Origin: Marinicella meishanensis
GTDB taxonomy: Bacteria; Pseudomonadota; Gammaproteobacteria; Xanthomonadales; Marinicellaceae
Reading direction: 5' to 3'
NCBI RefSeq assembly: GCF_019931145.1
Contig: NZ_JAIOUV010000003.1
Location: 186,001 to 250,000 of the forward strand
DNA: 64,000 nt
Shown here: piece by piece, positions 1-64,000 of the stretch
How the letters are laid out: every line of letters begins with the position of its first letter
How positions within the stretch are numbered: position 1 is the first letter of the stretch
Notes under the pieces: generated by a model
Database searches by the model: none
What the model was told of the DNA's origin: nothing
The model's input: the letters and a program-made list of their open reading frames with translations, nothing else
Made by a program: the position numbers and the translations under genes

Positions 1-66
1 TTTTCCATCCCTCAGCGTTATTCATTCGTTCATGTGGAGTGACCACACTTCACGACTGATGCCTTG

Positions 67-954
67 ATGGCTGAAAAATACGATCCAGCAGTCGCCTTGC
101 AGTTGGTGTTAACAGGCCCTAATTTGGGCCGGGTCTTGGTCAGCTACTTGTCGGATGTCAATCATGCACCACTCATTGCCCATTTTGATGGTTGGACGGT
201 GGCGCTCTTGCTGATCATATTTATGTTGATTTGGGACATGAGCCGATTTTCCAGGGCAGCGGCGGTGGTGATGTTTGTGTTTGTGCTGTTGAATCAAGTC
301 CTGGTGTTCTTGGAAACCGCTTCGATCTGGGCCGTGGCCATCGGTCTGTTGTTTTTGTTTTTCTTGGGTCGGGGCATCAAAGGCACCTTTGATTACCATG
401 CCTTGATGCGTCAAGTGAACCCAGAGCACCAACCGACCAAACGTTGGATGTGGGTGGTGTTCACGCCGGTGGCGCTGATCGCGGTGTGGGTGCTGGGCTT
501 GGGGGCCTTGTCTCATTTTAAGTTGATTCCGGCCGAACACGTCAAAGCCAAACATGAAATCACGGCAAAGGAGCGTCAGGCATTGCAGGACATGTACTTG
601 GTTGAGGCGGACACCGAAATTGAGTACTTCAACACCCATGGCCTGTTTTCACTGCGCACCGGAGGGGTGCTGATGACCGCTGATGAATTGATCATTTATG
701 CCGAAGTGGAAGGTGAGATCTACTATGACAGCATGCGCTTTGAAGACATGCAGTGGGTGAAGCAATTGCACGCCGGTGGAGAACTTGAGAACAGTGTGTT
801 TCAAGTGGCTGGAACAGCACAGTACACGGGATTTCAGTTTGAGCTGTCCACCACCGACAACATGGACACGGTGTTTTTCCAAGCCTTGGAAAACAAGATC
901 AACCCTTATCCGATCGACGTCAAGATGCCCGAACCAGATTTTAGCCTGGATTGA
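67..954 (+). CDS. Hypothetical membrane protein, four predicted TM segments
   Basis: No function recognised. The N-terminal half has four hydrophobic stretches (about residues 39-58, 63-82, 85-101 and 128-149). A soluble acidic C-terminal domain of about 145 residues follows, rich in aromatic and Glu residues. ATG at 67 is chosen; a TTG directly before it at 64 and an in-frame stop at 40-42 leave no room for a longer start. No strong ribosome binding site is visible. It stands alone, followed by about 165 bp of non-coding DNA and the convergent slyX gene. It could be an inner-membrane protein with a cytoplasmic or periplasmic C-terminal domain; orientation cannot be told from the sequence alone. 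Confidence 0.75.
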   Translation: MAEKYDPAVALQLVLTGPNLGRVLVSYLSDVNHAPLIAHFDGWTVALLLIIFMLIWDMSRFSRAAAVVMFVFVLLNQVLVFLETASIWAVAIGLLFLFFLGRGIKGTFDYHALMRQVNPEHQPTKRWMWVVFTPVALIAVWVLGLGALSHFKLIPAEHVKAKHEITAKERQALQDMYLVEADTEIEYFNTHGLFSLRTGGVLMTADELIIYAEVEGEIYYDSMRFEDMQWVKQLHAGGELENSVFQVAGTAQYTGFQFELSTTDNMDTVFFQALENKINPYPIDVKMPEPDFSLD

Positions 955-1040
955 AACCTGCGGTCTGAGCAGCAGGCCGCGGCCACAACCGGTGTTGCTG
1001 CCATGACTAGGGCTGTTGTCTTAAAGCTGGCTGCTTTGCC

Positions 1041-1070
1041 TGATGTTGACTGATGTTGACTGATGTTGAC
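1041..1070. repeat. 10-bp tandem repeat, three perfect copies
   Basis: The decamer TGATGTTGAC occurs three times head to tail in the gap between the first gene and slyX. It is non-coding and close to the 3' end of slyX. It looks like a slippage-prone microsatellite; no regulatory role is evident. Confidence 0.9.
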
Positions 1071-1118
1071 GCGCCATAAGAGATTGGGCGAGTTGCGGGC
1101 GGTCTTCTCGCTGGGCAT

Positions 1119-1325
1119 TCAATAATGCGGGGGGATTTCGTTGTCGGGTTTGAATTCCTCGATGTCGCTTTGCACTTGCTTCATGTGCCGGGTTAAATTG
1201 TGCATGGCTTGTTGGAATTCGCTGAGTTGCTTGGCCTGCTGATAGACTTGCTTGTTCAAGGCGTCCACGGTGTCTTCCAAAAAGGCCATGCGGGTTTCCA
1301 AATCCACGATTTTGCTTTCAGTCAT
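1119..1325 (-). CDS. slyX: SlyX family protein
   Basis: A 68-residue, strongly heptad-patterned coiled-coil protein ending in PPHY, the typical SlyX ending; SlyX proteins are usually about 70 residues long. The start at 1325 (MTESKIVDLE) is preferred because an AGAAAG sequence lies about 8 nt upstream. ATGs at 1331 and 1355 are in frame, but 1355 sits in the opposing promoter and has no ribosome binding site. SlyX was named from E. coli slyX near slyD; its biochemical role is unknown. The gene is divergent from the TPR membrane protein, and the two share a short promoter region. Confidence 0.85.
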   Translation of the reverse strand: MTESKIVDLETRMAFLEDTVDALNKQVYQQAKQLSEFQQAMHNLTRHMKQVQSDIEEFKPDNEIPPHY

Positions 1326-1357
1326 GTGCATGCTTTCTATCGGTGAGTGTGTCATAG

Positions 1358-1363
1358 TATAAT
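1358..1363 (+). promoter_or_regulatory. Probable -10 box of the TPR protein gene
   Basis: A perfect TATAAT lies about 30 bp before the ATG at 1393. No good -35 is seen at 17 bp, so the promoter may rely on the -10 or on an activator. Confidence 0.5.
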
Positions 1364-1392
1364 GCATTTGAACCAATTTGGATGATGACAAA

Positions 1393-3750
1393 ATGACCCA
1401 CAAAAAGAGTTTAGTCGCCGAACTCATCGAGCGCCGGGTGCCACAAATCCTGGGCATGTATGTGGCTGCTGTGTGGTTGGCGGTGGAAATTGGCGAGTGG
1501 ATGAGTGAACGGTTTGCCGTCCCAGAACAAACGTCATCCTACATCTTTGTGATCATGATTGCCTTCATCCCCTTGGTCGGCTTGTTGGCCTGGGGCCATG
1601 GCCGGCCTGGCAAAGACAAATGGACCCAAAAACAACTGTTTTTCATCCCGTTCAACATCGCCATCGCCTGGTTTGCGGTGGCGTCGTTCATCAAGCCCGA
1701 AGTGAGTGCCACCGAAATCTTGAGTGTGGTGGATGCCCAAACTGGTGAGGTCAAAGAGTTCGAGGTGGCCAAAAGCGGCTTGAACCAAAAAGTCACTGGC
1801 TTCTTTTGGGAAAACAACACCGGCGATGAACAATGGGATTGGCTCAGTTATGGCGCCATGTGGCTGGTTTCTCAAGACCTGTTGCGCAGCCCCATCATCA
1901 GCATCCAAACCCCCTATGATTCGGCATCGATTTTGTCACAAGTCAGAAAGCAAGGTTATGAAGACGCGGTGGGCGAACCGCTGTCATTGGACTTGAGCAT
2001 TGCCGATGACCGCAATTCACAGTGGATGATCAAAGGAGAAATCAATCATGATGGGTCGAAACTGTCTTTTGAAGTGTCTTTGTATGACGTGGTCACCGGC
2101 GCCTTGGTCACCACCATCACCGCGGCTTATGATGACTGGTTGCTTGCCCTGGATGACGTGGCCGAGCAAATCGGCACCATCATCCTCAAACAAGCCAACA
2201 TCAAACCGTCCTTGATCCCCGACCTGTCCATCAGAGACCACGTGTCCAAAGACGCCCATGCCATCGAACAGGTGGTGAACGCTTTGAATGCGGTGAAATT
2301 TGACAACGATTTCACAGTGGGCATTGAAGCCCTGAAAACCGCTTTGGCAAGTGATGAAAGTTTGGCTGAGGCCTATGTGTTACTGATTGATTTTTACCGC
2401 GCCATCGGTGATTTTGAATCAGCCAAACAGGCTTCAGAAGATGCTTTGAAGCTGGAATACAAGTTGTATCAGGAATCGGTGTTCAAGGTAAAAGCCAACT
2501 ACTACGCCGTCAATGGCGAACAAGCCAAGGCCATCCGGGTGTTGGAAAATTGGGTGAAAATCTATCCTGACAGTGCCGATGCCTTGGGTATTTTGGGTAG
2601 CAATTACATCTTCATGGGCAATCGCTTGGATGATGCCTTGGCGGTGTTTGAACGCCTCAATGAATTGCAAGAAGCGGGCTCCGGGGCCTTGGTCAGTCAA
2701 GCCAAGATTTACCGCTTGAAAGGCGAAAAAGAAAAGGCCTTGAAGGTGTTGGAAAAATATCAAGAACTGGAAAATGACAAAGCCGATCCCTTGTTGCAAA
2801 TGGCCGAAGTGTATTTGCAATTCGGTGACATTGACGCGGCTTATGAAAAATACGACGAAGCCAGTTTGATGAGTTTCAATGACATTGATGCCGAATTGGG
2901 CTTGGCCAACATCATGGCCATGCGTGGCCAGTTTGATCGCAGCTTGGCGGCCCTGGATGCCCTGTTGCGCAAAGCCGAAACCGATCAAGACCGGGTTAAA
3001 ATCCTGACCCAAAAAGAATTGGTGTTGTATTTGACTGGCCAGTTGCGAGCGGCCATGGAAGTGTTGGATGAAATGCGCACGGCTGCGGCTTCATTCATGC
3101 CTCCCTTGCAGCAAACCTTGATGTTTGGTGGCAAAGAAGTGTCCTACTGGGCCAACCTCAATGAAACAGAGCAAGCCCTGGAACGCCTGGCCACCATGCG
3201 CGACAACACCAAGCCGCCGTTTGATGGGTTTTTGTTGATCATGGAACGCAATGTGTTTGAATTGATGGGTGAACAGCAAAAAGCCCAAGATGCCTTGGCC
3301 CGCTTCCAACAATTTTTACAGGAATTTCAGACCACCGTTTATGATCAGTTTGTGTTGTCAGCCCGGGCTGTGGATCAGCGCCATGTCGGCGAGTTTGCTG
3401 CCGCCATCCAATTGCATGACCAAGCCATCAACGAATCTCAACAGTCATTCTTGCATTTGAATTCCTTGTATATTTTGGATGAGCTGAAATTCCAGAAAGC
3501 CAAAACCCTGCACGCGGCAGAGCAGCATGAAGAAGCCTTGTCGATCTTGGCAGACATCTTGCACCGCAACCCCTTATTTGGGCAAAGCATGGTGCTCAAA
3601 GCCCAAGTCCTTCTGGCCATGGGTGATGAGGCCGCGGCCATGGCCGCCATTGAACAGGCCAAAGCCTTGTGGCAAACAGCGGATCCGGCTTACGTCGAGT
3701 ATCAACAACTGCTGATTCTGGAACAAGGTCTGCCGGCTGACGGTGGCTGA
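1393..3750 (+). CDS. TPR-repeat integral membrane protein
   Basis: A 785-residue protein. The N-terminus (ELIERRVPQILGMYVAAVWL) resembles the amphipathic-plus-TM lead-in of a large family of gammaproteobacterial TPR proteins, whose members often carry a DNA-binding or cyclase domain in front; here there is none. Three TM segments lie at about residues 20-38, 52-70 and 84-103. A mixed alpha/beta periplasmic-type region covers about 105-270. From about residue 320 to the end there are many tetratricopeptide-like helix pairs. A protein-interaction scaffold is likely, with unknown partners. Start: the ATG at 1393 is preferred to an in-frame TTG at 1378. It ends 29 bp before the MFS gene and could be cotranscribed with it. 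Confidence 0.85.
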   Translation: MTHKKSLVAELIERRVPQILGMYVAAVWLAVEIGEWMSERFAVPEQTSSYIFVIMIAFIPLVGLLAWGHGRPGKDKWTQKQLFFIPFNIAIAWFAVASFIKPEVSATEILSVVDAQTGEVKEFEVAKSGLNQKVTGFFWENNTGDEQWDWLSYGAMWLVSQDLLRSPIISIQTPYDSASILSQVRKQGYEDAVGEPLSLDLSIADDRNSQWMIKGEINHDGSKLSFEVSLYDVVTGALVTTITAAYDDWLLALDDVAEQIGTIILKQANIKPSLIPDLSIRDHVSKDAHAIEQVVNALNAVKFDNDFTVGIEALKTALASDESLAEAYVLLIDFYRAIGDFESAKQASEDALKLEYKLYQESVFKVKANYYAVNGEQAKAIRVLENWVKIYPDSADALGILGSNYIFMGNRLDDALAVFERLNELQEAGSGALVSQAKIYRLKGEKEKALKVLEKYQELENDKADPLLQMAEVYLQFGDIDAAYEKYDEASLMSFNDIDAELGLANIMAMRGQFDRSLAALDALLRKAETDQDRVKILTQKELVLYLTGQLRAAMEVLDEMRTAAASFMPPLQQTLMFGGKEVSYWANLNETEQALERLATMRDNTKPPFDGFLLIMERNVFELMGEQQKAQDALARFQQFLQEFQTTVYDQFVLSARAVDQRHVGEFAAAIQLHDQAINESQQSFLHLNSLYILDELKFQKAKTLHAAEQHEEALSILADILHRNPLFGQSMVLKAQVLLAMGDEAAAMAAIEQAKALWQTADPAYVEYQQLLILEQGLPADGG

Positions 3751-3779
3751 AGGGCCTGGCAGGGCTGAGGCCGTGTGAG

Positions 3780-5006
3780 ATGAAGCAAAATCCCCAATTG
3801 GTGCTGGTCACAGTGATGCTGGTCGGTCTGTTGGGGACCCTGGGCATCGCCTTGCCCTATCCGGTGTTGGCGCCTTATTTCATTGACTATCCAGCCAATG
3901 ACCTGACCCATTTCATGGGTTTTCATCCAAAAATTTTGCTGGGCATATGCCTGGCCATCTATCCGTTGGGGTTGCTGTTGGGCAGCATCTACATCGGCGC
4001 TTTGTCCGACGGCTTTGGTCGCAAACGGGTGTTGTTGATCACCTTGGCCGGTTCGGTGGTCGGCTATGGCTTGACGGCCTGGGCCGTCTATCAGGAATCC
4101 TTTGTGTTTTTCGTATTGGCGCGATTTTTGACCGGGGTCTGTGAGGGCAACATTTCAATCGCCCGCGCCATCGCCGCCGAACTGCATCCACACATCGATC
4201 GCACCAAGGCCTTGTCCATGGTGTATGCCGCCACCTATACCGGTTGGTTGCTGGGCCCGGTGTTTGGTGGGTTTTTGATGGTCTATGGGGTGGCCGAGGT
4301 GTTTCTCTTGGCGGGTTTGGGCATGCTGCTGTCAGCCAGCTTGGTGGCGTGGTTGATTCAAGCGGATGAGCCAGCCACAGACGCCGTGCCCTTTTGGCAA
4401 GCCATCAAAGCCAACAATTCACTGACCTTGTTGAAACACACGGAGATCCGGCCCATTTTTTGGTTCTATTTTCTGTACTCCATGGGGCTGAATGCCTTTT
4501 ATGACTTTTATCCGGTGTGGTTTGTTGACCGCCATCAGGCCGATGGCCCAATGATCGCCATGGCCACGGTCAGTTTAACCCTGGTGATGATTTTGGTCAG
4601 CAGCCTGTGGGTGGCCAAAGTACAGTCCCGCTGGGGTGAAATCAAAGCCATGCTGGTCGGTGGGCTGGTGTTGTCTGCTTTGTTGACGATTCAACCCTTA
4701 TTGGGTTTGACGGCGACGTTTGTGCTGTTTGCGGTGATTGGCGGCACCATCGCCATGACCAACGGCATGGTACCCAGTTATTTGTCTCACCAATTCGGTC
4801 ATTTGGGGCAGGGCAAAGTGATGGGTTTGCAAACCAGTACGTTTTGCATCACCAATGTGATCATTGCCACCGTGGGTGGTCCGCTGACGGTGTTCAGTGC
4901 CAATTGGGTGTTGTGGTTGGGTGCGGCATTGGTTCTCTCTGCGGTGGTTACCATGCGCTTGGCACAAAGCCGGGTCAAGCCCGATGAACCGAGTGCCGTG
5001 GCATGA
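3780..5006 (+). CDS. MFS transporter, TetA-like drug/metabolite efflux type
   Basis: A 408-residue protein with about 12 hydrophobic segments. The signature of the major facilitator loop 2-3 is present at about residue 75 (GALSDGFGRKRVLL, matching G-x-x-x-D-x-x-G-R-K/R). The second half shows the usual pseudo-repeat with a long cytoplasmic loop near residues 195-215. This pattern fits the TetA/multidrug-resistance branch, so proton-driven export of a small molecule is likely; the substrate cannot be read from sequence. Its stop overlaps the start of the LuxR-type gene by 4 nt (ATGA), so the two are probably translationally coupled and the regulator may control the transporter. Confidence 0.88.
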   Translation: MKQNPQLVLVTVMLVGLLGTLGIALPYPVLAPYFIDYPANDLTHFMGFHPKILLGICLAIYPLGLLLGSIYIGALSDGFGRKRVLLITLAGSVVGYGLTAWAVYQESFVFFVLARFLTGVCEGNISIARAIAAELHPHIDRTKALSMVYAATYTGWLLGPVFGGFLMVYGVAEVFLLAGLGMLLSASLVAWLIQADEPATDAVPFWQAIKANNSLTLLKHTEIRPIFWFYFLYSMGLNAFYDFYPVWFVDRHQADGPMIAMATVSLTLVMILVSSLWVAKVQSRWGEIKAMLVGGLVLSALLTIQPLLGLTATFVLFAVIGGTIAMTNGMVPSYLSHQFGHLGQGKVMGLQTSTFCITNVIIATVGGPLTVFSANWVLWLGAALVLSAVVTMRLAQSRVKPDEPSAVA

Positions 5007-5422
5007 CCAAGACTGCGATCATCTATGGCTTGGGTTTGGCCGTTTTGTTGTTGGTGTTGAAAACGCTTGAATACAAATGGCTGTTGCAAGACATCAGTTG
5101 GCAACTGTATGGGTTGTTCATAGCGGTGTTTTTCACCGCATTGGGATTGTGGCTGAGTGGCCATTTGTGGCCGAAAAAAACGACCCAAGATCCGTTCCAG
5201 GTCAATCACCAGGCCATCCAATCATTGCAATTGTCGGAACGTGAATTGGCGGTGTTACAGAAATTGGCTGCTGGCTTGTCCAACCAAGCCATTGCCGATG
5301 AATTGTTTGTCTCGATCAATACAGTCAAAACCCATTTGAAAAATGGGTTCAGCAAGCTGGAAGTGAACAACCGCCTGCAAGCGATCAACAAACTCAAAGC
5401 CCTCAACATCATCGAAAAGTGA
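5003..5422 (+). CDS. Membrane-anchored LuxR-type HTH regulator
   Basis: A 139-residue protein. Two TM helices (about residues 5-22 and 31-52) precede a C-terminal LuxR/FixJ four-helix DNA-binding domain (about 74-137) with the conserved LSxRE, N-x-x-I-A and SxNTVKTH elements. There is no receiver or ligand-binding domain, so this is a tethered regulator of very small size. It overlaps the MFS gene by 4 nt and is followed 96 bp later by a DUF4199 gene. From memory, HTH genes of this kind are often found next to DUF4199 genes in xanthomonad-like genomes. An imperfect inverted repeat in the gap is a possible target. Confidence 0.85.
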   Translation: MTKTAIIYGLGLAVLLLVLKTLEYKWLLQDISWQLYGLFIAVFFTALGLWLSGHLWPKKTTQDPFQVNHQAIQSLQLSERELAVLQKLAAGLSNQAIADELFVSINTVKTHLKNGFSKLEVNNRLQAINKLKALNIIEK

Positions 5423-5448
5423 CCCCAAATATGGGCAACAGGTCAAAA

Positions 5449-5464
5449 TCACCTAATCGGGTGA
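5449..5464. promoter_or_regulatory. Candidate operator, inverted repeat TCACC-N6-GGTGA
   Basis: TCACCTAATCGGGTGA lies 55 bp before the DUF4199 start, with perfect 5-bp arms. Its place between the LuxR-type gene and the next gene makes it a plausible binding site for that regulator, but no other copy was found in the window. Confidence 0.3.
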
Positions 5465-5518
5465 AGACAAATTCAGCGCGAAGACTATGATTGAGGCCCT
5501 ATTAACGAGGAGAAACAG

Positions 5519-6040
5519 ATGAAAAAAATTGTCTTGATTCATGGCCTGTTGGCCAGCTTGGTGGTGGTTGGGGTGTCTGCTGCGGTGTTGTGGACCGCCG
5601 GCCCGGATGCCGCTCACAGCCAAGCCGAATGGTTGGGATACCTGATCATGATCGTCGGCTTGTCGGTGATTTTTGTGGCGGTCAAACAGCACCGAGACCA
5701 CAATTTGGGTGGTGTCATCGGCTTCAAAGCGGCCTTCATGGTGGGTTTGTTGATCACCTTGATCACCGCCGCGGCGTATGTGATCGGTTGGGAAGTTTAT
5801 TATCAGCAAGCCGGCCAAAACTTCATGGAGGCCTATCAACAAGCGTACTTGGCCGACTTGCAAAGTGCCGGCGCCTCGGCCGCAGAACTGGCCGCAACCC
5901 AACAGCAAATGGCGGACTTTGGCGCGCTGTATGAGCGCTTTTATTTTCGTGCCTTCATCACCTTGTTGGAAATTTTGCCGGTTGGGTTGGCCATCAGTGT
6001 TTTGTGTGCGGTTTTGTTGCGCACGCGCTCAACAGGCTGA
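5519..6040 (+). CDS. DUF4199 family membrane protein
   Basis: A 173-residue protein with four TM segments (about residues 4-27, 40-56, 72-94 and 143-167) and a Gln/Ala-rich loop at about 95-135, matching DUF4199 in length and layout. The function of the family is unknown. A strong GAGGAG ribosome binding site is spaced 7 nt before ATG 5519. It follows the tethered LuxR regulator and may be its target. Its 3' end overlaps that of the convergent propeller gene by 12 bp. Confidence 0.82.
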   Translation: MKKIVLIHGLLASLVVVGVSAAVLWTAGPDAAHSQAEWLGYLIMIVGLSVIFVAVKQHRDHNLGGVIGFKAAFMVGLLITLITAAAYVIGWEVYYQQAGQNFMEAYQQAYLADLQSAGASAAELAATQQQMADFGALYERFYFRAFITLLEILPVGLAISVLCAVLLRTRSTG

Positions 6041-7366
6041 GCAGTCCGCTGGCAGGTAAGTGAACCAAGTCACCACCGCTTGTTGGGGGTTGAGGTAGTC
6101 GATGGTGAACCCTTCGCCACTGCGTGAGGGGCCACCATAATACACCCCAGTCATGTAACTGGCATCGGTGACTTGGGCAAAACTGGATTCGTCACAAGCG
6201 GCCCCGGCTGGGTTTTGTGCCAAGCGTTCAATGGCATAACTGCCGGTGCCAAATGGTACTTCATTGACCGTCAGGTCAGAGGCGTAACTCATGGTGGCGG
6301 TGTGGCAACTGTCGAAGGTGAACAGCACCTCCCCCCAATACACGGTGTCGATGGCTTCGGGATCCAAATTGGCCCCAAATTGGCCACCGGTGGTGGTGAA
6401 TTCTGACACCAACAACTGGTTGCCATCAATGGTGCCCACCCCGGACATCCAGGCTTGGCGCATGCCAGTGATCGGTGTTTGGCTGCGCACCTTGGTTAAG
6501 CGATAAACAAAAGTGGCACCGGCCAAGCCACCACTTCTGCTGGGCACCACGGTTTCGAAACTGAAGTCACTCAAACGATAGCGGCGCACGGTGCTCAAGG
6601 TGTCACTGGTGACCAGGATGTGCTCAGGTCCGTCTTGGATCAGGCCGGCAGCCCCCGGAAAGCCCGACACCACTTCGCCTTGAAATTGACCATTCAAACC
6701 AAAACTCATGATTGCTTGGTTGCCCCAGGCGGTGACCAGGATTTGGTTGCTGAGCAACAAAATGGAACGGGGTCGGTCCAGGTTGTGCTGGCCTGAATTG
6801 ACGAATTGAGTGGTGCTGCCATTGGCGGTGTTGACCCGCAGAATGCTGTCAGAATCATAGCCAGGGACATACAAGAATCCATCGTTGCTTAGGGCCATGC
6901 CGATGTCGATGCCTTGGATTTTGTTATTGCCAGCCGGTAACAAGGTGTTGCCCACCTGCCAAGAACTGGTGTTGATCTCCAAAATGGTGTTGCTCGAATA
7001 GCTGCCCAAAAAGATCTCGTCAGCGGTTTTTTTGACCACAGCAATGGGGTTGTCGATGAGCCCTGGTGCAATCACTGTGGTGGCGGTGGACAAGGTGTTG
7101 CGGTCAAATTTAACCAGTTTATGATTGGATTCACTGACCACCACCAGATCACCGTTGCTGTCCTCAAACATGGCTTGCGGGCCGTCCAACACCCCGGTGT
7201 CGGCCAAGTCCCGCACGTAGCTGCCGTCGCAACCATCGTAAATTTTGACGTTGTCTCGACTCCAGCTGCTGACCAGCAACAAGGAGTCACAATTGGGGTT
7301 ACCCATTTCTTGTGCCGGGGCAAAATGGGTGGTTATAATGAGGCCAATTAGCAATATCTGTTTCAT
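6029..7366 (-). CDS. Secreted NHL/beta-propeller-like protein with a rearranged C-terminal module
   Basis: A 445-residue protein with a signal peptide (residues 1 to about 18, cleavage near APAQ). Residues 20-290 contain repeated beta-propeller blades with the NHL-like pattern (DNPIAVVK, GIDIGMALSNDGFLYVPG). The C-terminus carries pieces of a module seen in two other secreted proteins of this window, but in swapped order: the second half (QAWMSGVGTI ... CHTATMSYASDL) comes first, then the first half (SGEGFTIDYL ... VTWFTY). The protein stops there, as if cut by the neighbouring gene. Start at 7366 is chosen; an ATG two codons upstream (7372) is equally possible. It is divergent from the winged-helix regulator. 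Confidence 0.8.
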   Translation of the reverse strand: MKQILLIGLIITTHFAPAQEMGNPNCDSLLLVSSWSRDNVKIYDGCDGSYVRDLADTGVLDGPQAMFEDSNGDLVVVSESNHKLVKFDRNTLSTATTVIAPGLIDNPIAVVKKTADEIFLGSYSSNTILEINTSSWQVGNTLLPAGNNKIQGIDIGMALSNDGFLYVPGYDSDSILRVNTANGSTTQFVNSGQHNLDRPRSILLLSNQILVTAWGNQAIMSFGLNGQFQGEVVSGFPGAAGLIQDGPEHILVTSDTLSTVRRYRLSDFSFETVVPSRSGGLAGATFVYRLTKVRSQTPITGMRQAWMSGVGTIDGNQLLVSEFTTTGGQFGANLDPEAIDTVYWGEVLFTFDSCHTATMSYASDLTVNEVPFGTGSYAIERLAQNPAGAACDESSFAQVTDASYMTGVYYGGPSRSGEGFTIDYLNPQQAVVTWFTYLPADCSAC

Positions 7367-7449
7367 GTTCATCTCAGGTTGTTGAAAGCCAGTTAATTTA
7401 CCCATTCAGTGAGCCCAAAAACCTTCGGAAAACCTCCTATTGTCCCTTC

Positions 7450-9513
7450 ATGACCGCATCTGATCGCCACATTGCCGACCCATCTGCCACCCGTTCACCC
7501 ACCGCTGTGACCTGGTTGCTTGGCGATTGGCAATACCGGCCAGACAATGGGGAGTTGCGTCAAGGCCGCACCATTCAGCGCTTGCCCACCCAGTTGAATG
7601 CGGTGCTGAACTTGTTGGTCAAGCAAGCGCCCAAAGTGGTGACCCGCGAACAATTTTTGGACCAAGTGTGGACCAACAAATGGGTCAATGAGGACGCCTT
7701 GTCCCGCACCATCGCAGAATTGCGCAAATTGCTGGGTGATTCAGCCAGTCAAGCGAAATACATCAAAACCATCCCCAAAAAAGGCTACCAACTGGCGCTG
7801 CAACCCCAACCATTGCGCCACCGCCGACAACGACAAGCGGTTGGTGCCCTGCTGATGCTTGGGGTGTTGCTGTTACTGGGTCTGGTGTGGTCATGGTCGT
7901 CACACCAGTCGGTCGCCGAGACCTTGCAGCAAGCGGTGGCGGGTGCCAGTCGGGTGACGGCATTGCCCGGCATGGAACAACAAAGCACCCTCAGTGCCGA
8001 TGGTCAATGGCTGACCTATGTGCGACAACGACCGAATGACAGCGTGGTGGTGATTCAGTCATTGACCGATGCCAATGAACAACACCTCATCGAACTGGCC
8101 AGGCACCGCCTGGCATCGCCTTACTATGCGCCCGCCACCGGACAGGTGTTCATGACGGCCCGTGATCAAACCCGTTGTTTTTTGAAGGCTTATGACATGG
8201 CCAGCGCCACTTTCACCGACTTGGCGCCTTGTGCCTACAGCGGTGAATCCCGCTCTTTGGCCTGGCAAGCAGCGCAGCGTTTGTTGGCCTTTTCAGCACC
8301 GAATGCGGCTGGCTTGATTGGCATCCAGCAGTGGTCTTTTGATCGGGGCGGCGTCATTGAATTGACGCAACCGCCCAGCAGTGATTTGGCCGATTGGTCA
8401 CCGGCCTTCAGTCCCGATGGCCGGTGGCTGAGCTTTTCCCGTGGCAACCAATCGGTGCGCAACTTGTGGTTGCAGAATTCAGCCACCGGTGAGGCTGAAC
8501 CGCTGACCAGCGGCGAACATTACACCATCAGCCACAGTTGGTACGATGATGAGCATGTGGTGTTCGATTCGGATTTGAGTGGCAGCCGCCAATTGTGGGT
8601 GCTCAACATCCACGACCGCCAACCACAGTTGTTGGGGGCTTATGGCGCCCAACACCCCTCATTCGATGCGGTCCGGGCGCTGATGACTTATCAAACAGTC
8701 AGTTATGAAGCGAACATTTGGATGTATGACATCCCCAGCGGTGAACTGCAACGTTTGGTGCATTCCACCAAATACGACAATTATCCCAACTTCGGGCCCA
8801 ATGGCCGGCGTTTTTTGTTTTCCAGCAACCGCTCAGACCAAAGTGCCATTTGGTCCTATGACCTGGATACCGGGACCGAACAGCAAGTGTTTGCCTTGGC
8901 CGAGACCAAACTGACCCGGCCGCATTGGCATGGGCCGGACAACCAAATCATCATGACCCGCAATGATGCCAGTGGTTACAGCAGCTTACTTTTGGATTTG
9001 GCATCTTCGCGCACCGACACCATCGATTTTGGCATGGGTCACATGGACACCCAATTTCACCAGGGTGCGTATTTTGCTTTGGCCAAATCGGCGGCGGTGC
9101 ACAACCGCATCTTGCATTGGCAAACAGGACAGGTGTCGGTGTTGCCGCCGTTGGCAGTCAGTCGCTTCATGGTGACCACTGACGGACAATTGCTGTACAG
9201 CAAAAGCGATGCCGATGGTTTGTACTTGTATGATCCAGTGTCCCAACAAGAGTCTTTGTTATTGGCTGATTTTTCGCGACAGGCTTTGAATCTGTGGACC
9301 ACCGTCAACCATTCGGTGTACCATGACCAGGGTGGCGAAGATGCGGGTTTGTGGCACCTGGATTTGCGCACCGGCACCCGCCGCAAGATCACCGACCATC
9401 GGCCGTATTCGGTGGGCACTTCATTGAGTGTGAATCGCGCTGAGACTCAAATTTTGTTGACCCGCACCGATCGCGCCGAATCTGACATCCTGTTGGTGTC
9501 GCTGAAACCATGA
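7450..9513 (+). CDS. CadC-like winged-helix regulator with TM helix and periplasmic PD40 propeller
   Basis: A 687-residue protein. An OmpR/PhoB-type winged helix occupies about residues 24-115 (GELRQG..., VVTREQFLDQVW, ISKxKGYQL-like end), one TM helix lies at about 132-150, and a periplasmic domain of repeated WD40-like/TolB (PD40) blades follows (WSPAFSPDGRWLSFS, FGPNGRRFLFSSNRSDQ). The layout is that of a one-component membrane-bound transcription factor that senses something outside the cytoplasmic membrane, as in CadC/ToxR. The signal and targets are unknown; the divergent propeller gene is an obvious candidate target. The following DUF938 gene begins within 16 bp, which suggests cotranscription. 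Confidence 0.88.
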   Translation: MTASDRHIADPSATRSPTAVTWLLGDWQYRPDNGELRQGRTIQRLPTQLNAVLNLLVKQAPKVVTREQFLDQVWTNKWVNEDALSRTIAELRKLLGDSASQAKYIKTIPKKGYQLALQPQPLRHRRQRQAVGALLMLGVLLLLGLVWSWSSHQSVAETLQQAVAGASRVTALPGMEQQSTLSADGQWLTYVRQRPNDSVVVIQSLTDANEQHLIELARHRLASPYYAPATGQVFMTARDQTRCFLKAYDMASATFTDLAPCAYSGESRSLAWQAAQRLLAFSAPNAAGLIGIQQWSFDRGGVIELTQPPSSDLADWSPAFSPDGRWLSFSRGNQSVRNLWLQNSATGEAEPLTSGEHYTISHSWYDDEHVVFDSDLSGSRQLWVLNIHDRQPQLLGAYGAQHPSFDAVRALMTYQTVSYEANIWMYDIPSGELQRLVHSTKYDNYPNFGPNGRRFLFSSNRSDQSAIWSYDLDTGTEQQVFALAETKLTRPHWHGPDNQIIMTRNDASGYSSLLLDLASSRTDTIDFGMGHMDTQFHQGAYFALAKSAAVHNRILHWQTGQVSVLPPLAVSRFMVTTDGQLLYSKSDADGLYLYDPVSQQESLLLADFSRQALNLWTTVNHSVYHDQGGEDAGLWHLDLRTGTRRKITDHRPYSVGTSLSVNRAETQILLTRTDRAESDILLVSLKP

Positions 9514-9528
9514 ATGTTGAACCGAGCC

Positions 9529-10131
9529 ATGACCACTGACAAACCTTTTGCCCCCGCTTGTGAACGCAACCAAGCGGTGATTCTGGAGTCCTTGCGGCAG
9601 CACCTGCGACCTGGTGACCGGCGGTTGTTTGAGGTGGGCAGCGGCACCGGACAACACGCCGTGTTCATGGCGCCTCAGTTACCACAATTGACCTGGCAGA
9701 CATCTGATGTGGCCGCCAACCATGCGGGCATTCAACAGTGGCTGGACGAAGTGCCCGATGCCGCCATCATACCACCGGTGCAGTACACCATTGGCCAGGA
9801 TCCGTGGCCCATGGTGTCGCTCGACGTGGTGTTCACAGCCAACACCTTACACATCATCAGTGCGGCATTGATTGCCAATTTGTGTCTTGATCTGGGGCAT
9901 AACCTGGAGGCGGGCAACCGGCTGTTCATCTATGGGCCATTCAAATACGGTGGCCAATTCACCACCGCATCCAATGCCGAATTCGATCAATGGCTCAAAG
10001 AACGGGATCCGGACAGTGGCATCCGTGACATCGAATGGCTCACAGACTTGCTGACACCGCATGGCATTCAATTGCTGCACGATTTGGACCTGCCCGCCAA
10101 CAACCAAATGCTCATCTATCAAAAATCATGA
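9529..10131 (+). CDS. DUF938 family SAM-dependent methyltransferase
   Basis: A 200-residue protein with the DUF938 hallmarks: an N-terminal KPFAPACERN, the SAM-binding motif I at about residue 35 (FEVGSGTGQH), an acidic strand end (WQTSDV), and a FKYGG motif at about 143. Targets of the family are unknown. The ATG at 9529 fits the family N-terminus; the ATG at 9514, directly after the stop of the preceding gene, is also in frame. Its stop overlaps the next start by 4 nt (ATGA), which implies translational coupling with the PLP enzyme. Confidence 0.85.
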   Translation: MTTDKPFAPACERNQAVILESLRQHLRPGDRRLFEVGSGTGQHAVFMAPQLPQLTWQTSDVAANHAGIQQWLDEVPDAAIIPPVQYTIGQDPWPMVSLDVVFTANTLHIISAALIANLCLDLGHNLEAGNRLFIYGPFKYGGQFTTASNAEFDQWLKERDPDSGIRDIEWLTDLLTPHGIQLLHDLDLPANNQMLIYQKS

Positions 10132-11135
10132 TCACCATCCAAGACATCCAAGCCGCCCACCAGCGCATTTTGCCCCACATCAACCACACCCCTGTGGTGA
10201 CCTCCAGCCGATTGAACCATTGGTTGGGACATGAAATCCATTTCAAAGTGGAGTGCTTGCAGAAAGTCGGTGCTTTTAAAGCCCGTGGCGGCTGTAATGC
10301 GGTGCAAGTGCTGCGCGAGCAACAGCCCAACATCCGCCAAGTGGTGGCCAATTCATCAGGTAACCACGGTCAGGCGGTGGCCTGGGCGGCCAGTTTGTTT
10401 GGCCTTCCTGCGGCGGTTTATATGCCGACCTTTGCATCACAGGTCAAGGCCCAGGCAATCCGTGATTATGGGGCCGAAGTGGTTGCATTGAGCACCCGCC
10501 AGGCCGTCGATCAAGCGGTGGCCGATGCGGCCCAAGCCGATGGGGTGCACTGGATACCCCCCTTCAATGATTGGTCGGTGATCGCCGGGCAGGGCACCGC
10601 CATGTATGAAGCCTTGCAACAAATCGACCAACCACTGGATGCGGTTTTTGCCCCCTGTGGCGGCGGTGGGTTGATTTCTGGCACCTTGGTGGCCACCCGC
10701 CATGCCCAAGCCCGGGCCCAAGTGTTCGCGGTGGAACCGAAAGCCGGGGACGATGCCATGCGGTCCTATCTGAGTGGTCAAATACAGCACTTGGACGATG
10801 CCCCCAAAACCTTGGCCGATGGGGCCATGACTTTGTCGGTCGGGGAAAAAACCTTTGCCCACATCCAACAATTGGATGGTTTCTTTGCGGTGGAAGAAAG
10901 CCCGATGGCCTACTGGACCCAGTGGTTACAGCATTTGTTGAAACTGCACGTGGAGCCAACTTCGGCCATGGTCATGGATGGGGTCTGTCAGTGGTTGCGC
11001 GGGCGGCCCAGCAAACCCAGTCAAAAAATCATGGTGGTGTTGTCAGGCGGCAACATCGATGCCAAAACCATGCAAAAAATCTGGCAAACCGATCATTTGG
11101 TGCAGACACCCCGTGTGGACCTAGGCTGGCCATGA
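10128..11135 (+). CDS. PLP-dependent threonine/serine ammonia-lyase or serine racemase family enzyme
   Basis: A 335-residue fold-type II PLP enzyme. The Schiff-base lysine is Lys51 in VGAFKARGG (family pattern S/G-x-F-K-x-R-G). The phosphate-binding glycine loop is CGGGGL at about residue 183, and the substrate-binding NSSGNHGQA motif is at about 76. The length fits serine racemase and the short, ACT-less threonine dehydratases, or threo-3-hydroxyaspartate dehydratase; the exact substrate cannot be decided by eye. It would release ammonia from a hydroxy amino acid or racemise serine in the cytoplasm. The start at 10128 overlaps the DUF938 stop. The next gene is convergent. Confidence 0.85.
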   Translation: MITIQDIQAAHQRILPHINHTPVVTSSRLNHWLGHEIHFKVECLQKVGAFKARGGCNAVQVLREQQPNIRQVVANSSGNHGQAVAWAASLFGLPAAVYMPTFASQVKAQAIRDYGAEVVALSTRQAVDQAVADAAQADGVHWIPPFNDWSVIAGQGTAMYEALQQIDQPLDAVFAPCGGGGLISGTLVATRHAQARAQVFAVEPKAGDDAMRSYLSGQIQHLDDAPKTLADGAMTLSVGEKTFAHIQQLDGFFAVEESPMAYWTQWLQHLLKLHVEPTSAMVMDGVCQWLRGRPSKPSQKIMVVLSGGNIDAKTMQKIWQTDHLVQTPRVDLGWP

Positions 11136-11185
11136 TTTGTGAACTGCTTGTAACAGGAGTTTGGCAGGCCTCAGGGGCGCTTTGA

Positions 11186-13453
11186 TCACAATTCCCTGAC
11201 CAGGCGGAAGCCGATGTGCGAATGGGTTTCATCGGGACGCGCCGCCACCGGGGTGTTGTTGGTGGTGCCGGCCCCTGAACGCCAGGAAGTGCCCATGGCA
11301 CAGGCACTGGCGGTGCCACAGGTGGTGGCCCACTCACTGACATTACCGACAAAATCATGGACCCCGGTTTGGGCTCGATGGCTTTTCACGGCGGTGGTGA
11401 ACACCGCACCCGATTCACAAGCCAGTGGGTTGTCCGTGGCTTTGCTTTCACCAGCGATTTCTTGCCCCGCCAAATTACCGACCTGGCAATCAAGTTGGGT
11501 GGTCAATTGGCGGTTGAGCAGTTGGTATTCTTGGTTGGTGGGCAAGCGATAACGGTGCCCAGTCTGGTCCGACAGCCAGTTGGCATAGGCCTCGGCATGG
11601 GCCGCGGTCACGCAGACCACTGGGTGGGAGTTGCTTTGCTCAAATGGTGGCTTTTCCCAGGTTTTTTTGAAAAACACTTTCTTGTCAAAATGGTGACACT
11701 TGTCATCGGTCATGCCGTCGCCAGCAAATTGGGCGAATTGGCCCACAGTCACCTCGTGCTCACCGAGTAAGAAATCAGTCAAGGTGGAGCCGTTGGGCAC
11801 CGCAAAGAAAATGAACCGATGGCCCAACTGATCATCGTATACATCGCCGGTCTGGGGGATGTTGTTGTAAGAGTTTTGTAAATCGGTGACAAAAGCATAA
11901 TCAGGTTTCAATACCGCTGACATGTTTAAATAGCGCTCAGCCAGTGGGTTGTTGCGGCGCAGGGTCACGGCTTGGTTGACCAAGCCTTGGGTGGTGCTGA
12001 GGATGTTGCTGATGGAGCTGTCAAACTGGGCACTGTTGATTTGGTAGGCATCCAGGTATTCAACAAAGGATTCCAGGTGCGTCAGGGCCTCATCAAAGGC
12101 CTGTTCTTCCAGTTTGCGGTCGATCAAATTGAAATAGTAGCGGCCCACTTGATGCAAGCCATTGCGGGCGGCTTCATTGTTCGGTTGTTCCAACAGCACT
12201 TGATAAAACTTGTCAGCGGCATTGTCCCCTTTGGGTTTGGTTAAGCGATACCGTTGTAACAATTCTTGGGCTTCATTGAGGGTCACTTCCACCGACATTT
12301 GGTTGATGGTTTCGTTGTCCAGATTGCCGGTTAAATCGACCTTTTCTTCGGCGGCTTCATCGGCCACGGTGACCACGCCGACCGACAATTCCAATGGTTT
12401 GGATGGCGTGGCTTCCACCACCGGCTCTGGCACTTCGGCTTGGGTTTCACTGGCCACCACCTCGGTGCTTGCAGCCACCGGTTCATCGTCACTGTGGCGG
12501 GTGAAAAACAGGGCCGCCATGGCCACCAACACCAAGCCGGCCAGGGCACCCCAAAGGTAAGGCTTTTTGTGCCCGGGTTGGGTGGCCGTCGGGGTTTCCG
12601 CTGGTTGCCGGTGTTTACCATACTTGATCGCCAACAACGCATCTTTCAGTTCTTCAACCGTGTCATACCGTTCGTTGGGGTCTTTGGCCAGACAATTGTC
12701 AATGATCGGTTGCCATTCTGCCAGGGCCGCAGGCAGTTCTGGGATGGGCTTGTTGATGTGCGACATCAAGATGGAAAAATCGTTGTTGGCCTGGAACACA
12801 TGATCGCCGGTCAATTTCTCATATATGATGCAACCCAAACTGTAGATGTCGCTGTGTCGGTCAATTTCTTTGGATTGAATTTGTTCCGGGCTCATGAAAT
12901 GGGCACTGCCCAACAATTGCGTCTCTTTGGTTTTGCGTTTGGTGTTTTTCGAGATCGCGATGCCGAAATCGGCGATCTTGATGCGGCCAAACTGATCAAA
13001 CAAAATGTTGTCAGGTTTCAAATCCCGGTGGATGATGCCGTGTTGGTGGGCATGCGACAGGCCATCACAAATTTGGCACAGCAGCTCAATCAGATGATCA
13101 GAGCTGGTACAAATGATTTCACCAAAATCACCGTGGGTGAGGTAGGGCATGGTGAAATAGGCCAAGCCCGAGGGCAGTTTCTTGGCCTCATAAATGCTGA
13201 TGATGTGGGGGTGGTCCAGCGAAGCCACTGTTTTGGCTTCATCGACAAAGCGCTCGGCCAGATTTTTGTCGTCCATGACCAATTTTTTCAACACTTTGAT
13301 CGCCACCTTGCGCTGCAGAGAAATTTGACGGCCCAAATAAACCGCCGACATGCCGCCCTCGCCAATCTTGTCAAGGATGGTGTGGTCCGGTATGTTCAAA
13401 TTGAGCTTAGGAACTGTTTTCAACTGTGCAAGGCGTTGTTCATCGAAATTCAT
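11186..13453 (-). CDS. Ser/Thr protein kinase (PknB type) with TM helix and formylglycine-generating-enzyme-like C-terminus
   Basis: A 755-residue protein. The kinase domain spans about residues 25-285, with glycine loop GEGGMSAVYLG, Lys53, Glu72, catalytic Asp144 in HRDLKPDN and Asp162 of DFG, so it looks active. One TM helix (about 302-322) is followed by an acidic Pro/Val-rich stretch and a helical region. The C-terminal part (about 560-755) resembles the SUMF1/EgtB/PvdO fold (FLLGEHEVTVGQFAQF, VGNVSEWATTC, HIGFRLVREL). In other bacteria such fusions are extracytoplasmic sensors rather than proven formylglycine enzymes. The start at 13453 is preferred; an upstream in-frame start exists at 13483. 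Single gene, divergent from uup. Confidence 0.88.
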   Translation of the reverse strand: MNFDEQRLAQLKTVPKLNLNIPDHTILDKIGEGGMSAVYLGRQISLQRKVAIKVLKKLVMDDKNLAERFVDEAKTVASLDHPHIISIYEAKKLPSGLAYFTMPYLTHGDFGEIICTSSDHLIELLCQICDGLSHAHQHGIIHRDLKPDNILFDQFGRIKIADFGIAISKNTKRKTKETQLLGSAHFMSPEQIQSKEIDRHSDIYSLGCIIYEKLTGDHVFQANNDFSILMSHINKPIPELPAALAEWQPIIDNCLAKDPNERYDTVEELKDALLAIKYGKHRQPAETPTATQPGHKKPYLWGALAGLVLVAMAALFFTRHSDDEPVAASTEVVASETQAEVPEPVVEATPSKPLELSVGVVTVADEAAEEKVDLTGNLDNETINQMSVEVTLNEAQELLQRYRLTKPKGDNAADKFYQVLLEQPNNEAARNGLHQVGRYYFNLIDRKLEEQAFDEALTHLESFVEYLDAYQINSAQFDSSISNILSTTQGLVNQAVTLRRNNPLAERYLNMSAVLKPDYAFVTDLQNSYNNIPQTGDVYDDQLGHRFIFFAVPNGSTLTDFLLGEHEVTVGQFAQFAGDGMTDDKCHHFDKKVFFKKTWEKPPFEQSNSHPVVCVTAAHAEAYANWLSDQTGHRYRLPTNQEYQLLNRQLTTQLDCQVGNLAGQEIAGESKATDNPLACESGAVFTTAVKSHRAQTGVHDFVGNVSEWATTCGTASACAMGTSWRSGAGTTNNTPVAARPDETHSHIGFRLVREL

Positions 13454-13624
13454 TTTATGCCTGTTATTGACCCTTTGCAGCAAATTTAGGCAATACTTGA
13501 TGGCAAAACTGTGACGGCCATCAAAAGAATTCGGTGGTATAAAAATGTCATTTTACGTACATCTTAAAAAGTGTCAAATTTGGTCAATGAATTCATCGAA
13601 CCACACAAAAAGCCCGGCAATCAC

Positions 13625-13652
13625 TTGAGCTTGGCGGTGTTCTGATTACAAT
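13625..13652 (+). promoter_or_regulatory. Probable sigma-70 promoter of uup
   Basis: A -35 TTGAGC (13625-13630) and a -10 TACAAT (13647-13652) are separated by 16 bp, and the ATG is 28 bp downstream of the -10. Confidence 0.55.
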
Positions 13653-13679
13653 GTGGGCCTTTGTCAGCCTATTTATCTC

Positions 13680-15542
13680 ATGTCCCTGATTCATTTTGAT
13701 CGTGTCTCCATTGATTTTGGTGCCAAGCCGGTGTTGGATGCAGTCAACCTGACCATCAACAAAGGTGAAAAGCTGGCTTTGATCGGGCGCAATGGTGAAG
13801 GAAAATCCACTTTGTTGAAGATCATGGCCGGCGAAATCCCAGTGGATGACGGTCAAGTGATCAAACAAGACGGCATCAAAGTGGCGATGATGAAACAATC
13901 GGCCGCCGATGAATCCGAATCAACGGTGCGTCAGTTTTTGTTGCATGCTTTGGGCCAGGTGGGTCATGCCCTGGAACAATATGAGTCAACCACCGACCCC
14001 CAACAATTGGCTCGGCACCAACAAGTGATCGATGAGCACCACGGTTGGGATTTGTTGCAACAAATCGAAGTGGTGACCTCGCGCTTGAAGCTGGAGCCCG
14101 ATGCGGTGATCAGGTCATTGTCAGGCGGGGTTCGGCGCCGCATCAATCTGGCGGCGGCCCTGGTGCAACAACCCGATGTGTTGTTGTTGGATGAGCCCAC
14201 CAACCATTTGGACATCGAAAGCATCCTGTGGTTACAGGACCTGGTGGCGCGGTTGCATTGTGCGGTGGTGTTTGTGACCCATGACCGGGCCTTTCTGCGG
14301 CACATCGCCAATGGCATCATCGAACTGGACCGCGGGCACATTCACCAATACGTTTGTGGCTATGACAAATATTTGGAGCGCCGTGAAGCCCGGCTGGCGG
14401 CTGAGGTCAAAGAATGGCAGCGCTTGGACAAAAAGCTCAGCCAAGAAGAAATTTGGGTGCGTCAAGGCATCAAAGCCCGCCGCACCCGCAGTGAAAGTCG
14501 GGTCAGGGATCTGGTGGCCTTGCGCGAGGAGCGCAAAAATCGGCGGCAACAATCGGGCACCACTCAGGCCAGCATCAATGTGGCCGAAGCCAGCGGTAAA
14601 AAAGTCATCGTCACCCACAACCTGGGATTTCAATACGGTGACCAAACCATCGTCCAGGGCCTGACCTGCAAAATCATGCGCGGTGACAAAGTCGGCATCA
14701 TAGGACCCAACGGGGTGGGCAAGACCACTTTGGTGCGTTTGCTGTTGGGTGAGTTGGAACCAGACAGCGGTTCGGTGAAATTGGGAACCGGTTTGGAAGT
14801 GGCTTATTTTGATCAATTGAAACAAGCCATCAACGATGAAGACACGGTACAAAACAACCTGCAATTGGGCACCGACTTCGTCGAAATCAATGGCAAGTCC
14901 CGCCATGTGATTTCCTATTTACAAGACTTTTTGTTCAGTGCCGAGAAAATTCGGGGTCCGGCCAGCGTGTTGTCAGGCGGTGAACGCTCCCGATTGTTGT
15001 TGGCCCGATTGTTTGCGCGACCCGCCAACGTCATTGTGATGGATGAGCCAACCAATGATCTGGACATGGAAACCTTGGACTTGATTCAAGACCTGTTGTT
15101 CGAGTTTCAAGGCACTCTGATCCTGATCAGCCATGACCGGGACTTCATCGACCACGTCTGCACCCAGACCATCGTGTTTGAAAACCCAGTGGATGGGCAG
15201 TACCAAGTCAATGAATATGTCGGCGGGTATGAAGACTACCTGCGCCAACGCAAAACGCCGGTTGAAGCCAAACCAGAGAAAAAAACGGTGGCCACTGAAA
15301 AGCCCAAAAAAATCTCGGACAAAAAGCTCAGTTTCAATGAAAAATATGAATTGGAACAACTGCCCGAAAAAATCGATGCCTTGGAATCCGCCATCACCAC
15401 CTTGTCAAACCAAGTCTGCGAGCCGGATTTTTACAGCCAGGATGCCGCCACCATCAAACAAGTCACCACTGAATTGGCCCAAATGGAACAGGACCTGCAG
15501 GCTGCTTACGCCCGCTGGGATGAGTTGGAAGCCAAGACCTGA
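13680..15542 (+). CDS. uup: ABC-F ATPase Uup
   Basis: A 620-residue soluble protein with two ABC ATPase domains and no TM segments. Walker A motifs are GRNGEGKST and GPNGVGKTT, ABC signatures LSGGVRRR and LSGGERSR, and Walker B motifs LLLDEPTNHLD and IVMDEPTNDLD. The charged linker between the domains and a C-terminal coiled-coil extension (about 540-620, Lys/Glu rich) are typical of Uup rather than EttA or YheS. Family members act on ribosomes or on DNA intermediates; E. coli Uup affects precise transposon excision and ribosome assembly. ATG 13680 (MSLIHFDRVSIDF) fits the family start. It is monocistronic and followed by the repeat/relic region. Confidence 0.92.
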   Translation: MSLIHFDRVSIDFGAKPVLDAVNLTINKGEKLALIGRNGEGKSTLLKIMAGEIPVDDGQVIKQDGIKVAMMKQSAADESESTVRQFLLHALGQVGHALEQYESTTDPQQLARHQQVIDEHHGWDLLQQIEVVTSRLKLEPDAVIRSLSGGVRRRINLAAALVQQPDVLLLDEPTNHLDIESILWLQDLVARLHCAVVFVTHDRAFLRHIANGIIELDRGHIHQYVCGYDKYLERREARLAAEVKEWQRLDKKLSQEEIWVRQGIKARRTRSESRVRDLVALREERKNRRQQSGTTQASINVAEASGKKVIVTHNLGFQYGDQTIVQGLTCKIMRGDKVGIIGPNGVGKTTLVRLLLGELEPDSGSVKLGTGLEVAYFDQLKQAINDEDTVQNNLQLGTDFVEINGKSRHVISYLQDFLFSAEKIRGPASVLSGGERSRLLLARLFARPANVIVMDEPTNDLDMETLDLIQDLLFEFQGTLILISHDRDFIDHVCTQTIVFENPVDGQYQVNEYVGGYEDYLRQRKTPVEAKPEKKTVATEKPKKISDKKLSFNEKYELEQLPEKIDALESAITTLSNQVCEPDFYSQDAATIKQVTTELAQMEQDLQAAYARWDELEAKT

Positions 15543-15650
15543 AGGCTGAATCACATCAAACTTAATTACTCTCCATTCAGAATCATTGATTGGACCGAAC
15601 CCCGCAAATCAATCAAAATCTACTTACTTACATTTAATTTCAATTGGTAT

Positions 15651-15681
15651 CCGTCATCTTCGGGCTTGACCCGGGGATCCA
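15651..15681 (-). repeat. Hairpin repeat, type A, left copy of an inverted pair
   Basis: Read on the minus strand: TGG, 9-nt arm, TCAAG loop, 9-nt arm, GACGG. It matches the copy at 16003-16033 in inverted orientation with one mismatch over 31 bp. Further copies lie at 59440-60041. Confidence 0.9.
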
Positions 15682-15699
15682 CTGAATATTTGAACAGGC

Positions 15700-15990
15700 A
15701 TGTTGAAGCAATGCACTGTTTAGATCCTATCAAACTGAACTCAAGGCACTCTTGACACAGGTGTTACCAGCGACTTAGTAAAATGAGTCCAACGACATCG
15801 CACAGCTGCATTCGAAGGGTTCACATCAAAATGCAAAACCCACAAGTTGGTCTATTATGAGCAACACAGCAATATGTATGAATCCATTAAAAGGGAAAAA
15901 CTACTGCAAGATTGGAATCAGCAGAAGCAGGTCGAATTGATTGATAAGTTCAACCCTGAAGGGCTCGATTTATTCCATGAGGTCATTTGA
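15700..15990 (+). pseudogene. Decayed GIY-YIG endonuclease gene (YhbQ/UPF0213-like)
   Basis: One continuous frame of 97 codons, interrupted only by three stops: TAG at 15721, TGA at 15736 and TGA at 15784, with no frameshift. Reading through them gives a near-complete small GIY-YIG protein. The first motif is V-stop-IL where VYIL is expected. Then come GTL-D-TGVTSDLVK-stop (the second motif YxG changed to DTG, and the catalytic Arg codon turned into TGA), then EGFTSKCKTHKLVYYEQH, the SIKREKLLQDW helix, and an NPEGLDLFHE tail. Length and tail match intact members of about 90-100 residues. The last 38 codons (from ATG 15874) are open but lack the active site. It lies between inverted hairpin repeats. 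Confidence 0.85.
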
Positions 15991-16002
15991 GTGCATCAGA
16001 AA

Positions 16003-16033
16003 TGGATCCCCGGGTCAAGCCCGAGGATGACGG
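16003..16033 (+). repeat. Hairpin repeat, type A, right copy of an inverted pair
   Basis: TGG at 16003, arms at 16006-16014 and 16020-16028, TCAAG loop at 16015-16019, GACGG at 16029. It is the inverted partner of 15651-15681; the 321 bp between the two hold the GIY-YIG relic. Confidence 0.9.
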
Positions 16034-16132
16034 CTTTTAATAAACGATTGGATTCATTCCGTAGATTAGTCAAATTAAGTAATTAAATCCAATTCAGTTT
16101 AAATTACATCATTGACCCCATATATTTTTAGT

Positions 16133-16693
16133 ATGAATCAGAAAGAAAAATCAAAGCAAAGAATTGCTAAGCTTGAAGCGTTTGGATTTTGGGCTGAGTT
16201 TGTACTTCCAACAATGGTCAAAAATGTTATTAACATTGAATCCAGCTATCCTCATGATACCAATAACCCTGTATTGAGATTTTTAATTCCATTATCAATG
16301 AGGCATGTAGTTGAAAATACTTTATTGTCTTTGTTTGATGCTTGGACAATCTTAAATAAAGAATTGAAAAACAATCCATTTACTACTCTTGAAGACTTGA
16401 AGGATGATTATAGTAAAATAAGTATCATGAGAAGTAAGCTTGTTGCTCATAAAGAAGAAAACAGTATTGGGACAGATAAATATGAAAAGTGGTACTCTGA
16501 AAATTTTGGTAGTTATGAATCTGTGTTGATATTTCTAAAAGATTTTGCAAGCGATCTTGCAGAAAAATTAGATGATTTACCGATCGATGAAAACATCTCT
16601 GTGAGTATCTCATTAACAGAAACCATAACCAATGTAAGCGTTTCGGATTTTGAAGAGTTTATTTCAGCTTTAAAAGAAAAAAATATTTATTGA
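16133..16693 (+). CDS. AT-rich hypothetical protein, possible HEPN-fold protein
   Basis: A 186-residue all-alpha, charged protein. The G+C content is about 33-35%, against about 54% around it, which suggests recent transfer. Near residue 100 it has RSKLVAH, an R-x5-H that fits the R-x4-6-H active-site motif of HEPN ribonucleases, in a context (MRSKLVAHKEE) like AbiU2-type proteins (RNKxxAHxD). If so, it could be an RNA-cutting toxin or abortive-infection protein; this rests on one motif and is tentative. ATG 16133 is chosen over an in-frame TTG at 16112. No partner antitoxin gene is adjacent: the left neighbour is the GIY-YIG relic and the right one a convergent MarR-type gene that starts 1 bp after its stop. 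Confidence 0.7.
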   Translation: MNQKEKSKQRIAKLEAFGFWAEFVLPTMVKNVINIESSYPHDTNNPVLRFLIPLSMRHVVENTLLSLFDAWTILNKELKNNPFTTLEDLKDDYSKISIMRSKLVAHKEENSIGTDKYEKWYSENFGSYESVLIFLKDFASDLAEKLDDLPIDENISVSISLTETITNVSVSDFEEFISALKEKNIY

Positions 16694-16694
16694 T

Positions 16695-17117
16695 CTAACC
16701 CAAAATCCGATTGAATTTGCCTATCAAATGCGACAGTTGATCGCGCTCTTCGGCGCTCAGTTGGCTGAGCAATTCTTCTTCATAGCGCAGGGCATCGGGG
16801 ATCACCGCCCGCATCAAATATTTGCCGCGACCATTCAATTCAAAGTTCTTGGCCCGGGCATCCAAGGGGTGGGGCCGCTGTTGGACATAGTCTTTTTCCA
16901 ACAATGACTTCAATGTGCGGCTGATGCGCACTTTGTCCATTTCTGACAATTGGGCGATTTTCTTGGCGGTGATGTCTGGGTTTTTGTACAAGATGACCAA
17001 CACCCGCCATTCTGAAATGTTGATGCCGAACTGGTCTTGGTAATGTTCGGCAATGCCTTTGGACACTTTCAGGCTGAGGACCGACAATTGATAGGGTAAG
17101 AATTCATTGAGGTTCAT
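16695..17117 (-). CDS. MarR-family regulator of the adjacent tyrosine catabolic genes
   Basis: A 140-residue protein with the MarR winged helix: recognition region (DITAKKIAQLSEMDKVRISRT at about 48-68), wing with the D-x-R motif (HPLDARAKNFEL), and N- and C-terminal helices for dimerisation. Start 17117 (MNLNEFLPYQ) is preferred; an upstream ATG at 17168 would place the start inside the operator. It is divergent from hpd, with two near-palindromic operators between them, so it probably represses both hpd and itself and responds to a pathway aromatic acid such as homogentisate or 4-hydroxyphenylpyruvate. The ligand is inferred from context only. Confidence 0.88.
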   Translation of the reverse strand: MNLNEFLPYQLSVLSLKVSKGIAEHYQDQFGINISEWRVLVILYKNPDITAKKIAQLSEMDKVRISRTLKSLLEKDYVQQRPHPLDARAKNFELNGRGKYLMRAVIPDALRYEEELLSQLSAEERDQLSHLIGKFNRILG

Positions 17118-17123
17118 TTCCAC

Positions 17124-17152
17124 AGTGTAACCATTTTTTGTTTCATTTGAAA
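17124..17152 (-). promoter_or_regulatory. Probable promoter of the marR-type gene
   Basis: On the minus strand, -35 TTTCAA (17147-17152) lies inside operator 1, with a 17-bp spacer to -10 TACACT (17124-17129). Confidence 0.5.
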
Positions 17153-17153
17153 C
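17140..17153. promoter_or_regulatory. Operator 1, palindrome GTTTCA-N2-TGAAAC
   Basis: GTTTCATTTGAAAC, a perfect 6-bp-arm palindrome with a 2-bp centre. It is the exact reverse complement of operator 2, with centres 22 bp apart (about two helical turns), as expected for two regulator dimers on one DNA face. Confidence 0.75.
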
Positions 17154-17161
17154 CAAAAGTG

Positions 17162-17175
17162 GTTTCAAATGAAAC
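17162..17175. promoter_or_regulatory. Operator 2, palindrome GTTTCA-N2-TGAAAC
   Basis: GTTTCAAATGAAAC covers the -35 region of the hpd promoter. It is the partner of operator 1 at 17140. Confidence 0.75.
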
Positions 17176-17191
17176 TAAATCGCGGTAAAAT
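17163..17191 (+). promoter_or_regulatory. Probable promoter of hpd-hmgA-fahA
   Basis: -35 TTTCAA (17163-17168) inside operator 2, a 17-bp spacer, and -10 TAAAAT (17186-17191); the hpd ATG is 33 bp downstream. The layout mirrors the divergent regulator promoter. Confidence 0.5.
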
Positions 17192-17223
17192 GGCCTTTTA
17201 TCATTCACCATTGGGGACCACAC

Positions 17224-18252
17224 ATGACAGCAACCATCAACGGTTTTGGATTCATTGAATACGCGGCCCAGGACGCCGCGCCATTACATCAGTTATTCCG
17301 CCAAATGGGTTTCACCGCCATCAAACGACACAAAAGCAAACCCATCACCTTGTACCGACAAGGGCAAACCGACTTTTACATCAATGAATGTGACAGCGGC
17401 TTTGCGGCCGATTTTGCTGCTGCCCACGGGCCTTGTGCCAGTGGTTTTTCCATTGTGTTCGATGACAAAGAGGTGGCCTTGGCGCACAGCCTGAAAGGCG
17501 GTTCAGAACAAATTGAAGTGACCAACGGTCTGAACTTCCCGGCCATCAAAGGCATTGGTGATGCCGCCTTGTATGTGCTGGACAAAACCAGCTACGCCGC
17601 CATGCTGGAAGCCGACTTCGATGACATCGTTGGCATGAACCAACACCCCACCGGTTTTGGCCTGACCTTCATCGACCACCTGACCCACAATGTGTATTTT
17701 GGCAACATGGAAAAGTGGAGCCGTTATTATGAAGAATTGTTTGATTTCTCAGAAATTCGTTACTTTGACATCAAGGGGCAGAAAACCGGTTTGGTGTCCA
17801 AAGCCATGACCAGCCCCAATGGTTCGGTGAAAATCCCTTTGAATGAATCAGAAGATCCCAAGTCGCAAATCAATGAATATTTGGATGAATACCATGGAGA
17901 GGGGATCCAACACATTGCTTTATACACCGAAAACATTTATGAGTCGGTGGAATCGATGCGCGCTGCCGGGGTGGAGTTTTTGGTCACCCCAGAAACCTAT
18001 TACAGCATCATTGATCGGCGGGTGCCTGAGCATGAAGAAGATGTGGTCCGCATGCAAAAGAACCACATTTTGATTGATGCCGATGAAGCCACCAAGAAAC
18101 AAATTCTGCTGCAAATTTTCACCAACACCAACATCGGGCCGATTTTCTTTGAAATCATTCAACGCAAAGGCAATGACGGCTTTGGTGAAGGCAACTTCCA
18201 GGCTTTGTTTGATTCCATTGAGCTGGAACAACAGCGCCGTGGGTATTTATAA
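17224..18252 (+). CDS. hpd: 4-hydroxyphenylpyruvate dioxygenase
   Basis: A 342-residue protein that converts 4-hydroxyphenylpyruvate and O2 to homogentisate and CO2. Two vicinal-oxygen-chelate halves are visible. The Fe(II) facial triad maps to His152 (IDHLTHNVYFG), His230 (GIQHIAL) and Glu310 (FFEIIQRKG), all present. The C-terminal QRKGNDGFGEGNFQALF helix that gates the active site is intact. It is the first gene of a three-gene run, 14 bp upstream of hmgA, and is controlled by the double operator to its left. With hmgA, fahA and the distant maiA it forms the tyrosine degradation path. Length and motifs are normal for bacterial HPPD. Confidence 0.96.
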   Translation: MTATINGFGFIEYAAQDAAPLHQLFRQMGFTAIKRHKSKPITLYRQGQTDFYINECDSGFAADFAAAHGPCASGFSIVFDDKEVALAHSLKGGSEQIEVTNGLNFPAIKGIGDAALYVLDKTSYAAMLEADFDDIVGMNQHPTGFGLTFIDHLTHNVYFGNMEKWSRYYEELFDFSEIRYFDIKGQKTGLVSKAMTSPNGSVKIPLNESEDPKSQINEYLDEYHGEGIQHIALYTENIYESVESMRAAGVEFLVTPETYYSIIDRRVPEHEEDVVRMQKNHILIDADEATKKQILLQIFTNTNIGPIFFEIIQRKGNDGFGEGNFQALFDSIELEQQRRGYL

Positions 18253-18266
18253 GGAGTGAGGTTCGC

Positions 18267-19397
18267 ATGAACGGCAAATGGTTTAATTTTTATAAGAAGC
18301 AAGGTCGGGTGGCCAAACAAGCCCACCTGGGTTTGCCGCAAGACAGTTACGAACGGGAAATGGGTAAAGAAGGTTTCTTTGGTCCAGTGACCCATTTTTA
18401 TCACAGCCATAAACACACCGGCTGGACTGATTTTGATGGGGACAACCGCCCACGGGCGTTTGACACCAACCTGTTTGGTTCGGGACAGGAAACACCCTGG
18501 GATGCCCATGTGTTGATGCAAAACAACAGCGTCAAAATTCGCCTGTTGAAGCTTGAACAAAGCATGCGCAAACTGGTGCGCAATGCCGACGGTGATGACT
18601 TGCTGTTCTTCCACCAGGGTACGGCTGAGCTGTTTTGCGATTTTGGCCACATGACCATCAAAGAAGGTGATTACCTGATGTTGCCCAAAGGCACCATGTG
18701 GCGCTTGGAGTTGACCAACCCGTGTCAAATCCTGCTGGTGGAATCGACCAACGGCCATTACCAGTTGCCTGACAAAGGCTTGTTGGGTCCCAATGCCATC
18801 GTCGATGCCGCCGTCTACCGCACCCCAGATATCGATGCGGCATTCCAGGCTCAGTACAGTGAGGAAGCCTGGACGGTTTTGGTCAAACGCCTGCAAAAAG
18901 TGTCCACCATCAATTACCCATTCAACCCCTTGGACGCCATGGGTTGGCAAGGTGATTTGATGCCCGTGGCCTTGAATTGGCGGGACATTTCACCGGTCAT
19001 GAGCCACCGCTTCCATGTGCCGCCATCGGCCCACACCACATTCTTGGGCAACCGCTTTGTGGTTTGTACCTTTGTGCCGCGCTTGTTTGAAACCGACCCG
19101 GAAGCCTTGAAGGTGCCGTTTTATCACAACAATGATGATTACGATGAGGTGTTGTTTTACCATGCCGGTAATTTCTTTTCCCGCGACAACATCCATCCCG
19201 GCATGATCACTTTACACCCCACCGGTTTTACCCATGGGCCCCACCCCAAAGCCATGAACCATGCCTTTGAACAAAAAAATGCCATGACCGAAGAAGTGGC
19301 GGTGATGATCGATACCCGTGATCCGCTGGAAGTTTGTGATGCGGCTGAGCAAGTGGAATGGCCTGATTACGTCAATTCCTGGAAAGAACCCAAGTGA
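18267..19397 (+). CDS. hmgA: Homogentisate 1,2-dioxygenase
   Basis: A 376-residue cupin-type ring-cleaving dioxygenase that opens homogentisate to 4-maleylacetoacetate. Candidate iron ligands are His287, Glu294 (PFYHNNDDYDEVLFYHAG) and His323 (HPTGFTHGPHP). It belongs to the shorter bacterial branch rather than the roughly 440-residue human type. A strong AAGGAGTGAGG ribosome binding site precedes ATG 18267. It is second in the hpd cluster; the order hpd-hmgA-fahA follows the reaction order except for the isomerase, which lies elsewhere (maiA at 53.3 kb). Confidence 0.93.
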   Translation: MNGKWFNFYKKQGRVAKQAHLGLPQDSYEREMGKEGFFGPVTHFYHSHKHTGWTDFDGDNRPRAFDTNLFGSGQETPWDAHVLMQNNSVKIRLLKLEQSMRKLVRNADGDDLLFFHQGTAELFCDFGHMTIKEGDYLMLPKGTMWRLELTNPCQILLVESTNGHYQLPDKGLLGPNAIVDAAVYRTPDIDAAFQAQYSEEAWTVLVKRLQKVSTINYPFNPLDAMGWQGDLMPVALNWRDISPVMSHRFHVPPSAHTTFLGNRFVVCTFVPRLFETDPEALKVPFYHNNDDYDEVLFYHAGNFFSRDNIHPGMITLHPTGFTHGPHPKAMNHAFEQKNAMTEEVAVMIDTRDPLEVCDAAEQVEWPDYVNSWKEPK

Positions 19398-19494
19398 GAC
19401 CATCGACATTGACAGACCCAGCCCATGACCAGTCCTCTGGATTGGTTGATGGGATGAATCAAGACAACTGAAGATTATTTTTGAGACCCAAAAC

Positions 19495-20475
19495 ATGAAA
19501 TTAGCAACTTTGAACAACCAAACCCGCGATGGCCAATTGATCGTGGTCAACCGCGCCGGCACCCAAGCCGTGAAGGTGCCCCACATTGCCGCGACCATGC
19601 AACAAGCCTTGGACCACTGGGACAATGTCGCGCCGCAATTGAACACCGTGTATGAGCATTTGAATCACGGTGGCTTGAATGATGCCTTTGATTTGGATTT
19701 GAATGAGGTGATCGCGCCGTTACCCAGGGCCTACCAATTCCTTGATGGCAGTGCTTACTTGGCCCACGTTGAGCGCGTGCGCAAAGCACGGGGGGCCGAA
19801 ATGCCGCCGAGTTTCAAAGTGGATCCATTGATGTACCAAGCAGTGAGTGACGGCTTTTTGGCGCACAATCAGGACATTGAGGTGGTGAGCGAAGAGTACG
19901 GCATTGATTTTGAAGCCGAAGCGGCGGTGATCACTTCAGATGTGCCAATGAATGCCTCGGTTGCCGAAGCCGCGCAGTGCATCCAGTTGGTTTGTATTTT
20001 GAATGACGTGTCACTGCGCAACCTGATCCCTGCCGAACTGGCCAAGGGCTTTGGCTTCATGCAGTCCAAACCCAGAACCGCCTTGTCGCCGTTCTTTGTG
20101 ACCCCCGATGAATTGGGCGCCGCGTGGCGTGACCAAAAAATTCACCTGCCGATGCGCACCTGGCTCAATGGTGAATGGTTCGGTGAGCCCGATTGTGGCG
20201 TGGACATGCAATTTGACTTCGCTGAATTGGTGGCCCATGCAGCCAAAACCAGACCATTGGCCGCCGGCGCCATCATCGGTTCGGGCACCATTGCCAACCA
20301 TGACATGGCCAAAGGGTCCACATGCTTGGCAGAGAAGCGGGTGTTGGAAGTGATCGCCGATGGCGCCGCCAAAACCCCGTTCATGCAGTTTGGCGATGAC
20401 GTCAAAATTGAAATCACCGACGAGCAAGGGCACAACATCTTCGGCACCATTCACCAAAAAGTGGTGCAATACTGA
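19495..20475 (+). CDS. fahA: Fumarylacetoacetase (fumarylacetoacetate hydrolase family)
   Basis: A 326-residue protein that hydrolyses fumarylacetoacetate to fumarate and acetoacetate, the last step of tyrosine degradation. It shows the FAH core: acidic metal ligands in DFEAEAAVI, NDVSLRNL, GFMQSKPRTALSPFFVTPDELG and the GSGTIANHD segment. It is the third gene of the cluster, 97 bp after hmgA, and is followed by a clear rho-independent terminator. This is the shorter two-domain FAH form. Within the broad FAH family other hydrolases or decarboxylases are possible, but gene context makes fumarylacetoacetase by far the likeliest. Confidence 0.92.
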   Translation: MKLATLNNQTRDGQLIVVNRAGTQAVKVPHIAATMQQALDHWDNVAPQLNTVYEHLNHGGLNDAFDLDLNEVIAPLPRAYQFLDGSAYLAHVERVRKARGAEMPPSFKVDPLMYQAVSDGFLAHNQDIEVVSEEYGIDFEAEAAVITSDVPMNASVAEAAQCIQLVCILNDVSLRNLIPAELAKGFGFMQSKPRTALSPFFVTPDELGAAWRDQKIHLPMRTWLNGEWFGEPDCGVDMQFDFAELVAHAAKTRPLAAGAIIGSGTIANHDMAKGSTCLAEKRVLEVIADGAAKTPFMQFGDDVKIEITDEQGHNIFGTIHQKVVQY

Positions 20476-20496
20476 AGCCCATTCAAGCGCAGGACC

Positions 20497-20522
20497 AGGC
20501 CCATCAACGATGGGCCTTTTTT
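20497..20522 (+). terminator. Rho-independent terminator of the hpd cluster
   Basis: AGGCCCA (20497-20503) and TGGGCCT (20511-20517) form a 7-bp stem with a short loop and a run of T. It lies 22 bp after the fahA stop. Confidence 0.85.
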
Positions 20523-20586
20523 GTGGCTTAACTAATGGTCGGCAAAATGGCATAATGTCGATTCTTTTTGTATGTTGACCTGACCC

Positions 20587-22860
20587 ATGGCCGAGACTTT
20601 TTCTAGCAAATCCACCGATTCTTTTCGTGAACTGCTTACCTTGGGTAAATGCAACCTGTTGGTCACCACCTACCAAGCCGGACAGGTGGTGATGATCCGT
20701 CCACAAGGTCAGGGTATCAACACCCACTTCATGGGTTTTGATCGTCCCATGGGCATCGCCCGCCGCAACAATGAGTTTTCCATCGGTGGCGCCTGTTCGG
20801 TGACCACCTTCCGTAATTTGGCCGCGGTCGGCCCCAAAGCCGGGCAAGGGGATCAGGTGGATGCCTGTTACCTGCCACGCAAAATTCATTTCACGGGTGC
20901 CATCGACATCCATGAAATGGGTTATGACAAATTTGATAAGTTGTGGTTCATCAACACCAAAATGTCGTGCTTGGCGACTTTGGATCAGGACCACAGTTTC
21001 AAACCCGAATGGCGCCCGCCGTTCATCACGGCTTATGACCTGACCGATCGCTGCCATTTGAATGGTCTGGGATTCCGCGATGGGGTGCCGCGTTATGTGA
21101 GCATGCTGGGTGCCTCGGATGAGCCCGGTGGGTGGCGCAAGAATAAAATTTCCGGCGGTCAGATCATGGACATCACCAACAACGAAGTGCTGGTGGATGG
21201 CTTGTGCATGCCGCACTCACCGCGATGGTTCAACAATGCCTTGTGGTTTTTGTCCTCCGGCTCGGGACAATTGATGCGCATGGAACTGGGCCAAGCGCCT
21301 GAAGTGGTGGCTGAACTGCCTGGTTTTGCCCGGGGCCTGGATTTCATTGACCGCTATGCCATCATCGGTCTGTCACAAATCCGGGAAAGTGCCACCTTTG
21401 CCGGTTTGCCCTTGACCAAACGGGTGGAAGAACGGCAAAGTGGGGTGTGGGTGGTGGACACCCAAAATGGTCAGATTGTGGCTTTTTTGGTGTTCACTGG
21501 CAACGTGCAAGAGGTGTTTGAAGTCAAAGCACTGCCACATCAATTTGCCGCCATCTTGGACCCGCAAAGTCCATTCCTGGGCACGTCTTATGAATTGTCC
21601 AATGAGGTGTTGAAAAACTTGGCGCCGGCCGATCCGGTGCAAGCCGCCTTGGAAGCCGCTTCAAGGGCGCATGTTAACGGCGAGTTGGAAGAGGCCATCA
21701 AGCAATACCAAGCCATCCTGCAAGCCCACCCCGATCACATCAACACCAATCAACAATACGGTTTGTGTTTGGTCGATGCCAAGCGCTGGGATGAGGCCGT
21801 CGAGCAATTGCAAAGGGTGTTGCAACTGAATCCTGACAATGCCGAAGCGATGAATTCAATCGGCTGTGCTTATATGGAAAAACTGGACACTGAACAGGCC
21901 ATGCATTGGTTTGATCAAGCCATTGCCACCGACCAACAACATGCCATGTCCCATTTCAATCGGGGCATGTTGTTGTTGAAACAGAAACAATATGCAGCAG
22001 GCTGGGCAGAATACGATTGGCGTTGGCAAACCCCGCAATTTGTGTCCTTTAAATGCAACAAATCACAGTGGCAAGGTGAAGACATCAGTGAGCAAACCAT
22101 CTTGGTGCATTCCGAACAAGGCAACGGTGATCACATCATGTTTTGGCGGTTCTTGCCGCTGTTGGCCGAGCGCTGTAAGGAAATCATCTATTTTGGCCCA
22201 GAAAACTTACAAGCCCTGGCCGCCGAAATTCCGGGGGTCAGCCAAAGCCGCATCCCCGGTGCCTTGAGTCAGGATTTGTTTGATGTCTATTGTCCCTTGA
22301 TGAGTCTGCCCCGTTACCTGGGCATCACCTTGGACAATTTGCCGGCCCCTGAAAAATACGTGACCGTGCCAGAGCAGGTGGTGGTGAGCCAACTGTCCGG
22401 TGAGTTCAAAGTGGGCTTGGCCTGGGCCGGATCGCCGACCCATGTCAATGACCGCTCCCGTTCCATGGCGCTGGTTGATTTGTTGCCGGTGAGCGAAGGC
22501 ATTGAGGCCCAGTTTTATGCCTTACAAATGCCTTTGAGTGCCAAGGAAAGGGACTTGTTGAAACAACATGGCATCACCGATCTGGAACCGGAATTACCGG
22601 GCTATGCCCGCACCGCGGCGTTGGTTGAACAAATGGACCTGGTGATCGCGGTCGATACGGCCGTGGCCCATTTGGCTGCTGCCTTGGGTAAACCCACCTG
22701 GCTTCTGTTGTGTGAAAACGCCGATTGGCGTTGGCATCTGGATGGTGAGACCAGTGAATGGTACCCCACCGCCCGCTTGTTCAGACAAAGCGATGGTTTT
22801 GGATGGCAACCGGTGATTGAGCAAGTGCAGCAGCAATTGCGCAAACTGCGTCAGTCATGA
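20587..22860 (+). CDS. TIGR03032/DUF4915 protein fused to TPRs and a glycosyltransferase-like domain
   Basis: A 757-residue three-part protein. Residues 1-345 match the TIGR03032 propeller-like family (LLVTTYQAGQVVMIRPQG, DRPMGIA, HEMGYD, LNGLGFRDG, MPHSPRW). Residues about 350-475 hold TPR repeats (AIKQYQAILQAHPDH, LQLNPDNAEAMNSIG). Residues about 500-757 resemble the GT-B C-terminal part of TPR-linked glycosyltransferases (GT9/GT41-like; ILVHSEQGNGDHIMFWRF, VGLAWAGSPTH, VDTAVAHLAAALGKPTW). It could modify a protein or polysaccharide; neither donor nor acceptor can be told. It is transcribed alone after the fahA terminator. Confidence 0.82.
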   Translation: MAETFSSKSTDSFRELLTLGKCNLLVTTYQAGQVVMIRPQGQGINTHFMGFDRPMGIARRNNEFSIGGACSVTTFRNLAAVGPKAGQGDQVDACYLPRKIHFTGAIDIHEMGYDKFDKLWFINTKMSCLATLDQDHSFKPEWRPPFITAYDLTDRCHLNGLGFRDGVPRYVSMLGASDEPGGWRKNKISGGQIMDITNNEVLVDGLCMPHSPRWFNNALWFLSSGSGQLMRMELGQAPEVVAELPGFARGLDFIDRYAIIGLSQIRESATFAGLPLTKRVEERQSGVWVVDTQNGQIVAFLVFTGNVQEVFEVKALPHQFAAILDPQSPFLGTSYELSNEVLKNLAPADPVQAALEAASRAHVNGELEEAIKQYQAILQAHPDHINTNQQYGLCLVDAKRWDEAVEQLQRVLQLNPDNAEAMNSIGCAYMEKLDTEQAMHWFDQAIATDQQHAMSHFNRGMLLLKQKQYAAGWAEYDWRWQTPQFVSFKCNKSQWQGEDISEQTILVHSEQGNGDHIMFWRFLPLLAERCKEIIYFGPENLQALAAEIPGVSQSRIPGALSQDLFDVYCPLMSLPRYLGITLDNLPAPEKYVTVPEQVVVSQLSGEFKVGLAWAGSPTHVNDRSRSMALVDLLPVSEGIEAQFYALQMPLSAKERDLLKQHGITDLEPELPGYARTAALVEQMDLVIAVDTAVAHLAAALGKPTWLLLCENADWRWHLDGETSEWYPTARLFRQSDGFGWQPVIEQVQQQLRKLRQS

Positions 22861-23018
22861 CTCCAATAGGCACCGCCAGAATCGTTTTGTCATTGAATCC
22901 CTGGATGTTCTGTTGGCAGACATGTCCTGGTTTATATGAGTCTGGTCACGGTTTTCATTGAGCCCAGCAGCCAGCTGTGGTATTTTGATACCTGGTATTA
23001 ACAATAAAGGGTATAAAC

Positions 23019-24278
23019 ATGCATAAAAAAAATTCTCACTTAAAGAGAACGGCCTTGGTTTCGGCTTTATTGATCGAGCTCACCACTGCGGCCCAGGCCG
23101 CCAACATCGCGGTGGATGGCACCACTTGTACATTGGCTGACGCCATCACGGCTGCCAACACCGATGCGGTGGCTGGAGGCTGTACCGCAGGCGCGGGTGA
23201 CGACGTACTGGATCTGGACATTGCCGGCAGCCCATTCACGCAAACCGCTGCCATGCCGAATTTAACTTCAAACATCACCATCAATGGCAACGGTTCCATC
23301 ATTGAAAGGGACGCGGGTGCACCGGAGTTTCCACTGATTTACATCGCAGGCGGTAGCAATGCCATCATCAATGAGGCCACCATCACGGGTGGCAGCATCA
23401 GTCCCAATAATTTTGGCGGCGGGGTGGTGGTGCGGCCTGGTGGCAGTGTGCAAATCAATGATTCCATCATTTCAGGCAACAACGGTGGCGCTGTTTGGTT
23501 GTACAACGCAGCCGCCTCCAGCATCAACAATTCAGTGATTGAGAACAACACAGCCAATCCAGGTCAGTATTACAATGGCGGGGTGTCCATCAATGGTGGC
23601 TACCTCGACATCAACAATTCGACCATCACGGGCAATGACAACGTGGCCGTTGCAGCGGGTGGTGGCGGCCTGTATGTGACCGATTATTCAGCCAGCGTCA
23701 CGGTGGGCGTGTCCAACTCAACCATTTCGAACAATTCGGCTGTGGTTGATGGTGGCGGCATAGCCAGTATTGGTTTTGGTAATGGCATCGAATTGAATTT
23801 AAACAGCGTGACTGTGACCCAAAACTCATCCCAGGCCAATGGTGGGGGCATGGCCAATACCGGCACCGACATCGCCGTATCTCAATCTTTGTTATCCGGT
23901 AACACCGCGGTGACGGCCAACACTTGGACCGCCGGAGGCGGCTCATATGTGACAGTGGATGCGTACAACATTTTTGGCGAAAGTTCTGCTTCGGGACTGA
24001 CCGGAGTCACCCCGGGCGCCACAGACATCGTGCCCACGGAAGACGCCAACGGCATACTGGAAGCCAACTTGGCCGACAATGGCGGACCCACACCAACCCA
24101 TGCTTTGGTTCCAAACGGCCCAGCAGTGGATGTGATACCTGGCGTATCTTGTCTGTTTTCGACTGACCAAACGGGTAAAGCCAGACCCATTGATGCCGAT
24201 GGCGATGGCAATGCCGATTGCGATGTGGGTGCCTATGAAAGCTTAGACATCATTTTCAAGAACGGTTTTGATGGCTAG
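23019..24278 (+). CDS. Secreted parallel beta-helix repeat protein with IFKNGFDG C-terminus
   Basis: A 419-residue protein. The signal peptide is residues 1 to about 27 (cleavage near AQA-AN). It continues with CTLADAITAANTD, the start typical of CSLREA/choice-of-anchor Q beta-helix proteins, and then many Asn/Gly/Ser-rich rungs (NNSTITGN, SISNNSA patterns) of a right-handed beta helix. The end carries the DADGDGNADCDVGAYE motif and the tail IIFKNGFDG, a tail type recurrent in secreted proteins of Lysobacterales-like bacteria and possibly a sorting signal. Likely a surface or secreted adhesin-like or polysaccharide-binding protein. It is a single gene with a good terminator. Confidence 0.85.
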   Translation: MHKKNSHLKRTALVSALLIELTTAAQAANIAVDGTTCTLADAITAANTDAVAGGCTAGAGDDVLDLDIAGSPFTQTAAMPNLTSNITINGNGSIIERDAGAPEFPLIYIAGGSNAIINEATITGGSISPNNFGGGVVVRPGGSVQINDSIISGNNGGAVWLYNAAASSINNSVIENNTANPGQYYNGGVSINGGYLDINNSTITGNDNVAVAAGGGGLYVTDYSASVTVGVSNSTISNNSAVVDGGGIASIGFGNGIELNLNSVTVTQNSSQANGGGMANTGTDIAVSQSLLSGNTAVTANTWTAGGGSYVTVDAYNIFGESSASGLTGVTPGATDIVPTEDANGILEANLADNGGPTPTHALVPNGPAVDVIPGVSCLFSTDQTGKARPIDADGDGNADCDVGAYESLDIIFKNGFDG

Positions 24279-24301
24279 CACGGGTTCAGTTTCGACCCCA
24301 A

Positions 24302-24326
24302 AAGCCCGACTTGGTCGGGCTTTTTT
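24302..24326 (+). terminator. Rho-independent terminator of the beta-helix gene
   Basis: AAGCCCGAC (24302-24310) and GTCGGGCTT (24314-24322) form a 9-bp stem with a TTG loop, followed by a T run. The next ATG is only 13 bp further on. Confidence 0.9.
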
Positions 24327-24338
24327 GATAGCAAAACA

Positions 24339-25268
24339 ATGAACAATGACTTTATCATTTTGGGTTTAATGAGCTTATGTGGTTCAGCTTTTGCGCAAGC
24401 TGGTCCCACTTTGCCATGTCCGGATTGTGCAATAAACACTGTTAAGCCAACCCCTTATGAAGGGGCTTGGTTTAATCCTGAGCAGTCGGGTTCAGGTTTT
24501 TTGTTCCAAGTGCAAAATGATCGCTTATTGGGGTTTTATTTTGGGTATGACGAGGATGGCGATGATGACTGGGCCTTGTTTTCCGGGCAATTACAAGACG
24601 CCAGTGAGGATGGGGCGTTGTGGCGGGTCACCGCCCCTTTGGAACAATTTTCCGGCGGGGCCTGTTTGAACTGCCCCCACCAAGTGCCCACTCAGAACAT
24701 CGATATGGGTTCCATCGAAGTGGTGTTCAATCGACTGGCCCATGCCAGTTTTTCGGTCAATGGTGGTGCGGTGCAAAATATTGTCCCCCTATATTTTGGT
24801 TTTCCATTTGAGTCGTATTTCAGTGAACAAACCAGTTTTGCAACCCCTGAATTGGAAGGCTGGTGGAGCATTTTTATTGATGCAGCCTCTTCAGATAATG
24901 CACCTGAACCATACACGTTTACAAATTTTTTGGTTCATGTATCACTTGGACGATTTGATAATGAAGGCCGCTTAGGATTCAATGCCAATTACTATCCAAC
25001 TCCTCCAGAACTGGTTCGAATCGGATCTATCGATTGTTTCTTAAAAGAAGTCAACATGAATACTCAGCCAACTTGTGAGTTTTCTATTGCTATACTCAGT
25101 ATAGAATTCAATATTGATTTGGCCAATATCAGCTCAGATCGGATATATGGTGAGTCAGAGAATGGGGATGTGTTGGAGATGATCAGACTGTCTGCTGATT
25201 ACTGCCCTTCTCCAAGCACGCCTGAAAACTGCATCAATACCGGAATTTTTGATTATTTAAATGACTGA
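24339..25268 (+). CDS. Secreted protein with the SGSGF / FGYD module
   Basis: A 309-residue protein. The signal peptide is about residues 1-20 (cleavage near FAQA). Residues 42-150 carry a module also seen in the proteins at 6029 and 29510: GAWFNPEQSGSGFLFQVQND, then FYFGYDEDGDDDWALFSGQL, then a Cys pair and a predicted beta region. The second half (from about residue 185) has no recognisable domain and is more AT-rich than the first. No ribosome binding site is visible, and the start lies directly behind a terminator, so its expression signals are unclear. It may be a recent duplication-and-fusion product. Function unknown. Confidence 0.7.
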   Translation: MNNDFIILGLMSLCGSAFAQAGPTLPCPDCAINTVKPTPYEGAWFNPEQSGSGFLFQVQNDRLLGFYFGYDEDGDDDWALFSGQLQDASEDGALWRVTAPLEQFSGGACLNCPHQVPTQNIDMGSIEVVFNRLAHASFSVNGGAVQNIVPLYFGFPFESYFSEQTSFATPELEGWWSIFIDAASSDNAPEPYTFTNFLVHVSLGRFDNEGRLGFNANYYPTPPELVRIGSIDCFLKEVNMNTQPTCEFSIAILSIEFNIDLANISSDRIYGESENGDVLEMIRLSADYCPSPSTPENCINTGIFDYLND

Positions 25269-25343
25269 TCTTGGATTAGTTAGCGGCCACTGCTTGATCA
25301 AAGTTGATAATCCACTGGCAGATGTCATTGGTGGCAGTGGTTT

Positions 25344-25991
25344 TCAGACCAAGGCCACCGTGTAAGCCAGCAGCAACTGGGCCAGATAATAAATGGGTAA
25401 GCCGAGCAGGCGATTGCGCGGGTCGGCTTGGATGAAGCGTTGCCTGGCCACGAACAAATCAGACAAGGCAAACAGGCTGGCCCCGATGATGATCCACCCG
25501 CCAGCCATGGGGCTGTGATTGGAACAAGCCAGTACCAGCATCAGGCCTATGGCCAGCAGGTAAGCCGGGACCGCAAACTGCATCACCCCCGATAAATGGC
25601 GTTTGAGCCACCCAGTTGTGATCAGCAAAAAGACCAACACCCACGGCACCACCCAAGGCAGGCTGGCGGTGTCAATGCCAATGATGATGAAGGCCGCGGC
25701 ATAAGCCAAATGGGCCAACAGAAAAGCGCCGATGCCGAGCAAGAACCAGCGGCTGTGGCCTTTCATAGCCAGCAGCACATCACCGACCAGGCTCAAGCCT
25801 AAGCCGGTCAGGATCCACCAACCATACACACTGTCTTTGGCCCCTTGGTCCCAGGCAAAACCGACAAAGGCCAAACTGGCCAACAACTTGGCCTTGACCG
25901 TCAGTCGGTCCATGCCTTTGGCTTCAAAGAATAAGGTCAAGCCGCAGGCCAACAAGCAGATGGCAGGAAGGAATAAGATCATGTGCATCAT
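25344..25991 (-). CDS. YhhN/TMEM86 family membrane protein, lysoplasmalogenase-like
   Basis: A 215-residue protein with seven to eight TM helices. It shows the family features (GLGLSLVGDVLLAMKG near residue 65, FLLAHLAYAAAF, a late DLFVARQRF and PIYYLAQLLLAYTV). Vertebrate TMEM86 proteins hydrolyse the vinyl-ether bond of lysoplasmalogens; bacterial YhhN proteins are less well characterised, so the substrate is uncertain. It is a single gene on the minus strand, bordered upstream by the 1.2 kb repeat region, and probably an inner-membrane enzyme. Confidence 0.85.
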   Translation of the reverse strand: MMHMILFLPAICLLACGLTLFFEAKGMDRLTVKAKLLASLAFVGFAWDQGAKDSVYGWWILTGLGLSLVGDVLLAMKGHSRWFLLGIGAFLLAHLAYAAAFIIIGIDTASLPWVVPWVLVFLLITTGWLKRHLSGVMQFAVPAYLLAIGLMLVLACSNHSPMAGGWIIIGASLFALSDLFVARQRFIQADPRNRLLGLPIYYLAQLLLAYTVALV

Positions 25992-26171
25992 TTCAACTGG
26001 TTGATTTCAAGGTCTGATTATAAACAAATTCCCGACATCCTGAAGCCTGCGGTCAAGCCGCCGTTTACAGATGTTGGGCTAAGCCACATTGAGTCGACAT
26101 GTGCCTCGGTCGCCGTTTGTCTGTTGATGGACAAAGCCGCAGCTTGGCGACTCCACTGAATCATCAACCTG

Positions 26172-26216
26172 ACTGAATCGTCGACCTAACTGAATCGTCG
26201 ACCTAACTGAATCGTC
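26172..26216. repeat. 17-bp tandem repeat, about 2.6 copies
   Basis: The unit ACTGAATCGTCGACCTA begins at 26172 and 26189, with a partial third copy at 26206 that runs into the long direct repeat. Confidence 0.85.
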
Positions 26217-26242
26217 ATTGTCCGGCTTGACCGGACAATCCA
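26213..26242 (-). repeat. Hairpin repeat, type C (arms ATTGTCCGG / CCGGACAAT)
   Basis: On the minus strand: TGG, ATTGTCCGG, TCAAG, CCGGACAAT, GACG; nine perfect pairs. Further copies are at 26711-26740 and, with a TCGAG loop, at 27044-27073. Confidence 0.9.
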
Positions 26243-26297
26243 GGTTAGGTGATGGTGCAGTAGTTAAGAGACTGGTAGCATTCAGGTCCATACAGCC

Positions 26298-26328
26298 TGG
26301 ATCCTGCGGTCAAGCCGCAGGATGACGG
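26298..26328 (+). repeat. Hairpin repeat, type B (arms ATCCTGCGG / CCGCAGGAT)
   Basis: TGG, ATCCTGCGG, TCAAG, CCGCAGGAT, GACGG; nine perfect pairs. Further copies are at 26796-26826 and 27129-27158. Confidence 0.9.
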
Positions 26329-26386
26329 TTTTTATGCCAAGGATTCCCGCTCTGGCGTCATGTGTGAACTGTCGGCCTGCAGCCGG

Positions 26387-26431
26387 CTTCGACAAGCTCA
26401 GCCACCTTGAAGGTCACTGAGCCTGTTGAAG
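26387..26431. repeat. Long hairpin repeat, type E, first of three copies
   Basis: Arms of 15 bp of the CTTCGACAGGCTCAG / CTGAGCCTGTCGAAG type around a 14-20 nt loop, here with one change per arm. The copy at 26546-26595 has perfect arms; a third copy is at 26885-26929. This arm sequence is a common dispersed bacterial repeat. Confidence 0.85.
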
Positions 26432-26703
26432 TGCACTGGCTATTGGCGACGCCTGCTCTGGATGCTGTGAACCAGCCGCAGGATGACGGGATTACAGCCC
26501 ATGGTCGCTTGTTCTGGAACCCTGTATGAACTGTCCTGTAGTCGGCTTCGACAGGCTCAGCCACCTTAATTGAAAGGTCACTGAGCCTGTCGAAGTGGAC
26601 ATGATGCGGCAGCAACCACCAGCGCTTGTTCCTGCGGTCAAGTCGCAGTTTGTCTGTAGATGGGCTAAGCCCAGCTTGGCGACTCCACTGAACCATCAAC
26701 CCC

Positions 26704-26924
26704 ACTGAATCGTCATTGTCCGGCTTGACCGGACAATCCAGGTTAGGTGATGGTGCAGTAGTTAAGAGACTGGTAGCATTCAGGTCCATACAGCCTGGAT
26801 CCTGCGGTCAAGCCGCAGGATGACGGTTTTTATGCCAAGGATTCCCGCTCTGGCGTCATGTGTGAACTGTCGGCCTGCAGCCGGCTTCGACAAGCTCAGC
26901 CACCTTGAAGGTCACTGAGCCTGT
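26704..26924. repeat. 221-bp direct repeat, copy 2
   Basis: Second copy of 26206-26426. The similarity continues imperfectly: the segment after it (about 26912-27158) resembles 26581-26826, so the cluster is a diverging two-to-three-fold tandem duplication. The rest of 25992-27171 holds nothing else I can support. Confidence 0.9.
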
Positions 26925-27171
26925 CGAAGTGGACATGATGCGGCAGCAACAACCAGCGCTTGTTCCTGCGGTCAAGTGCAGTTTGTCTGTTGATGGGCTA
27001 AGCCCAGATTGGTGAATCCACTGAATCATCGACCCCACTGTATCGTCATTGTCCGGCTCGACCGGACAATCCAGGCTGGGTGAGGGTGCGGCTGTTAAGT
27101 GACTGGCCGCAGTTGGGTCCATGCGGCCTGGATCCTGCGGTCAAGCCGCAGGATGACGTGGGTGGTGTGAT

Positions 27172-28179
27172 TTATTGACCCAGTTTCTGGCTTTGTGCGC
27201 GCATGGCATTTTTGGCGGCCAGTTTTTCTCCTCGCCTTTGTTCAATGGCCTCAGCAGCTGACATGCCAATGTGGTCTTCACCACGGGCTTTGGCCAATTG
27301 CATTTGTTTTTCCCGTTCGGCAAATTGGGCCCGTTGCTCGGCGGTGGTTTGCTCATGGCAGTGGTGGCAGCTGACCCCTTTGATGTAGTGGGGAGATTGT
27401 TTGTCGGCTTCGGTGATCGGATAACGACAGGCATAACACTGGTCGTATTGGCCTTTCTCCAAGTCGTGATTGACCGCCACGCGGTTGTCAAACACAAAAC
27501 ATTCACCTTGCCACAAGGACTGATCGGCCGGCACTTTTTCCAGGTACTTCAAGATGCCGCCATGCAGGTGATAGACTTCATCAAAACCTTGCTCCTTGAG
27601 ATAGGCAGTGGATTTTTCACAACGGATACCACCGGTACAGAACATCGCCACTTTCTTGTGTTTGTCTGGGTCCAGGTGGTTTTTCACGTAGTCGGGGAAT
27701 TCCCTGAAGGTTTCGGTTTTGGGGTTGATGGCGTTTTGGAACGTGCCGATGTTGTATTCATAATCATTGCGGGTGTCCACCAACACCACATCGGGATCCG
27801 AAATCAGTTCATTCCAGTCTTCCGGGGCCACATAAGTGCCCACCACTTGTCTGGGATCAATGCCCTCAACACCCATGGTGACAATTTCTTTTTTCAGTTT
27901 GACTTTGCTGCGGTAGAAGGGCATCTCATCGGTGTATGATTCTTTGCTGTCGACCGCGGCCAGTCTTTCATCTTGGCGCAAGAAGGCCTTCACCGCATCG
28001 ATGCCAGCCTGGCTGCCAGCGATGGTGCCGTTGATGCCTTCGTGGGCCAACAGCAAAGTGCCTTTGACACCATGTGTTTGCATCACTTGTAACAAGGGTT
28101 GTTGGAGTTTTTGGAAATTTTCGAGGCGCACAAAATGATACAGTGCGCTGACCACGATGGGTCCGGCTTGCTGGGACAT
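27172..28179 (-). CDS. trhO: tRNA uridine(34) hydroxylase TrhO (rhodanese family, YceA)
   Basis: A 335-residue protein that performs the oxygen-dependent hydroxylation of wobble U34 in tRNAs, giving 5-hydroxyuridine. An N-terminal ferredoxin-like domain (about 1-95, with [14 protein letters not shown]) is followed by a rhodanese domain with the active-site Cys181 in [10 protein letters not shown], and a C-terminal Cys/His-rich tail (CYACRYP, CHHCHEQ). Length and motifs match TrhO. A plausible promoter lies 47 bp upstream. It follows the GST gene on the same strand but probably has its own transcript. Confidence 0.93.
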
Positions 28180-28232
28180 GCTGTTCTCCTGCTGACCCGA
28201 GCGTAAATCGGGCGCATGGTTAAAAAAACGGT

Positions 28233-28261
28233 ATTGTACCCATTGTCAGACAGATTGCCAA
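28233..28261 (-). promoter_or_regulatory. Probable sigma-70 promoter of trhO
   Basis: On the minus strand, TTGGCA (28256-28261), a 17-bp spacer and TACAAT (28233-28238), about 55 bp before the trhO ATG. Confidence 0.5.
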
Positions 28262-28262
28262 A

Positions 28263-28913
28263 TCAGGCAGTGATGGCTTGTCCATTGGGGAAGTGGTAAC
28301 GGTGCCCATCGTTGAACAATTTGAAATTGGGCATGGCCTGTAAAAACACCGGATGTTGCAAGAATTCAGCCAGCCATTGCTGCACCTGGGGCAGCGGCAA
28401 TTGGTCAAACCAGGGCCGGTCAACCATGGCGTATTGGCGGATGAACGGAAACAGCGCCACATCAGCCAAACGCCGCTCATCACCCAATAAAAAGCGACGA
28501 TCACACAAGCGCTGTTCCAAGCGTTCCAGGTGCGGCAGGGTGCGTGCGCGGTGCGCTTCGGGCGTGAGTTCCGGGTGTCGGTCACTGTATTTGTAGCGAT
28601 CAAGCAGGCCCTTAAAATTCTGATCGTACTCGGTGATCCAGGCCAAAGACGCATCCAGTTGCGCCAGCCATTGTTCGGGATCCCGTTGTTGCAGTGCCCA
28701 CCGCATCACGTCCAAGCTTTCATCAATCACCTGGCCTGAGGTGGTGATCAACACCGGCACCGTGCCTTTGGGAGAATGTTTGAGCATGTCGGCCGGTTTG
28801 TCCCGCAACAGCAATTCACGCAATTCGCAATGGATGTTGGCTTGCACCAAAGCCATGCGTGCCCGAATGGCGTAGGGACAACGCCGGAAACTGTACAGGA
28901 TGGGGTCAGTCAT
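28263..28913 (-). CDS. Glutathione S-transferase family protein
   Basis: A 216-residue protein. The N-terminal thioredoxin fold carries CPYAIRARM at residue 12, a Cys-Pro active-site type like GrxB/omega/YfcF-like proteins, and the cis-Pro/glutathione site (GTVPVLITTSGQVIDESLDVM). An all-alpha C-terminal domain follows. Start 28913 fits the fold; an upstream start at 28940 would add nine unrelated residues. Its start overlaps the end of the YwbE-like gene by 8 nt, so the two are coupled. The substrate is unknown; a Cys in the motif suggests thiol-transferase or dehydroascorbate-like activity rather than classic conjugation. Confidence 0.87.
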   Translation of the reverse strand: MTDPILYSFRRCPYAIRARMALVQANIHCELRELLLRDKPADMLKHSPKGTVPVLITTSGQVIDESLDVMRWALQQRDPEQWLAQLDASLAWITEYDQNFKGLLDRYKYSDRHPELTPEAHRARTLPHLERLEQRLCDRRFLLGDERRLADVALFPFIRQYAMVDRPWFDQLPLPQVQQWLAEFLQHPVFLQAMPNFKLFNDGHRYHFPNGQAITA

Positions 28914-29100
28914 GAATGGCTTTGACCCGACCGACTTCACCGCTTCTGAGTTTGACTTTGATGCCGTGGGGGTGGGTGCTGGATTTGGTCAAGATGCGGT
29001 CGATTTCACCGTCGGTCAATTGGCCACTGCGTTGGTGGTGTTTTTGCACAATCGCCACTTGCATACCGGGTGACAATTGCTGGCGTGTGGGAACAGGCAT
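28906..29100 (-). CDS. YwbE family (DUF2196) small protein
   Basis: A 64-residue protein with the YwbE pattern: PGMQVAIVQK, RSGQLTDGEIDRIL, SSTHPHGIKVKL and a VGRV ending, probably a small SH3/KOW-like beta barrel. The function of the family is unknown. ATG 29100 is chosen; an in-frame ATG at 29127 would lie inside the promoter -10. It is the first gene of a YwbE-GST pair and is divergent from the YciI-like gene. Confidence 0.85.
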   Translation of the reverse strand: MPVPTRQQLSPGMQVAIVQKHHQRSGQLTDGEIDRILTKSSTHPHGIKVKLRSGEVGRVKAIHD

Positions 29101-29125
29101 GGGCTTTATTTGTGGTAAATGGGGC

Positions 29126-29133
29126 ATTATAAT
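29126..29133. promoter_or_regulatory. Self-complementary -10 element serving both divergent genes
   Basis: ATTATAAT is its own reverse complement, so it holds a perfect TATAAT on each strand (plus 29128-29133, minus 29126-29131). It lies 26 bp from the YwbE start and 30 bp from the YciI start. Polymerase could bind in only one direction at a time. Confidence 0.5.
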
Positions 29134-29162
29134 CCAGAATTCACCAGAACCCAGGAACGCAC

Positions 29163-29462
29163 ATGTATTTTGCCATCATGGCCACCGATGTCCCCAATTC
29201 GCTGTCACTGAGAATGCCGGTCAGGGAACAACACCTGGCCCGCTTACACGAACTGAAAGCCGCTGGTCGCTTGTTGTTGGCCGGTCCCCACCCAGCCACC
29301 GATGAGGCCGAACCGGCCGAATTGGCCTTTACGGGATCCTTGGTGGTGGCTGAATTTGATTCGTTATCAGCAGCGCAAAGCTGGGCCGATGCCGATCCCT
29401 ACATCGAGGCCGGGGTTTATGCCCAGGTGGTGGTCAAACCGTATCTGCCGGTTTTGCCATAA
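29163..29462 (+). CDS. YciI family protein
   Basis: A 99-residue dimeric alpha+beta-barrel-type protein. It has the YciI motifs: REQHLARLHELKAAGRLLLAGPHP, including the conserved His of R-x-x-H, and the WADADPYIEAGVYAQVVVKP end with conserved Asp-Pro-Tyr. Related proteins include chlorohydrolases and muconolactone-isomerase-like folds; the function here is unknown. It is a single gene, divergent from the YwbE gene and followed by a bidirectional terminator. Confidence 0.88.
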   Translation: MYFAIMATDVPNSLSLRMPVREQHLARLHELKAAGRLLLAGPHPATDEAEPAELAFTGSLVVAEFDSLSAAQSWADADPYIEAGVYAQVVVKPYLPVLP

Positions 29463-29490
29463 AAAAAGCCCCACCGCAGTGGGGCTTTTG
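29463..29490. terminator. Bidirectional terminator between the YciI and DUF4397 genes
   Basis: GCCCCAC (29469-29475) and GTGGGGC (29480-29486) form a 7-bp stem with a CGCA loop. There are seven A on the left and four T on the right, so it is strongest for the minus-strand gene. Confidence 0.85.
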
Positions 29491-29509
29491 GTTTCAATCA
29501 CGGGGTGCA

Positions 29510-31342
29510 TCATTCACTGATGGATTGGCAGAATGCCACGTTGGCATCAGACACCCGTTGTAAGTTCAAGATGCCGGATAAACCACTGCCATCAATTGAA
29601 TAGGTGGCGGTGGCGGTGCTGCAGTCATTGAAATCAAGGCGCAATGTGCCGGCTTCAGTGGTTTCCGTCATGGTGTTGGACTGATTGAAAATACCACCAC
29701 TGGAGTTGAACAGGGTCAGCTCCGCAGAGGTGCCACTGTAAGTGCCTGAAGCGGTCAACCAGCGTTGGTTGGGATCGCCGACCACAGCGGTCTCGTCCAT
29801 ATCAGGGAAGGTGGTGTCAAATGCATACCAAGCCACGAAGATGAAGTCGATGTCTGGATACACTTCAACCATAAAACCTTGGCTGTCGACATCGGGGCTG
29901 ACCCAAGCGCCATTCAAACCCTGGTTCATGGTGGTGAATGGACCTTCGGTGGGCAAGGCGGTACTGCTGCCATCGCCGAACAAGGCGAAGAAACCCAGGT
30001 CTTGGTTGACCCCATCACCGATGGCAATCACGGTCACCACGTCACCATCATTCAATGTCACGGGAGCCAGGTCAATCAACCGCGTTGCACCGTCTGGGGT
30101 GGATACGTTCAAGTCATAGGTGTTGGCTGGCAACTCAAAGTAACCTGATTGATCACCGAATTCCACACCGGTCAAACCATTGACCAGGTCACCGGCATCG
30201 GTGCGAATCGACACCGCGGTGTCGGCTGCTGTGGCCGCAAACGGGGCGCCATGGACAATGCGGATTTTGGCATTGCCCGCAGCGGGGGCGCTGTTGTCAT
30301 CAATCAACGGCAACAGAGACAACGGCTGGTTGGCGCCGTCACCCACCGCCAGTACGGTGTAATCGGTTTCGGCTTCCAGATTCACCTCAGCGGTGATCGC
30401 TGGGTCATCGGCACCGGGCGGGGCAAACACTTCCAACAGGGTGTTACCGGGTGCGCTGCCATCATCGGCCAACGTCAGGTAACCCGACGCTTGCTTGAAC
30501 TCAACCCCGGTCAGCACTTCACTGCCATTGACGTCTATGGACACCGCGGTGTCGCCCAGATCAGCAGCAAATGGTGCCAAGTGGGCCACGTTCACTCGGG
30601 TGGGGTCAGGCATCACTGCCGCTTCCAATGCCAGCACAGCGGCAGAACCGTCACCGAACACCGCATAAGCACCCACCGGTTGGTTGACACCGTCACCGGT
30701 GGCAAACATATTGACGATGGCACCGGCCGGCAGGTCCAAGGGCGCGATGTCGATCAGGCGCACTGAGCCATCGGCGGTGGATACATTGAGGTCATAATTG
30801 CCAGCGGGCAACTCAAAATAACCCGAGTCCTGGCCGAACAAAACACTGCCGAGGCCATTGACCACATCCCCTTCATCGGTGCGGATCGAGGCGGCGGTGT
30901 CATTGATGTCGGCGGCAAATGGGGCGGCATGAATCACGCGAATCATGAAATTACCCTCAGATGGGGTCATTTGGGTGTCGACCAAAGGCAGCAGGGCCAA
31001 GGGTTGGTTCACCCCGTCACCGATGGCAGTCACTGAATAATTGGTGTCGGCTGCCAGATCGACGGTGGCACTGATGGCTGCCGTTCCAGCACCCGGTGGT
31101 GCGAACACCTCCAAAGTGGTTTCACCTGGGGCCACGCCAGCACCGGCCAGTTCCAAGTAGCCTGATGATTGTAAAAACTGCACCCCATTGAGCACTTCAG
31201 AGCCGTTGACGTTGATCGATACGGCGGTGCCTTCCAGGGTGTCGGCGAAAGGGGCCAGGTGGTTGACGTTGACTTGTGTGGCCAAAGCCAGGGGGGCTGT
31301 GGTCAGCAGCCCGAGTTGGGTAAGAAGTCTGGTTTTTTTCAT
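29510..31342 (-). CDS. Secreted DUF4397 repeat protein with C-terminal W-Y-A-F module
   Basis: A 610-residue protein. The signal peptide is about residues 1-21. Four DUF4397 domains follow as two pairs: residues about 23-240 and 243-460 are clearly duplicated (VNVNHLAPFADTLEGTAVSI against VNVAHLAPFAADLGDTAVSI; RVIHAAPFAADINDTAASIR against RIVHGAPFAATAADTAVSIR). The C-terminal 140 residues form the module shared with the secreted proteins at 6029 and 24339 (GAWVSPDVDSQGFMVEVYPD, VAWYAFD, RWLTASGTYSG, FNDCSTATATYSID, a final Cys). A GGAAGAGAG ribosome binding site precedes ATG 31342. Probably an exported or surface protein; function unknown. Confidence 0.85.
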   Translation of the reverse strand: MKKTRLLTQLGLLTTAPLALATQVNVNHLAPFADTLEGTAVSINVNGSEVLNGVQFLQSSGYLELAGAGVAPGETTLEVFAPPGAGTAAISATVDLAADTNYSVTAIGDGVNQPLALLPLVDTQMTPSEGNFMIRVIHAAPFAADINDTAASIRTDEGDVVNGLGSVLFGQDSGYFELPAGNYDLNVSTADGSVRLIDIAPLDLPAGAIVNMFATGDGVNQPVGAYAVFGDGSAAVLALEAAVMPDPTRVNVAHLAPFAADLGDTAVSIDVNGSEVLTGVEFKQASGYLTLADDGSAPGNTLLEVFAPPGADDPAITAEVNLEAETDYTVLAVGDGANQPLSLLPLIDDNSAPAAGNAKIRIVHGAPFAATAADTAVSIRTDAGDLVNGLTGVEFGDQSGYFELPANTYDLNVSTPDGATRLIDLAPVTLNDGDVVTVIAIGDGVNQDLGFFALFGDGSSTALPTEGPFTTMNQGLNGAWVSPDVDSQGFMVEVYPDIDFIFVAWYAFDTTFPDMDETAVVGDPNQRWLTASGTYSGTSAELTLFNSSGGIFNQSNTMTETTEAGTLRLDFNDCSTATATYSIDGSGLSGILNLQRVSDANVAFCQSISE

Positions 31343-31543
31343 GATTCTCTCTTCCGGTTGGTTAATGGTAGGATCAAGTCTAGGCGTGCAATTGTGAGCC
31401 AGTGGTGAACAGTGCCTGTGAAATATTTCACAAGTTTTCGACAGTCGCTGGAAAGTTCAGATCAGCCAGATGATTGATCATTGTCAATGTCAGTGGCTGC
31501 CAAACTTGTTAAACTGAGGTGGCTTGAGCAGACAGGAAATGGC

Positions 31544-32359
31544 ATGAATTCATCCCCCGATCCCGAATTGAAACCGTTGGTGGCGCCCTGCCGCACTGTG
31601 CCCACATGGGCGGCCCTGCGTTGGTTGCAAAAAGGCTGGGCGGATTTCAAGCAGGTGCCGCGGATCAGTTTGGTCTATGGTTTGGTGATGATGGTGATCA
31701 GTGTGGTGATCACCTGGGTGGCCTATTTGGCACACTCGGTGGTGTTGGCCATAGCCCTGACCGCCGGTTTTTTCTTTTTGGGGCCGATCATCGCCATCGG
31801 TTTGTATTCATTGAGTCGGCAATTGACCAATCAAGTGGAACCGAAATTTTTGCGCTGTTTGAAAGAGGGCAAAAAAAACCTCAGCAATGAACTGGTGTTG
31901 TCGTTCATCTTTTTGATTGTGTTTTTGATCTGGGCACGGGCGGCCAGCATGTTGCACATCTTTTTTCCCTCATACGGTGCCATGCAACTGGAAGATTGGT
32001 TCATGTTCCTGGGAGTGGGGACCTTGGTTGGCGCGGTATTCGCTGCGGTGATTTTTTGTGTGGGGGCGTTTTCTATTCCGATGTTGATGGATCGCCGGGT
32101 GGACACGGTCACTGCTGTCATCACCTCCATCAATGCCGTGTTGAAAAACAAATTGGCGATGTTGGTGTGGGCCGGCACCATCGTGTTGTTGGTGTTGTTG
32201 GGCATGGCCACTTTTTATCTGGGCTTTGTGGTGCTGCTGCCGGTGGTGGGACACGCCACCTGGCATGCCTACCAAGAAACCATTGATGCCGATGCCTGGG
32301 AACTGGGCCCTGGACTGGGTCAATCCACGGCAGCAGGGTCGTCGGTCGAGCGCAAATGA
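31544..32359 (+). CDS. DUF2189 family membrane protein
   Basis: A 271-residue protein with six TM segments. It has the DUF2189 start (ALRWLQKGWADFKQVPRISLVYG), a SLSRQLTNQVEPKFLRCL segment, a FSIPMLMDRRVD motif and the VVLLPVVGHATWHAYQETI end. ATG 31544 is preceded by AGGAAAT; an upstream start at 31481 is less likely. The function of the family is unknown. Its 3' end overlaps the convergent ATP-grasp gene by 40 bp. Confidence 0.88.
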   Translation: MNSSPDPELKPLVAPCRTVPTWAALRWLQKGWADFKQVPRISLVYGLVMMVISVVITWVAYLAHSVVLAIALTAGFFFLGPIIAIGLYSLSRQLTNQVEPKFLRCLKEGKKNLSNELVLSFIFLIVFLIWARAASMLHIFFPSYGAMQLEDWFMFLGVGTLVGAVFAAVIFCVGAFSIPMLMDRRVDTVTAVITSINAVLKNKLAMLVWAGTIVLLVLLGMATFYLGFVVLLPVVGHATWHAYQETIDADAWELGPGLGQSTAAGSSVERK

Positions 32360-33231
32360 GTCAGCAGGGCCTCTGCCAGTTGCTCGGCGGCTTGGGGACC
32401 GTGATTGAAAAACATCGAAGGTTCGATCAATTCGGCTTCATTCAAATAAACACAGCCAGCGGCATCCTGTAAAAAATCAAAGCGTGCATACAGCACCGCA
32501 CCGAACCGCTGGTTGATGTATTGGAGGCAGGCTTTGGACAGGGCCATTTCCGAGGCGTTCATGCGGTGGCTCACATCGCTGGCACCAAAAGTGTCCTGCA
32601 CCCGGAAGTCACCTTTGACCGGAATTTTTCTGACTGCGTGGGTCAGGTTACCCGCCACATAAATGGCCGATGTTTCACCGTGGGATTCGACCGTCGATAA
32701 ATAGGGCTGTAACATCATGTCCACAGCAGGCAACCACTGTGCCAAGTGCTTTTCAGCGGCGGCCAGACCGGCGGCCGAATGTTCGAAGCGTAAGGTGCCG
32801 GATGAATCCGCGCCAACCACGGGTTTGAGGAAATATTGTGGGGCATCAAAGGCCTGGGTGATGGTTGCCAAATCCAGCGATTGGGCCGCTTGAGATCCCG
32901 CCCGCAACCAATGGGTGGGGGCCACGGTGATGCCAAATTCTGCCAGTTCAGCCAGGTAGTATTTGTTCTGATTCCAGTGAATCACCGCCGGCGGGTTGAA
33001 CAGACGGGTTTGTTGTGAAACGGCATCCACCCAGCGATTGAATCGCGCCACTTGTTCATGATAATCCCACACCGAACGCAGCAAACAGGCCTGGTAAACA
33101 GACCAATCGGCGTCGGTGTCCCAGGGCAGCACATCAACCTGCTCAAATCGTTCATGCAATGCATCGATCAAGGGGGCGTCATCGTCCACCCCATGAGGGA
33201 AATGTTGGCAAGTGGCCACAGCCAGTTTCAT
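32320..33231 (-). CDS. ATP-grasp family protein, glutathione-synthetase/RimK-like
   Basis: A 303-residue protein with an ATP-grasp fold: an N-terminal Rossmann-like part (PLIDALHERFEQVDVLPWDT), NKYYLAELAEFGITVAPT, the ATP-binding FLKPVVGADSSGT, and the C-terminal acidic magnesium site (YARFDFLQDAAGCVYLNEAELIEPSMFF). It probably makes an amide, thioester or peptide bond on an unknown carboxylate, as in the related family of about 300-residue uncharacterised ATP-grasp proteins. ATG 33231 is used; frames extend upstream but run into the divergent promoter region. Confidence 0.85.
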   Translation of the reverse strand: MKLAVATCQHFPHGVDDDAPLIDALHERFEQVDVLPWDTDADWSVYQACLLRSVWDYHEQVARFNRWVDAVSQQTRLFNPPAVIHWNQNKYYLAELAEFGITVAPTHWLRAGSQAAQSLDLATITQAFDAPQYFLKPVVGADSSGTLRFEHSAAGLAAAEKHLAQWLPAVDMMLQPYLSTVESHGETSAIYVAGNLTHAVRKIPVKGDFRVQDTFGASDVSHRMNASEMALSKACLQYINQRFGAVLYARFDFLQDAAGCVYLNEAELIEPSMFFNHGPQAAEQLAEALLTHLRSTDDPAAVD

Positions 33232-33247
33232 GCTTAGACATCCTGTG

Positions 33248-33269
33248 ATTATAATGACTGCATTATAAC
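33248..33269. promoter_or_regulatory. Divergent promoter region with two TATAAT-type boxes
   Basis: ATTATAAT at 33248-33255 is self-complementary and gives TATAAT on both strands. A second box, ATTATAAC at 33262-33269, gives a minus-strand TATAAT and a plus-strand TATAAC. It lies between the ATP-grasp and hydrolase genes. Confidence 0.45.
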
Positions 33270-33316
33270 GTTTTCTTGCGGGCCAGTTGTTGTCTAACGG
33301 TCCTGGAGGGGTGCAG

Positions 33317-34180
33317 ATGCAAGCAACACAATGGCGGTCCAAAGGCGAGCGCATTCAGGTCGGTGAATTCAAACATTTTGTCTATGATTCTAACAACGGC
33401 AAACCACCGTTGTTGATCCTGCATGGTTACCCCACATGTGTGTACGATTACCACAAAGCCTTGATCCATTTGGAACCCCATTTTCGGGTGGTGATGCATG
33501 ATCATTTGGGCTTTGGTTTTTCTGACAAGCCAATGAATTATTCTTATTCATTGTTGGAACAAACCGATCAGGCCTTGATGTTGTGGCGGCAGTTGGGGAT
33601 CCAACATGCCACGTTGTTGGCGCATGATTACGGCACCAGCATCGCCACTGAATTGTTGGCCCGACAACTGCGTTTGGGTCTGCCGGGTCTGGACCTGGCT
33701 GCGGTGGTGCTGTGCAATGGCAGCATGCACATCGAAATGGCCCAGTTACGCCCCATTCAAAAAATGTTACTCAATTCTTGGCTCGGACCTTGGGTGGCCA
33801 AACTCAGCCGCCGCCGTACCTTGGCCAACAACCTGAGAAAGACATACCACCAAGCCGAGTTGGTCAGTGAGGAGGAAATTGATGCCTTGTGGACCATGAT
33901 GACAGCCCACAATGGCCGCGAGGTGTTGGCCCAAACCACCCAATACATCAGGCAAAGAAAGACTTACTGGCACCGATGGATTGGCGCCTTGCGAGGCACG
34001 TCGTTACCGATCAAATTGTTGTGGGCGCAGAATGACCCGGTGGCGGTGATTGCCATGGCACGCACTTTGGCCGCTGAAATCCCCCACAATGAATTGCTGG
34101 AGTTGGCTGACTTGGGGCACTTTCCTATGTTGGAAGATCCGGCCCGGTGGTCGGCCGCTGTGCTGCAGTTGTTGGCATAA
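33317..34180 (+). CDS. Alpha/beta hydrolase, haloalkane dehalogenase/epoxide hydrolase-like
   Basis: A 287-residue protein. It has the oxyanion HGYP motif (LILHGYPTCVYDYHK), the nucleophile elbow AHDYGTSIA with Asp as nucleophile (about residue 107), which points to the dehalogenase/epoxide hydrolase/MEST branch, an acidic LLWAQNDPVAV segment, and the catalytic His in LGHFPMLEDP near the C-terminus. A GGAGGGG ribosome binding site precedes ATG 33317. The substrate is not evident. It is a single gene, followed at once by a bidirectional terminator. Confidence 0.87.
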   Translation: MQATQWRSKGERIQVGEFKHFVYDSNNGKPPLLILHGYPTCVYDYHKALIHLEPHFRVVMHDHLGFGFSDKPMNYSYSLLEQTDQALMLWRQLGIQHATLLAHDYGTSIATELLARQLRLGLPGLDLAAVVLCNGSMHIEMAQLRPIQKMLLNSWLGPWVAKLSRRRTLANNLRKTYHQAELVSEEEIDALWTMMTAHNGREVLAQTTQYIRQRKTYWHRWIGALRGTSLPIKLLWAQNDPVAVIAMARTLAAEIPHNELLELADLGHFPMLEDPARWSAAVLQLLA

Positions 34181-34207
34181 AAAAAGGAGGCCGAAGCCTC
34201 CTTTTTT
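34179..34207. terminator. Bidirectional terminator between the hydrolase and subtilase genes
   Basis: GGAGGC (34186-34191) and GCCTCC (34196-34201) form a stem with a CGAA loop, with a run of A on the left and six T on the right. It begins at the stop codon of the hydrolase. Confidence 0.88.
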
Positions 34208-34231
34208 GATTGCTTTCTCAGCTCAATTGAA

Positions 34232-36274
34232 TCAGTTGAATTCAATGCTCCAAGAATCGATGTAACCACCATCCTGGTTGGCATGGTCGGTCACTTCCAA
34301 GCGCCATTGCCCGCTGGATTCAATGGTGCCGGCGTTCAGATCGATGTCAATCAACAGGTCATCGCCACTGTCGTTTGAGTTATCTCTGCTGTGCACGGTA
34401 CCACTGGCACCATTGGGTGCGTAGATCTTGGCTGACAAGTCGCCACGCCAGGTGTGCTTGATGTCAGCACGGATGGTGATGCTGCCAGACGCCCCGGTGC
34501 GGGTCACGTTGATGGACGAGCTCACTGTGCTGGGCGCACCGCTGGAAATGGTCACATTGGTGGTGTTCTCGAAGAAGTTGCCTCCTCCGCCACCGCCGCC
34601 ACCGCCACCGGCAGTAAAGCTACCCACCAGGCTCACACCTGAGTACGAGCTGTAACCGCGCAGCATGACATGGTAAGTACCGGCTTGAACGTTGCTGATG
34701 TCACAGGTTTCGTTGTTACCATTGCGGTATGGACGACAATCATACGTGGATGTGGTTGGCGCACTGCCATAACGCACATACATGTCCGCATCACCTGAAC
34801 CGCCACTGATGTTGAAGCTCAAGTCCGTGGCACCGGCTGGAACTTCCAGGGTGTAGAACGTTTGTGAGCCTTGCGCACCAGAGATGCCAGTGACAGCCAC
34901 GCCGTTGGTCAGCTCGGAGTCACCTCCGCCGCCGCCACCGCCGCCACCGCCGCCGCCGCCACCGCCGCCGCCATTGTCATAGAAGTTATTCAATAACAAA
35001 TTCGGTGAACCGGCACGGGCATCGGAGATCACGCCAGAAATCGCTGCATTTTCCATCGCTGATTGCACAGCAGAAGGTGATGCATTGGGGTTGTCATCCA
35101 GGTAGAGTGCTGCCACACCCGCCACATGAGGTGCCGCCATGGAGGTGCCACTGATGGTGTTGGTTGCGGTGTTGCTGGTCGACCAAGTTGAAGTGATCGA
35201 TGAACCTGGCGCATAGATGTCCAAACAAGAACCGTAGTTGGAGAACGACGATCTGGAATCGGAGCTGGTGGTAGAACCCACAGTGATGGCATTGGCTGCG
35301 CGAGCTGGTGAGTAATTACAAGCATTGCTGTTGTCATTACCGGCCGCCACAACCATGGTCACTCCTTGGGCCACCACGGCATTCACCGCATTGTCCAAAG
35401 CCGAACTGGCGCCGCCACCCAAACTCATGTTGGCCACGGCTGGTTTGACGTGGTTGTCTCCGACCCAATCAACCCCGGCAATCACGCCTGAGTTGGAGCC
35501 TGAACCACTACAGTTCAACACCCGAACGGCATATATCTCAACGTTTTTGGCCACCCCATAGGTGGCTGCGCCGATGGTGCCGGCCACGTGGGTACCATGA
35601 CCTTGACAGTCATTGGTGCCATTGCCATCATTGATGGCGGTGAAACCTGAGTTACCGCGGTTGCCAAACTCGTTGTGGCTGATGCGCACCCCGGTGTCAA
35701 CCACATAGGCGTTAACACCTGTGCCGTCGGCATCGTAGTTATAAGTGTTGTCCAATGGCAAGCTGGCTTGGTCGATTCGGTCCAGGCCCCATGTGGCGTT
35801 GGTTTGTGTGGCGCTCAAAGACACGATGCGGTCGGCTTCAACGAAAGCAACCCGTGGGTCTTTGGCCAATTCAACCACTTCGTCAATGGCTCTGCTGTTC
35901 AACACCATGCCATTGATGGAAGACGCATAGGTTCTGACCATCTCACCTTTGGCAAAAGTGGCCATGTCGATGGCCATTTCTCTGACCACGGTTTTGCGGG
36001 CTTGCTCAATGCTCAAGGATGGGCCAACCATGTCAGCCACTTGCGCACTGACCACCGCATCATTAAACACAATGATGTATTGTCCGGGAATTTTATTGGT
36101 CAGATTGAAACCTTGAATCATGCTGGTTTGAACCGGCTCGGCTCCGATAGAACCATTGCTCTGAGCCAAAGCCATCTGGCATGAAGCGGCCAGGGTGACG
36201 ATGGTCAGAGATTTGGAAAGTGCGCTCTTGAGATTTTTATTTGGCGAACGCGTGCCAATATCTAATTTTTTCAT
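34232..36274 (-). CDS. Secreted subtilisin-like serine protease (S8) with PPC and P-domain-like C-terminus
   Basis: A 680-residue preproprotein. Signal peptide about 1-37 (long, cleavage near ALA-Q). Inhibitor I9 propeptide about 63-152. S8 catalytic domain about 165-445, with Asp193 (VVDTGV), His226 (GHGTHVAG), oxyanion Asn313 and Ser378 ([11 protein letters not shown]). An 18-Gly linker follows, then a PPC domain (about 475-565), a second Gly run of about 10, and a proprotein-convertase P-like domain (about 580-680). AGAGGAGAGA precedes the ATG. It is an extracellular protease that matures by propeptide removal and probably by C-terminal trimming. The Gly linkers are encoded by GCC/ACC-type triplet runs at 34589-34613 and 34924-34971. 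Confidence 0.93.
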
Positions 36275-36696
36275 ATTAGATGTCTCTCCTCTATTTTTTG
36301 TTGTATCAGATTGTTTGGACAATCTGGCTTCACCACGTTTTATTGTTGTTCTTTGTGGTAGCTAAAATATATAACATATATATGACAGCCATCAATTATT
36401 ATTTGGAAAAACCGAAGAAAAAGTGTGAAATCCGTCACAAAAATAAGCGATCAGGATGTAAGTCGAGGCCAAAATGTGCCAGTTTTGTCTGGGTGTATTT
36501 TCGTACGTTAAAAGCCTGTGTTCTGCTGTAGGCTAATTAGAAAATCCTTATATTAACAGGCACTTATGCAAGCAGTGAGGTCCTTGATGCGGTGGTGAAC
36601 ACCAACCGCCAATACCCAGTCTGATCAGGGCGGCCAGCAAAAAACGCCGAAAATACCAACAATTTTTGTCACTTTGGCCTCAGGCTTGCTGGCAGC
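36275..36696. other. Non-coding AT-rich gap upstream of the subtilase
   Basis: The 5' leader of the subtilase gene (minus strand), with a perfect 8-bp inverted repeat CAGATTGT / ACAATCTG at 36307-36326 that could be an operator or an mRNA hairpin, and AT-rich tracts at 36365-36385 suitable for a promoter. A plus-strand frame at 36280-36531 has no family resemblance and is not called. The remainder shows nothing I can name. Confidence 0.6.
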
Positions 36697-38256
36697 TCAG
36701 CCCAAGGCGCTGTCGGCCACCTTGTAATCGGGGTCTTCAATCAGGTTCACTTCAACCAAGTCACCGGCCCGGGTCAACAACATTTTGCATTCCGGACTCA
36801 GGTGTCGATAATGCAGGGTTTTGCCATTGCGCTCATAGCGTTCAGCCAAGGTATCCAGGGCCTCGATGCCCGAATGGTCATAGACCCGGGCATTCATGAA
36901 ATCGACGATCACATCATCTGGATCGCTGCGCGGGGCAAACAAATCTTGAAAATTCTGCACTGAGCCAAAAAACACCGGCCCCCTGAGCAGGTAGATTTTG
37001 GAGCCGTGTTGATCCACATGGCAGCTCGACTGAATGCGTTTGGCCCCTTTCCAGGCAAACACCAAGGCACTGACTATGACCCCTGCCACCACGGCAATGG
37101 CCAAGTCCGCAATGACCGTGATGCCTGACACCAGGACAATGATGAACACTTCTGATTTTTGTACTTTGTTGATCATGCGCAGGCTGGCCCATTCGAAGGT
37201 GCCCAACACCACCATGAACATCAAACCCACCAGCGCCGCCAACGGCACCAGTTCAATCCAGGAAGAGCCAACCAAAATGAACAACAACAAAGCCACCGCT
37301 GCGGTGATGCCTGACAGCCGGCCACGACCGCCCGATTTGATGTTGATCATGCTTTGCCCAATCATGGCACAGCCACCCATGCCGCCAAAAAAGCCGTTGG
37401 TGAAATTGGCCAGGCCTTGTCCCATACACTCCCGGTTGCCATGGCCACGGGTTTCGGTGATTTCATCGATCAAGGTCATGGTCAACAATGATTCAATCAA
37501 ACCCACCGCCGCCAAGATCAATGAATAGGGCAGGATGAGGTAAAAGGTTTCCCAGGTCAACGGCACTGCGGGAATGGCAAAACTGGGCCAACCGCCGGCA
37601 ATGGAGGCGTTGGGGTCGCCCGATTCAGAGCGGACATAATCAATGACGTTGGGAATCGGTAAGTCCAGCACAATGACCAAACCAGTCACCAATAAGATGG
37701 CCGCCAATGAGGCTGGTATGGCTCGGGTCAGTTTCGGCAAAAAGTGAATGATCATCATGGTCAGCGCCACCATGGCCAACATCCAATACAAAGTCGGCCC
37801 CTGCATCCATTGGTGCAAGCCAGCCGCGTCCACCACTTTGAACTGCCCCAGCTGCGCCAGAAAAATCACAATGGCCAATCCATTAACAAAGCCCAGCATC
37901 ACCGGATAGGGCACCATGCGAATGAACATACCCAGTTTGAGTACCCCTGCCAGCATTTGGATGAGACCGGTGAGCACCACAGCTGCAAACAGGTATTGCA
38001 CCCCATGCTCGGCCACCAAGGCCACCATCACCACCGCCATGGCGCCAGTGGCACCAGAGATCATGCCAGGTCGGCCACCAAAAATGGAGGTGATCAAGCC
38101 CACCATGAAAGCGGCATACAAACCAACCAAGGGATCAACCCCAGCCACAAAGGCAAAAGCCACCGCTTCGGGCACCAAAGCCAGGGCCACCGTCAGCCCA
38201 GAGAGCACATCATTTTTGATGCTGTATCCCATCCTTTTGGAGATCAAGTTAAACAA
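36697..38256 (-). CDS. SulP family anion transporter with STAS domain
   Basis: A 519-residue protein. It has the SulP core with 10-12 TM helices ([58 protein letters not shown] in the Q-G-x-x-N region) and a C-terminal STAS domain (about 400-500, [20 protein letters not shown]). It belongs to the bacterial branch near YbaR/BicA-like carriers; sulfate, bicarbonate or a dicarboxylate are possible substrates. The start is uncertain: TTG 38256 gives a family-like N-terminus, while ATG 38232 is eight codons inside. It is a single gene, divergent from rhlE. Confidence 0.88.
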
Positions 38257-38390
38257 GGTATATTCCAGTGATTCACAGACAAGCCGCGCATCTTAATGAC
38301 TGGGGAGTGATTGTCAATGATTGATTGATATTCCTGTGTTTTCAAACCAAACAGCTGCCATTGAGGTCAGCAAGTCGGCGGCATTGGGTC

Positions 38391-38396
38391 TATAAT
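38391..38396 (+). promoter_or_regulatory. Probable -10 box of rhlE
   Basis: A perfect TATAAT 38 bp before the rhlE ATG; no clear -35 is seen. Confidence 0.4.
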
Positions 38397-38433
38397 AGGC
38401 AAACTTTTTGACAACAGCAGTGAGCCTGGCTTC

Positions 38434-39762
38434 ATGGACCCACAAACAACCAAATTTTCTGCCCTGAAATGGGCGCCGGAATTGGCCCAAGCCATCGCCG
38501 ATTGTGGTTACCAAGACATGACACCGGTGCAACAACTAGCGATTCCGGCCGCACTCACCGGCCAAGACCTGGTGGTGTTGGCACAAACCGGAACCGGCAA
38601 AACCGCGGCCTTTGCCTTGCCGGTGTTGCAGCAGCTGCTGAACCGCCCCAAAGCACCGGAACCAGGACAGACCCGGGCCCTGATCCTGACCCCCACCCGG
38701 GAATTGGCCGAACAGCTGGCCCAAACCATTGGCGCCTATGCCCAACACACCGACTGCCAGATTCAGGCGATCTACGGTGGCGTGAAAATGGGTGGACAGG
38801 CCCGCCAATTGCAAGCCGGTTTGGATGTGTTGATTGCCACCCCTGGGCGGCTATTGGAACACCTGGCTTTGGAGCACCTGTATTTATCGCAAGTGGAATG
38901 TGTGGTGCTGGATGAGGCCGACCGGATGCTGGACATGGGTTTCATCGACGATGCCAAACAGATCCTGGGTCGGATCAAATCAAATCACCAATCATTGTTG
39001 TTTTCAGCCACCACGTCTGCCGCCTTAACCCAAGCCGCACAAGACATGATGCGGCGGCCCCAGGTGCTGTCGGTCAACCCCGCCAACGCCACGGCTGACA
39101 CCGTTGAGCATGTGATGTATCCAGTGGAGGAGGGACGCAAGCTGGATTTGTTCATGGATTTGTTGCAGCAACACAATTGGTTTCAGATTCTGGTCTTCAC
39201 CAGCACCCGCAAACAAGCCGATCATTTGTTGGCCCGCTTGAAACAAACCGAGGTGCCCACGGCCATTTGTCATGGCGACATCAGTCAGGGAGGCAGGCGT
39301 CGGGCCTTGGCTGATTTCAAAGCCGGTCGGGTGCAGGTGTTGATTGCCACCGAGGTGGCGGCCCGTGGTCTGGATATTGTGGGTCTGGATCATGTGTTGA
39401 ATTACAACCTGCCTTACTTGCCGGAAGACTATGTGCACCGCATCGGACGCACCGGACGGGCCGGTCATGCCGGTCATGCCATGTCCTTTGTTTGTCCCGA
39501 AGAAACCCGGGTGTTGCACCGCATTGAGCGGTTGTTGGGGGCACCGATCAAACGCATCTATGTCAAAGGGTATGAACTGTCAGGCCAAGACATCGAGTCA
39601 GTGAAAACCCATGCGCCGGCCAAGCCCGCCAAGCGCCGAGCCAATTCGAACACCAAACGCAAACCATCCAAAGGCAAAAAAACCACTTCCGGCCGACGTC
39701 AGAAAAAGCCCATCAGTGCGCGGGCCGGTGGCAAGAAAAACCGCAAAAGCAAAAAACGTTGA
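38434..39762 (+). CDS. rhlE: DEAD-box RNA helicase, RhlE type
   Basis: A 442-residue ATP-dependent RNA helicase acting in ribosome assembly or RNA turnover. All motifs are present: Q motif (MTPVQQLAIP), Walker A AQTGTGKT, PTRELAEQ, TPGRL, DEAD (VLDEADRMLDMGF), SAT, ARGLDI and HRIGRTGRAG. The C-terminal 55 residues are a Lys/Arg/Ser/Pro-rich basic tail that probably binds RNA. RhlE is the best subgroup match by eye; RhlB/SrmB-type is less likely. It converges with alaA, with only 17 bp between the stops. Confidence 0.9.
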   Translation: MDPQTTKFSALKWAPELAQAIADCGYQDMTPVQQLAIPAALTGQDLVVLAQTGTGKTAAFALPVLQQLLNRPKAPEPGQTRALILTPTRELAEQLAQTIGAYAQHTDCQIQAIYGGVKMGGQARQLQAGLDVLIATPGRLLEHLALEHLYLSQVECVVLDEADRMLDMGFIDDAKQILGRIKSNHQSLLFSATTSAALTQAAQDMMRRPQVLSVNPANATADTVEHVMYPVEEGRKLDLFMDLLQQHNWFQILVFTSTRKQADHLLARLKQTEVPTAICHGDISQGGRRRALADFKAGRVQVLIATEVAARGLDIVGLDHVLNYNLPYLPEDYVHRIGRTGRAGHAGHAMSFVCPEETRVLHRIERLLGAPIKRIYVKGYELSGQDIESVKTHAPAKPAKRRANSNTKRKPSKGKKTTSGRRQKKPISARAGGKKNRKSKKR

Positions 39763-39779
39763 GGCCCAACCAGGCTGGT

Positions 39780-41000
39780 TCAGAGTCGCTGGCGATAATG
39801 GGCCAGAAAGTCACGCAAACGTGACAGCGCATCTTCCAGCACTTCATGCTGGGGCAGGTACACCAGTCTGAAATGATTGGGCTCAGGCCAATTGAAGGCC
39901 GTGCCGTGCACCAACAAAATGTGTTTCTCGACCAGCAGATCCAAGATGAACCGTTCATCGTCAACAATGTTGAAGCGTGCGGTGTCGATTTTGACGAAAC
40001 AATACAAGGCTCCCTGAGGCAAAGTGGTCGACAGTCCGGGGATGTCGTTGATCATCTGATGGGCCAACAACCGCTGCTTGTTCAAGCGGCCTTCGCCTTC
40101 AGTCAGATCGAAAATTGACTGTTTACCGCCCAACGCCGATTGGATGGCATATTGGGTGGGGACATTGGCACACAATCGCATGGAAGACAAAATATTCAAC
40201 CCATCCAAGTAATCCTGCGCTTGTTGGGTGTTGCCCGAAATCAACACCCAACCGGTGCGGTAACCGGCCACCCGATAGGTTTTTGACAAGCCATTGAAAG
40301 TGACAAACATCAAGTCATCGGCCATCGACGCAATAGAAGTGAATGGGGTGTCGTCATAACGGATCAATTCATAAATTTCATCGCTGAAAATAATCAGGTC
40401 ATGGGCCCTGGCCAGTTCAATGATGGCTTGCAGTTGTGCCTGGCTGTAAACCGCTCCGGTTGGGTTGTTGGGGTTGATCAGCACCATGCCGCGGGTCTTG
40501 GGGGTGATTTTGGCGGCCATGTCGGCCAAATCCGGCGCCCAGTTCTGGTCTTCATCACACAAGTAATGCACCGCGTGACCACCCGACAAATTCACGGCGG
40601 CCGTCCACAAAGGGTAATCGGGCGCCGGAATCAACATTTCATCACCGTCATTGAGTAAGGCTTGCATGGTCATCACGATCAATTCGCTGACCCCATTGCC
40701 AATGAAGATGTGGTCAATGTCGAGGTTTTTGATTTGGCGCTGTTGGTAGTACTGGTAAATCGCCACCCGCGCCGGGTAAATCCCTTTGGAATCACAATAG
40801 CCCTCAGCGTCTTTGATGTTGTGCACCACGTCACGCACGATGTCATCGGGGGCTTCGAACCCAAATGGGGCAGGGTTGCCGATGTTCAGCTTCAAGACTT
40901 TTTCGCCTTGCTCTTCGATCCGCTGTGCGGCTTCTAACACCGGCCCTCGGATGTCATAACACACCCCTTTGAGTTTGTTGGATTTTTTGATGTCTTGCAT
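39780..41000 (-). CDS. alaA: Alanine aminotransferase AlaA-like, PLP dependent
   Basis: A 406-residue class I aminotransferase, probably making alanine from pyruvate and glutamate. It has the AlaA-type start (KSNKLKGVCYDIRGPVLEAA), NIGNPAPFGF, PNNPTGAVYS, SDEIYE and the PLP lysine in SKTYRVAGYRTGW, with the terminal Arg in HFRLVYLP. The length is close to the roughly 405 residues of E. coli AlaA. It lies 32 bp after the diguanylate cyclase gene on the same strand, so a shared transcript is possible. Confidence 0.92.
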   Translation of the reverse strand: MQDIKKSNKLKGVCYDIRGPVLEAAQRIEEQGEKVLKLNIGNPAPFGFEAPDDIVRDVVHNIKDAEGYCDSKGIYPARVAIYQYYQQRQIKNLDIDHIFIGNGVSELIVMTMQALLNDGDEMLIPAPDYPLWTAAVNLSGGHAVHYLCDEDQNWAPDLADMAAKITPKTRGMVLINPNNPTGAVYSQAQLQAIIELARAHDLIIFSDEIYELIRYDDTPFTSIASMADDLMFVTFNGLSKTYRVAGYRTGWVLISGNTQQAQDYLDGLNILSSMRLCANVPTQYAIQSALGGKQSIFDLTEGEGRLNKQRLLAHQMINDIPGLSTTLPQGALYCFVKIDTARFNIVDDERFILDLLVEKHILLVHGTAFNWPEPNHFRLVYLPQHEVLEDALSRLRDFLAHYRQRL

Positions 41001-41032
41001 GTTAGTTGCGCCAAAAAGGGTTCTGCAGCCAT

Positions 41033-43942
41033 TCAGAATTGACTCACCACGATGTGTTTGTCGGCAATTGCCTGTTCAGTTTGGGCAATGTAACCTTTCA
41101 ATATGGATTCGTCAATGGCGTGGTTGATCAAGTAACCACATGCCTGGTTGCGGCCTGTGTGTTTGGCCACATAAAGGGCTTTGTCGGCCAGCTGAATTGA
41201 GTTTTCCAACAAGCGGGTTAAGCGGGTTTGCGTGGTGGCTTTGACACAATAAACAAAACCCACTGAACAAGTCAGCTTCAGGATCTCGCCGGTGTCGGTG
41301 GGTATCGTCAGTTGTGCGCATTGTTCCAGCACATCATGGGCCAATTTCTTCATTTTCACCAGGTTGGTGCCAGGGCTCAAGACGATGAATTCCTCGCCAC
41401 CCCAACGGGCAGCGGTTTGATCGTCTTCCAACAAATCTTGCAAACACTCGGAAAACAGTTGCAAAGCTTGGTCTCCCACTCCGTGACCGTGGTTGTCATT
41501 GATGGTTTTGAAATGGTCCAGATCGATCACCAACACGCCGCAGGGCAAGGTGCTGTTAACATCGGTCATGGCGCTGAGCACTTCTTTGATGTGGTGGCGA
41601 TTGGCAAGTTTGGTCAGGCTGTCGTGGTGGGCCAGCCAATCCAAACCTTCGTTCATCTTTTTCAACTGCTTGGTGCGTTGTTGCACGATGGCTTCCAGTT
41701 GTAAGGCATGTTGTTTGTTGCGCCAACTGCGATAAAACCAGGCGAATAAGAACAGCAACACGCCCAACAGCATGAACCATGGTTGCTTCCAGAAGGGTGG
41801 CGTGATTTCAAAATCAAAGGAGGCCACATCGGTGTTCCAATTGCCATTGCCAATGCGCGCGGTGACTTGAAACTGGTATTTGCCTGGGGCCAGCGCATCC
41901 ACCTGCAGCTCATTCAAGCGCGTGTTGCGCCAGGGAGTTTGTTCGGATTTTTTCAAGCGATAGCGGTAATTGATGTCTGGAGCGCGCTGAAAACTGATGG
42001 CGGTGAAGCTGAAAGACAGGCTGCTGTCGGCTTCGGTGAGTTGGTGGTTTTGACCGGTTTCCAATTTGTCGGCTTCATGGAACACATCAAGGATGTGAAC
42101 CGGGGGTGGGGTGGTGGAACCCGGGGCGAAATCTGGGCCAAACCGGCTGATGCCTTCGCCGGTGCCGAACCACAAATTACCGGCTTGGTCTTTGTAACCA
42201 GCGCTGCGGTTGACCAGGTCAAACACCAGTCCTTCGCGTGACGTGATGACGGTGAAAGTCTGGCCATCAAAAATGGCCACCCCGCGGCTGGTACCCACCC
42301 AGATGTCACCGCCATCGCCAGGCAACAAGGTGGTGGTGTTGTCATGCGGTAAGCCATCGGCGGTGGTCCAAGTTCGGAACGTCTGGCCATCAAACAAACT
42401 CAGGCCGTCATTGGTGGCCAGCCACAATTGGCCGCGGTCATCTTCATACAGGTCATTGATGAAGTTGGCACCCAAACCGTCGTCATTGGTCCAGTTGGTG
42501 AATTGGCCATCAACGAATCGAGACAGGCCATTGGAGGTGCCCAGCCACAAACCGCCGGCTTGTGATTCGATCACCATGTTGATGCGGTTGTCAGGCAAAC
42601 CATCGGCTTCAAAATAGGCCGTGAATTGACCATTCTGGTAATGGTTGAGGCCATTGTTGGTGGCAATCCAAATGCTGCCATCGGCAGCCAAGGTCATGTG
42701 ATACACCACCGAGCCGGTTAAACCTTGGGTGTCGTCCATGTTGATGAAGGCACCGTCTTGTAAATAACTGAGTCCTTGCAAAGTGCCAAACCAAGGGTTG
42801 CCATCGGCATCGACCACACCACTGAGGACTTTGTTGTGAGACAGGCCGTCAGCAGTGGTGATGTGGCGCAAGCCATCGGCACAAAAAGCCGTGACCCCAT
42901 CACCATTGGTGCCGACCCACAAACAGCCGCGTTGGTCATTGGTGATGACATAGACATTGGGATTGGGCATCGCCGCTTGGGCTTTCCAATTGATCACATC
43001 GGTGGTGCTCAAACGGGCCAAACCGCCGCCATAGGTACCCAGCCATAAATTTTCTTCGGTGTCGTGATAGACGCTGTTAACGCTGTTGTCCGGCAGACCG
43101 TTGTCCATATTGAGGTGTTGCAGCAGCTGATTTTGGGCATTGAATTGGTAGGCGCCAAAATCACGGGTACTGACCCATACGTGACCATTGATGTCGGCCT
43201 TGATGTCGTTGATGGTCAATTGACTGAGGTCCACATCGAAGGTTTTGGGCACGAAGGCAGTGCCATCAAAGGCCACCACCCCTTGGCGGGTGCCAGCCCA
43301 AATCGACAGGTCCTGGTGTTGATACAAATAGCGGATTTCTGAAGGTTCCGCATGCCACTCAATGACTTGGTGGTCGGCCCCGTCAATGCGATACACCCGG
43401 CGGCTGTCGCCCGCCCAAACCGTGCCATCTTGTGCCACCAACAGACTGCGGATGCGGTCGCTGGGAAAATCATGCTCGGTGTTGTATTGGGTGAGGATGC
43501 GCGGTTCGGCTGAACGGACGTCAATATGCAGCACCCCCATGCCATAAGTGGCGACCCAAAGGGTGTCGTCACGTCCGGCTTTGACTGCCCTGATGGAGAC
43601 GTGGTTGGGCCATTGGTCCTGCAACACGGGGATGAATTGTTTGCCATCGAACCAAGCCAAGCCGGCCTCTGAACCGGCCCACAACCGACCCCTGGGGTCT
43701 TTCATCAAATCCCGCACCAAGTTGTGCGGTAAACCATGGACTTGTTTGTAGGTGTTGAAACGGGTGCCGTCAAAGCGGTTGACCCCGGTGCGGGTGGTGA
43801 TCCAGAGAAATCCCAGATTGTCCTGTTCAATGTCAAACACCACCATGTCTTCCAAACCATCGGCGATGCTCAATTCAGCAAACGGCAACTGTTGGGCTTG
43901 CGGGGTGAGACACCAGCATAACAACAGCCACATTATTCGCAT
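41033..43942 (-). CDS. Propeller-sensor diguanylate cyclase (GGDEF)
   Basis: A 969-residue protein. A signal peptide or signal anchor is followed by two seven-bladed-type sensor propellers made of two-component-regulator repeats (DNLGFLWITTRTGVNRFDG, many G-L-W-x-G-T blades) to about residue 640, a Y_Y_Y domain, one TM helix (about 725-745), a short coiled coil and a GGDEF domain (about 780-945). The active site is GGEEF, with DLDHFKTINDNHGHGVGD metal/GTP residues, so it should make c-di-GMP. No R-x-x-D inhibitory site precedes the GGEEF, so product feedback is probably weak. It should sense a periplasmic ligand, perhaps a polysaccharide. Starts at 43957 (GTG) and 43933 are also possible. Confidence 0.9.
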   Translation of the reverse strand: MRIMWLLLCWCLTPQAQQLPFAELSIADGLEDMVVFDIEQDNLGFLWITTRTGVNRFDGTRFNTYKQVHGLPHNLVRDLMKDPRGRLWAGSEAGLAWFDGKQFIPVLQDQWPNHVSIRAVKAGRDDTLWVATYGMGVLHIDVRSAEPRILTQYNTEHDFPSDRIRSLLVAQDGTVWAGDSRRVYRIDGADHQVIEWHAEPSEIRYLYQHQDLSIWAGTRQGVVAFDGTAFVPKTFDVDLSQLTINDIKADINGHVWVSTRDFGAYQFNAQNQLLQHLNMDNGLPDNSVNSVYHDTEENLWLGTYGGGLARLSTTDVINWKAQAAMPNPNVYVITNDQRGCLWVGTNGDGVTAFCADGLRHITTADGLSHNKVLSGVVDADGNPWFGTLQGLSYLQDGAFINMDDTQGLTGSVVYHMTLAADGSIWIATNNGLNHYQNGQFTAYFEADGLPDNRINMVIESQAGGLWLGTSNGLSRFVDGQFTNWTNDDGLGANFINDLYEDDRGQLWLATNDGLSLFDGQTFRTWTTADGLPHDNTTTLLPGDGGDIWVGTSRGVAIFDGQTFTVITSREGLVFDLVNRSAGYKDQAGNLWFGTGEGISRFGPDFAPGSTTPPPVHILDVFHEADKLETGQNHQLTEADSSLSFSFTAISFQRAPDINYRYRLKKSEQTPWRNTRLNELQVDALAPGKYQFQVTARIGNGNWNTDVASFDFEITPPFWKQPWFMLLGVLLFLFAWFYRSWRNKQHALQLEAIVQQRTKQLKKMNEGLDWLAHHDSLTKLANRHHIKEVLSAMTDVNSTLPCGVLVIDLDHFKTINDNHGHGVGDQALQLFSECLQDLLEDDQTAARWGGEEFIVLSPGTNLVKMKKLAHDVLEQCAQLTIPTDTGEILKLTCSVGFVYCVKATTQTRLTRLLENSIQLADKALYVAKHTGRNQACGYLINHAIDESILKGYIAQTEQAIADKHIVVSQF

Positions 43943-44031
43943 CCGTATCAAGTTCACAGGGCATTCAGTTTAAGTTTGCTTGACAATGATGTTACCACCA
44001 AAGGCCCCATTCAGCAAATCAGACTGCGGCT

Positions 44032-45660
44032 TCAGTCGATACCGCGCTGGGTCAAGTGATAAACCGCAAAAGATCCCAGCCAATGCCCCCCTGAATAGTG
44101 TTCTCCGGTGACCGCTGCCAAGCCGGATTGGGCGTGTTGTTGGGCCATCAAGCCCAAGACTTGGCGACGGCGGTCGTCAGCAGGTAAGCCAGCGGCGATG
44201 CCTTCCAACATCCAGGCCCGGGCCAAGTTGAGCCCATCCAAATGGGCCAACTTGCCATCGACCCGATCGGTGACTTCGGCCACCGACAGCCAAGGGGTTC
44301 GCTGCTTACTGGCCGGCAGGTAGTGATTGAGCCAGCGCCCAAACTCAGCCGGCGGCAGCAGGCGACGCATCAAGTCGGCCGCTGCCAGACAAGGCGACAG
44401 AAAGTCATGACCTGAAGGTTCATAGTGAATGGGACAATCGCGGTCGGCTTGATACAGGCGCTTGCTGTGGCTGATCAACAGTGCGGTGAATGCCGCATCC
44501 TGGGTTTGCCGCGCATGATCCAGTGCCAGTCCAAAGGCAAAGGCCGTTTGGCTGTGTTCCCCACTGCGGATTGGATAGGCCAGTTTGGGAATCCAACTTG
44601 ATAACGATTGGATGACGTGTTGGCGGATCGGGGCCATGCGTGCGGTCCACTGAGTGGCCAATGGGTGATCCCAGTCGTGTAATTCACTGTACAGTTGCAA
44701 CAACCAGGCCAGACCATAGGGGCGCTCAAAACCCTGCCGACCGGGCTGTTGCAAGTAGTGCAGTTCTTGCTGCAGCTTGTCGGCTTGAAAATGGGCATCC
44801 AACCGCTCAATGAAAACGGCCGCTTGGGGGTGATTGGGAAAGGTTTTGGCGGCGCGGGCCAACAGCCAGTGTCCGTGCACCGCAGAATGCCAGTCAAAAC
44901 AACCGAAAAAAACCGGGTACATCTGCTCCGGCGTTTGCGCGTCAACGGGGGCATTCAGCACATGCTTGATTTGGTTGGGGTAGGTTTGGTCAATGCACTT
45001 GAGGGCCAACTGGGCCATGCCCATCAATGGCTCAGCGGCGATCAGCTCGGGTTGGTCGGGTTGCACGAAATTTTGCCGCAGCAACCAATCGCGTTCTCCC
45101 ATGGCCTGTTGCAGCGGGGGTAAATCCAAGGCCTGACGTTCAGCCTGTACGGCGGTCCAGGAGGTGATGGGGTACAGCCGGTGACTGCCATCGGTCGCCG
45201 ATTGGGTCAATAAGTGGCCAAAATGTTGGGGCTGATTGGACTGCATCTGGTGGTGGTCATGGGCATCGGCATACCACTGCGCTGGGATGTTTTGTTGGGT
45301 CACGGCCTGCCGGATCAACGGCAAATACTGGCTTTGTTGGGCGGCTGTCATGCGTTTGAACAACAGCATGGCAATCGGTGCGGTGTGTTCGCCAACGTCT
45401 TGGATCCCCGGCCAACGGCCCAATTGCTGAATGATGCCATCCAACAAGGCTTGATTGTTCAAATCCAAATCATCTTGGGCCTGCTGCAGGCTTTGGACCA
45501 GGCGGTCATCGGGACTGTGGCGTTGTAAGCGTTGGATTTCGCTGCGGTGTTGTTGGTCTTGGTGTAAGGCCAGGATCAACAGGTCTTTGGAGTCATCTGC
45601 CATGGCTGCTGTGGTCAACAAGCAGCTCAATGCGGTGGTCAGGAGTCGTTTACCCATCAT
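44032..45660 (-). CDS. Exported DUF6624-DUF2891 fusion protein
   Basis: A 542-residue protein. Signal peptide about 1-20 (MMGKRLLTTALSC). Residues about 24-150 look like DUF6624 (LLILALHQDQQHRSE, a D-x-x-N-x-x-L-x-x-I-I core, WPGIQDVGEHTAPIAMLL, a late Asp-His pair). Residues about 190-542 match DUF2891 (FFGCFDWHSAVHGHWLLARA, FERPYGLAWLLQLY, YPIRSGEHSQTAFAFGLALD, YEPSGHDFLSPCL, GEHYSGGHWLGSFAVYHL), an (alpha/alpha)6-barrel-like family with no proven activity. A carbohydrate-active role is a guess from the fold type. It lies upstream of the diguanylate cyclase on the same strand, 89 bp away. Confidence 0.85.
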   Translation of the reverse strand: MMGKRLLTTALSCLLTTAAMADDSKDLLILALHQDQQHRSEIQRLQRHSPDDRLVQSLQQAQDDLDLNNQALLDGIIQQLGRWPGIQDVGEHTAPIAMLLFKRMTAAQQSQYLPLIRQAVTQQNIPAQWYADAHDHHQMQSNQPQHFGHLLTQSATDGSHRLYPITSWTAVQAERQALDLPPLQQAMGERDWLLRQNFVQPDQPELIAAEPLMGMAQLALKCIDQTYPNQIKHVLNAPVDAQTPEQMYPVFFGCFDWHSAVHGHWLLARAAKTFPNHPQAAVFIERLDAHFQADKLQQELHYLQQPGRQGFERPYGLAWLLQLYSELHDWDHPLATQWTARMAPIRQHVIQSLSSWIPKLAYPIRSGEHSQTAFAFGLALDHARQTQDAAFTALLISHSKRLYQADRDCPIHYEPSGHDFLSPCLAAADLMRRLLPPAEFGRWLNHYLPASKQRTPWLSVAEVTDRVDGKLAHLDGLNLARAWMLEGIAAGLPADDRRRQVLGLMAQQHAQSGLAAVTGEHYSGGHWLGSFAVYHLTQRGID

Positions 45661-45787
45661 GCCGCACATCTTGCCACAGTTCCATGGGCCAAAACAAGCC
45701 AATGCCATGAGCGCAATAATGCCTGGGCTTGTTGACGCCAATTGATTGGTTTTTGTCAGGCCACCCAGAGCAGCGTCCAGGCGCTGA

Positions 45788-46513
45788 TTACCAGGGTACG
45801 GTGTTGCCGTGGTGATCCAAATACAGCGGGTACTTGTGCGGGTGGTGCTGGTGTTTGCGAATTTGCTGCAACAACAATTGGGCCGTGGTTGCTGGGCTTT
45901 GCAGTTGTCCTGCAGGCAGGCGTTGTTGGAACGGTTTGGACAGGTCGGTGTCGGTGGTGCCCGGGTGCAGCAGCAAAAATTTCACTTGGGGCACCTGACG
46001 GGCCCATTCGATGGCGGTGGTGCGCAGGCCCATGTTCAAGGCCGCTTTGCTCATGCGATAGGCATACCAGCCACCCAAATGGTTGTCCCCGATGCTGCCA
46101 ATGCGGGCTGAAATGGAAGCCACCACCGCGGCATGGCCTTGGGTCAGCAGCCCTTGGGTGGCCTGCAACAACAACAAATGCCCCACGGCATTGGTCAAAA
46201 ACTGATCAATCATTTGCGCCTGGTTGACTTGTTTCAATGATTTTTCCGGCATGTATTGGTCGTTGTGTAACACCCCAGCGCAATTGATCAACCAGTCAAT
46301 GCGGTCAAACTGGTCCGTCAACTGCTCAGCCAGGCGGCTCATGGAAGTGGGGTCTTGCAGGTCACAATGGACCGTCCATTGACCACTTTCTGCGGCTTGT
46401 AAAGCAGCATACTGGCGACTGGTTTTGATGACCTGTGCATCAGGGCCGTCGGACAGTTGCTGCGCCATGGTCGCGCCTATGCCGCGTTCGGCGCCAATCA
46501 GTAAGATGTTCAT
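45788..46513 (-). CDS. Short-chain dehydrogenase/reductase
   Basis: A 241-residue protein with a classical Rossmann fold: nucleotide motif variant LIGAERGIGATMAQ (the usual TGxxxGIG begins with Gly-Ala here), NCAG at about residue 77, a Ser at SISARIG, and the catalytic YRMSKAALN with Tyr and Lys. This resembles the CsgA/C-factor SDR branch; the substrate is unknown. It overlaps the upstream TIGR01777 gene by 4 nt, so the two are translationally coupled. Confidence 0.88.
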   Translation of the reverse strand: MNILLIGAERGIGATMAQQLSDGPDAQVIKTSRQYAALQAAESGQWTVHCDLQDPTSMSRLAEQLTDQFDRIDWLINCAGVLHNDQYMPEKSLKQVNQAQMIDQFLTNAVGHLLLLQATQGLLTQGHAAVVASISARIGSIGDNHLGGWYAYRMSKAALNMGLRTTAIEWARQVPQVKFLLLHPGTTDTDLSKPFQQRLPAGQLQSPATTAQLLLQQIRKHQHHPHKYPLYLDHHGNTVPW

Positions 46514-47409
46514 GCCAACATGGCCGCCATGGCCGCCGGTAATTGCGGGTGGGTGAACTCAAATCCTGCTTGGATCAAGCGTTCGGGCACCACCTGGGCA
46601 TCGGCCAATAACAGTTCATCGGCCACCTCACCAAAGATCAAGCGCACCAGGAAGGCCGGCATGTGCATGAACGCCGGTCGATGCAAGGTTTGGGCCAGGG
46701 TTTGGGTGAATGTTTGGTTGCTCACCGCGGTCGGTGCAGTCAAGTTGATGGGGCCACTGAGTGAAGCGTCTTGCAAGATGAATTGGATTGCCCGGGCCGC
46801 GTCTTCGATGGCGATCCAGCTGTACATTTGTTGGCCACCACCCAAACGGCCACCCAAGCCCAGCTTGAACGGCAACAGCATGTCTTTCAAGGCCCCACCG
46901 GTGGGCGACAGGATCATGCCAAAGCGCAAATTGGCCAGCCGCACTTCGCTGTTCTGCAAGGGTTGACAGGCGTGTTCCCAATGGGCTGCCACCTGGGCCA
47001 CAAAGTTGTTGCCCATGATTGATTGTTCAATGAGTGTTTCCTTGGGTCGGTGGCCATAATAGCCAATGGCTGAGGCACACAAAAAGGTCTGCGGGCGGGC
47101 TTCGTGTTGCAATATCTCATTCACCAACCATTGGGTGCCAGCGGTGCGGCTGTCACTGATCACCTGCTTGTAATGATCACTCCAGCGTTTGTCGGCGATG
47201 CCAGCACCAGCCAGGTGAATCACCGCCTGCGGCGTGTCGATGCCCAGTTGTTTGAGTTGGTCGGCGTAATTCCAGCGTGGTCGGCTGGGTGATTGTCCAT
47301 CGCGCTGCAAGCCAACAACTTGATACTGGTCGCTGAGAAACTCGGTCAAATATTGACCCAGCATGCCATTTTGGCCGGTCAGAAAAAGGATGGGTTTGTT
47401 TGCATTCAT
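46510..47409 (-). CDS. TIGR01777 family NAD(P)-dependent epimerase (YfcH/SDR39U1-like)
   Basis: A 299-residue protein. It has an N-terminal Rossmann motif (FLTGQNGMLGQYL), VIHLAGAGIADKRW, SRTAGTQWL, ASAIGYYGHR and the C-terminal DUF1731 part (FGEVADELLLADAQVVPERLIQAGF). These are defining features of TIGR01777, a family with no settled substrate; E. coli YfcH belongs to it, and plant and cyanobacterial relatives affect cell division. First gene of the pair with the overlapping SDR. Confidence 0.9.
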   Translation of the reverse strand: MNANKPILFLTGQNGMLGQYLTEFLSDQYQVVGLQRDGQSPSRPRWNYADQLKQLGIDTPQAVIHLAGAGIADKRWSDHYKQVISDSRTAGTQWLVNEILQHEARPQTFLCASAIGYYGHRPKETLIEQSIMGNNFVAQVAAHWEHACQPLQNSEVRLANLRFGMILSPTGGALKDMLLPFKLGLGGRLGGGQQMYSWIAIEDAARAIQFILQDASLSGPINLTAPTAVSNQTFTQTLAQTLHRPAFMHMPAFLVRLIFGEVADELLLADAQVVPERLIQAGFEFTHPQLPAAMAAMLA

Positions 47410-47489
47410 GGTGCCATGGTGGGTGATTCAATCATGGCATGATAAGGCCCAGACAGTGAATTGGGTGTCGATTTTGGGCCGGGGTTACT

Positions 47490-48257
47490 TCACAAAAACT
47501 GGACAAAGTCTTGCCACTGTTGGACATTGGCGGGGTCGAGGGTCGAAACTTGGGTGGCATCATCGGCCAAGTCATACACGCGGTCGAACAAAGACTCACC
47601 GGCTTGACCTTCGTCGGTGATCACCACGGTCAATTGCTCGATGATCACATCGCCTTGTTGCTTGGCGTTCATCAAGGACATGCACAGTTGGCTGCTTCGT
47701 GGATGCTGTGGATCCACCAACAGCAACACCTGTTGGTGAAACAAGTCGTTGTACCACGCATCGAGGTCCGTCACGGCTTGGAATTCAATGGTGGTGGTCA
47801 AGGCTTGCAAGCGAGCCACCCACGCCTGGTTCGATGAGGTCAAATCACACACCTCAAATTCGCGCGCTGTCACCACGGTTTCGCGGCTGCCATCGAAGCC
47901 CTGACGCAATTTTTTGCTGGCCTGATTCAACTGCCGCACCAACTGCGATTCTTTGAATGACAACTCGGTGCTCCACACCACCTGGGGTTGGTGGTTGGCC
48001 GTGTCCGCCAAGACCGCCAGTTGCATCGCTTTATCATCCCCGGCTTGGTTACGTTGTTCGATCACCACATTGGCCACTTTCGGGTCATCGGTGATGCGCC
48101 ATTCAGCATTTAAATTGTTGGTCAGGATTTGGGTGTATGCTTTGAAGCGGTTGATGTGGATGCGATTCACCCCCCGGAAGTAAACCATGGGAGACAGTTG
48201 AGGCTGTTTGGCTGTGTCGGTCAATTTCATGGTGGTCAAAGTGTTGGTTGCGGTCAT
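47490..48257 (-). CDS. Hypothetical protein, cytoplasmic, no recognised family
   Basis: A 255-residue protein without signal peptide or TM segment. Pattern: a mixed alpha/beta N-terminal half (YFRGVNRIHINRFKAYTQIL, VVIEQRNQAGDDKAMQLAVL) and a C-terminal half beginning near residue 180 with another alpha/beta unit (VLLLVDPQHPRSS, IEQLTVVITDEGQ). The first part looks like a degenerate receiver or toll-like fold, but no phosphorylation-site triad is clear. ATG 48257 is chosen; ATG 48230 is also possible. It follows the EamA transporter gene on the same strand, 107 bp away. Confidence 0.7.
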   Translation of the reverse strand: MTATNTLTTMKLTDTAKQPQLSPMVYFRGVNRIHINRFKAYTQILTNNLNAEWRITDDPKVANVVIEQRNQAGDDKAMQLAVLADTANHQPQVVWSTELSFKESQLVRQLNQASKKLRQGFDGSRETVVTAREFEVCDLTSSNQAWVARLQALTTTIEFQAVTDLDAWYNDLFHQQVLLLVDPQHPRSSQLCMSLMNAKQQGDVIIEQLTVVITDEGQAGESLFDRVYDLADDATQVSTLDPANVQQWQDFVQFL

Positions 48258-48364
48258 GGGGTTCAATCACATCGTGGAACATCCTGCATGTTAATGGAAG
48301 TGGGTGCTGAAGGGGAATCTGATCTGTGAACAATTGTGGCGCCGTGGCAGTGATGGTGAACACG

Positions 48365-49252
48365 TCAATGACTGTACTGCAGCACCAACAACACCCCTGA
48401 AATGCTGATCAGGGCACCGACGACTTTGCGGCGATTGAGCTCTTCTTTGAGGATCAACCAACCCAAGATCAAGATGAACACCGAGGCCGTTTCATTCAAA
48501 ATGGAGGCCACCGAAGCGGAGGTGTATTTGTAGCCGGCCACCCACACCATGGTGGACAGGTATTGCCCCAGCAATGCGCCGGCCAACAGCCAATAGCGGC
48601 CGGTGCTGCGCATCACAGCCCAGGGGTTGAGGCTTTTTTGCAGCAGCGCATTGAACAACAACATGGTCATGATGCCACCCACGGTGCGGATGGTGATGAT
48701 CCAGAAGAATGGGATTTCGGTGGTCACTGGTTTGATGATGACGATGCCCAAAGCGGTGAAAAACACCCCCAAAGCGGCAAACACAAAGCCTTTTATCGGT
48801 GGGTGTTCGTGGGCCAGGGCTTTTTTCCGGTAGCTGATCACCAACACCCCGATGATGACCAGTGCCATGCCCATGAGTTGCCAGGCATTGAGTCGTTCGC
48901 CGAGGAAAAACAACGACAGGAACACCACAAATGGGCTGTACAAACTGCCGGTCAGGCCGGTCAAACCGGCGCCGATCAATTGCAAGGCCCGCAGGTAAAA
49001 CAGGTCGGCCAGCATGATGCCAAAAAAACCACTGACCAACAACAGCAACCATTGATGCAAAGTCAAGCTGGGTGGCACCAAACCATCGGTGAAATACAAG
49101 GTGGGCACCATCAACACCAAGGTCAAGGTGATCTTGAACAGGTTCATGGCGCTGACATTGATCGAGTCACCGGCTTTGCGGTAGCAAATCACCGCAAAGG
49201 CCCACAGCAAGGCACAGAGCAATGACAGGAATTCACCCAATCCAATGGTCAT
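48365..49252 (-). CDS. EamA/DMT family transporter
   Basis: A 295-residue protein with ten TM helices in two EamA repeats (the first starts LGEFLSLLCALLWAFAVICY, the second GFVFAALGVFFTALGIVIIK). Each repeat has the helix-pair end typical of the family (GERLNAWQLMGMALVIIGVL and KEELNRRKVVGALISISGVL). A drug/metabolite exporter or importer with unknown substrate. ATG 49252 places the first TM helix at the N-terminus as expected. It is divergent from the amidohydrolase gene. Confidence 0.9.
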   Translation of the reverse strand: MTIGLGEFLSLLCALLWAFAVICYRKAGDSINVSAMNLFKITLTLVLMVPTLYFTDGLVPPSLTLHQWLLLLVSGFFGIMLADLFYLRALQLIGAGLTGLTGSLYSPFVVFLSLFFLGERLNAWQLMGMALVIIGVLVISYRKKALAHEHPPIKGFVFAALGVFFTALGIVIIKPVTTEIPFFWIITIRTVGGIMTMLLFNALLQKSLNPWAVMRSTGRYWLLAGALLGQYLSTMVWVAGYKYTSASVASILNETASVFILILGWLILKEELNRRKVVGALISISGVLLVLQYSH

Positions 49253-49309
49253 GATCAATGGCGCAACAGAAAAAGCCAGATTGTAAGCGAAAAGGGCTTG
49301 GATTGAACG

Positions 49310-49315
49310 TATAAT
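49310..49315 (+). promoter_or_regulatory. Probable -10 box of the amidohydrolase gene
   Basis: TATAAT 28 bp before the ATG at 49344; no good -35 at standard distance. Confidence 0.4.
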
Positions 49316-49343
49316 TATCCACTTTATCTGCCAGGGGACACCC

Positions 49344-52300
49344 ATGAAAACAACTTACCTGCTGTTGATGACCGCTGTTTTGATGCCACTTTGGGCCAGC
49401 GCCGAAGCGGCCAATGAAGCAACTGAAAAACCCACCGAGTGGGATGTGAACAAGCCCCCGGGCGAAGCCGTGATGGTCGACATCAACACCACCACCGGCA
49501 CCTGGATGAATGTGGATGTCAGTCCCGATGGTCGCTTGTTGGTGTTTGATCTGTTGGGTGACATTTACACCATGCCGTTTGCTGGTGGCCAGGCCACCAA
49601 CATCACCAATTCCATGGCTTGGGACATGCAACCGCAATTCTCTCCAGACGGCAGCCGCTTGGTGTTCACCAGCGACCAAGGCGGTGGCGACAACATTTGG
49701 ATCATGGCGGTGGATGGCAGTGATCAACAACAAGTCACCCAAGAAAAGTTCCGCTTGCTGAACTCCCCCAGTTGGTCTCCTGATGGCCACTACATTGTGG
49801 CCAGGAAACACTTCACCGGCATGCGTTCATTGGGTTCAGGTGAAATTTGGATGTACCACCATTCTGGCGGTCAAGGGGTGCAACTGAACAAACGACCGAA
49901 TGAACAAAAAGACTTGGGCGAACCGGTCTACACCCCCGATGGCCAACACGTGTTGTTCTCTAGAGACTCCACCCCCGGTCAGTATTTCGAGTACTCCAAG
50001 GATGCCAATAACCAGATTTATGAAATATTCGCCATCGAATTGACCACCGGCAAAATCAAACCGTGGGTGTCTGGCCCCGGTGGTGCGGTGCGACCCACGC
50101 CGTCACCGGATGGTCAGTCACTGGCCTTTGTGCGCCGCATCAGAAACGACAGTGCCTTGTTCATCCAAGACCGCAAGAGTGGGGCGGTCAAACCGATATT
50201 CACCGGTTTGGAACGCGACATGCAAGAAACTTGGGCCATTCACGGGGTCTATCCCACCATGTCATGGACACCAGATGGCAAAGGCATCGTGTTTTACGCC
50301 AAAGGGCAATTGCACCACATTGATGTGGCCACAGAAACCGTTACCAACATCCCATTCCAAATCAATGACCAACGTGAAATCCGCGCGGCTGTGACCGTCA
50401 AGAACGAGGTCTCGCCGTCCCAGTTTTCAGCCAAAATGTTGCGTTGGTTGCAGCCATCACCAGACGGTGACATGGCCGTGTTTCAGGCCTTGGGGTACAT
50501 TTACACCGTGCAATTAAAGAACGATCAGATGCAAGGTCAGCCCAAACGTTTGACCCGGCAGAACGAGCATTTCGAACTGTTTCCCCGTTTCAGTCCCGAT
50601 GGCCAGCAAATTGTGTACACCACCTGGCATGACCAACAACTGGGCAGCGTGCGGGTGGCCAATCTGAAAGGCCGCTCCAAAGTGGTCTCCCAGCAACCGG
50701 GGCATTACATCAATGCGGCGATGTCAGCCGACGGACAAACCGTGGTCTATGAAGCCGAGGCTGGCGGTTATTTGACCTCGCCTTTGTATTCTCATGACAC
50801 CGGTGTGTTTGCGGTGAATTTAAGCACTGATGCCGTTACCAAACTGTCCGACAGTGGCAGCAACCCGTTTTTCACCCAAGACAGCAAGCGCGTATTTTTT
50901 CAAGCCCCGTCGGTGTCCGGTGAGGTGGTGACCACCCAGCTGCAGTCGGTCGATTTGTCAGGCCATGATGCACAAAACCATTACCAAGGCCCTTGGATCA
51001 CCGATTTTCGGGTGTCGCCGGACGAGCGTTGGTTGGCGTTTGTGCAAAACTATCAGGTTTATGTGACCCCGTTTGTGCGCAACGGCCAACACATCAGCAC
51101 CGGTGCCGGCGCCAGTAATTTACCGCTGCAGAAGTTTTCCGAACATGCCGGTGCTTACTTGGCCTGGAACGCTGACTCCAATGCCCTCAGTTGGGCCATG
51201 GGTCCGGTGTTGTACCAACAAAAACTGGCCGCACAGTTTGACTTTCTCGGTCAGGAAATCAAAGTCCAAGCAGACAGCGAGGAATCGCCCAGCGCACCAC
51301 CAGCCCAAGCCACCCCAATCACCCTGACCGTCACCACCGACATCCCGCAGGGCACCGTGGCTTTGGTCGGGGCCAAAATCGTCACCATGGAACAACAGGA
51401 TGGGGCCAACTGGGTGATTGATGAGGGTGTGGTGATCATCAACAACAACCGCATCACCGCCGTGGGTGATGCCAGCAGCATTCAACCGCCGGCCAATGCC
51501 GAAGTGATTGACCTCAAAGGCAAAACCATCATTCCTGGCTTGGTGGACGTGCATTGGCACGGGCCCTATGGCAACGGTCAAATCATCCCCCAAACTTCTT
51601 GGAATGCGCTGGCCAATTTGGCCTTGGGCGTGACCACCACCCACAACCCATCGGCCGACACCACGGCGGTGTTCTCGGCCGCTGAAATGCAACAAGCCGG
51701 TCGCATCACTGCACCCAGAATTTATTCCACCGGTACCATTTTGTATGGCGCCACCCATTATTTCACCGCCAAGGTGGACTCACTGGATGACGCGGTCGGC
51801 CATTTGGAGCGGATGAAGGCAGTGGGCGCGTTCTCGGTCAAGAGTTACAACCAGCCACGACGCAACCAACGGCAGCAGGTGTTGGAAGCAGCGCGTCAAA
51901 CTGGGCTGATGGTGGTACCTGAGGGCGGTTCGCTGTTCATGCACAACATGACCATGATCATTGATGGCCACACCGGCATTGAACACTCGATTCCAGTGGC
52001 AGCGGTGTATGACGACGTCAAACAACTGTGGGCCGCCACCGAAACCGCTTATGTGCCGACCTTGACCGTGGGCTACGGTGGCATTTGGGGAGAGCGTTAC
52101 TGGTATGACACCACCGAAGTGTGGAAGCACCCATTGTTGAGTCGCTTTGTGCCGAAACATGTGCTGGAACCGGTTTCCATCAGGCGCACCAAGGCCCCGC
52201 GTGAAGACTACAACCATTTCAACAACGCCCGGGTTGCCACCGAGCTGCAAAGCGAAGGTGTGGATGTGTTGTTGGGGGCCCATGGCCAGCGCGAAGGCTT

Positions 52301-52610
52301 GGGCTCACATTGGGAAATGTGGATGTTTGCCCAAGGCGGCATGTCGCCCTGGAACGTGCTCAAAGCCAGCACCATCGACCCCGCGAGATACATTGGCATG
52401 GACCATGAGTTGGGCAGCATCAAAGCCGGTAAATTGGCCGATTTGGTGATCCTGGACAGTGACCCCATGGCCGACATTTATGCCACCGACCAAGTCAGTC
52501 ACGTGATGCTCAATGGCCGCTTGTATGAAGCCGCCAGCATGAATCAGGTGTACCCCGAGGCGGTCAGCAGAGCCTCCTTATATTTTGAGGATGGTCACCA
52601 CGACCGATGA
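49344..52610 (+). CDS. Exported amidohydrolase with N-terminal TolB-like propeller
   Basis: A 1088-residue protein. Signal peptide about 1-22. Residues about 45-650 contain PD40/TolB-type blades (FSPDGSRLVFTSDQGGGDN, WSPDGHYIVARKH, FSPDGQQIVYTTWHDQ). Residues about 670-1080 are a metal-dependent amidohydrolase: a beta-sandwich start (GAKIVTMEQQ), the first metal motif as VDVHWHG (H-x-H), further His residues in GHTGIEHS, an acidic LLGAHGQ region, and the C-terminal LGSIKAGKLADLVILDSDP. A periplasmic peptidase- or imidazolonepropionase-like hydrolase is likely. The fatty-acid hydroxylase gene follows after 7 bp, starting a plus-strand operon. Confidence 0.9.
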   Translation: MKTTYLLLMTAVLMPLWASAEAANEATEKPTEWDVNKPPGEAVMVDINTTTGTWMNVDVSPDGRLLVFDLLGDIYTMPFAGGQATNITNSMAWDMQPQFSPDGSRLVFTSDQGGGDNIWIMAVDGSDQQQVTQEKFRLLNSPSWSPDGHYIVARKHFTGMRSLGSGEIWMYHHSGGQGVQLNKRPNEQKDLGEPVYTPDGQHVLFSRDSTPGQYFEYSKDANNQIYEIFAIELTTGKIKPWVSGPGGAVRPTPSPDGQSLAFVRRIRNDSALFIQDRKSGAVKPIFTGLERDMQETWAIHGVYPTMSWTPDGKGIVFYAKGQLHHIDVATETVTNIPFQINDQREIRAAVTVKNEVSPSQFSAKMLRWLQPSPDGDMAVFQALGYIYTVQLKNDQMQGQPKRLTRQNEHFELFPRFSPDGQQIVYTTWHDQQLGSVRVANLKGRSKVVSQQPGHYINAAMSADGQTVVYEAEAGGYLTSPLYSHDTGVFAVNLSTDAVTKLSDSGSNPFFTQDSKRVFFQAPSVSGEVVTTQLQSVDLSGHDAQNHYQGPWITDFRVSPDERWLAFVQNYQVYVTPFVRNGQHISTGAGASNLPLQKFSEHAGAYLAWNADSNALSWAMGPVLYQQKLAAQFDFLGQEIKVQADSEESPSAPPAQATPITLTVTTDIPQGTVALVGAKIVTMEQQDGANWVIDEGVVIINNNRITAVGDASSIQPPANAEVIDLKGKTIIPGLVDVHWHGPYGNGQIIPQTSWNALANLALGVTTTHNPSADTTAVFSAAEMQQAGRITAPRIYSTGTILYGATHYFTAKVDSLDDAVGHLERMKAVGAFSVKSYNQPRRNQRQQVLEAARQTGLMVVPEGGSLFMHNMTMIIDGHTGIEHSIPVAAVYDDVKQLWAATETAYVPTLTVGYGGIWGERYWYDTTEVWKHPLLSRFVPKHVLEPVSIRRTKAPREDYNHFNNARVATELQSEGVDVLLGAHGQREGLGSHWEMWMFAQGGMSPWNVLKASTIDPARYIGMDHELGSIKAGKLADLVILDSDPMADIYATDQVSHVMLNGRLYEAASMNQVYPEAVSRASLYFEDGHHDR

Positions 52611-52617
52611 AAGACCG

Positions 52618-53298
52618 ATGAAAGACAACGCCACATTTCGGGCAGAGTTCAGGGCCGCCCACATCCCAAGATGGTATGTGGGTTATGCCCACTTGGCCTT
52701 GACCGTGGCTTTGTCAGTGGGCTTGATTGTTTGGTCTGTCCTGCAATTGGAGGCGGTCACTTGGGCCGAATGGATGACGGTGCCATTGGCTTTTGTGTAT
52801 GCCAATATTGCCGAGTATTTGGGTCACCGCTATGTGATGCATGTGCCACGCCGTGGTCTGCGTTCCATCTACGTCAGACACAGCAAACAACACCACCGTT
52901 TTTTCACCGACCAGCACATGCCGTTTGAGCACCACCAGGATTACAAAGTGACCTTGTTTCCTTTGCTGCTGGTGGTGTTTTTCTTTGGCGTGTTCGGCGC
53001 CCCCGTGTGGTTTGCCTTGCAATGGCTGTTCAGTGACAACGTGGCCTGGTTGTTCGTGTTGGTGGCAGTGGCTTATTTTTTGAATTACGAACTGTTCCAT
53101 TTTGCCTTCCATTGCCGAACCGATTCCTGGGTGATGAAAATTCCTGGGATCAAAAAAGTCATGGCCTTGCACCAACAGCACCACCGACCTGAATTGATGT
53201 CCCGCTACAATTTCAACATCACTTATCCCATCGGTGATTGGCTGTTTGGCACTTATCACCGCGAACCAACCACAGCAACCGAACAAAATCATGATTAA
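52618..53298 (+). CDS. Fatty acid hydroxylase/sterol desaturase superfamily membrane protein
   Basis: A 226-residue integral membrane di-iron protein. Histidine clusters characteristic of the superfamily are in place: EYLGHRYVMH, HSKQHHRFF, NYELFHFAFH and HQQHHRP, set between four to five TM helices. It would hydroxylate or desaturate a lipid substrate at the cytoplasmic membrane face. ATG 52618 is 7 nt after the amidohydrolase stop; alternative ATGs inside that gene are less likely. Its stop overlaps the maiA start by 8 nt. Confidence 0.87.
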   Translation: MKDNATFRAEFRAAHIPRWYVGYAHLALTVALSVGLIVWSVLQLEAVTWAEWMTVPLAFVYANIAEYLGHRYVMHVPRRGLRSIYVRHSKQHHRFFTDQHMPFEHHQDYKVTLFPLLLVVFFFGVFGAPVWFALQWLFSDNVAWLFVLVAVAYFLNYELFHFAFHCRTDSWVMKIPGIKKVMALHQQHHRPELMSRYNFNITYPIGDWLFGTYHREPTTATEQNHD

Positions 53299-53935
53299 AC
53301 TGTATACCTATTGGCGCAGCACCGCGGCCTATCGCGTGCGCATTGCTTTGAACCTCAAAGGCTTGGCCTACCAAGCCATCCCCGTGCATTTGGTGAAAGA
53401 CGGTGGCGAACAACACCAAGCAGCTTATCGCTCCTTGAACCCGCAAGGCTTGGTACCGGCCTTGGTCACCGAAGCCGATGAGGTGATCACCCAATCGATG
53501 GCCATCATGGAATACCTGGAAGCGACTTATCCAGACATTGCCATCTTGCCCAATGGCCCTCTGGCCCAGGCCCGATGCCGGGCCATGGCCCAAGTCATTG
53601 TGTCGGACATCCACCCATTGAACAATTTGAGGGTGTTACAAACCTTGAAAAAATCTTGGAATCAAAGCCAGGTGGATGTGTGGTATGCGCATTGGATTCA
53701 TGAGGGCTTCAAGGCGCTGGAGCAACAGTTGGCCGAGCGCAAAACTTCCTTCATGAATGAGATGTATCCATGCATTTCTGACATCTGTTTGGTGGGCCAA
53801 ATTTACAACGCCAACCGCTTCAAGGTGCCGTTGGATGACTACCCCAGCTTGCTCGAAATCAACCGGCGTTGCCTGGAATTACCGGCCTTTCAACAAGCCG
53901 CACCTGAAGCCCAACTGAGCGAAGTGGATGGTTGA
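53291..53935 (+). CDS. maiA: Maleylacetoacetate isomerase (zeta-class GST)
   Basis: A 214-residue protein catalysing cis-trans isomerisation of maleylacetoacetate to fumarylacetoacetate with glutathione. The zeta-class active-site stretch is YWRSTAAYRVRIALNLKG (the S-[ST]-A-x-x-R-V-R pattern; many members read SSCSxRVR), followed by NPQGLVPAL and the C-terminal CISDICLVGQIYNANRF. It supplies the step missing between hmgA and fahA 34 kb away. It is coupled by 8-nt overlaps to the hydroxylase gene before and the acetyltransferase gene after. There is no trace of the hpd operator in front of it. Confidence 0.92.
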   Translation: MIKLYTYWRSTAAYRVRIALNLKGLAYQAIPVHLVKDGGEQHQAAYRSLNPQGLVPALVTEADEVITQSMAIMEYLEATYPDIAILPNGPLAQARCRAMAQVIVSDIHPLNNLRVLQTLKKSWNQSQVDVWYAHWIHEGFKALEQQLAERKTSFMNEMYPCISDICLVGQIYNANRFKVPLDDYPSLLEINRRCLELPAFQQAAPEAQLSEVDG

Positions 53936-54386
53936 AGTACAATTGTTGGCGGTGGGCATCACCGGTGAGCTGCTGGGCGAGACAACGCACTCACCAGCTG
54001 CCTTGCCAGCAGCCGTGCGACAGCTGAATCAACAAATGGCTGACTTTTACCATAGCGAAGGCTTTCAGCCGCCTTGGCTGGGCTATGTCAGTGTGTTGGG
54101 TGAACACATCGTTGGTGGTGGCGCCTTCAAGTCTCCGCCAGCGCATGGGCGGGTGGAAATTGCTTATTACACTTTACCAGAATTTGAGGGCCAGGGTTGT
54201 GCCACAGCCACGGCCCAGGCCTTGATCGACTTGGCCATCAAGACCGACGAAACCCTGACTGTGGTGGCGCAAACCTTGCCCGAAACCAACGCCTCCAATC
54301 ATTTGTTGCAGAAATTGGGTTTCCGTTTTTTTGATGTGGTGGACCACCCTGATGACGGCCCGGTGTGGGAATGGCATTTGTTCTGA
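53928..54386 (+). CDS. GNAT family N-acetyltransferase
   Basis: A 152-residue GNAT-fold protein. It has strand 4 with VEIAYYTLPEFEGQGCATATAQALIDLA, which holds the acetyl-CoA pyrophosphate-binding Q/R-G-x-G/A pattern as EGQGCAT, then NASNHLLQKLGFRF. The layout recalls RimJ/L-like acetyltransferases with a short N-terminal region. The substrate is unknown. It overlaps maiA by 8 nt and is followed by the flavoprotein gene 17 bp later. Confidence 0.85.
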   Translation: MVEVQLLAVGITGELLGETTHSPAALPAAVRQLNQQMADFYHSEGFQPPWLGYVSVLGEHIVGGGAFKSPPAHGRVEIAYYTLPEFEGQGCATATAQALIDLAIKTDETLTVVAQTLPETNASNHLLQKLGFRFFDVVDHPDDGPVWEWHLF

Positions 54387-54403
54387 TTTGGGGCCAACCA
54401 TAA

Positions 54404-55627
54404 ATGAACACCGAACCTGCATTTGACGTCATCATCCTCGGTGCCGGGGCCGCGGGCATGATGTGTGCCCTGACGGCGGGTCAACAAGGCTTGCGGGTGT
54501 TGTTGTTGGAAAAGTCCAACAAACCAGGCAAAAAGATCCTCATGTCTGGCGGTGGTCGTTGTAATTTCACCAACCTGCACACCGCACCTGAGAACTTCAT
54601 TTCAGCCAACCCGCATTTTTGCAAATCGGCTTTGAGCCGGTACACCCCGTGGCATTTCATTGAACTGGTGGCGCGGCATGACATTCCTTACCACGAAAAA
54701 GAATTGGGACAATTGTTCTGCGACCGCTCTTCGAAAGACATTGTCAACATGCTGTTGGATGAATGCGCCGCTGGCGGGGTTGAACTGCGCTTGAATGTGG
54801 CTGTTGTTGACCTGGTGGTGGGCGCTCAAATCAAGGTGACCACCGACCAAGGCACCTTCCACGCTGACCATTTGGTAGTGGCCACCGGTGGTTTGTCGAT
54901 ACCCAAAATGGGCGGTTCAGATTTCGGCTACCAACTGGCCGAACGGCTGGGCTTGTCAATCCTGCCTAAGCGGGCGGCCTTGGTGCCGTTCATTTTCACC
55001 GATCAACACAAAGCGCTTTTTGCCGCCCTGTCTGGCAGCGCCATCGCGGTGTCGGTGTCGGTACCCGATCAATCAACGGCGCCCACCTTCCAGCACCAAA
55101 TGTTGTTCACCCACCGTGGCTTGAGTGGGCCGGCGATGTTACAAATTTCCAGTTATTGGCAACAAGGCCATGCCCTGTGCATTGATCTGTTGCCGGGCAT
55201 CGAGGTGTTGGCTGAGTTGACTGCCAGCAAAAGCCATGCACCCAACCAGACTTTGGTGCAGTGGTTGAGCCACCATTGGCCGAAAAAGGTGGCCGAGGCA
55301 TTGTTGACCTGGCAGTTCCCGGACTGGGCTGTGCGGTCTTTGCAAGCCTTGAATCAGCAGCAGCTGCAGCTAGTGGCCAACTGGTTGGGCGGTTGGCTGC
55401 TGAAGCCATCCGGCACCGAAGGCTACCGCACCGCCGAAGTGACCTTGGGTGGGGTCGACACCACGGCTTTGTCCTCCAAGACCATGGCTTGCCAAACCCA
55501 GCCCAATGTTTATTTCATCGGTGAAGTGGTGGATGTCACCGGACATTTGGGTGGCTTTAACTTCCAATGGGCCTGGGCCTCAGGCCATGCTGCTGGCCAA
55601 GCCTTGCTTGAATCAAAACGGTCCTGA
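54404..55627 (+). CDS. BaiN/YhiN family NAD(P)/FAD-dependent oxidoreductase (HI0933-like)
   Basis: A 407-residue flavoprotein. The FAD dinucleotide motif is at the N-terminus (DVIILGAGAAGMMCAL), followed by the family-specific KILMSGGGRCNFTN, LVVATGGLSIPKMGGSDFGY, FTHRGLSGPAMLQISSYW and the C-terminal IGEVVDVTGHLGGFNFQWAW with a GHAAGQ end. The family is widespread (E. coli YhiN), but its substrate is unproven. It is the last gene of the run that starts at 49344. Confidence 0.93.
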   Translation: MNTEPAFDVIILGAGAAGMMCALTAGQQGLRVLLLEKSNKPGKKILMSGGGRCNFTNLHTAPENFISANPHFCKSALSRYTPWHFIELVARHDIPYHEKELGQLFCDRSSKDIVNMLLDECAAGGVELRLNVAVVDLVVGAQIKVTTDQGTFHADHLVVATGGLSIPKMGGSDFGYQLAERLGLSILPKRAALVPFIFTDQHKALFAALSGSAIAVSVSVPDQSTAPTFQHQMLFTHRGLSGPAMLQISSYWQQGHALCIDLLPGIEVLAELTASKSHAPNQTLVQWLSHHWPKKVAEALLTWQFPDWAVRSLQALNQQQLQLVANWLGGWLLKPSGTEGYRTAEVTLGGVDTTALSSKTMACQTQPNVYFIGEVVDVTGHLGGFNFQWAWASGHAAGQALLESKRS

Positions 55628-55648
55628 AACGGAAAATATTTTGTAATA

Positions 55649-55687
55649 TGTAGAGAATACTTTACATAATGTTGGGTATTCTCTACA
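55649..55687. promoter_or_regulatory. Operator of the membrane protein/XRE pair, 12-bp perfect inverted repeat
   Basis: TGTAGAGAATAC (55649-55660) and GTATTCTCTACA (55676-55687) are exact reverse complements, 15 bp apart. A -10-like CATAAT lies between the arms. The likely binder is the XRE protein at 56060, giving autorepression. Confidence 0.7.
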
Positions 55688-55715
55688 ATTGGTCTGTTTT
55701 CTGCTCACATGACTC

Positions 55716-56063
55716 ATGAAAAAACACCATTCCATCGCCTTGTTTTTGTTGGCTTATGCCGGTTTGCTTTTGGTTTATTGGCTGTGCGATTACTTCGGGT
55801 GGCCGTCCATGTTGGGGTCATTGCTGCCCATAGCCCTGATGGTCTTTTTGATCATCCGCCAGCAAAAAGCCCAGGATGAAGTGATGCAAAAGGTGAGTAA
55901 CCAGGCTTATGTGTTCGCTTTTTGGGCCACTTTCCTGGCACTGATTGCCTTGGCCTCGCCGAGCTTGGCGGCCGATCCAGTCATCAAACAATGGCCCTTA
56001 TGGACCGTGCCATTGTTGGCTTGGCATGTGGGCTACCTGATCGCATGGATCAAACACACATGA
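55716..56063 (+). CDS. Small membrane protein paired with an XRE regulator
   Basis: A 115-residue protein with four TM segments (about 6-24, 33-48, 66-84 and 93-110). The charged segment RQQKAQDEVMQKVSN lies after the second helix. No family is recognised beyond resemblance to small membrane proteins encoded with YozG-like HTH genes. Its stop overlaps the XRE start by 4 nt (ATGA). Upstream is a 12-bp inverted repeat likely to be the regulator site. Role unknown. Confidence 0.8.
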   Translation: MKKHHSIALFLLAYAGLLLVYWLCDYFGWPSMLGSLLPIALMVFLIIRQQKAQDEVMQKVSNQAYVFAFWATFLALIALASPSLAADPVIKQWPLWTVPLLAWHVGYLIAWIKHT

Positions 56064-56260
56064 AAAACCACATCAAAGTGCTGCGGGCAGGCATCAATAT
56101 GTCGCAGGCTGAATTGGCCCAACTGTGTCAGGTCAGTCGACACGCGATCATGGCCATAGAGAAACAAAAACATGACCCTTCAATCACCCTGGCCTGCAAA
56201 ATCGCCCAAGCTTTGGGAGAGCCCATCGACCGGGTATTTGTTTTAACCGACTTGCATTAG
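56060..56260 (+). CDS. XRE/Cro-type HTH regulator (YozG-like)
   Basis: A 66-residue protein that is almost entirely one Cro/C1-type HTH: IKVLRAGINMSQAELAQLCQ, then VSRHAIMAIEKQKHDPSITL, ending LACKIAQALGEPIDRVF. This size and the sequence of the recognition helix match the YozG-like group that usually accompanies small membrane proteins. It overlaps the membrane protein gene by 4 nt and probably controls the pair through the operator at 55649-55687. Confidence 0.9.
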   Translation: MKNHIKVLRAGINMSQAELAQLCQVSRHAIMAIEKQKHDPSITLACKIAQALGEPIDRVFVLTDLH

Positions 56261-56269
56261 GAGTTTGTG

Positions 56270-57322
56270 ATGAGATTTTTAAACCTGTTTGGCGGCCTGT
56301 TGATGGCTGCGCAGGCCCTGACCACTGAAGTGACCGTGGCTTTCTCCACCCACAGTGACCAAGTGGTATTGGCTGGCAGCGTTGAATTGCCCGAAGGCAC
56401 GCCGCATTTGGGCTTGGTGTTGTTGTCTGTGGCCGGTCCCACAGACCGTGATTTGACCTTAGGCCCCCATCGCTATTTTGCTGAACTGGCGGTCGGCCTG
56501 GCAGAGCAAGGGGTGGCCAGTTTGCGCTTTGATGACCGGGGCACCGAGGCATCAACCGGAGCGTTTTTGCAATCCACCTTGGCCGACCGGGCCCAAGATG
56601 CCTGTGCCGCCCGGGCCAAGTTGGCCGCAGTCACCCAATTGCCCTTGTCACGCATTGGCTTGTTGGGCATGAGTGAGGGCAGTGGCTTGTCGGTAGTGGC
56701 TGCTCAGCATTGCGCATCTGTGCCATTTCGAGTGATGCTGTCGCCACCGGTGCGCACGGGTGCCATTGAAATGCAATCACAAATGCAGCGCTTGTTGCAG
56801 TCGGCGCCATTCACTGAGGAACAAAAATCTGCTGTGGCCAAGGCCGCCATCGAATTCCTGGGTTTGGTTTCGGCCCAGCCACCAGACCGGCAACGCATAC
56901 ATGACCTGTTGTCGGGGCCTTATGGTCAGGCGATCTTACCGCCCTATGCCTTTGTTCCGACTGGGGTGGATCAGCGCACCGATTTTGTGCTTTCACCTTG
57001 GTATCAATCGCAAGTACATTATGACCTGCAGGACGCCATCCAACAGACGGCTGCCGTTCCCACGCTGGCCATTTTTGGTGGCAAGGATCAGGCCATTGAC
57101 GCGACAGCCAATCGACAACTGTTGCAACAACACATGCCCCAGGCGCAGATTGAATGGTTGCCAGAATTGAACCACCTGATGCAAGCAGCCAACACCGGCA
57201 GTCCCATGGAATACGGTTTTTTACCCACCGGATTTTCCCCGCAGGTTATTGCCTTGGTGAGCCAATGGTTGCAACAACAAATCAATGCACCGGAGGCAGT
57301 AAATCTGGGTGATGGGACTTGA
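56270..57322 (+). CDS. Alpha/beta hydrolase, exported
   Basis: A 350-residue protein. A short hydrophobic N-terminus (about 1-18) may be a signal peptide. It has the serine-hydrolase elbow GMSEGSG (about residue 128), an upstream VAGPTDRD oxyanion segment, FDDRGTEAS, acidic GGKDQAID (about 270) and His in ELNHLMQ (about 302), completing a Ser-Asp-His triad. This fits the family of dienelactone-hydrolase/prolyl-oligopeptidase-like exported hydrolases; the substrate is unknown. AGGAG (56259-56263) is well spaced to ATG 56270 (a GTG precedes it). It begins 9 bp after the XRE gene. Confidence 0.85.
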   Translation: MRFLNLFGGLLMAAQALTTEVTVAFSTHSDQVVLAGSVELPEGTPHLGLVLLSVAGPTDRDLTLGPHRYFAELAVGLAEQGVASLRFDDRGTEASTGAFLQSTLADRAQDACAARAKLAAVTQLPLSRIGLLGMSEGSGLSVVAAQHCASVPFRVMLSPPVRTGAIEMQSQMQRLLQSAPFTEEQKSAVAKAAIEFLGLVSAQPPDRQRIHDLLSGPYGQAILPPYAFVPTGVDQRTDFVLSPWYQSQVHYDLQDAIQQTAAVPTLAIFGGKDQAIDATANRQLLQQHMPQAQIEWLPELNHLMQAANTGSPMEYGFLPTGFSPQVIALVSQWLQQQINAPEAVNLGDGT

Positions 57323-57358
57323 GATCGGGCTGATGTTGGCTTGTGGTATCATTGGCTC

Positions 57359-59014
57359 ATGACTGCCGATTCGTGCCTCACCCCCATTCAAAGATTGCAG
57401 CATTGGGCCCAGGAAAAACCCGATGCGGTGTATTTAACCCAACCCATAGGTGAGGTCGTGCATCGCTACAGTTGGGCACGGGTGCTCAGTGAAGTGGCTG
57501 CCGTGGCCAATCACTTGAGTCAGTACCCGCCGGGCAGCCACATCGCCATCATTTCATTGAACTGTGCGCATTGGATCATGGCCGACCTGGCGATCCAGAT
57601 GGCAGGCCACATTTCCATCCCCATTTATCCAACGGCATCCAAAGGCACGATCCACAAAGTGCTGCAGCATTCAGAGGCCAAAGCGGTGTTCTTGGGCAAG
57701 ATGTTCGAGCCCGAGTCGGCGCCATATTTGTTGCCTCCAGAGCTGGATTGTCTGGCCCTATATCAAGCCTATCCAGACATGCCGTTTTGGGATCAACTGG
57801 TGGCTGAAAACCGGCCAATCCAGCAGGTGGCCCAACACCGGCCGGATGATTTGGTCACCATCGTTTACACGTCGGGCACCACCGGCGACCCCAAAGGGGT
57901 GATGATTGCTTACCGGGCGGTGAATGCCGCCATGATGCTGATCAAAAGCATCATCGTGATCGACCAGCAGGACCGGTTTGTGTCTTACCTGCCATTGGCC
58001 CACATTGCCGAGCGCATGGCGGTGGAATTTGGTTCTTTGTTCAATGGGTCTCACGTGTCATTCATCCGCTCCCTGGACAGCTTCACCGAAGACGTCAAAC
58101 GCGCGGAACCGACCATCTTTTTTGGGGTGCCGAGGATTTGGACCAAGATCAAAGTGGCGATTGAAAGCAAATTGGGCGGCCCCAAAGTGTTGGGTGCCTT
58201 GTTGAAAGTGCCGCTGTTGGGCGGTGCCTTGAAGCGGGCCTTGTTGAAAAAGCTGGGGTTTCAAAACGTGCGTTACGCCCTGTGTGCCGCGGCTGCGGTG
58301 AACACCGACGTGCTGCGTTGGTTTGGTGCTTTGGGCCTAAAGTTGAATGAGGCCTATGGCATGTCGGAAACCTGTGGTTTGTCCCACATGGTCAAACAGT
58401 CGCAAGATTGCACCGGCAGTGTGGGGCAGGTGATTGACGGCTGTGAATGCCGGCTGACCGTATCCGGTGAAGTGTTGTTGCGCAACCCGGCGGTGATGGA
58501 TGGTTACTACAAACAGCCCGAACTGACCGCGGCGACCATTGATGCCGATGGCTGGGTGCACACCGGTGACTTGGGGGTGATTGATGGTGATGGTTTTTTG
58601 TCCATCACCGGCCGGGTCAAAGACATCTTCAAAACCAGCAAAGGCAAATACATCGCGCCCTCGCCAATTGAACACATCTGGCAATCGACTTTGGGCATTG
58701 AACAATTGATCCTGATGGGCCAAGGTTGCGCCCAACCGTTTTTGGTGGTCTGTGTGCATGAAACCGAATTTGCAATCGAGGATGCGGCATTGCATACCTC
58801 ATGCCGCGAATCTTTGGCCAAAATCAACCCCACCTTGGAAGCCCATGAACGCATCAGCCATGTGTTCATCTCCGATCACCCCTGGGGGCCGGACAACGGT
58901 TTGTTGACCCCGACCCTAAAAATGAAACGCGATGCCATTGAGCGGCTGTATCAAGCGGCTGCTGAACAACAGATGCAGGCATCCAACGACCGCGTACAAA
59001 TCATCCAAATTTGA
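57359..59014 (+). CDS. AMP-dependent acyl-CoA synthetase, long-chain type
   Basis: A 551-residue ANL-superfamily ligase that activates a fatty acid to acyl-AMP and then acyl-CoA. Motifs: P-loop YTSGTTGDPKGVM (about 174), LPLAHIAERM, the A5 motif EAYGMSETCG, GWVHTGDLG, and GRVKDIFKTSKGKYIAPSPIE with the hinge and the core Lys. The terminal part (TPTLKMKRDAI) is typical of long-chain fatty acyl-CoA synthetases such as Faa/FadD15 rather than E. coli FadD. The DUF3224 gene follows 10 bp later, so the two are probably cotranscribed. Confidence 0.92.
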   Translation: MTADSCLTPIQRLQHWAQEKPDAVYLTQPIGEVVHRYSWARVLSEVAAVANHLSQYPPGSHIAIISLNCAHWIMADLAIQMAGHISIPIYPTASKGTIHKVLQHSEAKAVFLGKMFEPESAPYLLPPELDCLALYQAYPDMPFWDQLVAENRPIQQVAQHRPDDLVTIVYTSGTTGDPKGVMIAYRAVNAAMMLIKSIIVIDQQDRFVSYLPLAHIAERMAVEFGSLFNGSHVSFIRSLDSFTEDVKRAEPTIFFGVPRIWTKIKVAIESKLGGPKVLGALLKVPLLGGALKRALLKKLGFQNVRYALCAAAAVNTDVLRWFGALGLKLNEAYGMSETCGLSHMVKQSQDCTGSVGQVIDGCECRLTVSGEVLLRNPAVMDGYYKQPELTAATIDADGWVHTGDLGVIDGDGFLSITGRVKDIFKTSKGKYIAPSPIEHIWQSTLGIEQLILMGQGCAQPFLVVCVHETEFAIEDAALHTSCRESLAKINPTLEAHERISHVFISDHPWGPDNGLLTPTLKMKRDAIERLYQAAAEQQMQASNDRVQIIQI

Positions 59015-59024
59015 GGAAACCAAC

Positions 59025-59417
59025 ATGAAAATCAGTGGCCAATTCAACGTCAACATGCAACCCCAGGACCTCTCTTTTGCCGGCCAACATGGGCAACAAT
59101 TGGCCCGCATGGCTTTGGACAAAAGTTACCAAGGGGACTTGTCAGGCAGCTCATCCGGTGAAATGCTCAGTGCGGTCTCAACCACCCCTGGCTCGGCCGG
59201 CTATGTGGCCATCGAACAGGTCACGGGCACCCTGATGGGTCGATCCGGCAGTTTTGTGCTGCAACATTACGGCGTGATGAACCGTGGTGACTCACACCTC
59301 ACCCTGACCGTGGTGCCCGACAGCGGCACCGACGAGTTAACCGGATTGACCGGCCAAATGGACATCCGCATCGAAGACGGCCAGCATTATTATGACTTTG
59401 AGTATGAGTTGGGGTAG
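59025..59417 (+). CDS. DUF3224 family protein
   Basis: A 130-residue beta-barrel protein of the DUF3224 family: LDKSYQGDLSGSSSGEMLS, GSAGYVAIEQVTGTLMGRSG, SFVLQHYG, VVPDSGTDELTGLTG and the final YYDFEYELG. Related proteins have a lipocalin/allene-oxide-cyclase-like barrel; their role is unknown. GAGGA precedes ATG 59025. The last eight codons plus stop have been copied into the tandem array that follows. The gene itself is intact. Confidence 0.9.
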   Translation: MKISGQFNVNMQPQDLSFAGQHGQQLARMALDKSYQGDLSGSSSGEMLSAVSTTPGSAGYVAIEQVTGTLMGRSGSFVLQHYGVMNRGDSHLTLTVVPDSGTDELTGLTGQMDIRIEDGQHYYDFEYELG

Positions 59418-59875
59418 GAAGCCAGATCACGCCCATCTCCGCCATCCTCGGGCTTGACCCGGGGATCCATACCATGACTTTGGGTTTGAGTTGGGGTAGT
59501 TAACCAGAATACGCCCGCTTTCGTCATCCTCGGGCTTGACCCGGGGATCCATACCATGACTTTGAGTTTGAGTTGGGGCAGGTAACCAGAATACGCCCAC
59601 AACCTCCATCCTCGGGCTTGGTTGCCAGATTAATCCCACTACCGCCATCCTCGGGCTTGACCCGGGGATCCATACCATGACTTTGGGTTTGAGTTGGGGC
59701 AGTTAACCAGAATACGCCCGCCTTCGTCATCCTCGGGCTTGACCCGGGGATCCATACCATGACTTTGGGTTTGAGTTGGGGTAGTTAACCAGAATACGCC
59801 CGCCTTCGTCATCCTCGGGCTTGGTTGCCAGATTAATCCCACTACCGTCATCCTCGGGCTTGACCCGGGGATCCA
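59392..59875. repeat. 82-bp tandem array containing gene-end copies and type A hairpins
   Basis: The motif ATGACTTTG occurs at 59392 (inside the DUF3224 gene), 59474, 59556, 59677 and 59759, spaced 82, 82, 121 and 82 bp. Full type A hairpins (minus orientation) lie at 59440-59469, 59522-59551, 59643-59672, 59725-59754 and 59846-59875. Two shortened ones at 59607 and 59810 switch after CTCGGGCTTGG into a 39-bp linker. The array is a duplication of the gene end plus the hairpin. Frames reading through it on the minus strand are artefacts. Confidence 0.92.
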
Positions 59876-60011
59876 GTTTGCGCAGCAAACACGCACAGCG
59901 TCATTATCAAGTCTTATCGATTTTCAAGTGAATTGAAACAGTCTGTTGTTTATACGTTTTGGTGGCACAAGTATTTTAGATGGTTCCACAAGTGGCATAA
60001 TGATTCCACAA

Positions 60012-60041
60012 TGGATCCCCGGGTCAAGCCCGAGGATGACG
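60012..60041 (+). repeat. Hairpin repeat, type A, inverted relative to the array
   Basis: TGG at 60012, arms 60015-60023 and 60029-60037, TCAAG loop 60024-60028, GACG. With the copy at 59846-59875 it encloses 136 bp in which I see no gene or relic. Confidence 0.9.
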
Positions 60042-60080
60042 ATGGGGTGGGTTATGCTCGAGTATTACGGTGTTGTGGTT

Positions 60081-60249
60081 CGCCTACATGGATGTGGGAG
60101 TGTCGTGTGAGCGGGATGCGGCAACGACCAAGACCGAGGATGATGTTATAGAGAGCCAAGTCCGAGGATGACGGTGATGTGGGTCGCCTATATGGATGTG
60201 GGTGTGTCGTGTGGGCAGGATGCGTAATCGACCATGCCTGAGGATGACG
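60081..60249. repeat. Imperfect 65-bp direct repeat, two copies
   Basis: 60081-60144 and 60185-60249 share CGCCTA-ATGGATGTGGG, GTGTCGTGTG, GGATGCG and a degenerate half hairpin ending GAGGATGA. They are decayed repeat material with no gene. Confidence 0.75.
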
Positions 60250-60294
60250 CGTTTATATTTTTTAAGTGACTATCAGAGCAATTCTCAACTCACG

Positions 60295-60344
60295 CGTCAT
60301 TCCTGCGCAAGGTTCCCCCCTGTGAAGACAGGGGCAGGAATCTA
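60295..60344 (-). repeat. Hairpin repeat, type D, with an inner hairpin in its loop
   Basis: Outer arms ATTCCTGC (60299-60306) and GCAGGAAT (60334-60341), with CGTC before the left arm as in the other types. The loop holds a second stem, CCCCTGT / ACAGGGG (60317-60323 and 60328-60334), with a GAAG tetraloop. Confidence 0.8.
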
Positions 60345-60383
60345 CCGTACCCAAACAAGGACTTTCCATTGTGCCCATCTGGG

Positions 60384-61001
60384 TCAAACCTTCGGGGTGT
60401 ACATCCCCGAGTCCAGGGCCTGATTGAAAATGGTGCAGAACAATTCGGCGGTTTTTTCGGTGTCGTACAAGGCAGAGTGGGCTTGGTCCGATTCCCAGGT
60501 GATGTCGGCGGCCTTGATGGCGCGGGCCAGCACGGTTTGACCGTAGGCCAGGGCCGATAAGGTGGCGGTGTCGAAGCAGCTGAACGGGTGGAAGGGATTG
60601 CGCTTGATGCCGGCACGTTCGGCCGCGGCGTGCACAAAGCCCAAATCAAAATGGGCGTTGTGGCCAACCAAGATGGCCCGGGAGCAGCCGGTGGCTTTGA
60701 TTTGTTTTCTGATCGGAGTGAAAATTTTTCCTAAAGCGGCATTTTCTTCCATCGACACCCGCAAAGGGTGGTTCAAGTCAATGCCCGTCACTTCCAAGGC
60801 TTTGGGATCGATGTTGGACCCTTCGAATGGCGTGACATAGGCGTTCACCGTTTCGCCGGGCACCAAGGTGCCATCGGCTTGCATGTCGATGATCACGGCG
60901 GCGATTTCCAACAAGGCATCGGTCTGATTATTGAAACCACCGGTTTCAACATCAACCACCACCGGTAAGAATCCCCTGAAACGGTCTTTGATTGCGGGCA
61001 T
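60384..61001 (-). CDS. rnt: Ribonuclease T
   Basis: A 205-residue DEDDh 3'-5' exonuclease that trims tRNA and other stable RNA 3' ends. Exo I carries Asp17 and Glu19 ([10 protein letters not shown]). Exo II is in the [11 protein letters not shown] segment, and Exo III has the catalytic His and Asp in [18 protein letters not shown]. The [20 protein letters not shown] helix is typical of RNase T and distinguishes it from DnaQ. Length close to E. coli Rnt (215). It is a single gene bordered downstream by the repeat field. Confidence 0.95.
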
Positions 61002-61339
61002 GGGTCAAATTGTGTGGAAAACGCTATTGTAGAAGAGGCCAATCCAGATTAAAAGGCGCTGGCTGAAATTCCTGAGCATAATCGAGCTGAGCCGAATTGC
61101 TGTGGTCAGAAACATTGAAACCCATCAGCATACAGACGTCCATATGGCCAGCTTGAATGTCCAACAAAATAAAATGCAAAAAAAATTGCAAAATTACAGA
61201 TTTGTACTTGAAATTTACAATATATATTGCTTAAATCATCGCCAGCCTTCAATGGCATCCAACATTTCTCAGCAGAATCAAGAACAACAACAAATGGGTT
61301 CTCGGCAGAAATTCAAAACAAATAGAGAGAGGACAATTA
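61002..61339. other. Non-coding gap between rnt and the second subtilase
   Basis: Holds both divergent 5' regions. It has poly-A and AT-rich tracts at 61163-61236 that suit a promoter for the subtilase. A plus-strand frame starting at 61102 runs into the protease gene in another frame and has low-complexity Gln/Asn content, so it is not called. Confidence 0.6.
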
Positions 61340-63109
61340 ATGAAATTGAATATGAAGAAGACCTGTGTGGCAACCATGCTCGCACTGGGAACCTGTGCTC
61401 ATGCGGAACGCATGATCGTGTCTTACAACAGCAACGGCCAAGGATTGAAAAATGGTCACCAGGTATTGGTTGAAGGCAATGGCTGGTTCGCCGTTGACTT
61501 GGATGAAAATGGCAAGAGTGCCATGCGTGGCAAGAATGGTTTCAGAAACATGGAAGTGGACGCCATCCGCCATGCCTTTGCTTTGTACAACGACGATGCC
61601 GGCGACCCCACCTTGCAACAACTGACACCTTATGCGGTGTACCAATCGCAGGCCAATCAACTGACCTTGCAATCGGGTCAAAAAGTTTGTGTGATCGACT
61701 CGGGCTTGGATGCCAGTAACAATGATTTTGATTGGTCTGTGATCACCGGTGACAACGATCCAGGCACCGGTAACTGGTACGACCACGGTGGCCCACATGG
61801 CACCCATGTGGCCGGTACTGTTGGCGCTGAAGACAACAACGTCGGGGTGGTGGGCATGGCCCCAGGTGTGCCGATGCACATCATCAAAGTATTCAATGAA
61901 TCAGGCTGGGGATATTCCTCTGACTTGGCCCATGCGACTGAGAAATGTACCCAAGCCGGGGCCAACATCATCACCATGAGTTTGGGTGGTGGTGGCGCCA
62001 ATTCAACCGAAGAAAATGCATTCGACACCTTCATTGCCAATGGTGGTTTGGTGTTGGCGGCGGCCGGTAACGACGGCAACTCAGTCCGTTCCTACCCCGC
62101 TGGTTACTCTTCGGTGATGATGATTGGGGCCAATGACGCCGACAACAACATCGCTGATTTCTCTCAATTCCCCAGCTGTGAAGTGGGCAAAGGCCGCAAC
62201 AGGCGCAACGATGAAACCGTCTGTGTGGAAGTCACCGCCGGTGGTGTGGACACCTTGTCTACCTACCCTGCCGGTTTGGCCACTGTGGCTTCGGCCACGG
62301 CTGATGGTGTGGGTGTTCCAGCATCGGCCATGGAAAATGTGGGTTCAGCCAGTGCCGCGACTTATTACATGGGTACCGCCGAAGCCACCGATGCTGGCGC
62401 CAATGGCAAAATTTGTGTGATTGATCGGGGCAACATCTCGTTCCATGACAAAGTGGCCAATTGTGAAAATTCAGGCGGTGCCGGGGCCATCATCATCAAC
62501 AACGAGCCGGGCATGTTGTACGGCACGTTGGGCTCACCCAACAACACCTCCATTCCTGCGGTGGGAGCCGCCCAGGAAGACCGCACCTTCTTGTTGGGTG
62601 CCGCCAATGCATCGATTTCAATTGGTGCCGGTGATTATGGGTACATGAGTGGGACGTCGATGGCGACCCCAGCGGTGGCTGGTGTGGCCGCGCTGGTGTG
62701 GTCCAATCACCCGGATTGTACTGGACAGGAAATCAGGGATGCTTTGAAAGCGAGCGCAGAAGATGCGGGCGCCAGTGGCAAGGACGTTTATTTCGGATAT
62801 GGCATAGTGAAAGCCAAAGATGCCAGCGATTACCTCGCCGCCAATGGTTGTGATGGGGGAAGTACTGAACCTCCAGGTGGCGATGACTTGGCCTTGTCAG
62901 GTAGTCGCAGCAGGGGTGGACGCGTGGCCGACTTGAGTTGGACCGGCGGTACCACCAGCAACGTTGATGTGTACATCAACGGCAGTTTCAATAACACGAC
63001 TGCCAATGATGGATCCGTTTCATACAATGTTGATAAGAACTCCTCTTATACCTTCAGGGTTTGTGAGGCCGGATCAACATCAGCGTGCTCCAATGAAATC
63101 AATCTTTAA
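61340..63109 (+). CDS. Secreted subtilisin-like protease (S8) with inserted PA domain
   Basis: A 589-residue preproprotein. Signal peptide about 1-22 (cleavage near AHA-E). A short propeptide-like region runs to about 105. The S8 catalytic domain has Asp120 (VIDSGLD), His153 (GPHGTHVAG), Asn244 (AAGNDGN) and Ser440 (GTSMATPAVAG). A protease-associated (PA) domain is inserted at about 325-430 between the oxyanion Asn and the Ser, as in cucumisin-like and marine cold-adapted subtilases. A C-terminal fibronectin-III-like domain (about 510-589) follows a Pro/Gly linker. AGAGAGGA precedes the ATG. A second extracellular protease beside that at 34232, with a different domain set. Confidence 0.92.
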   Translation: MKLNMKKTCVATMLALGTCAHAERMIVSYNSNGQGLKNGHQVLVEGNGWFAVDLDENGKSAMRGKNGFRNMEVDAIRHAFALYNDDAGDPTLQQLTPYAVYQSQANQLTLQSGQKVCVIDSGLDASNNDFDWSVITGDNDPGTGNWYDHGGPHGTHVAGTVGAEDNNVGVVGMAPGVPMHIIKVFNESGWGYSSDLAHATEKCTQAGANIITMSLGGGGANSTEENAFDTFIANGGLVLAAAGNDGNSVRSYPAGYSSVMMIGANDADNNIADFSQFPSCEVGKGRNRRNDETVCVEVTAGGVDTLSTYPAGLATVASATADGVGVPASAMENVGSASAATYYMGTAEATDAGANGKICVIDRGNISFHDKVANCENSGGAGAIIINNEPGMLYGTLGSPNNTSIPAVGAAQEDRTFLLGAANASISIGAGDYGYMSGTSMATPAVAGVAALVWSNHPDCTGQEIRDALKASAEDAGASGKDVYFGYGIVKAKDASDYLAANGCDGGSTEPPGGDDLALSGSRSRGGRVADLSWTGGTTSNVDVYINGSFNNTTANDGSVSYNVDKNSSYTFRVCEAGSTSACSNEINL

Positions 63110-63133
63110 GGGGGATTGATTTCGCAAAAAAAG

Positions 63134-63161
63134 AAACCCTGCTTCGGCAGGGTTTTTTTTT
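63134..63161 (+). terminator. Rho-independent terminator of the second subtilase
   Basis: ACCCTGC (63136-63142) and GCAGGGT (63147-63153) form a stem with a TTCG tetraloop and a run of about nine T. Confidence 0.92.
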
Positions 63162-63269
63162 GGTTACCTAAAAAAACATTACAATGTCAATCGTTTTGGA
63201 GTATTATTTGTAAGTTTTATGGCATATTTGGCCATTGAAGTACATATTAACACAAAAAAAGTTTCAATT

Positions 63270-64000
63270 ATGAGTCAAAAACTGATTGAAGTCATCCGGC
63301 AAATGTTGATCCAGATCTTCCGCCCCTTGGTGCGGATGTTGCTGCGATTCAATGTGCCATACCATCTGGTCAGTGATGTGTTGAAGTGGACCTATGTGGA
63401 TGTGGCCAACAAGCATTTTGGCTTGAAAGGCAAACCACCCACCAAGTCACGCATCGCCGTGATCACCGGCTTGTCGCGCACCCAAGTGGACATGCAAATG
63501 AAACTGGATTTGTTTCAAGACAGCGACAGCCACCGCAAATGGCACCGGGCCGGACGGGTGTTGACCGGCTGGGTTGAAGACCGTGATTTTCTCAATCACA
63601 AAGGTGAATCCAAAATCATCCCGCTTGAATCGGACGATGAGCCCGATTTCAAAACCTTGGTGGAGAAATATTCTGGCGGAGCCACTTACCGCTCAATCCT
63701 GGACGAATTGTTGCGTGCCAAGTCAGTCGCCGTGGACAATGACCGGGTGGAATTGATCAAACCCTATTATTTGACCGAAAATGATCCAGATGATTTGCAA
63801 AACATTGACTTTTTGGGCTTATCAACTCAATATTTATTAGAAACCATCGATCACAACATCGATCCAGAGCGATCGGGTCCCAGGTTTCAGCGCATTGTGC
63901 TGCATGACAAACTGCCGGCGTCTTTGGCCAAACTGGCTGAATCCTATTCCCGCAAACGCAGCCAAGAACTGGCCAATGATGTGGACGAGTACATTGAACA
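63270..64000 (+). CDS. DUF6502-like protein, 5' part only
   Basis: The frame opens at ATG 63270 and runs past the window edge (243 codons seen). The N-terminal part (LIQIFRPLVRMLLRFNVPYHL, a helix-turn-helix-like KSRIAVITGLSRTQVDMQM segment at about 64-84, then a HRAGRVLTGW motif) matches the DUF6502 family of uncharacterised proteins with a winged-helix-like start. The sequence has many Asp and Lys. No TM segment is seen. Function unknown; the C-terminus is outside the window. Confidence 0.75.
   Translation, partial: MSQKLIEVIRQMLIQIFRPLVRMLLRFNVPYHLVSDVLKWTYVDVANKHFGLKGKPPTKSRIAVITGLSRTQVDMQMKLDLFQDSDSHRKWHRAGRVLTGWVEDRDFLNHKGESKIIPLESDDEPDFKTLVEKYSGGATYRSILDELLRAKSVAVDNDRVELIKPYYLTENDPDDLQNIDFLGLSTQYLLETIDHNIDPERSGPRFQRIVLHDKLPASLAKLAESYSRKRSQELANDVDEYIE

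Follow-up and report, generated by a model that had tools for sequence, protein, structure and literature searches.

Why does a dead gene for a small GIY-YIG nuclease lie between two inverted copies of a hairpin repeat behind a uup-like gene of Marinicella meishanensis? The question is raised by a 383-bp segment of the window, the 64,000-nucleotide stretch of DNA that was analyzed here. Similar hairpins have been described as CGTC-tagged REPs, which combine a CGTC tag, an 8-9-bp stem starting with AT, a 4-5-nt loop and a CCA tail (Di Nocera et al. 2013, PMC3733652). According to the accessible sections of that paper, this superfamily includes dRS3 of Neisseria (equated there with CGTC-1) and RPE-4 and RPE-6 of Rickettsia conorii, its dimers are predominantly of the tags-outside kind, a dedicated transposase was apparently absent in 2013, and the mechanism of spread was left open.

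The relic unit and its locus

The two arms of the unit (Table 1) are 31 nt each, 97% complementary (30 of 31 positions) and separated by 321 nt, and both of their CGTC tags face outward. Read from its tag, the right arm is CCGTC-ATCCTCGGG-CTTGA-CCCGGGGAT-CCA, from which the left arm differs in one stem base. With an unpaired CGTC tag, a 9-bp stem starting with AT, a 5-nt loop and a CCA tail, these hairpins are CGTC-tagged REPs; their tag is not the GTAG of the RAYT REPtron. Folded as RNA, the strand leading with CGTC gave -14.9 kcal/mol (6 of 200 shuffles were equally good) and the other strand -12.8 kcal/mol, and the strands differ because a single pair appears as T.G in one of them and as A.C in the other. 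The genome contains 22 copies of this hairpin type (type A) at up to three mismatches, and a reversed-pattern control gave none.

Table 1. Features of the uup-marR region, in positions of the window
Feature	Position	Strand	Details
uup-like ABC-F ATPase gene, upstream of the insertion	13680..15542	+	Pfam ABC_tran (2 stretches), ABC_tran_CTD, ABC_tran_Xtn
Whole unit, 383 bp: outward-tagged REP / GIY-YIG relic / outward-tagged REP	15651..16033	+	inverted arms; partly similar unit elsewhere in genome; tag-bounded units in other genomes
Left CGTC-tagged REP	15651..15681	+	tag 15652-15655, 9-bp stem, CTTGA loop, tail CCA; one mismatch vs right copy
GIY-YIG nuclease relic, ~96 codons	15700..15990	+	stops 15721 (TAG), 15736 and 15784 (TGA); Glu kept
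Right CGTC-tagged REP, inverted	16003..16033	-	tag 16029-16032
186-aa ORF	16133..16693	+	no Pfam match at E 0.001
MarR-family regulator	16695..17129	-	adjoins uup homologue in 10 congeners

Between the arms, Pfam PF01541 matched the relic unaided at 24.2 bits (cut-off 22.6) and, when the frame was written as protein with X at the stops, at 24.4 bits. Two TGA and one TAG codon interrupt the frame. The Tyr codon of the first (GIY) motif is a stop, as is the codon aligned with the conserved Arg, and the second motif reads LDTG where its kin have LYIG. Although the relic scores above the PF01541 gathering score, it has lost the conserved Tyr, Tyr and Arg and retains only the Glu of what we take to be the catalytic positions of GIY-YIG nucleases. 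PF01541 was the sole Pfam match in the relic and in three kin proteins, and no HUH/Y1 tyrosine transposase domain was found in them. These data agree on both points with the earlier note, which had described a small GIY-YIG frame killed by three stops and an altered second motif, enclosed by 31-bp inverted hairpin copies with one mismatch.

The upstream gene is presumably uup, and beyond the MarR gene lies a hydroxyphenylpyruvate-dioxygenase-type gene. In all 10 syntenic congeners, the uup-marR gap (30-754 bp) contained no nuclease gene by whole-genome search and no REP by the strict detector; the filled and empty states that the earlier note proposed to look for at the uup 3' region are thus both observed. 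A tblastn comparison of 17 uup loci, some of which are short, found the 186-aa ORF in the locus of the window only. By eye, the gaps of three congeners (L098, L099 and L101) contain longer palindromes beginning with GTCAT, so this site may take in such repeats repeatedly.

REPs also occur elsewhere in the window. A type A cluster at 59429-60200, distant from every PF01541 match of the genome, has five copies on one strand and one inverted copy, in steps of 82 and 39 bp. At 26210-27160, a repeated block contains CGTC REPs with two further kinds of arm (GTCATTGTCCGG-CTTGA.. and GTCATCCTGCGG-CTTGA..) as tags-outward pairs about 50 bp apart, intermixed with TTCGACAGGCTCAG palindromes.

Other GIY-YIG genes of the genome and the predicted fold of the family

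Six PF01541 matches were detected in the genome: UvrC (L010), the relic, L011, L009, L012 and L013. The last three are all situated within palindromic repeats. L013 (C14:169.8 kb) is 66% alike to the cassette over positions 52-357 of a 501-base query and has REPs of the same TCAAG/CTTGA kind, L012 lies among other GTCATTCC.. palindromes, and the surroundings of L009, which belongs to another GIY-YIG subfamily, contain CTTCGACAAGCTCAG palindromes. The UvrC locus had no type A hairpin and one long, poor detector match; the flanks of L011 had no palindromic repeats and no strict REP, only short unrelated inverted matches. Because L013 has Leu at the conserved Arg position of the family, this genome may no longer have an active nuclease for the type A family.

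At L013 (positions 1344-1423), an insertion of about 45 bp interrupts the loop of one REP, and the letters CTTG of that loop stand on either side of it. In addition, the second subfamily at L009 (1178-2300; C14:79.7-80.8 kb), represented by VYILQCSDKSYYTGST with its start lost, lies inside TTCGACAAGCTCAG palindromes. Two of the 29 other genes from the L009-subfamily search (L368 and L373) have similar TTCGAC/GCTCAG palindromes on both sides, so a parallel pairing of subfamily and palindrome may exist.

An AlphaFold2 model of a family member from Pseudomaricurvus was confident (pLDDT 93.6). Its first Foldseek matches were UPF0213 protein 1zg2, Slx1 and UvrC domains, at E values of at least 0.002 and with no match at E 0.001, and a profile search gave 1zg2, 1ywl and UvrC 1yd6. 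On this predicted fold, kinship to branch-specific nucleases would fit an enzyme that recognizes the base of a hairpin.

Association of the nuclease with REPs

Homologues were selected by protein profile alone, with flanks ignored, in three sets. Among relatives, 31 of 61 genomes had a match at E 1e-8. In an evenly drawn phylum set, 108 of 398 genomes had one at E 1e-12, and the best place of each of the 80 highest-scoring genomes was used. The named set consisted of the best 80 of at least 560 confirmed stretches; its record titles name Planctomycetota, Chloroflexota, Nitrospirota, Cyanobacteria, Myxococcota and Atribacteria, many being MAGs and one (L282) a complete planctomycete chromosome. 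Loci with a flank below 150 bp were dropped (one relative, two phylum and five named). We scored the best ungapped repeat common to the two 300-bp flanks of a gene (+1/-2, score of at least 14, either orientation).

A repeat common to both flanks, which can also come from local duplication, was found for 45 of 49 relatives, 65 of 78 phylum-set and 62 of 75 named-set genes, 172 of 202 in total; the remaining 30 had none. Control ORFs in the same loci shared a repeat in 2/103, 0/113 and 3/83 cases (5/299), and random 290-bp placements in 5/294, 20/468 and 12/450 (37/1212). Inverted sharing alone accounted for 33, 56 and 54 genes in the three sets; direct sharing was also common and reflects REP arrays around many units. 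After removal of proteins at least 90% identical, 164 of 192 genes still shared a flank repeat, a count from which near-copies are absent (L271, L288 and L230 duplicate the loci of G014, G023 and G232). Strict CGTC-REPs stood on both sides of 110 of the 202 genes versus none of 630 random placements, where zero means no clean REP because the strict detector misses worn ones; 51 of the 630 had a strict REP on one side, and 92 of the 202 homologues lacked one on one or both sides. The nearest REP tags were oriented outward rather than inward at ratios of 98:31 upstream and 85:43 downstream, and outward REPs were located at a median of 24 bp from the gene on each side. A search for the other GIY-YIG subfamily (30 best loci from 86 genomes) yielded only four loci with a shared flank repeat, one of them the genome's own L009.

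Based on the survey counts, the tag directions and the low frequency in the other subfamily, the association is strong, orientation-biased and subfamily-specific. The random placements argue against chance or a REP-rich neighborhood as its cause, and both the other subfamily and L011 argue against flank repeats as a general trait of GIY-YIG genes. The earlier note had proposed to ask whether intact homologues of about 95 residues are flanked by such hairpins in inverted orientation above chance, and would have been contradicted by a lack of enrichment within about 200 bp; enrichment was observed in the 300-bp flanks, with tags more often outward. Its restriction to TCAAG hairpins did not hold, since CGTC-tagged palindromes with a wide range of arms and loops show the link as well. 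Across Pseudomonadota there are intact units with this arrangement, and records from several other phyla, many being MAGs, also contain them. By eye, a Neisseria gonorrhoeae record filed as a plasmid (L301) also has a GIY-YIG gene with dRS3-like CGTC REPs on both sides. Phage records gave no match for one query protein.

Correspondence of protein lineage and REP type

For covariation, we used the 133 genes at which a REP 22-34 nt long was detected and counted each set of identical proteins once. Protein identity correlated with REP-core similarity (Mantel, Spearman 0.461; none of 2000 permutations as high), and mean REP-core similarity rose from 0.49 at 40-50% protein identity to 0.89 at identities of at least 80%. 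When placed on a poorly resolved protein tree with 141 rows, REP-type labels required 56 changes versus 76.4 when shuffled (0/200 as low); relatedness inflates both this and the Mantel test. Among individual labels, CCGGCG4 (8 changes versus 18.1) and CCCGCG4 (34 versus 44.2) were clustered in a way that 0/500 shuffles reproduced, followed by "other" (21 versus 25.1; 6/500) and CTTGA5 (8 changes for 10 rows versus 9.8; 7/500), which is scattered over several places in the tree. No clustering was seen for other4 (20 versus 19.9) and CCTGCG4 (8 versus 7.8).

The relic, L013 and L046, the last from another species, formed one group (SH-aLRT 96), and all three have near-identical CTCGGG-CTTG(A or C)-CCCGGGG REPs; L013 was labeled "other" because its loop reads CTTGC. 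By these comparisons, REP type partly goes with protein lineage. Among the 133 genes, the conserved residues were kept in 130 (first Tyr), 133 (second Tyr), 132 (Arg), 133 (Glu) and 132 (Asn).

Borders, filled sites and empty sites

Three units in G004 and G014 were 85-94% alike over 419-467 aligned bases, with similarity starting at GTCATACC and stopping at GACG or within about 5 bases of it. Units of about 376 bp, 75-90% alike, were found in four records (a SeepSRB2-type deltaproteobacterium, Desulfobacterales, Desulfobacteraceae and Nitrospirota); they run from GTCATTCCGG to GGAATGACG and their flanks are unrelated. Intact relatives thus recur as units of about 376-420 bp whose surroundings are unrelated and whose similarity stops at the tags or a few bases away from them.

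Orthologous sites with and without the unit were identified in a sister genus (g3). Site 1 is filled in G025 (L052), with 386 bp between two ORFs, and the corresponding gaps of G031, G019, G023 and G030 (15, 161, 159 and 114 bp) had no CGTC REP by the detector (4/4). Site 2 (L062) is filled in G019 in a REP-gene-REP arrangement; G025 has there a gene-less inverted tags-outward REP pair with 48 bp between the copies, and G023 and G030 have neither gene nor REP, so that two of the three empty sites are REP-free. The gene, together with CTTGA-type REPs, is present on two Shinella plasmids (L306 and L313). Where these have about 680 bp, four other Shinella plasmids with aligned flanks have 113-116 bp with no REP and no gene, and neither was found in L312 and L315, which align over less flank. 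At the gltA-lpxB site of Sinorhizobium, S. meliloti Ak57 has, besides an intact gene, a second copy that is truncated, and Sinorhizobium K101 shows REP-like hairpins without a gene by eye, where the strict detector finds none; the K101 state also fits insertion of the gene into REPs or gene loss.

Several of the filled sites and compared genomes are fragmented assemblies, and because the compared genomes and outside flanks are too diverged, a target-site duplication or exact joint is not readable. A sharp-bordered unit in different contexts was found for intact relatives and not for the relic itself, and the filled and empty orthologous sites of this section likewise concern intact relatives. 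Gene-less REP pairs more than 800 bp from a surveyed nuclease gene were tags-outward in 36 of 52 cases, with a median spacing of 33 bp, an arrangement as expected of non-autonomous relatives of the units. Beyond the uup 3' region named by the earlier note, filled and empty sites exist in genus g3 and in Shinella plasmids, with empty sites that are REP-free by the detector.

In Nitrospira (L226, L227 and L247), a larger element surrounds the REP-nuclease unit. Its terminal inverted repeats, TGGGTCTTCTCC/GGAGAAGACCCA, are about 125-150 bp from the gene on the upstream side and 95-100 bp from it on the downstream side; upstream contexts differ among the three copies.

Discussion

The locus behind uup is quite probably a dead copy of a minimal mobile unit, in which a GIY-YIG nuclease gene lies within inverted, tags-outward CGTC REPs. 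For the minimal mobile cassette that the earlier note had envisaged, mobility of the unit is well supported by its borders and by filled and empty sites, and a catalytic role of the nuclease stays hypothetical. From the gene and repeat data, we infer that the nuclease may drive movement of the unit, and we read the latter as REPtron-like, with a GIY-YIG nuclease in the place of RAYT.

Several known systems can be compared. Like the REPtron (RAYT/TnpA-REP, GTAG REPs) and REPINs, the units consist of a small gene flanked by tagged palindromes, often inverted; gene-less tags-outside pairs spread as well, and repeat type goes with the protein. They differ in that the tag is CGTC instead of GTAG, the unit measures merely about 380-420 bp, and the protein is an unrelated one of 95 aa, not an HUH tyrosine transposase. 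Proteins of the UPF0213/YhbQ-like standalone GIY-YIG kind are similar in size and fold neighborhood (1zg2, 1ywl); however, the other subfamily searched mostly lacks shared flank repeats. GIY-YIG homing endonucleases of the I-TevI type are an example of this nuclease domain linked to DNA mobility, whereas the proteins described here have no further Pfam domain, no intron was seen, and they are hairpin-bounded. The CGTC-tagged REP superfamily shares the tag, an AT-first 8-9-bp stem, a 4-5-nt loop, the CCA tail and tags-outside pairs, but here a nuclease gene lies inside the pair, and the main text of PMC3733652, in which no associated transposase gene was found, does not contain "GIY".

The most serious alternative, although an unlikely one, is that the protein is a free-standing homing endonuclease with REPs as its target, whose gene enters existing REPs that something else has moved. 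It is the states of Sinorhizobium and G025 that give this explanation its weight, with hairpins but no gene in K101 where Ak57 has the gene, and a bare REP pair in G025 where G019 has REP-gene-REP; many loci also have extra REPs beyond the nearest pair. An endonuclease entering existing REPs would not account well for units in unrelated contexts that include both REPs and end at or near the outer tags, for empty sites that lack the REPs too (all four at site 1, two of three at site 2, and four plus two more diverged Shinella plasmids), or for a REP type that goes with the protein across hosts.

It is rather improbable that the gene is a passenger, i.e., cargo or a stabilizer of REP pairs that are moved by RAYT/IS200-type or other transposases. 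REPs paired with such transposases are already known (PMC3733652, accessible sections), and the genome has four Y1_Tnp matches, three above the family cut-off. None of these four loci (2.3-3.4 kb each) has a CGTC REP by the strict detector, which argues against RAYT as the mover in this genome, and the three with usable flanks share other repeats. In addition, none of the species listed in the accessible sections of PMC3733652 is reported there to have CGTC repeats around a tyrosine transposase gene, and retention of the conserved nuclease residues in 130-133 of 133 genes argues against mere cargo. Among the repeats common to the flanks of the Y1_Tnp genes (L361-L363), one contains a GGGGTCAG motif, which resembles the GGGGWSAS motif of TIRYT elements as given in the accessible part of PMC3733652.

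It is very improbable that the hairpins do not move and serve a small nuclease gene only in transcription or mRNA stability: their median distance of 24 bp places them within reach of translation start and terminator, but the many gene-less copies (22 in this genome), the filled and empty sites and the end of similarity at or near the tags all argue against it.

For the REPtron-like unit, the following mechanism is proposed. Acting like structure-specific Slx1/UvrC-type GIY-YIG enzymes, the nuclease would recognize hairpins of its own REP type, probably where the DNA is single-stranded or cruciform, and would nick at the tag or stem base. GIY-YIG enzymes hydrolyze DNA and are not known to carry out strand transfer; insertion of the unit therefore needs host functions. 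The freed or copied hairpin-bounded unit could re-enter intergenic DNA via host replication and repair, and in trans the nuclease may spread gene-less REP pairs as a counterpart of REPINs. At uup the nuclease would have died in this genome, its REPs persisting among the 22 type A copies.

We tend to think that such hairpin-bounded units represent a bacterial class of autonomous mobile elements, at about 380 bp among the smallest known, whose spread is driven by a 95-residue GIY-YIG nuclease that has no transposase domain. In trans, the nuclease would also spread the CGTC-tagged REPs found in many phyla, dRS3 of Neisseria among them, and each nuclease lineage would be matched to its own hairpin. 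Among the matches listed in the open PMC literature, no paper joins GIY-YIG proteins with REPs; preprints fall outside this scope, and an unseen report is possible. Within their accessible text, the GIY-YIG phylogenomics paper PMC1564403 has no "palindrom" in its main text, RepRanger (PMC12306157) contains neither "GIY" nor a word starting with "nuclease", and PMC6006769 and PMC5082802 do not contain "GIY".

The GIY-YIG protein is a likely partner for the CGTC REP family, which had none. Our data name a candidate enzyme, borders and a matched substrate for these REPs, and their spread is therefore directly testable in vitro and in vivo. If the proposal is true, a GIY-YIG-driven minimal mobile element would join the known routes of DNA mobility, and many small genes annotated as "GIY-YIG nuclease family protein" would have a role.
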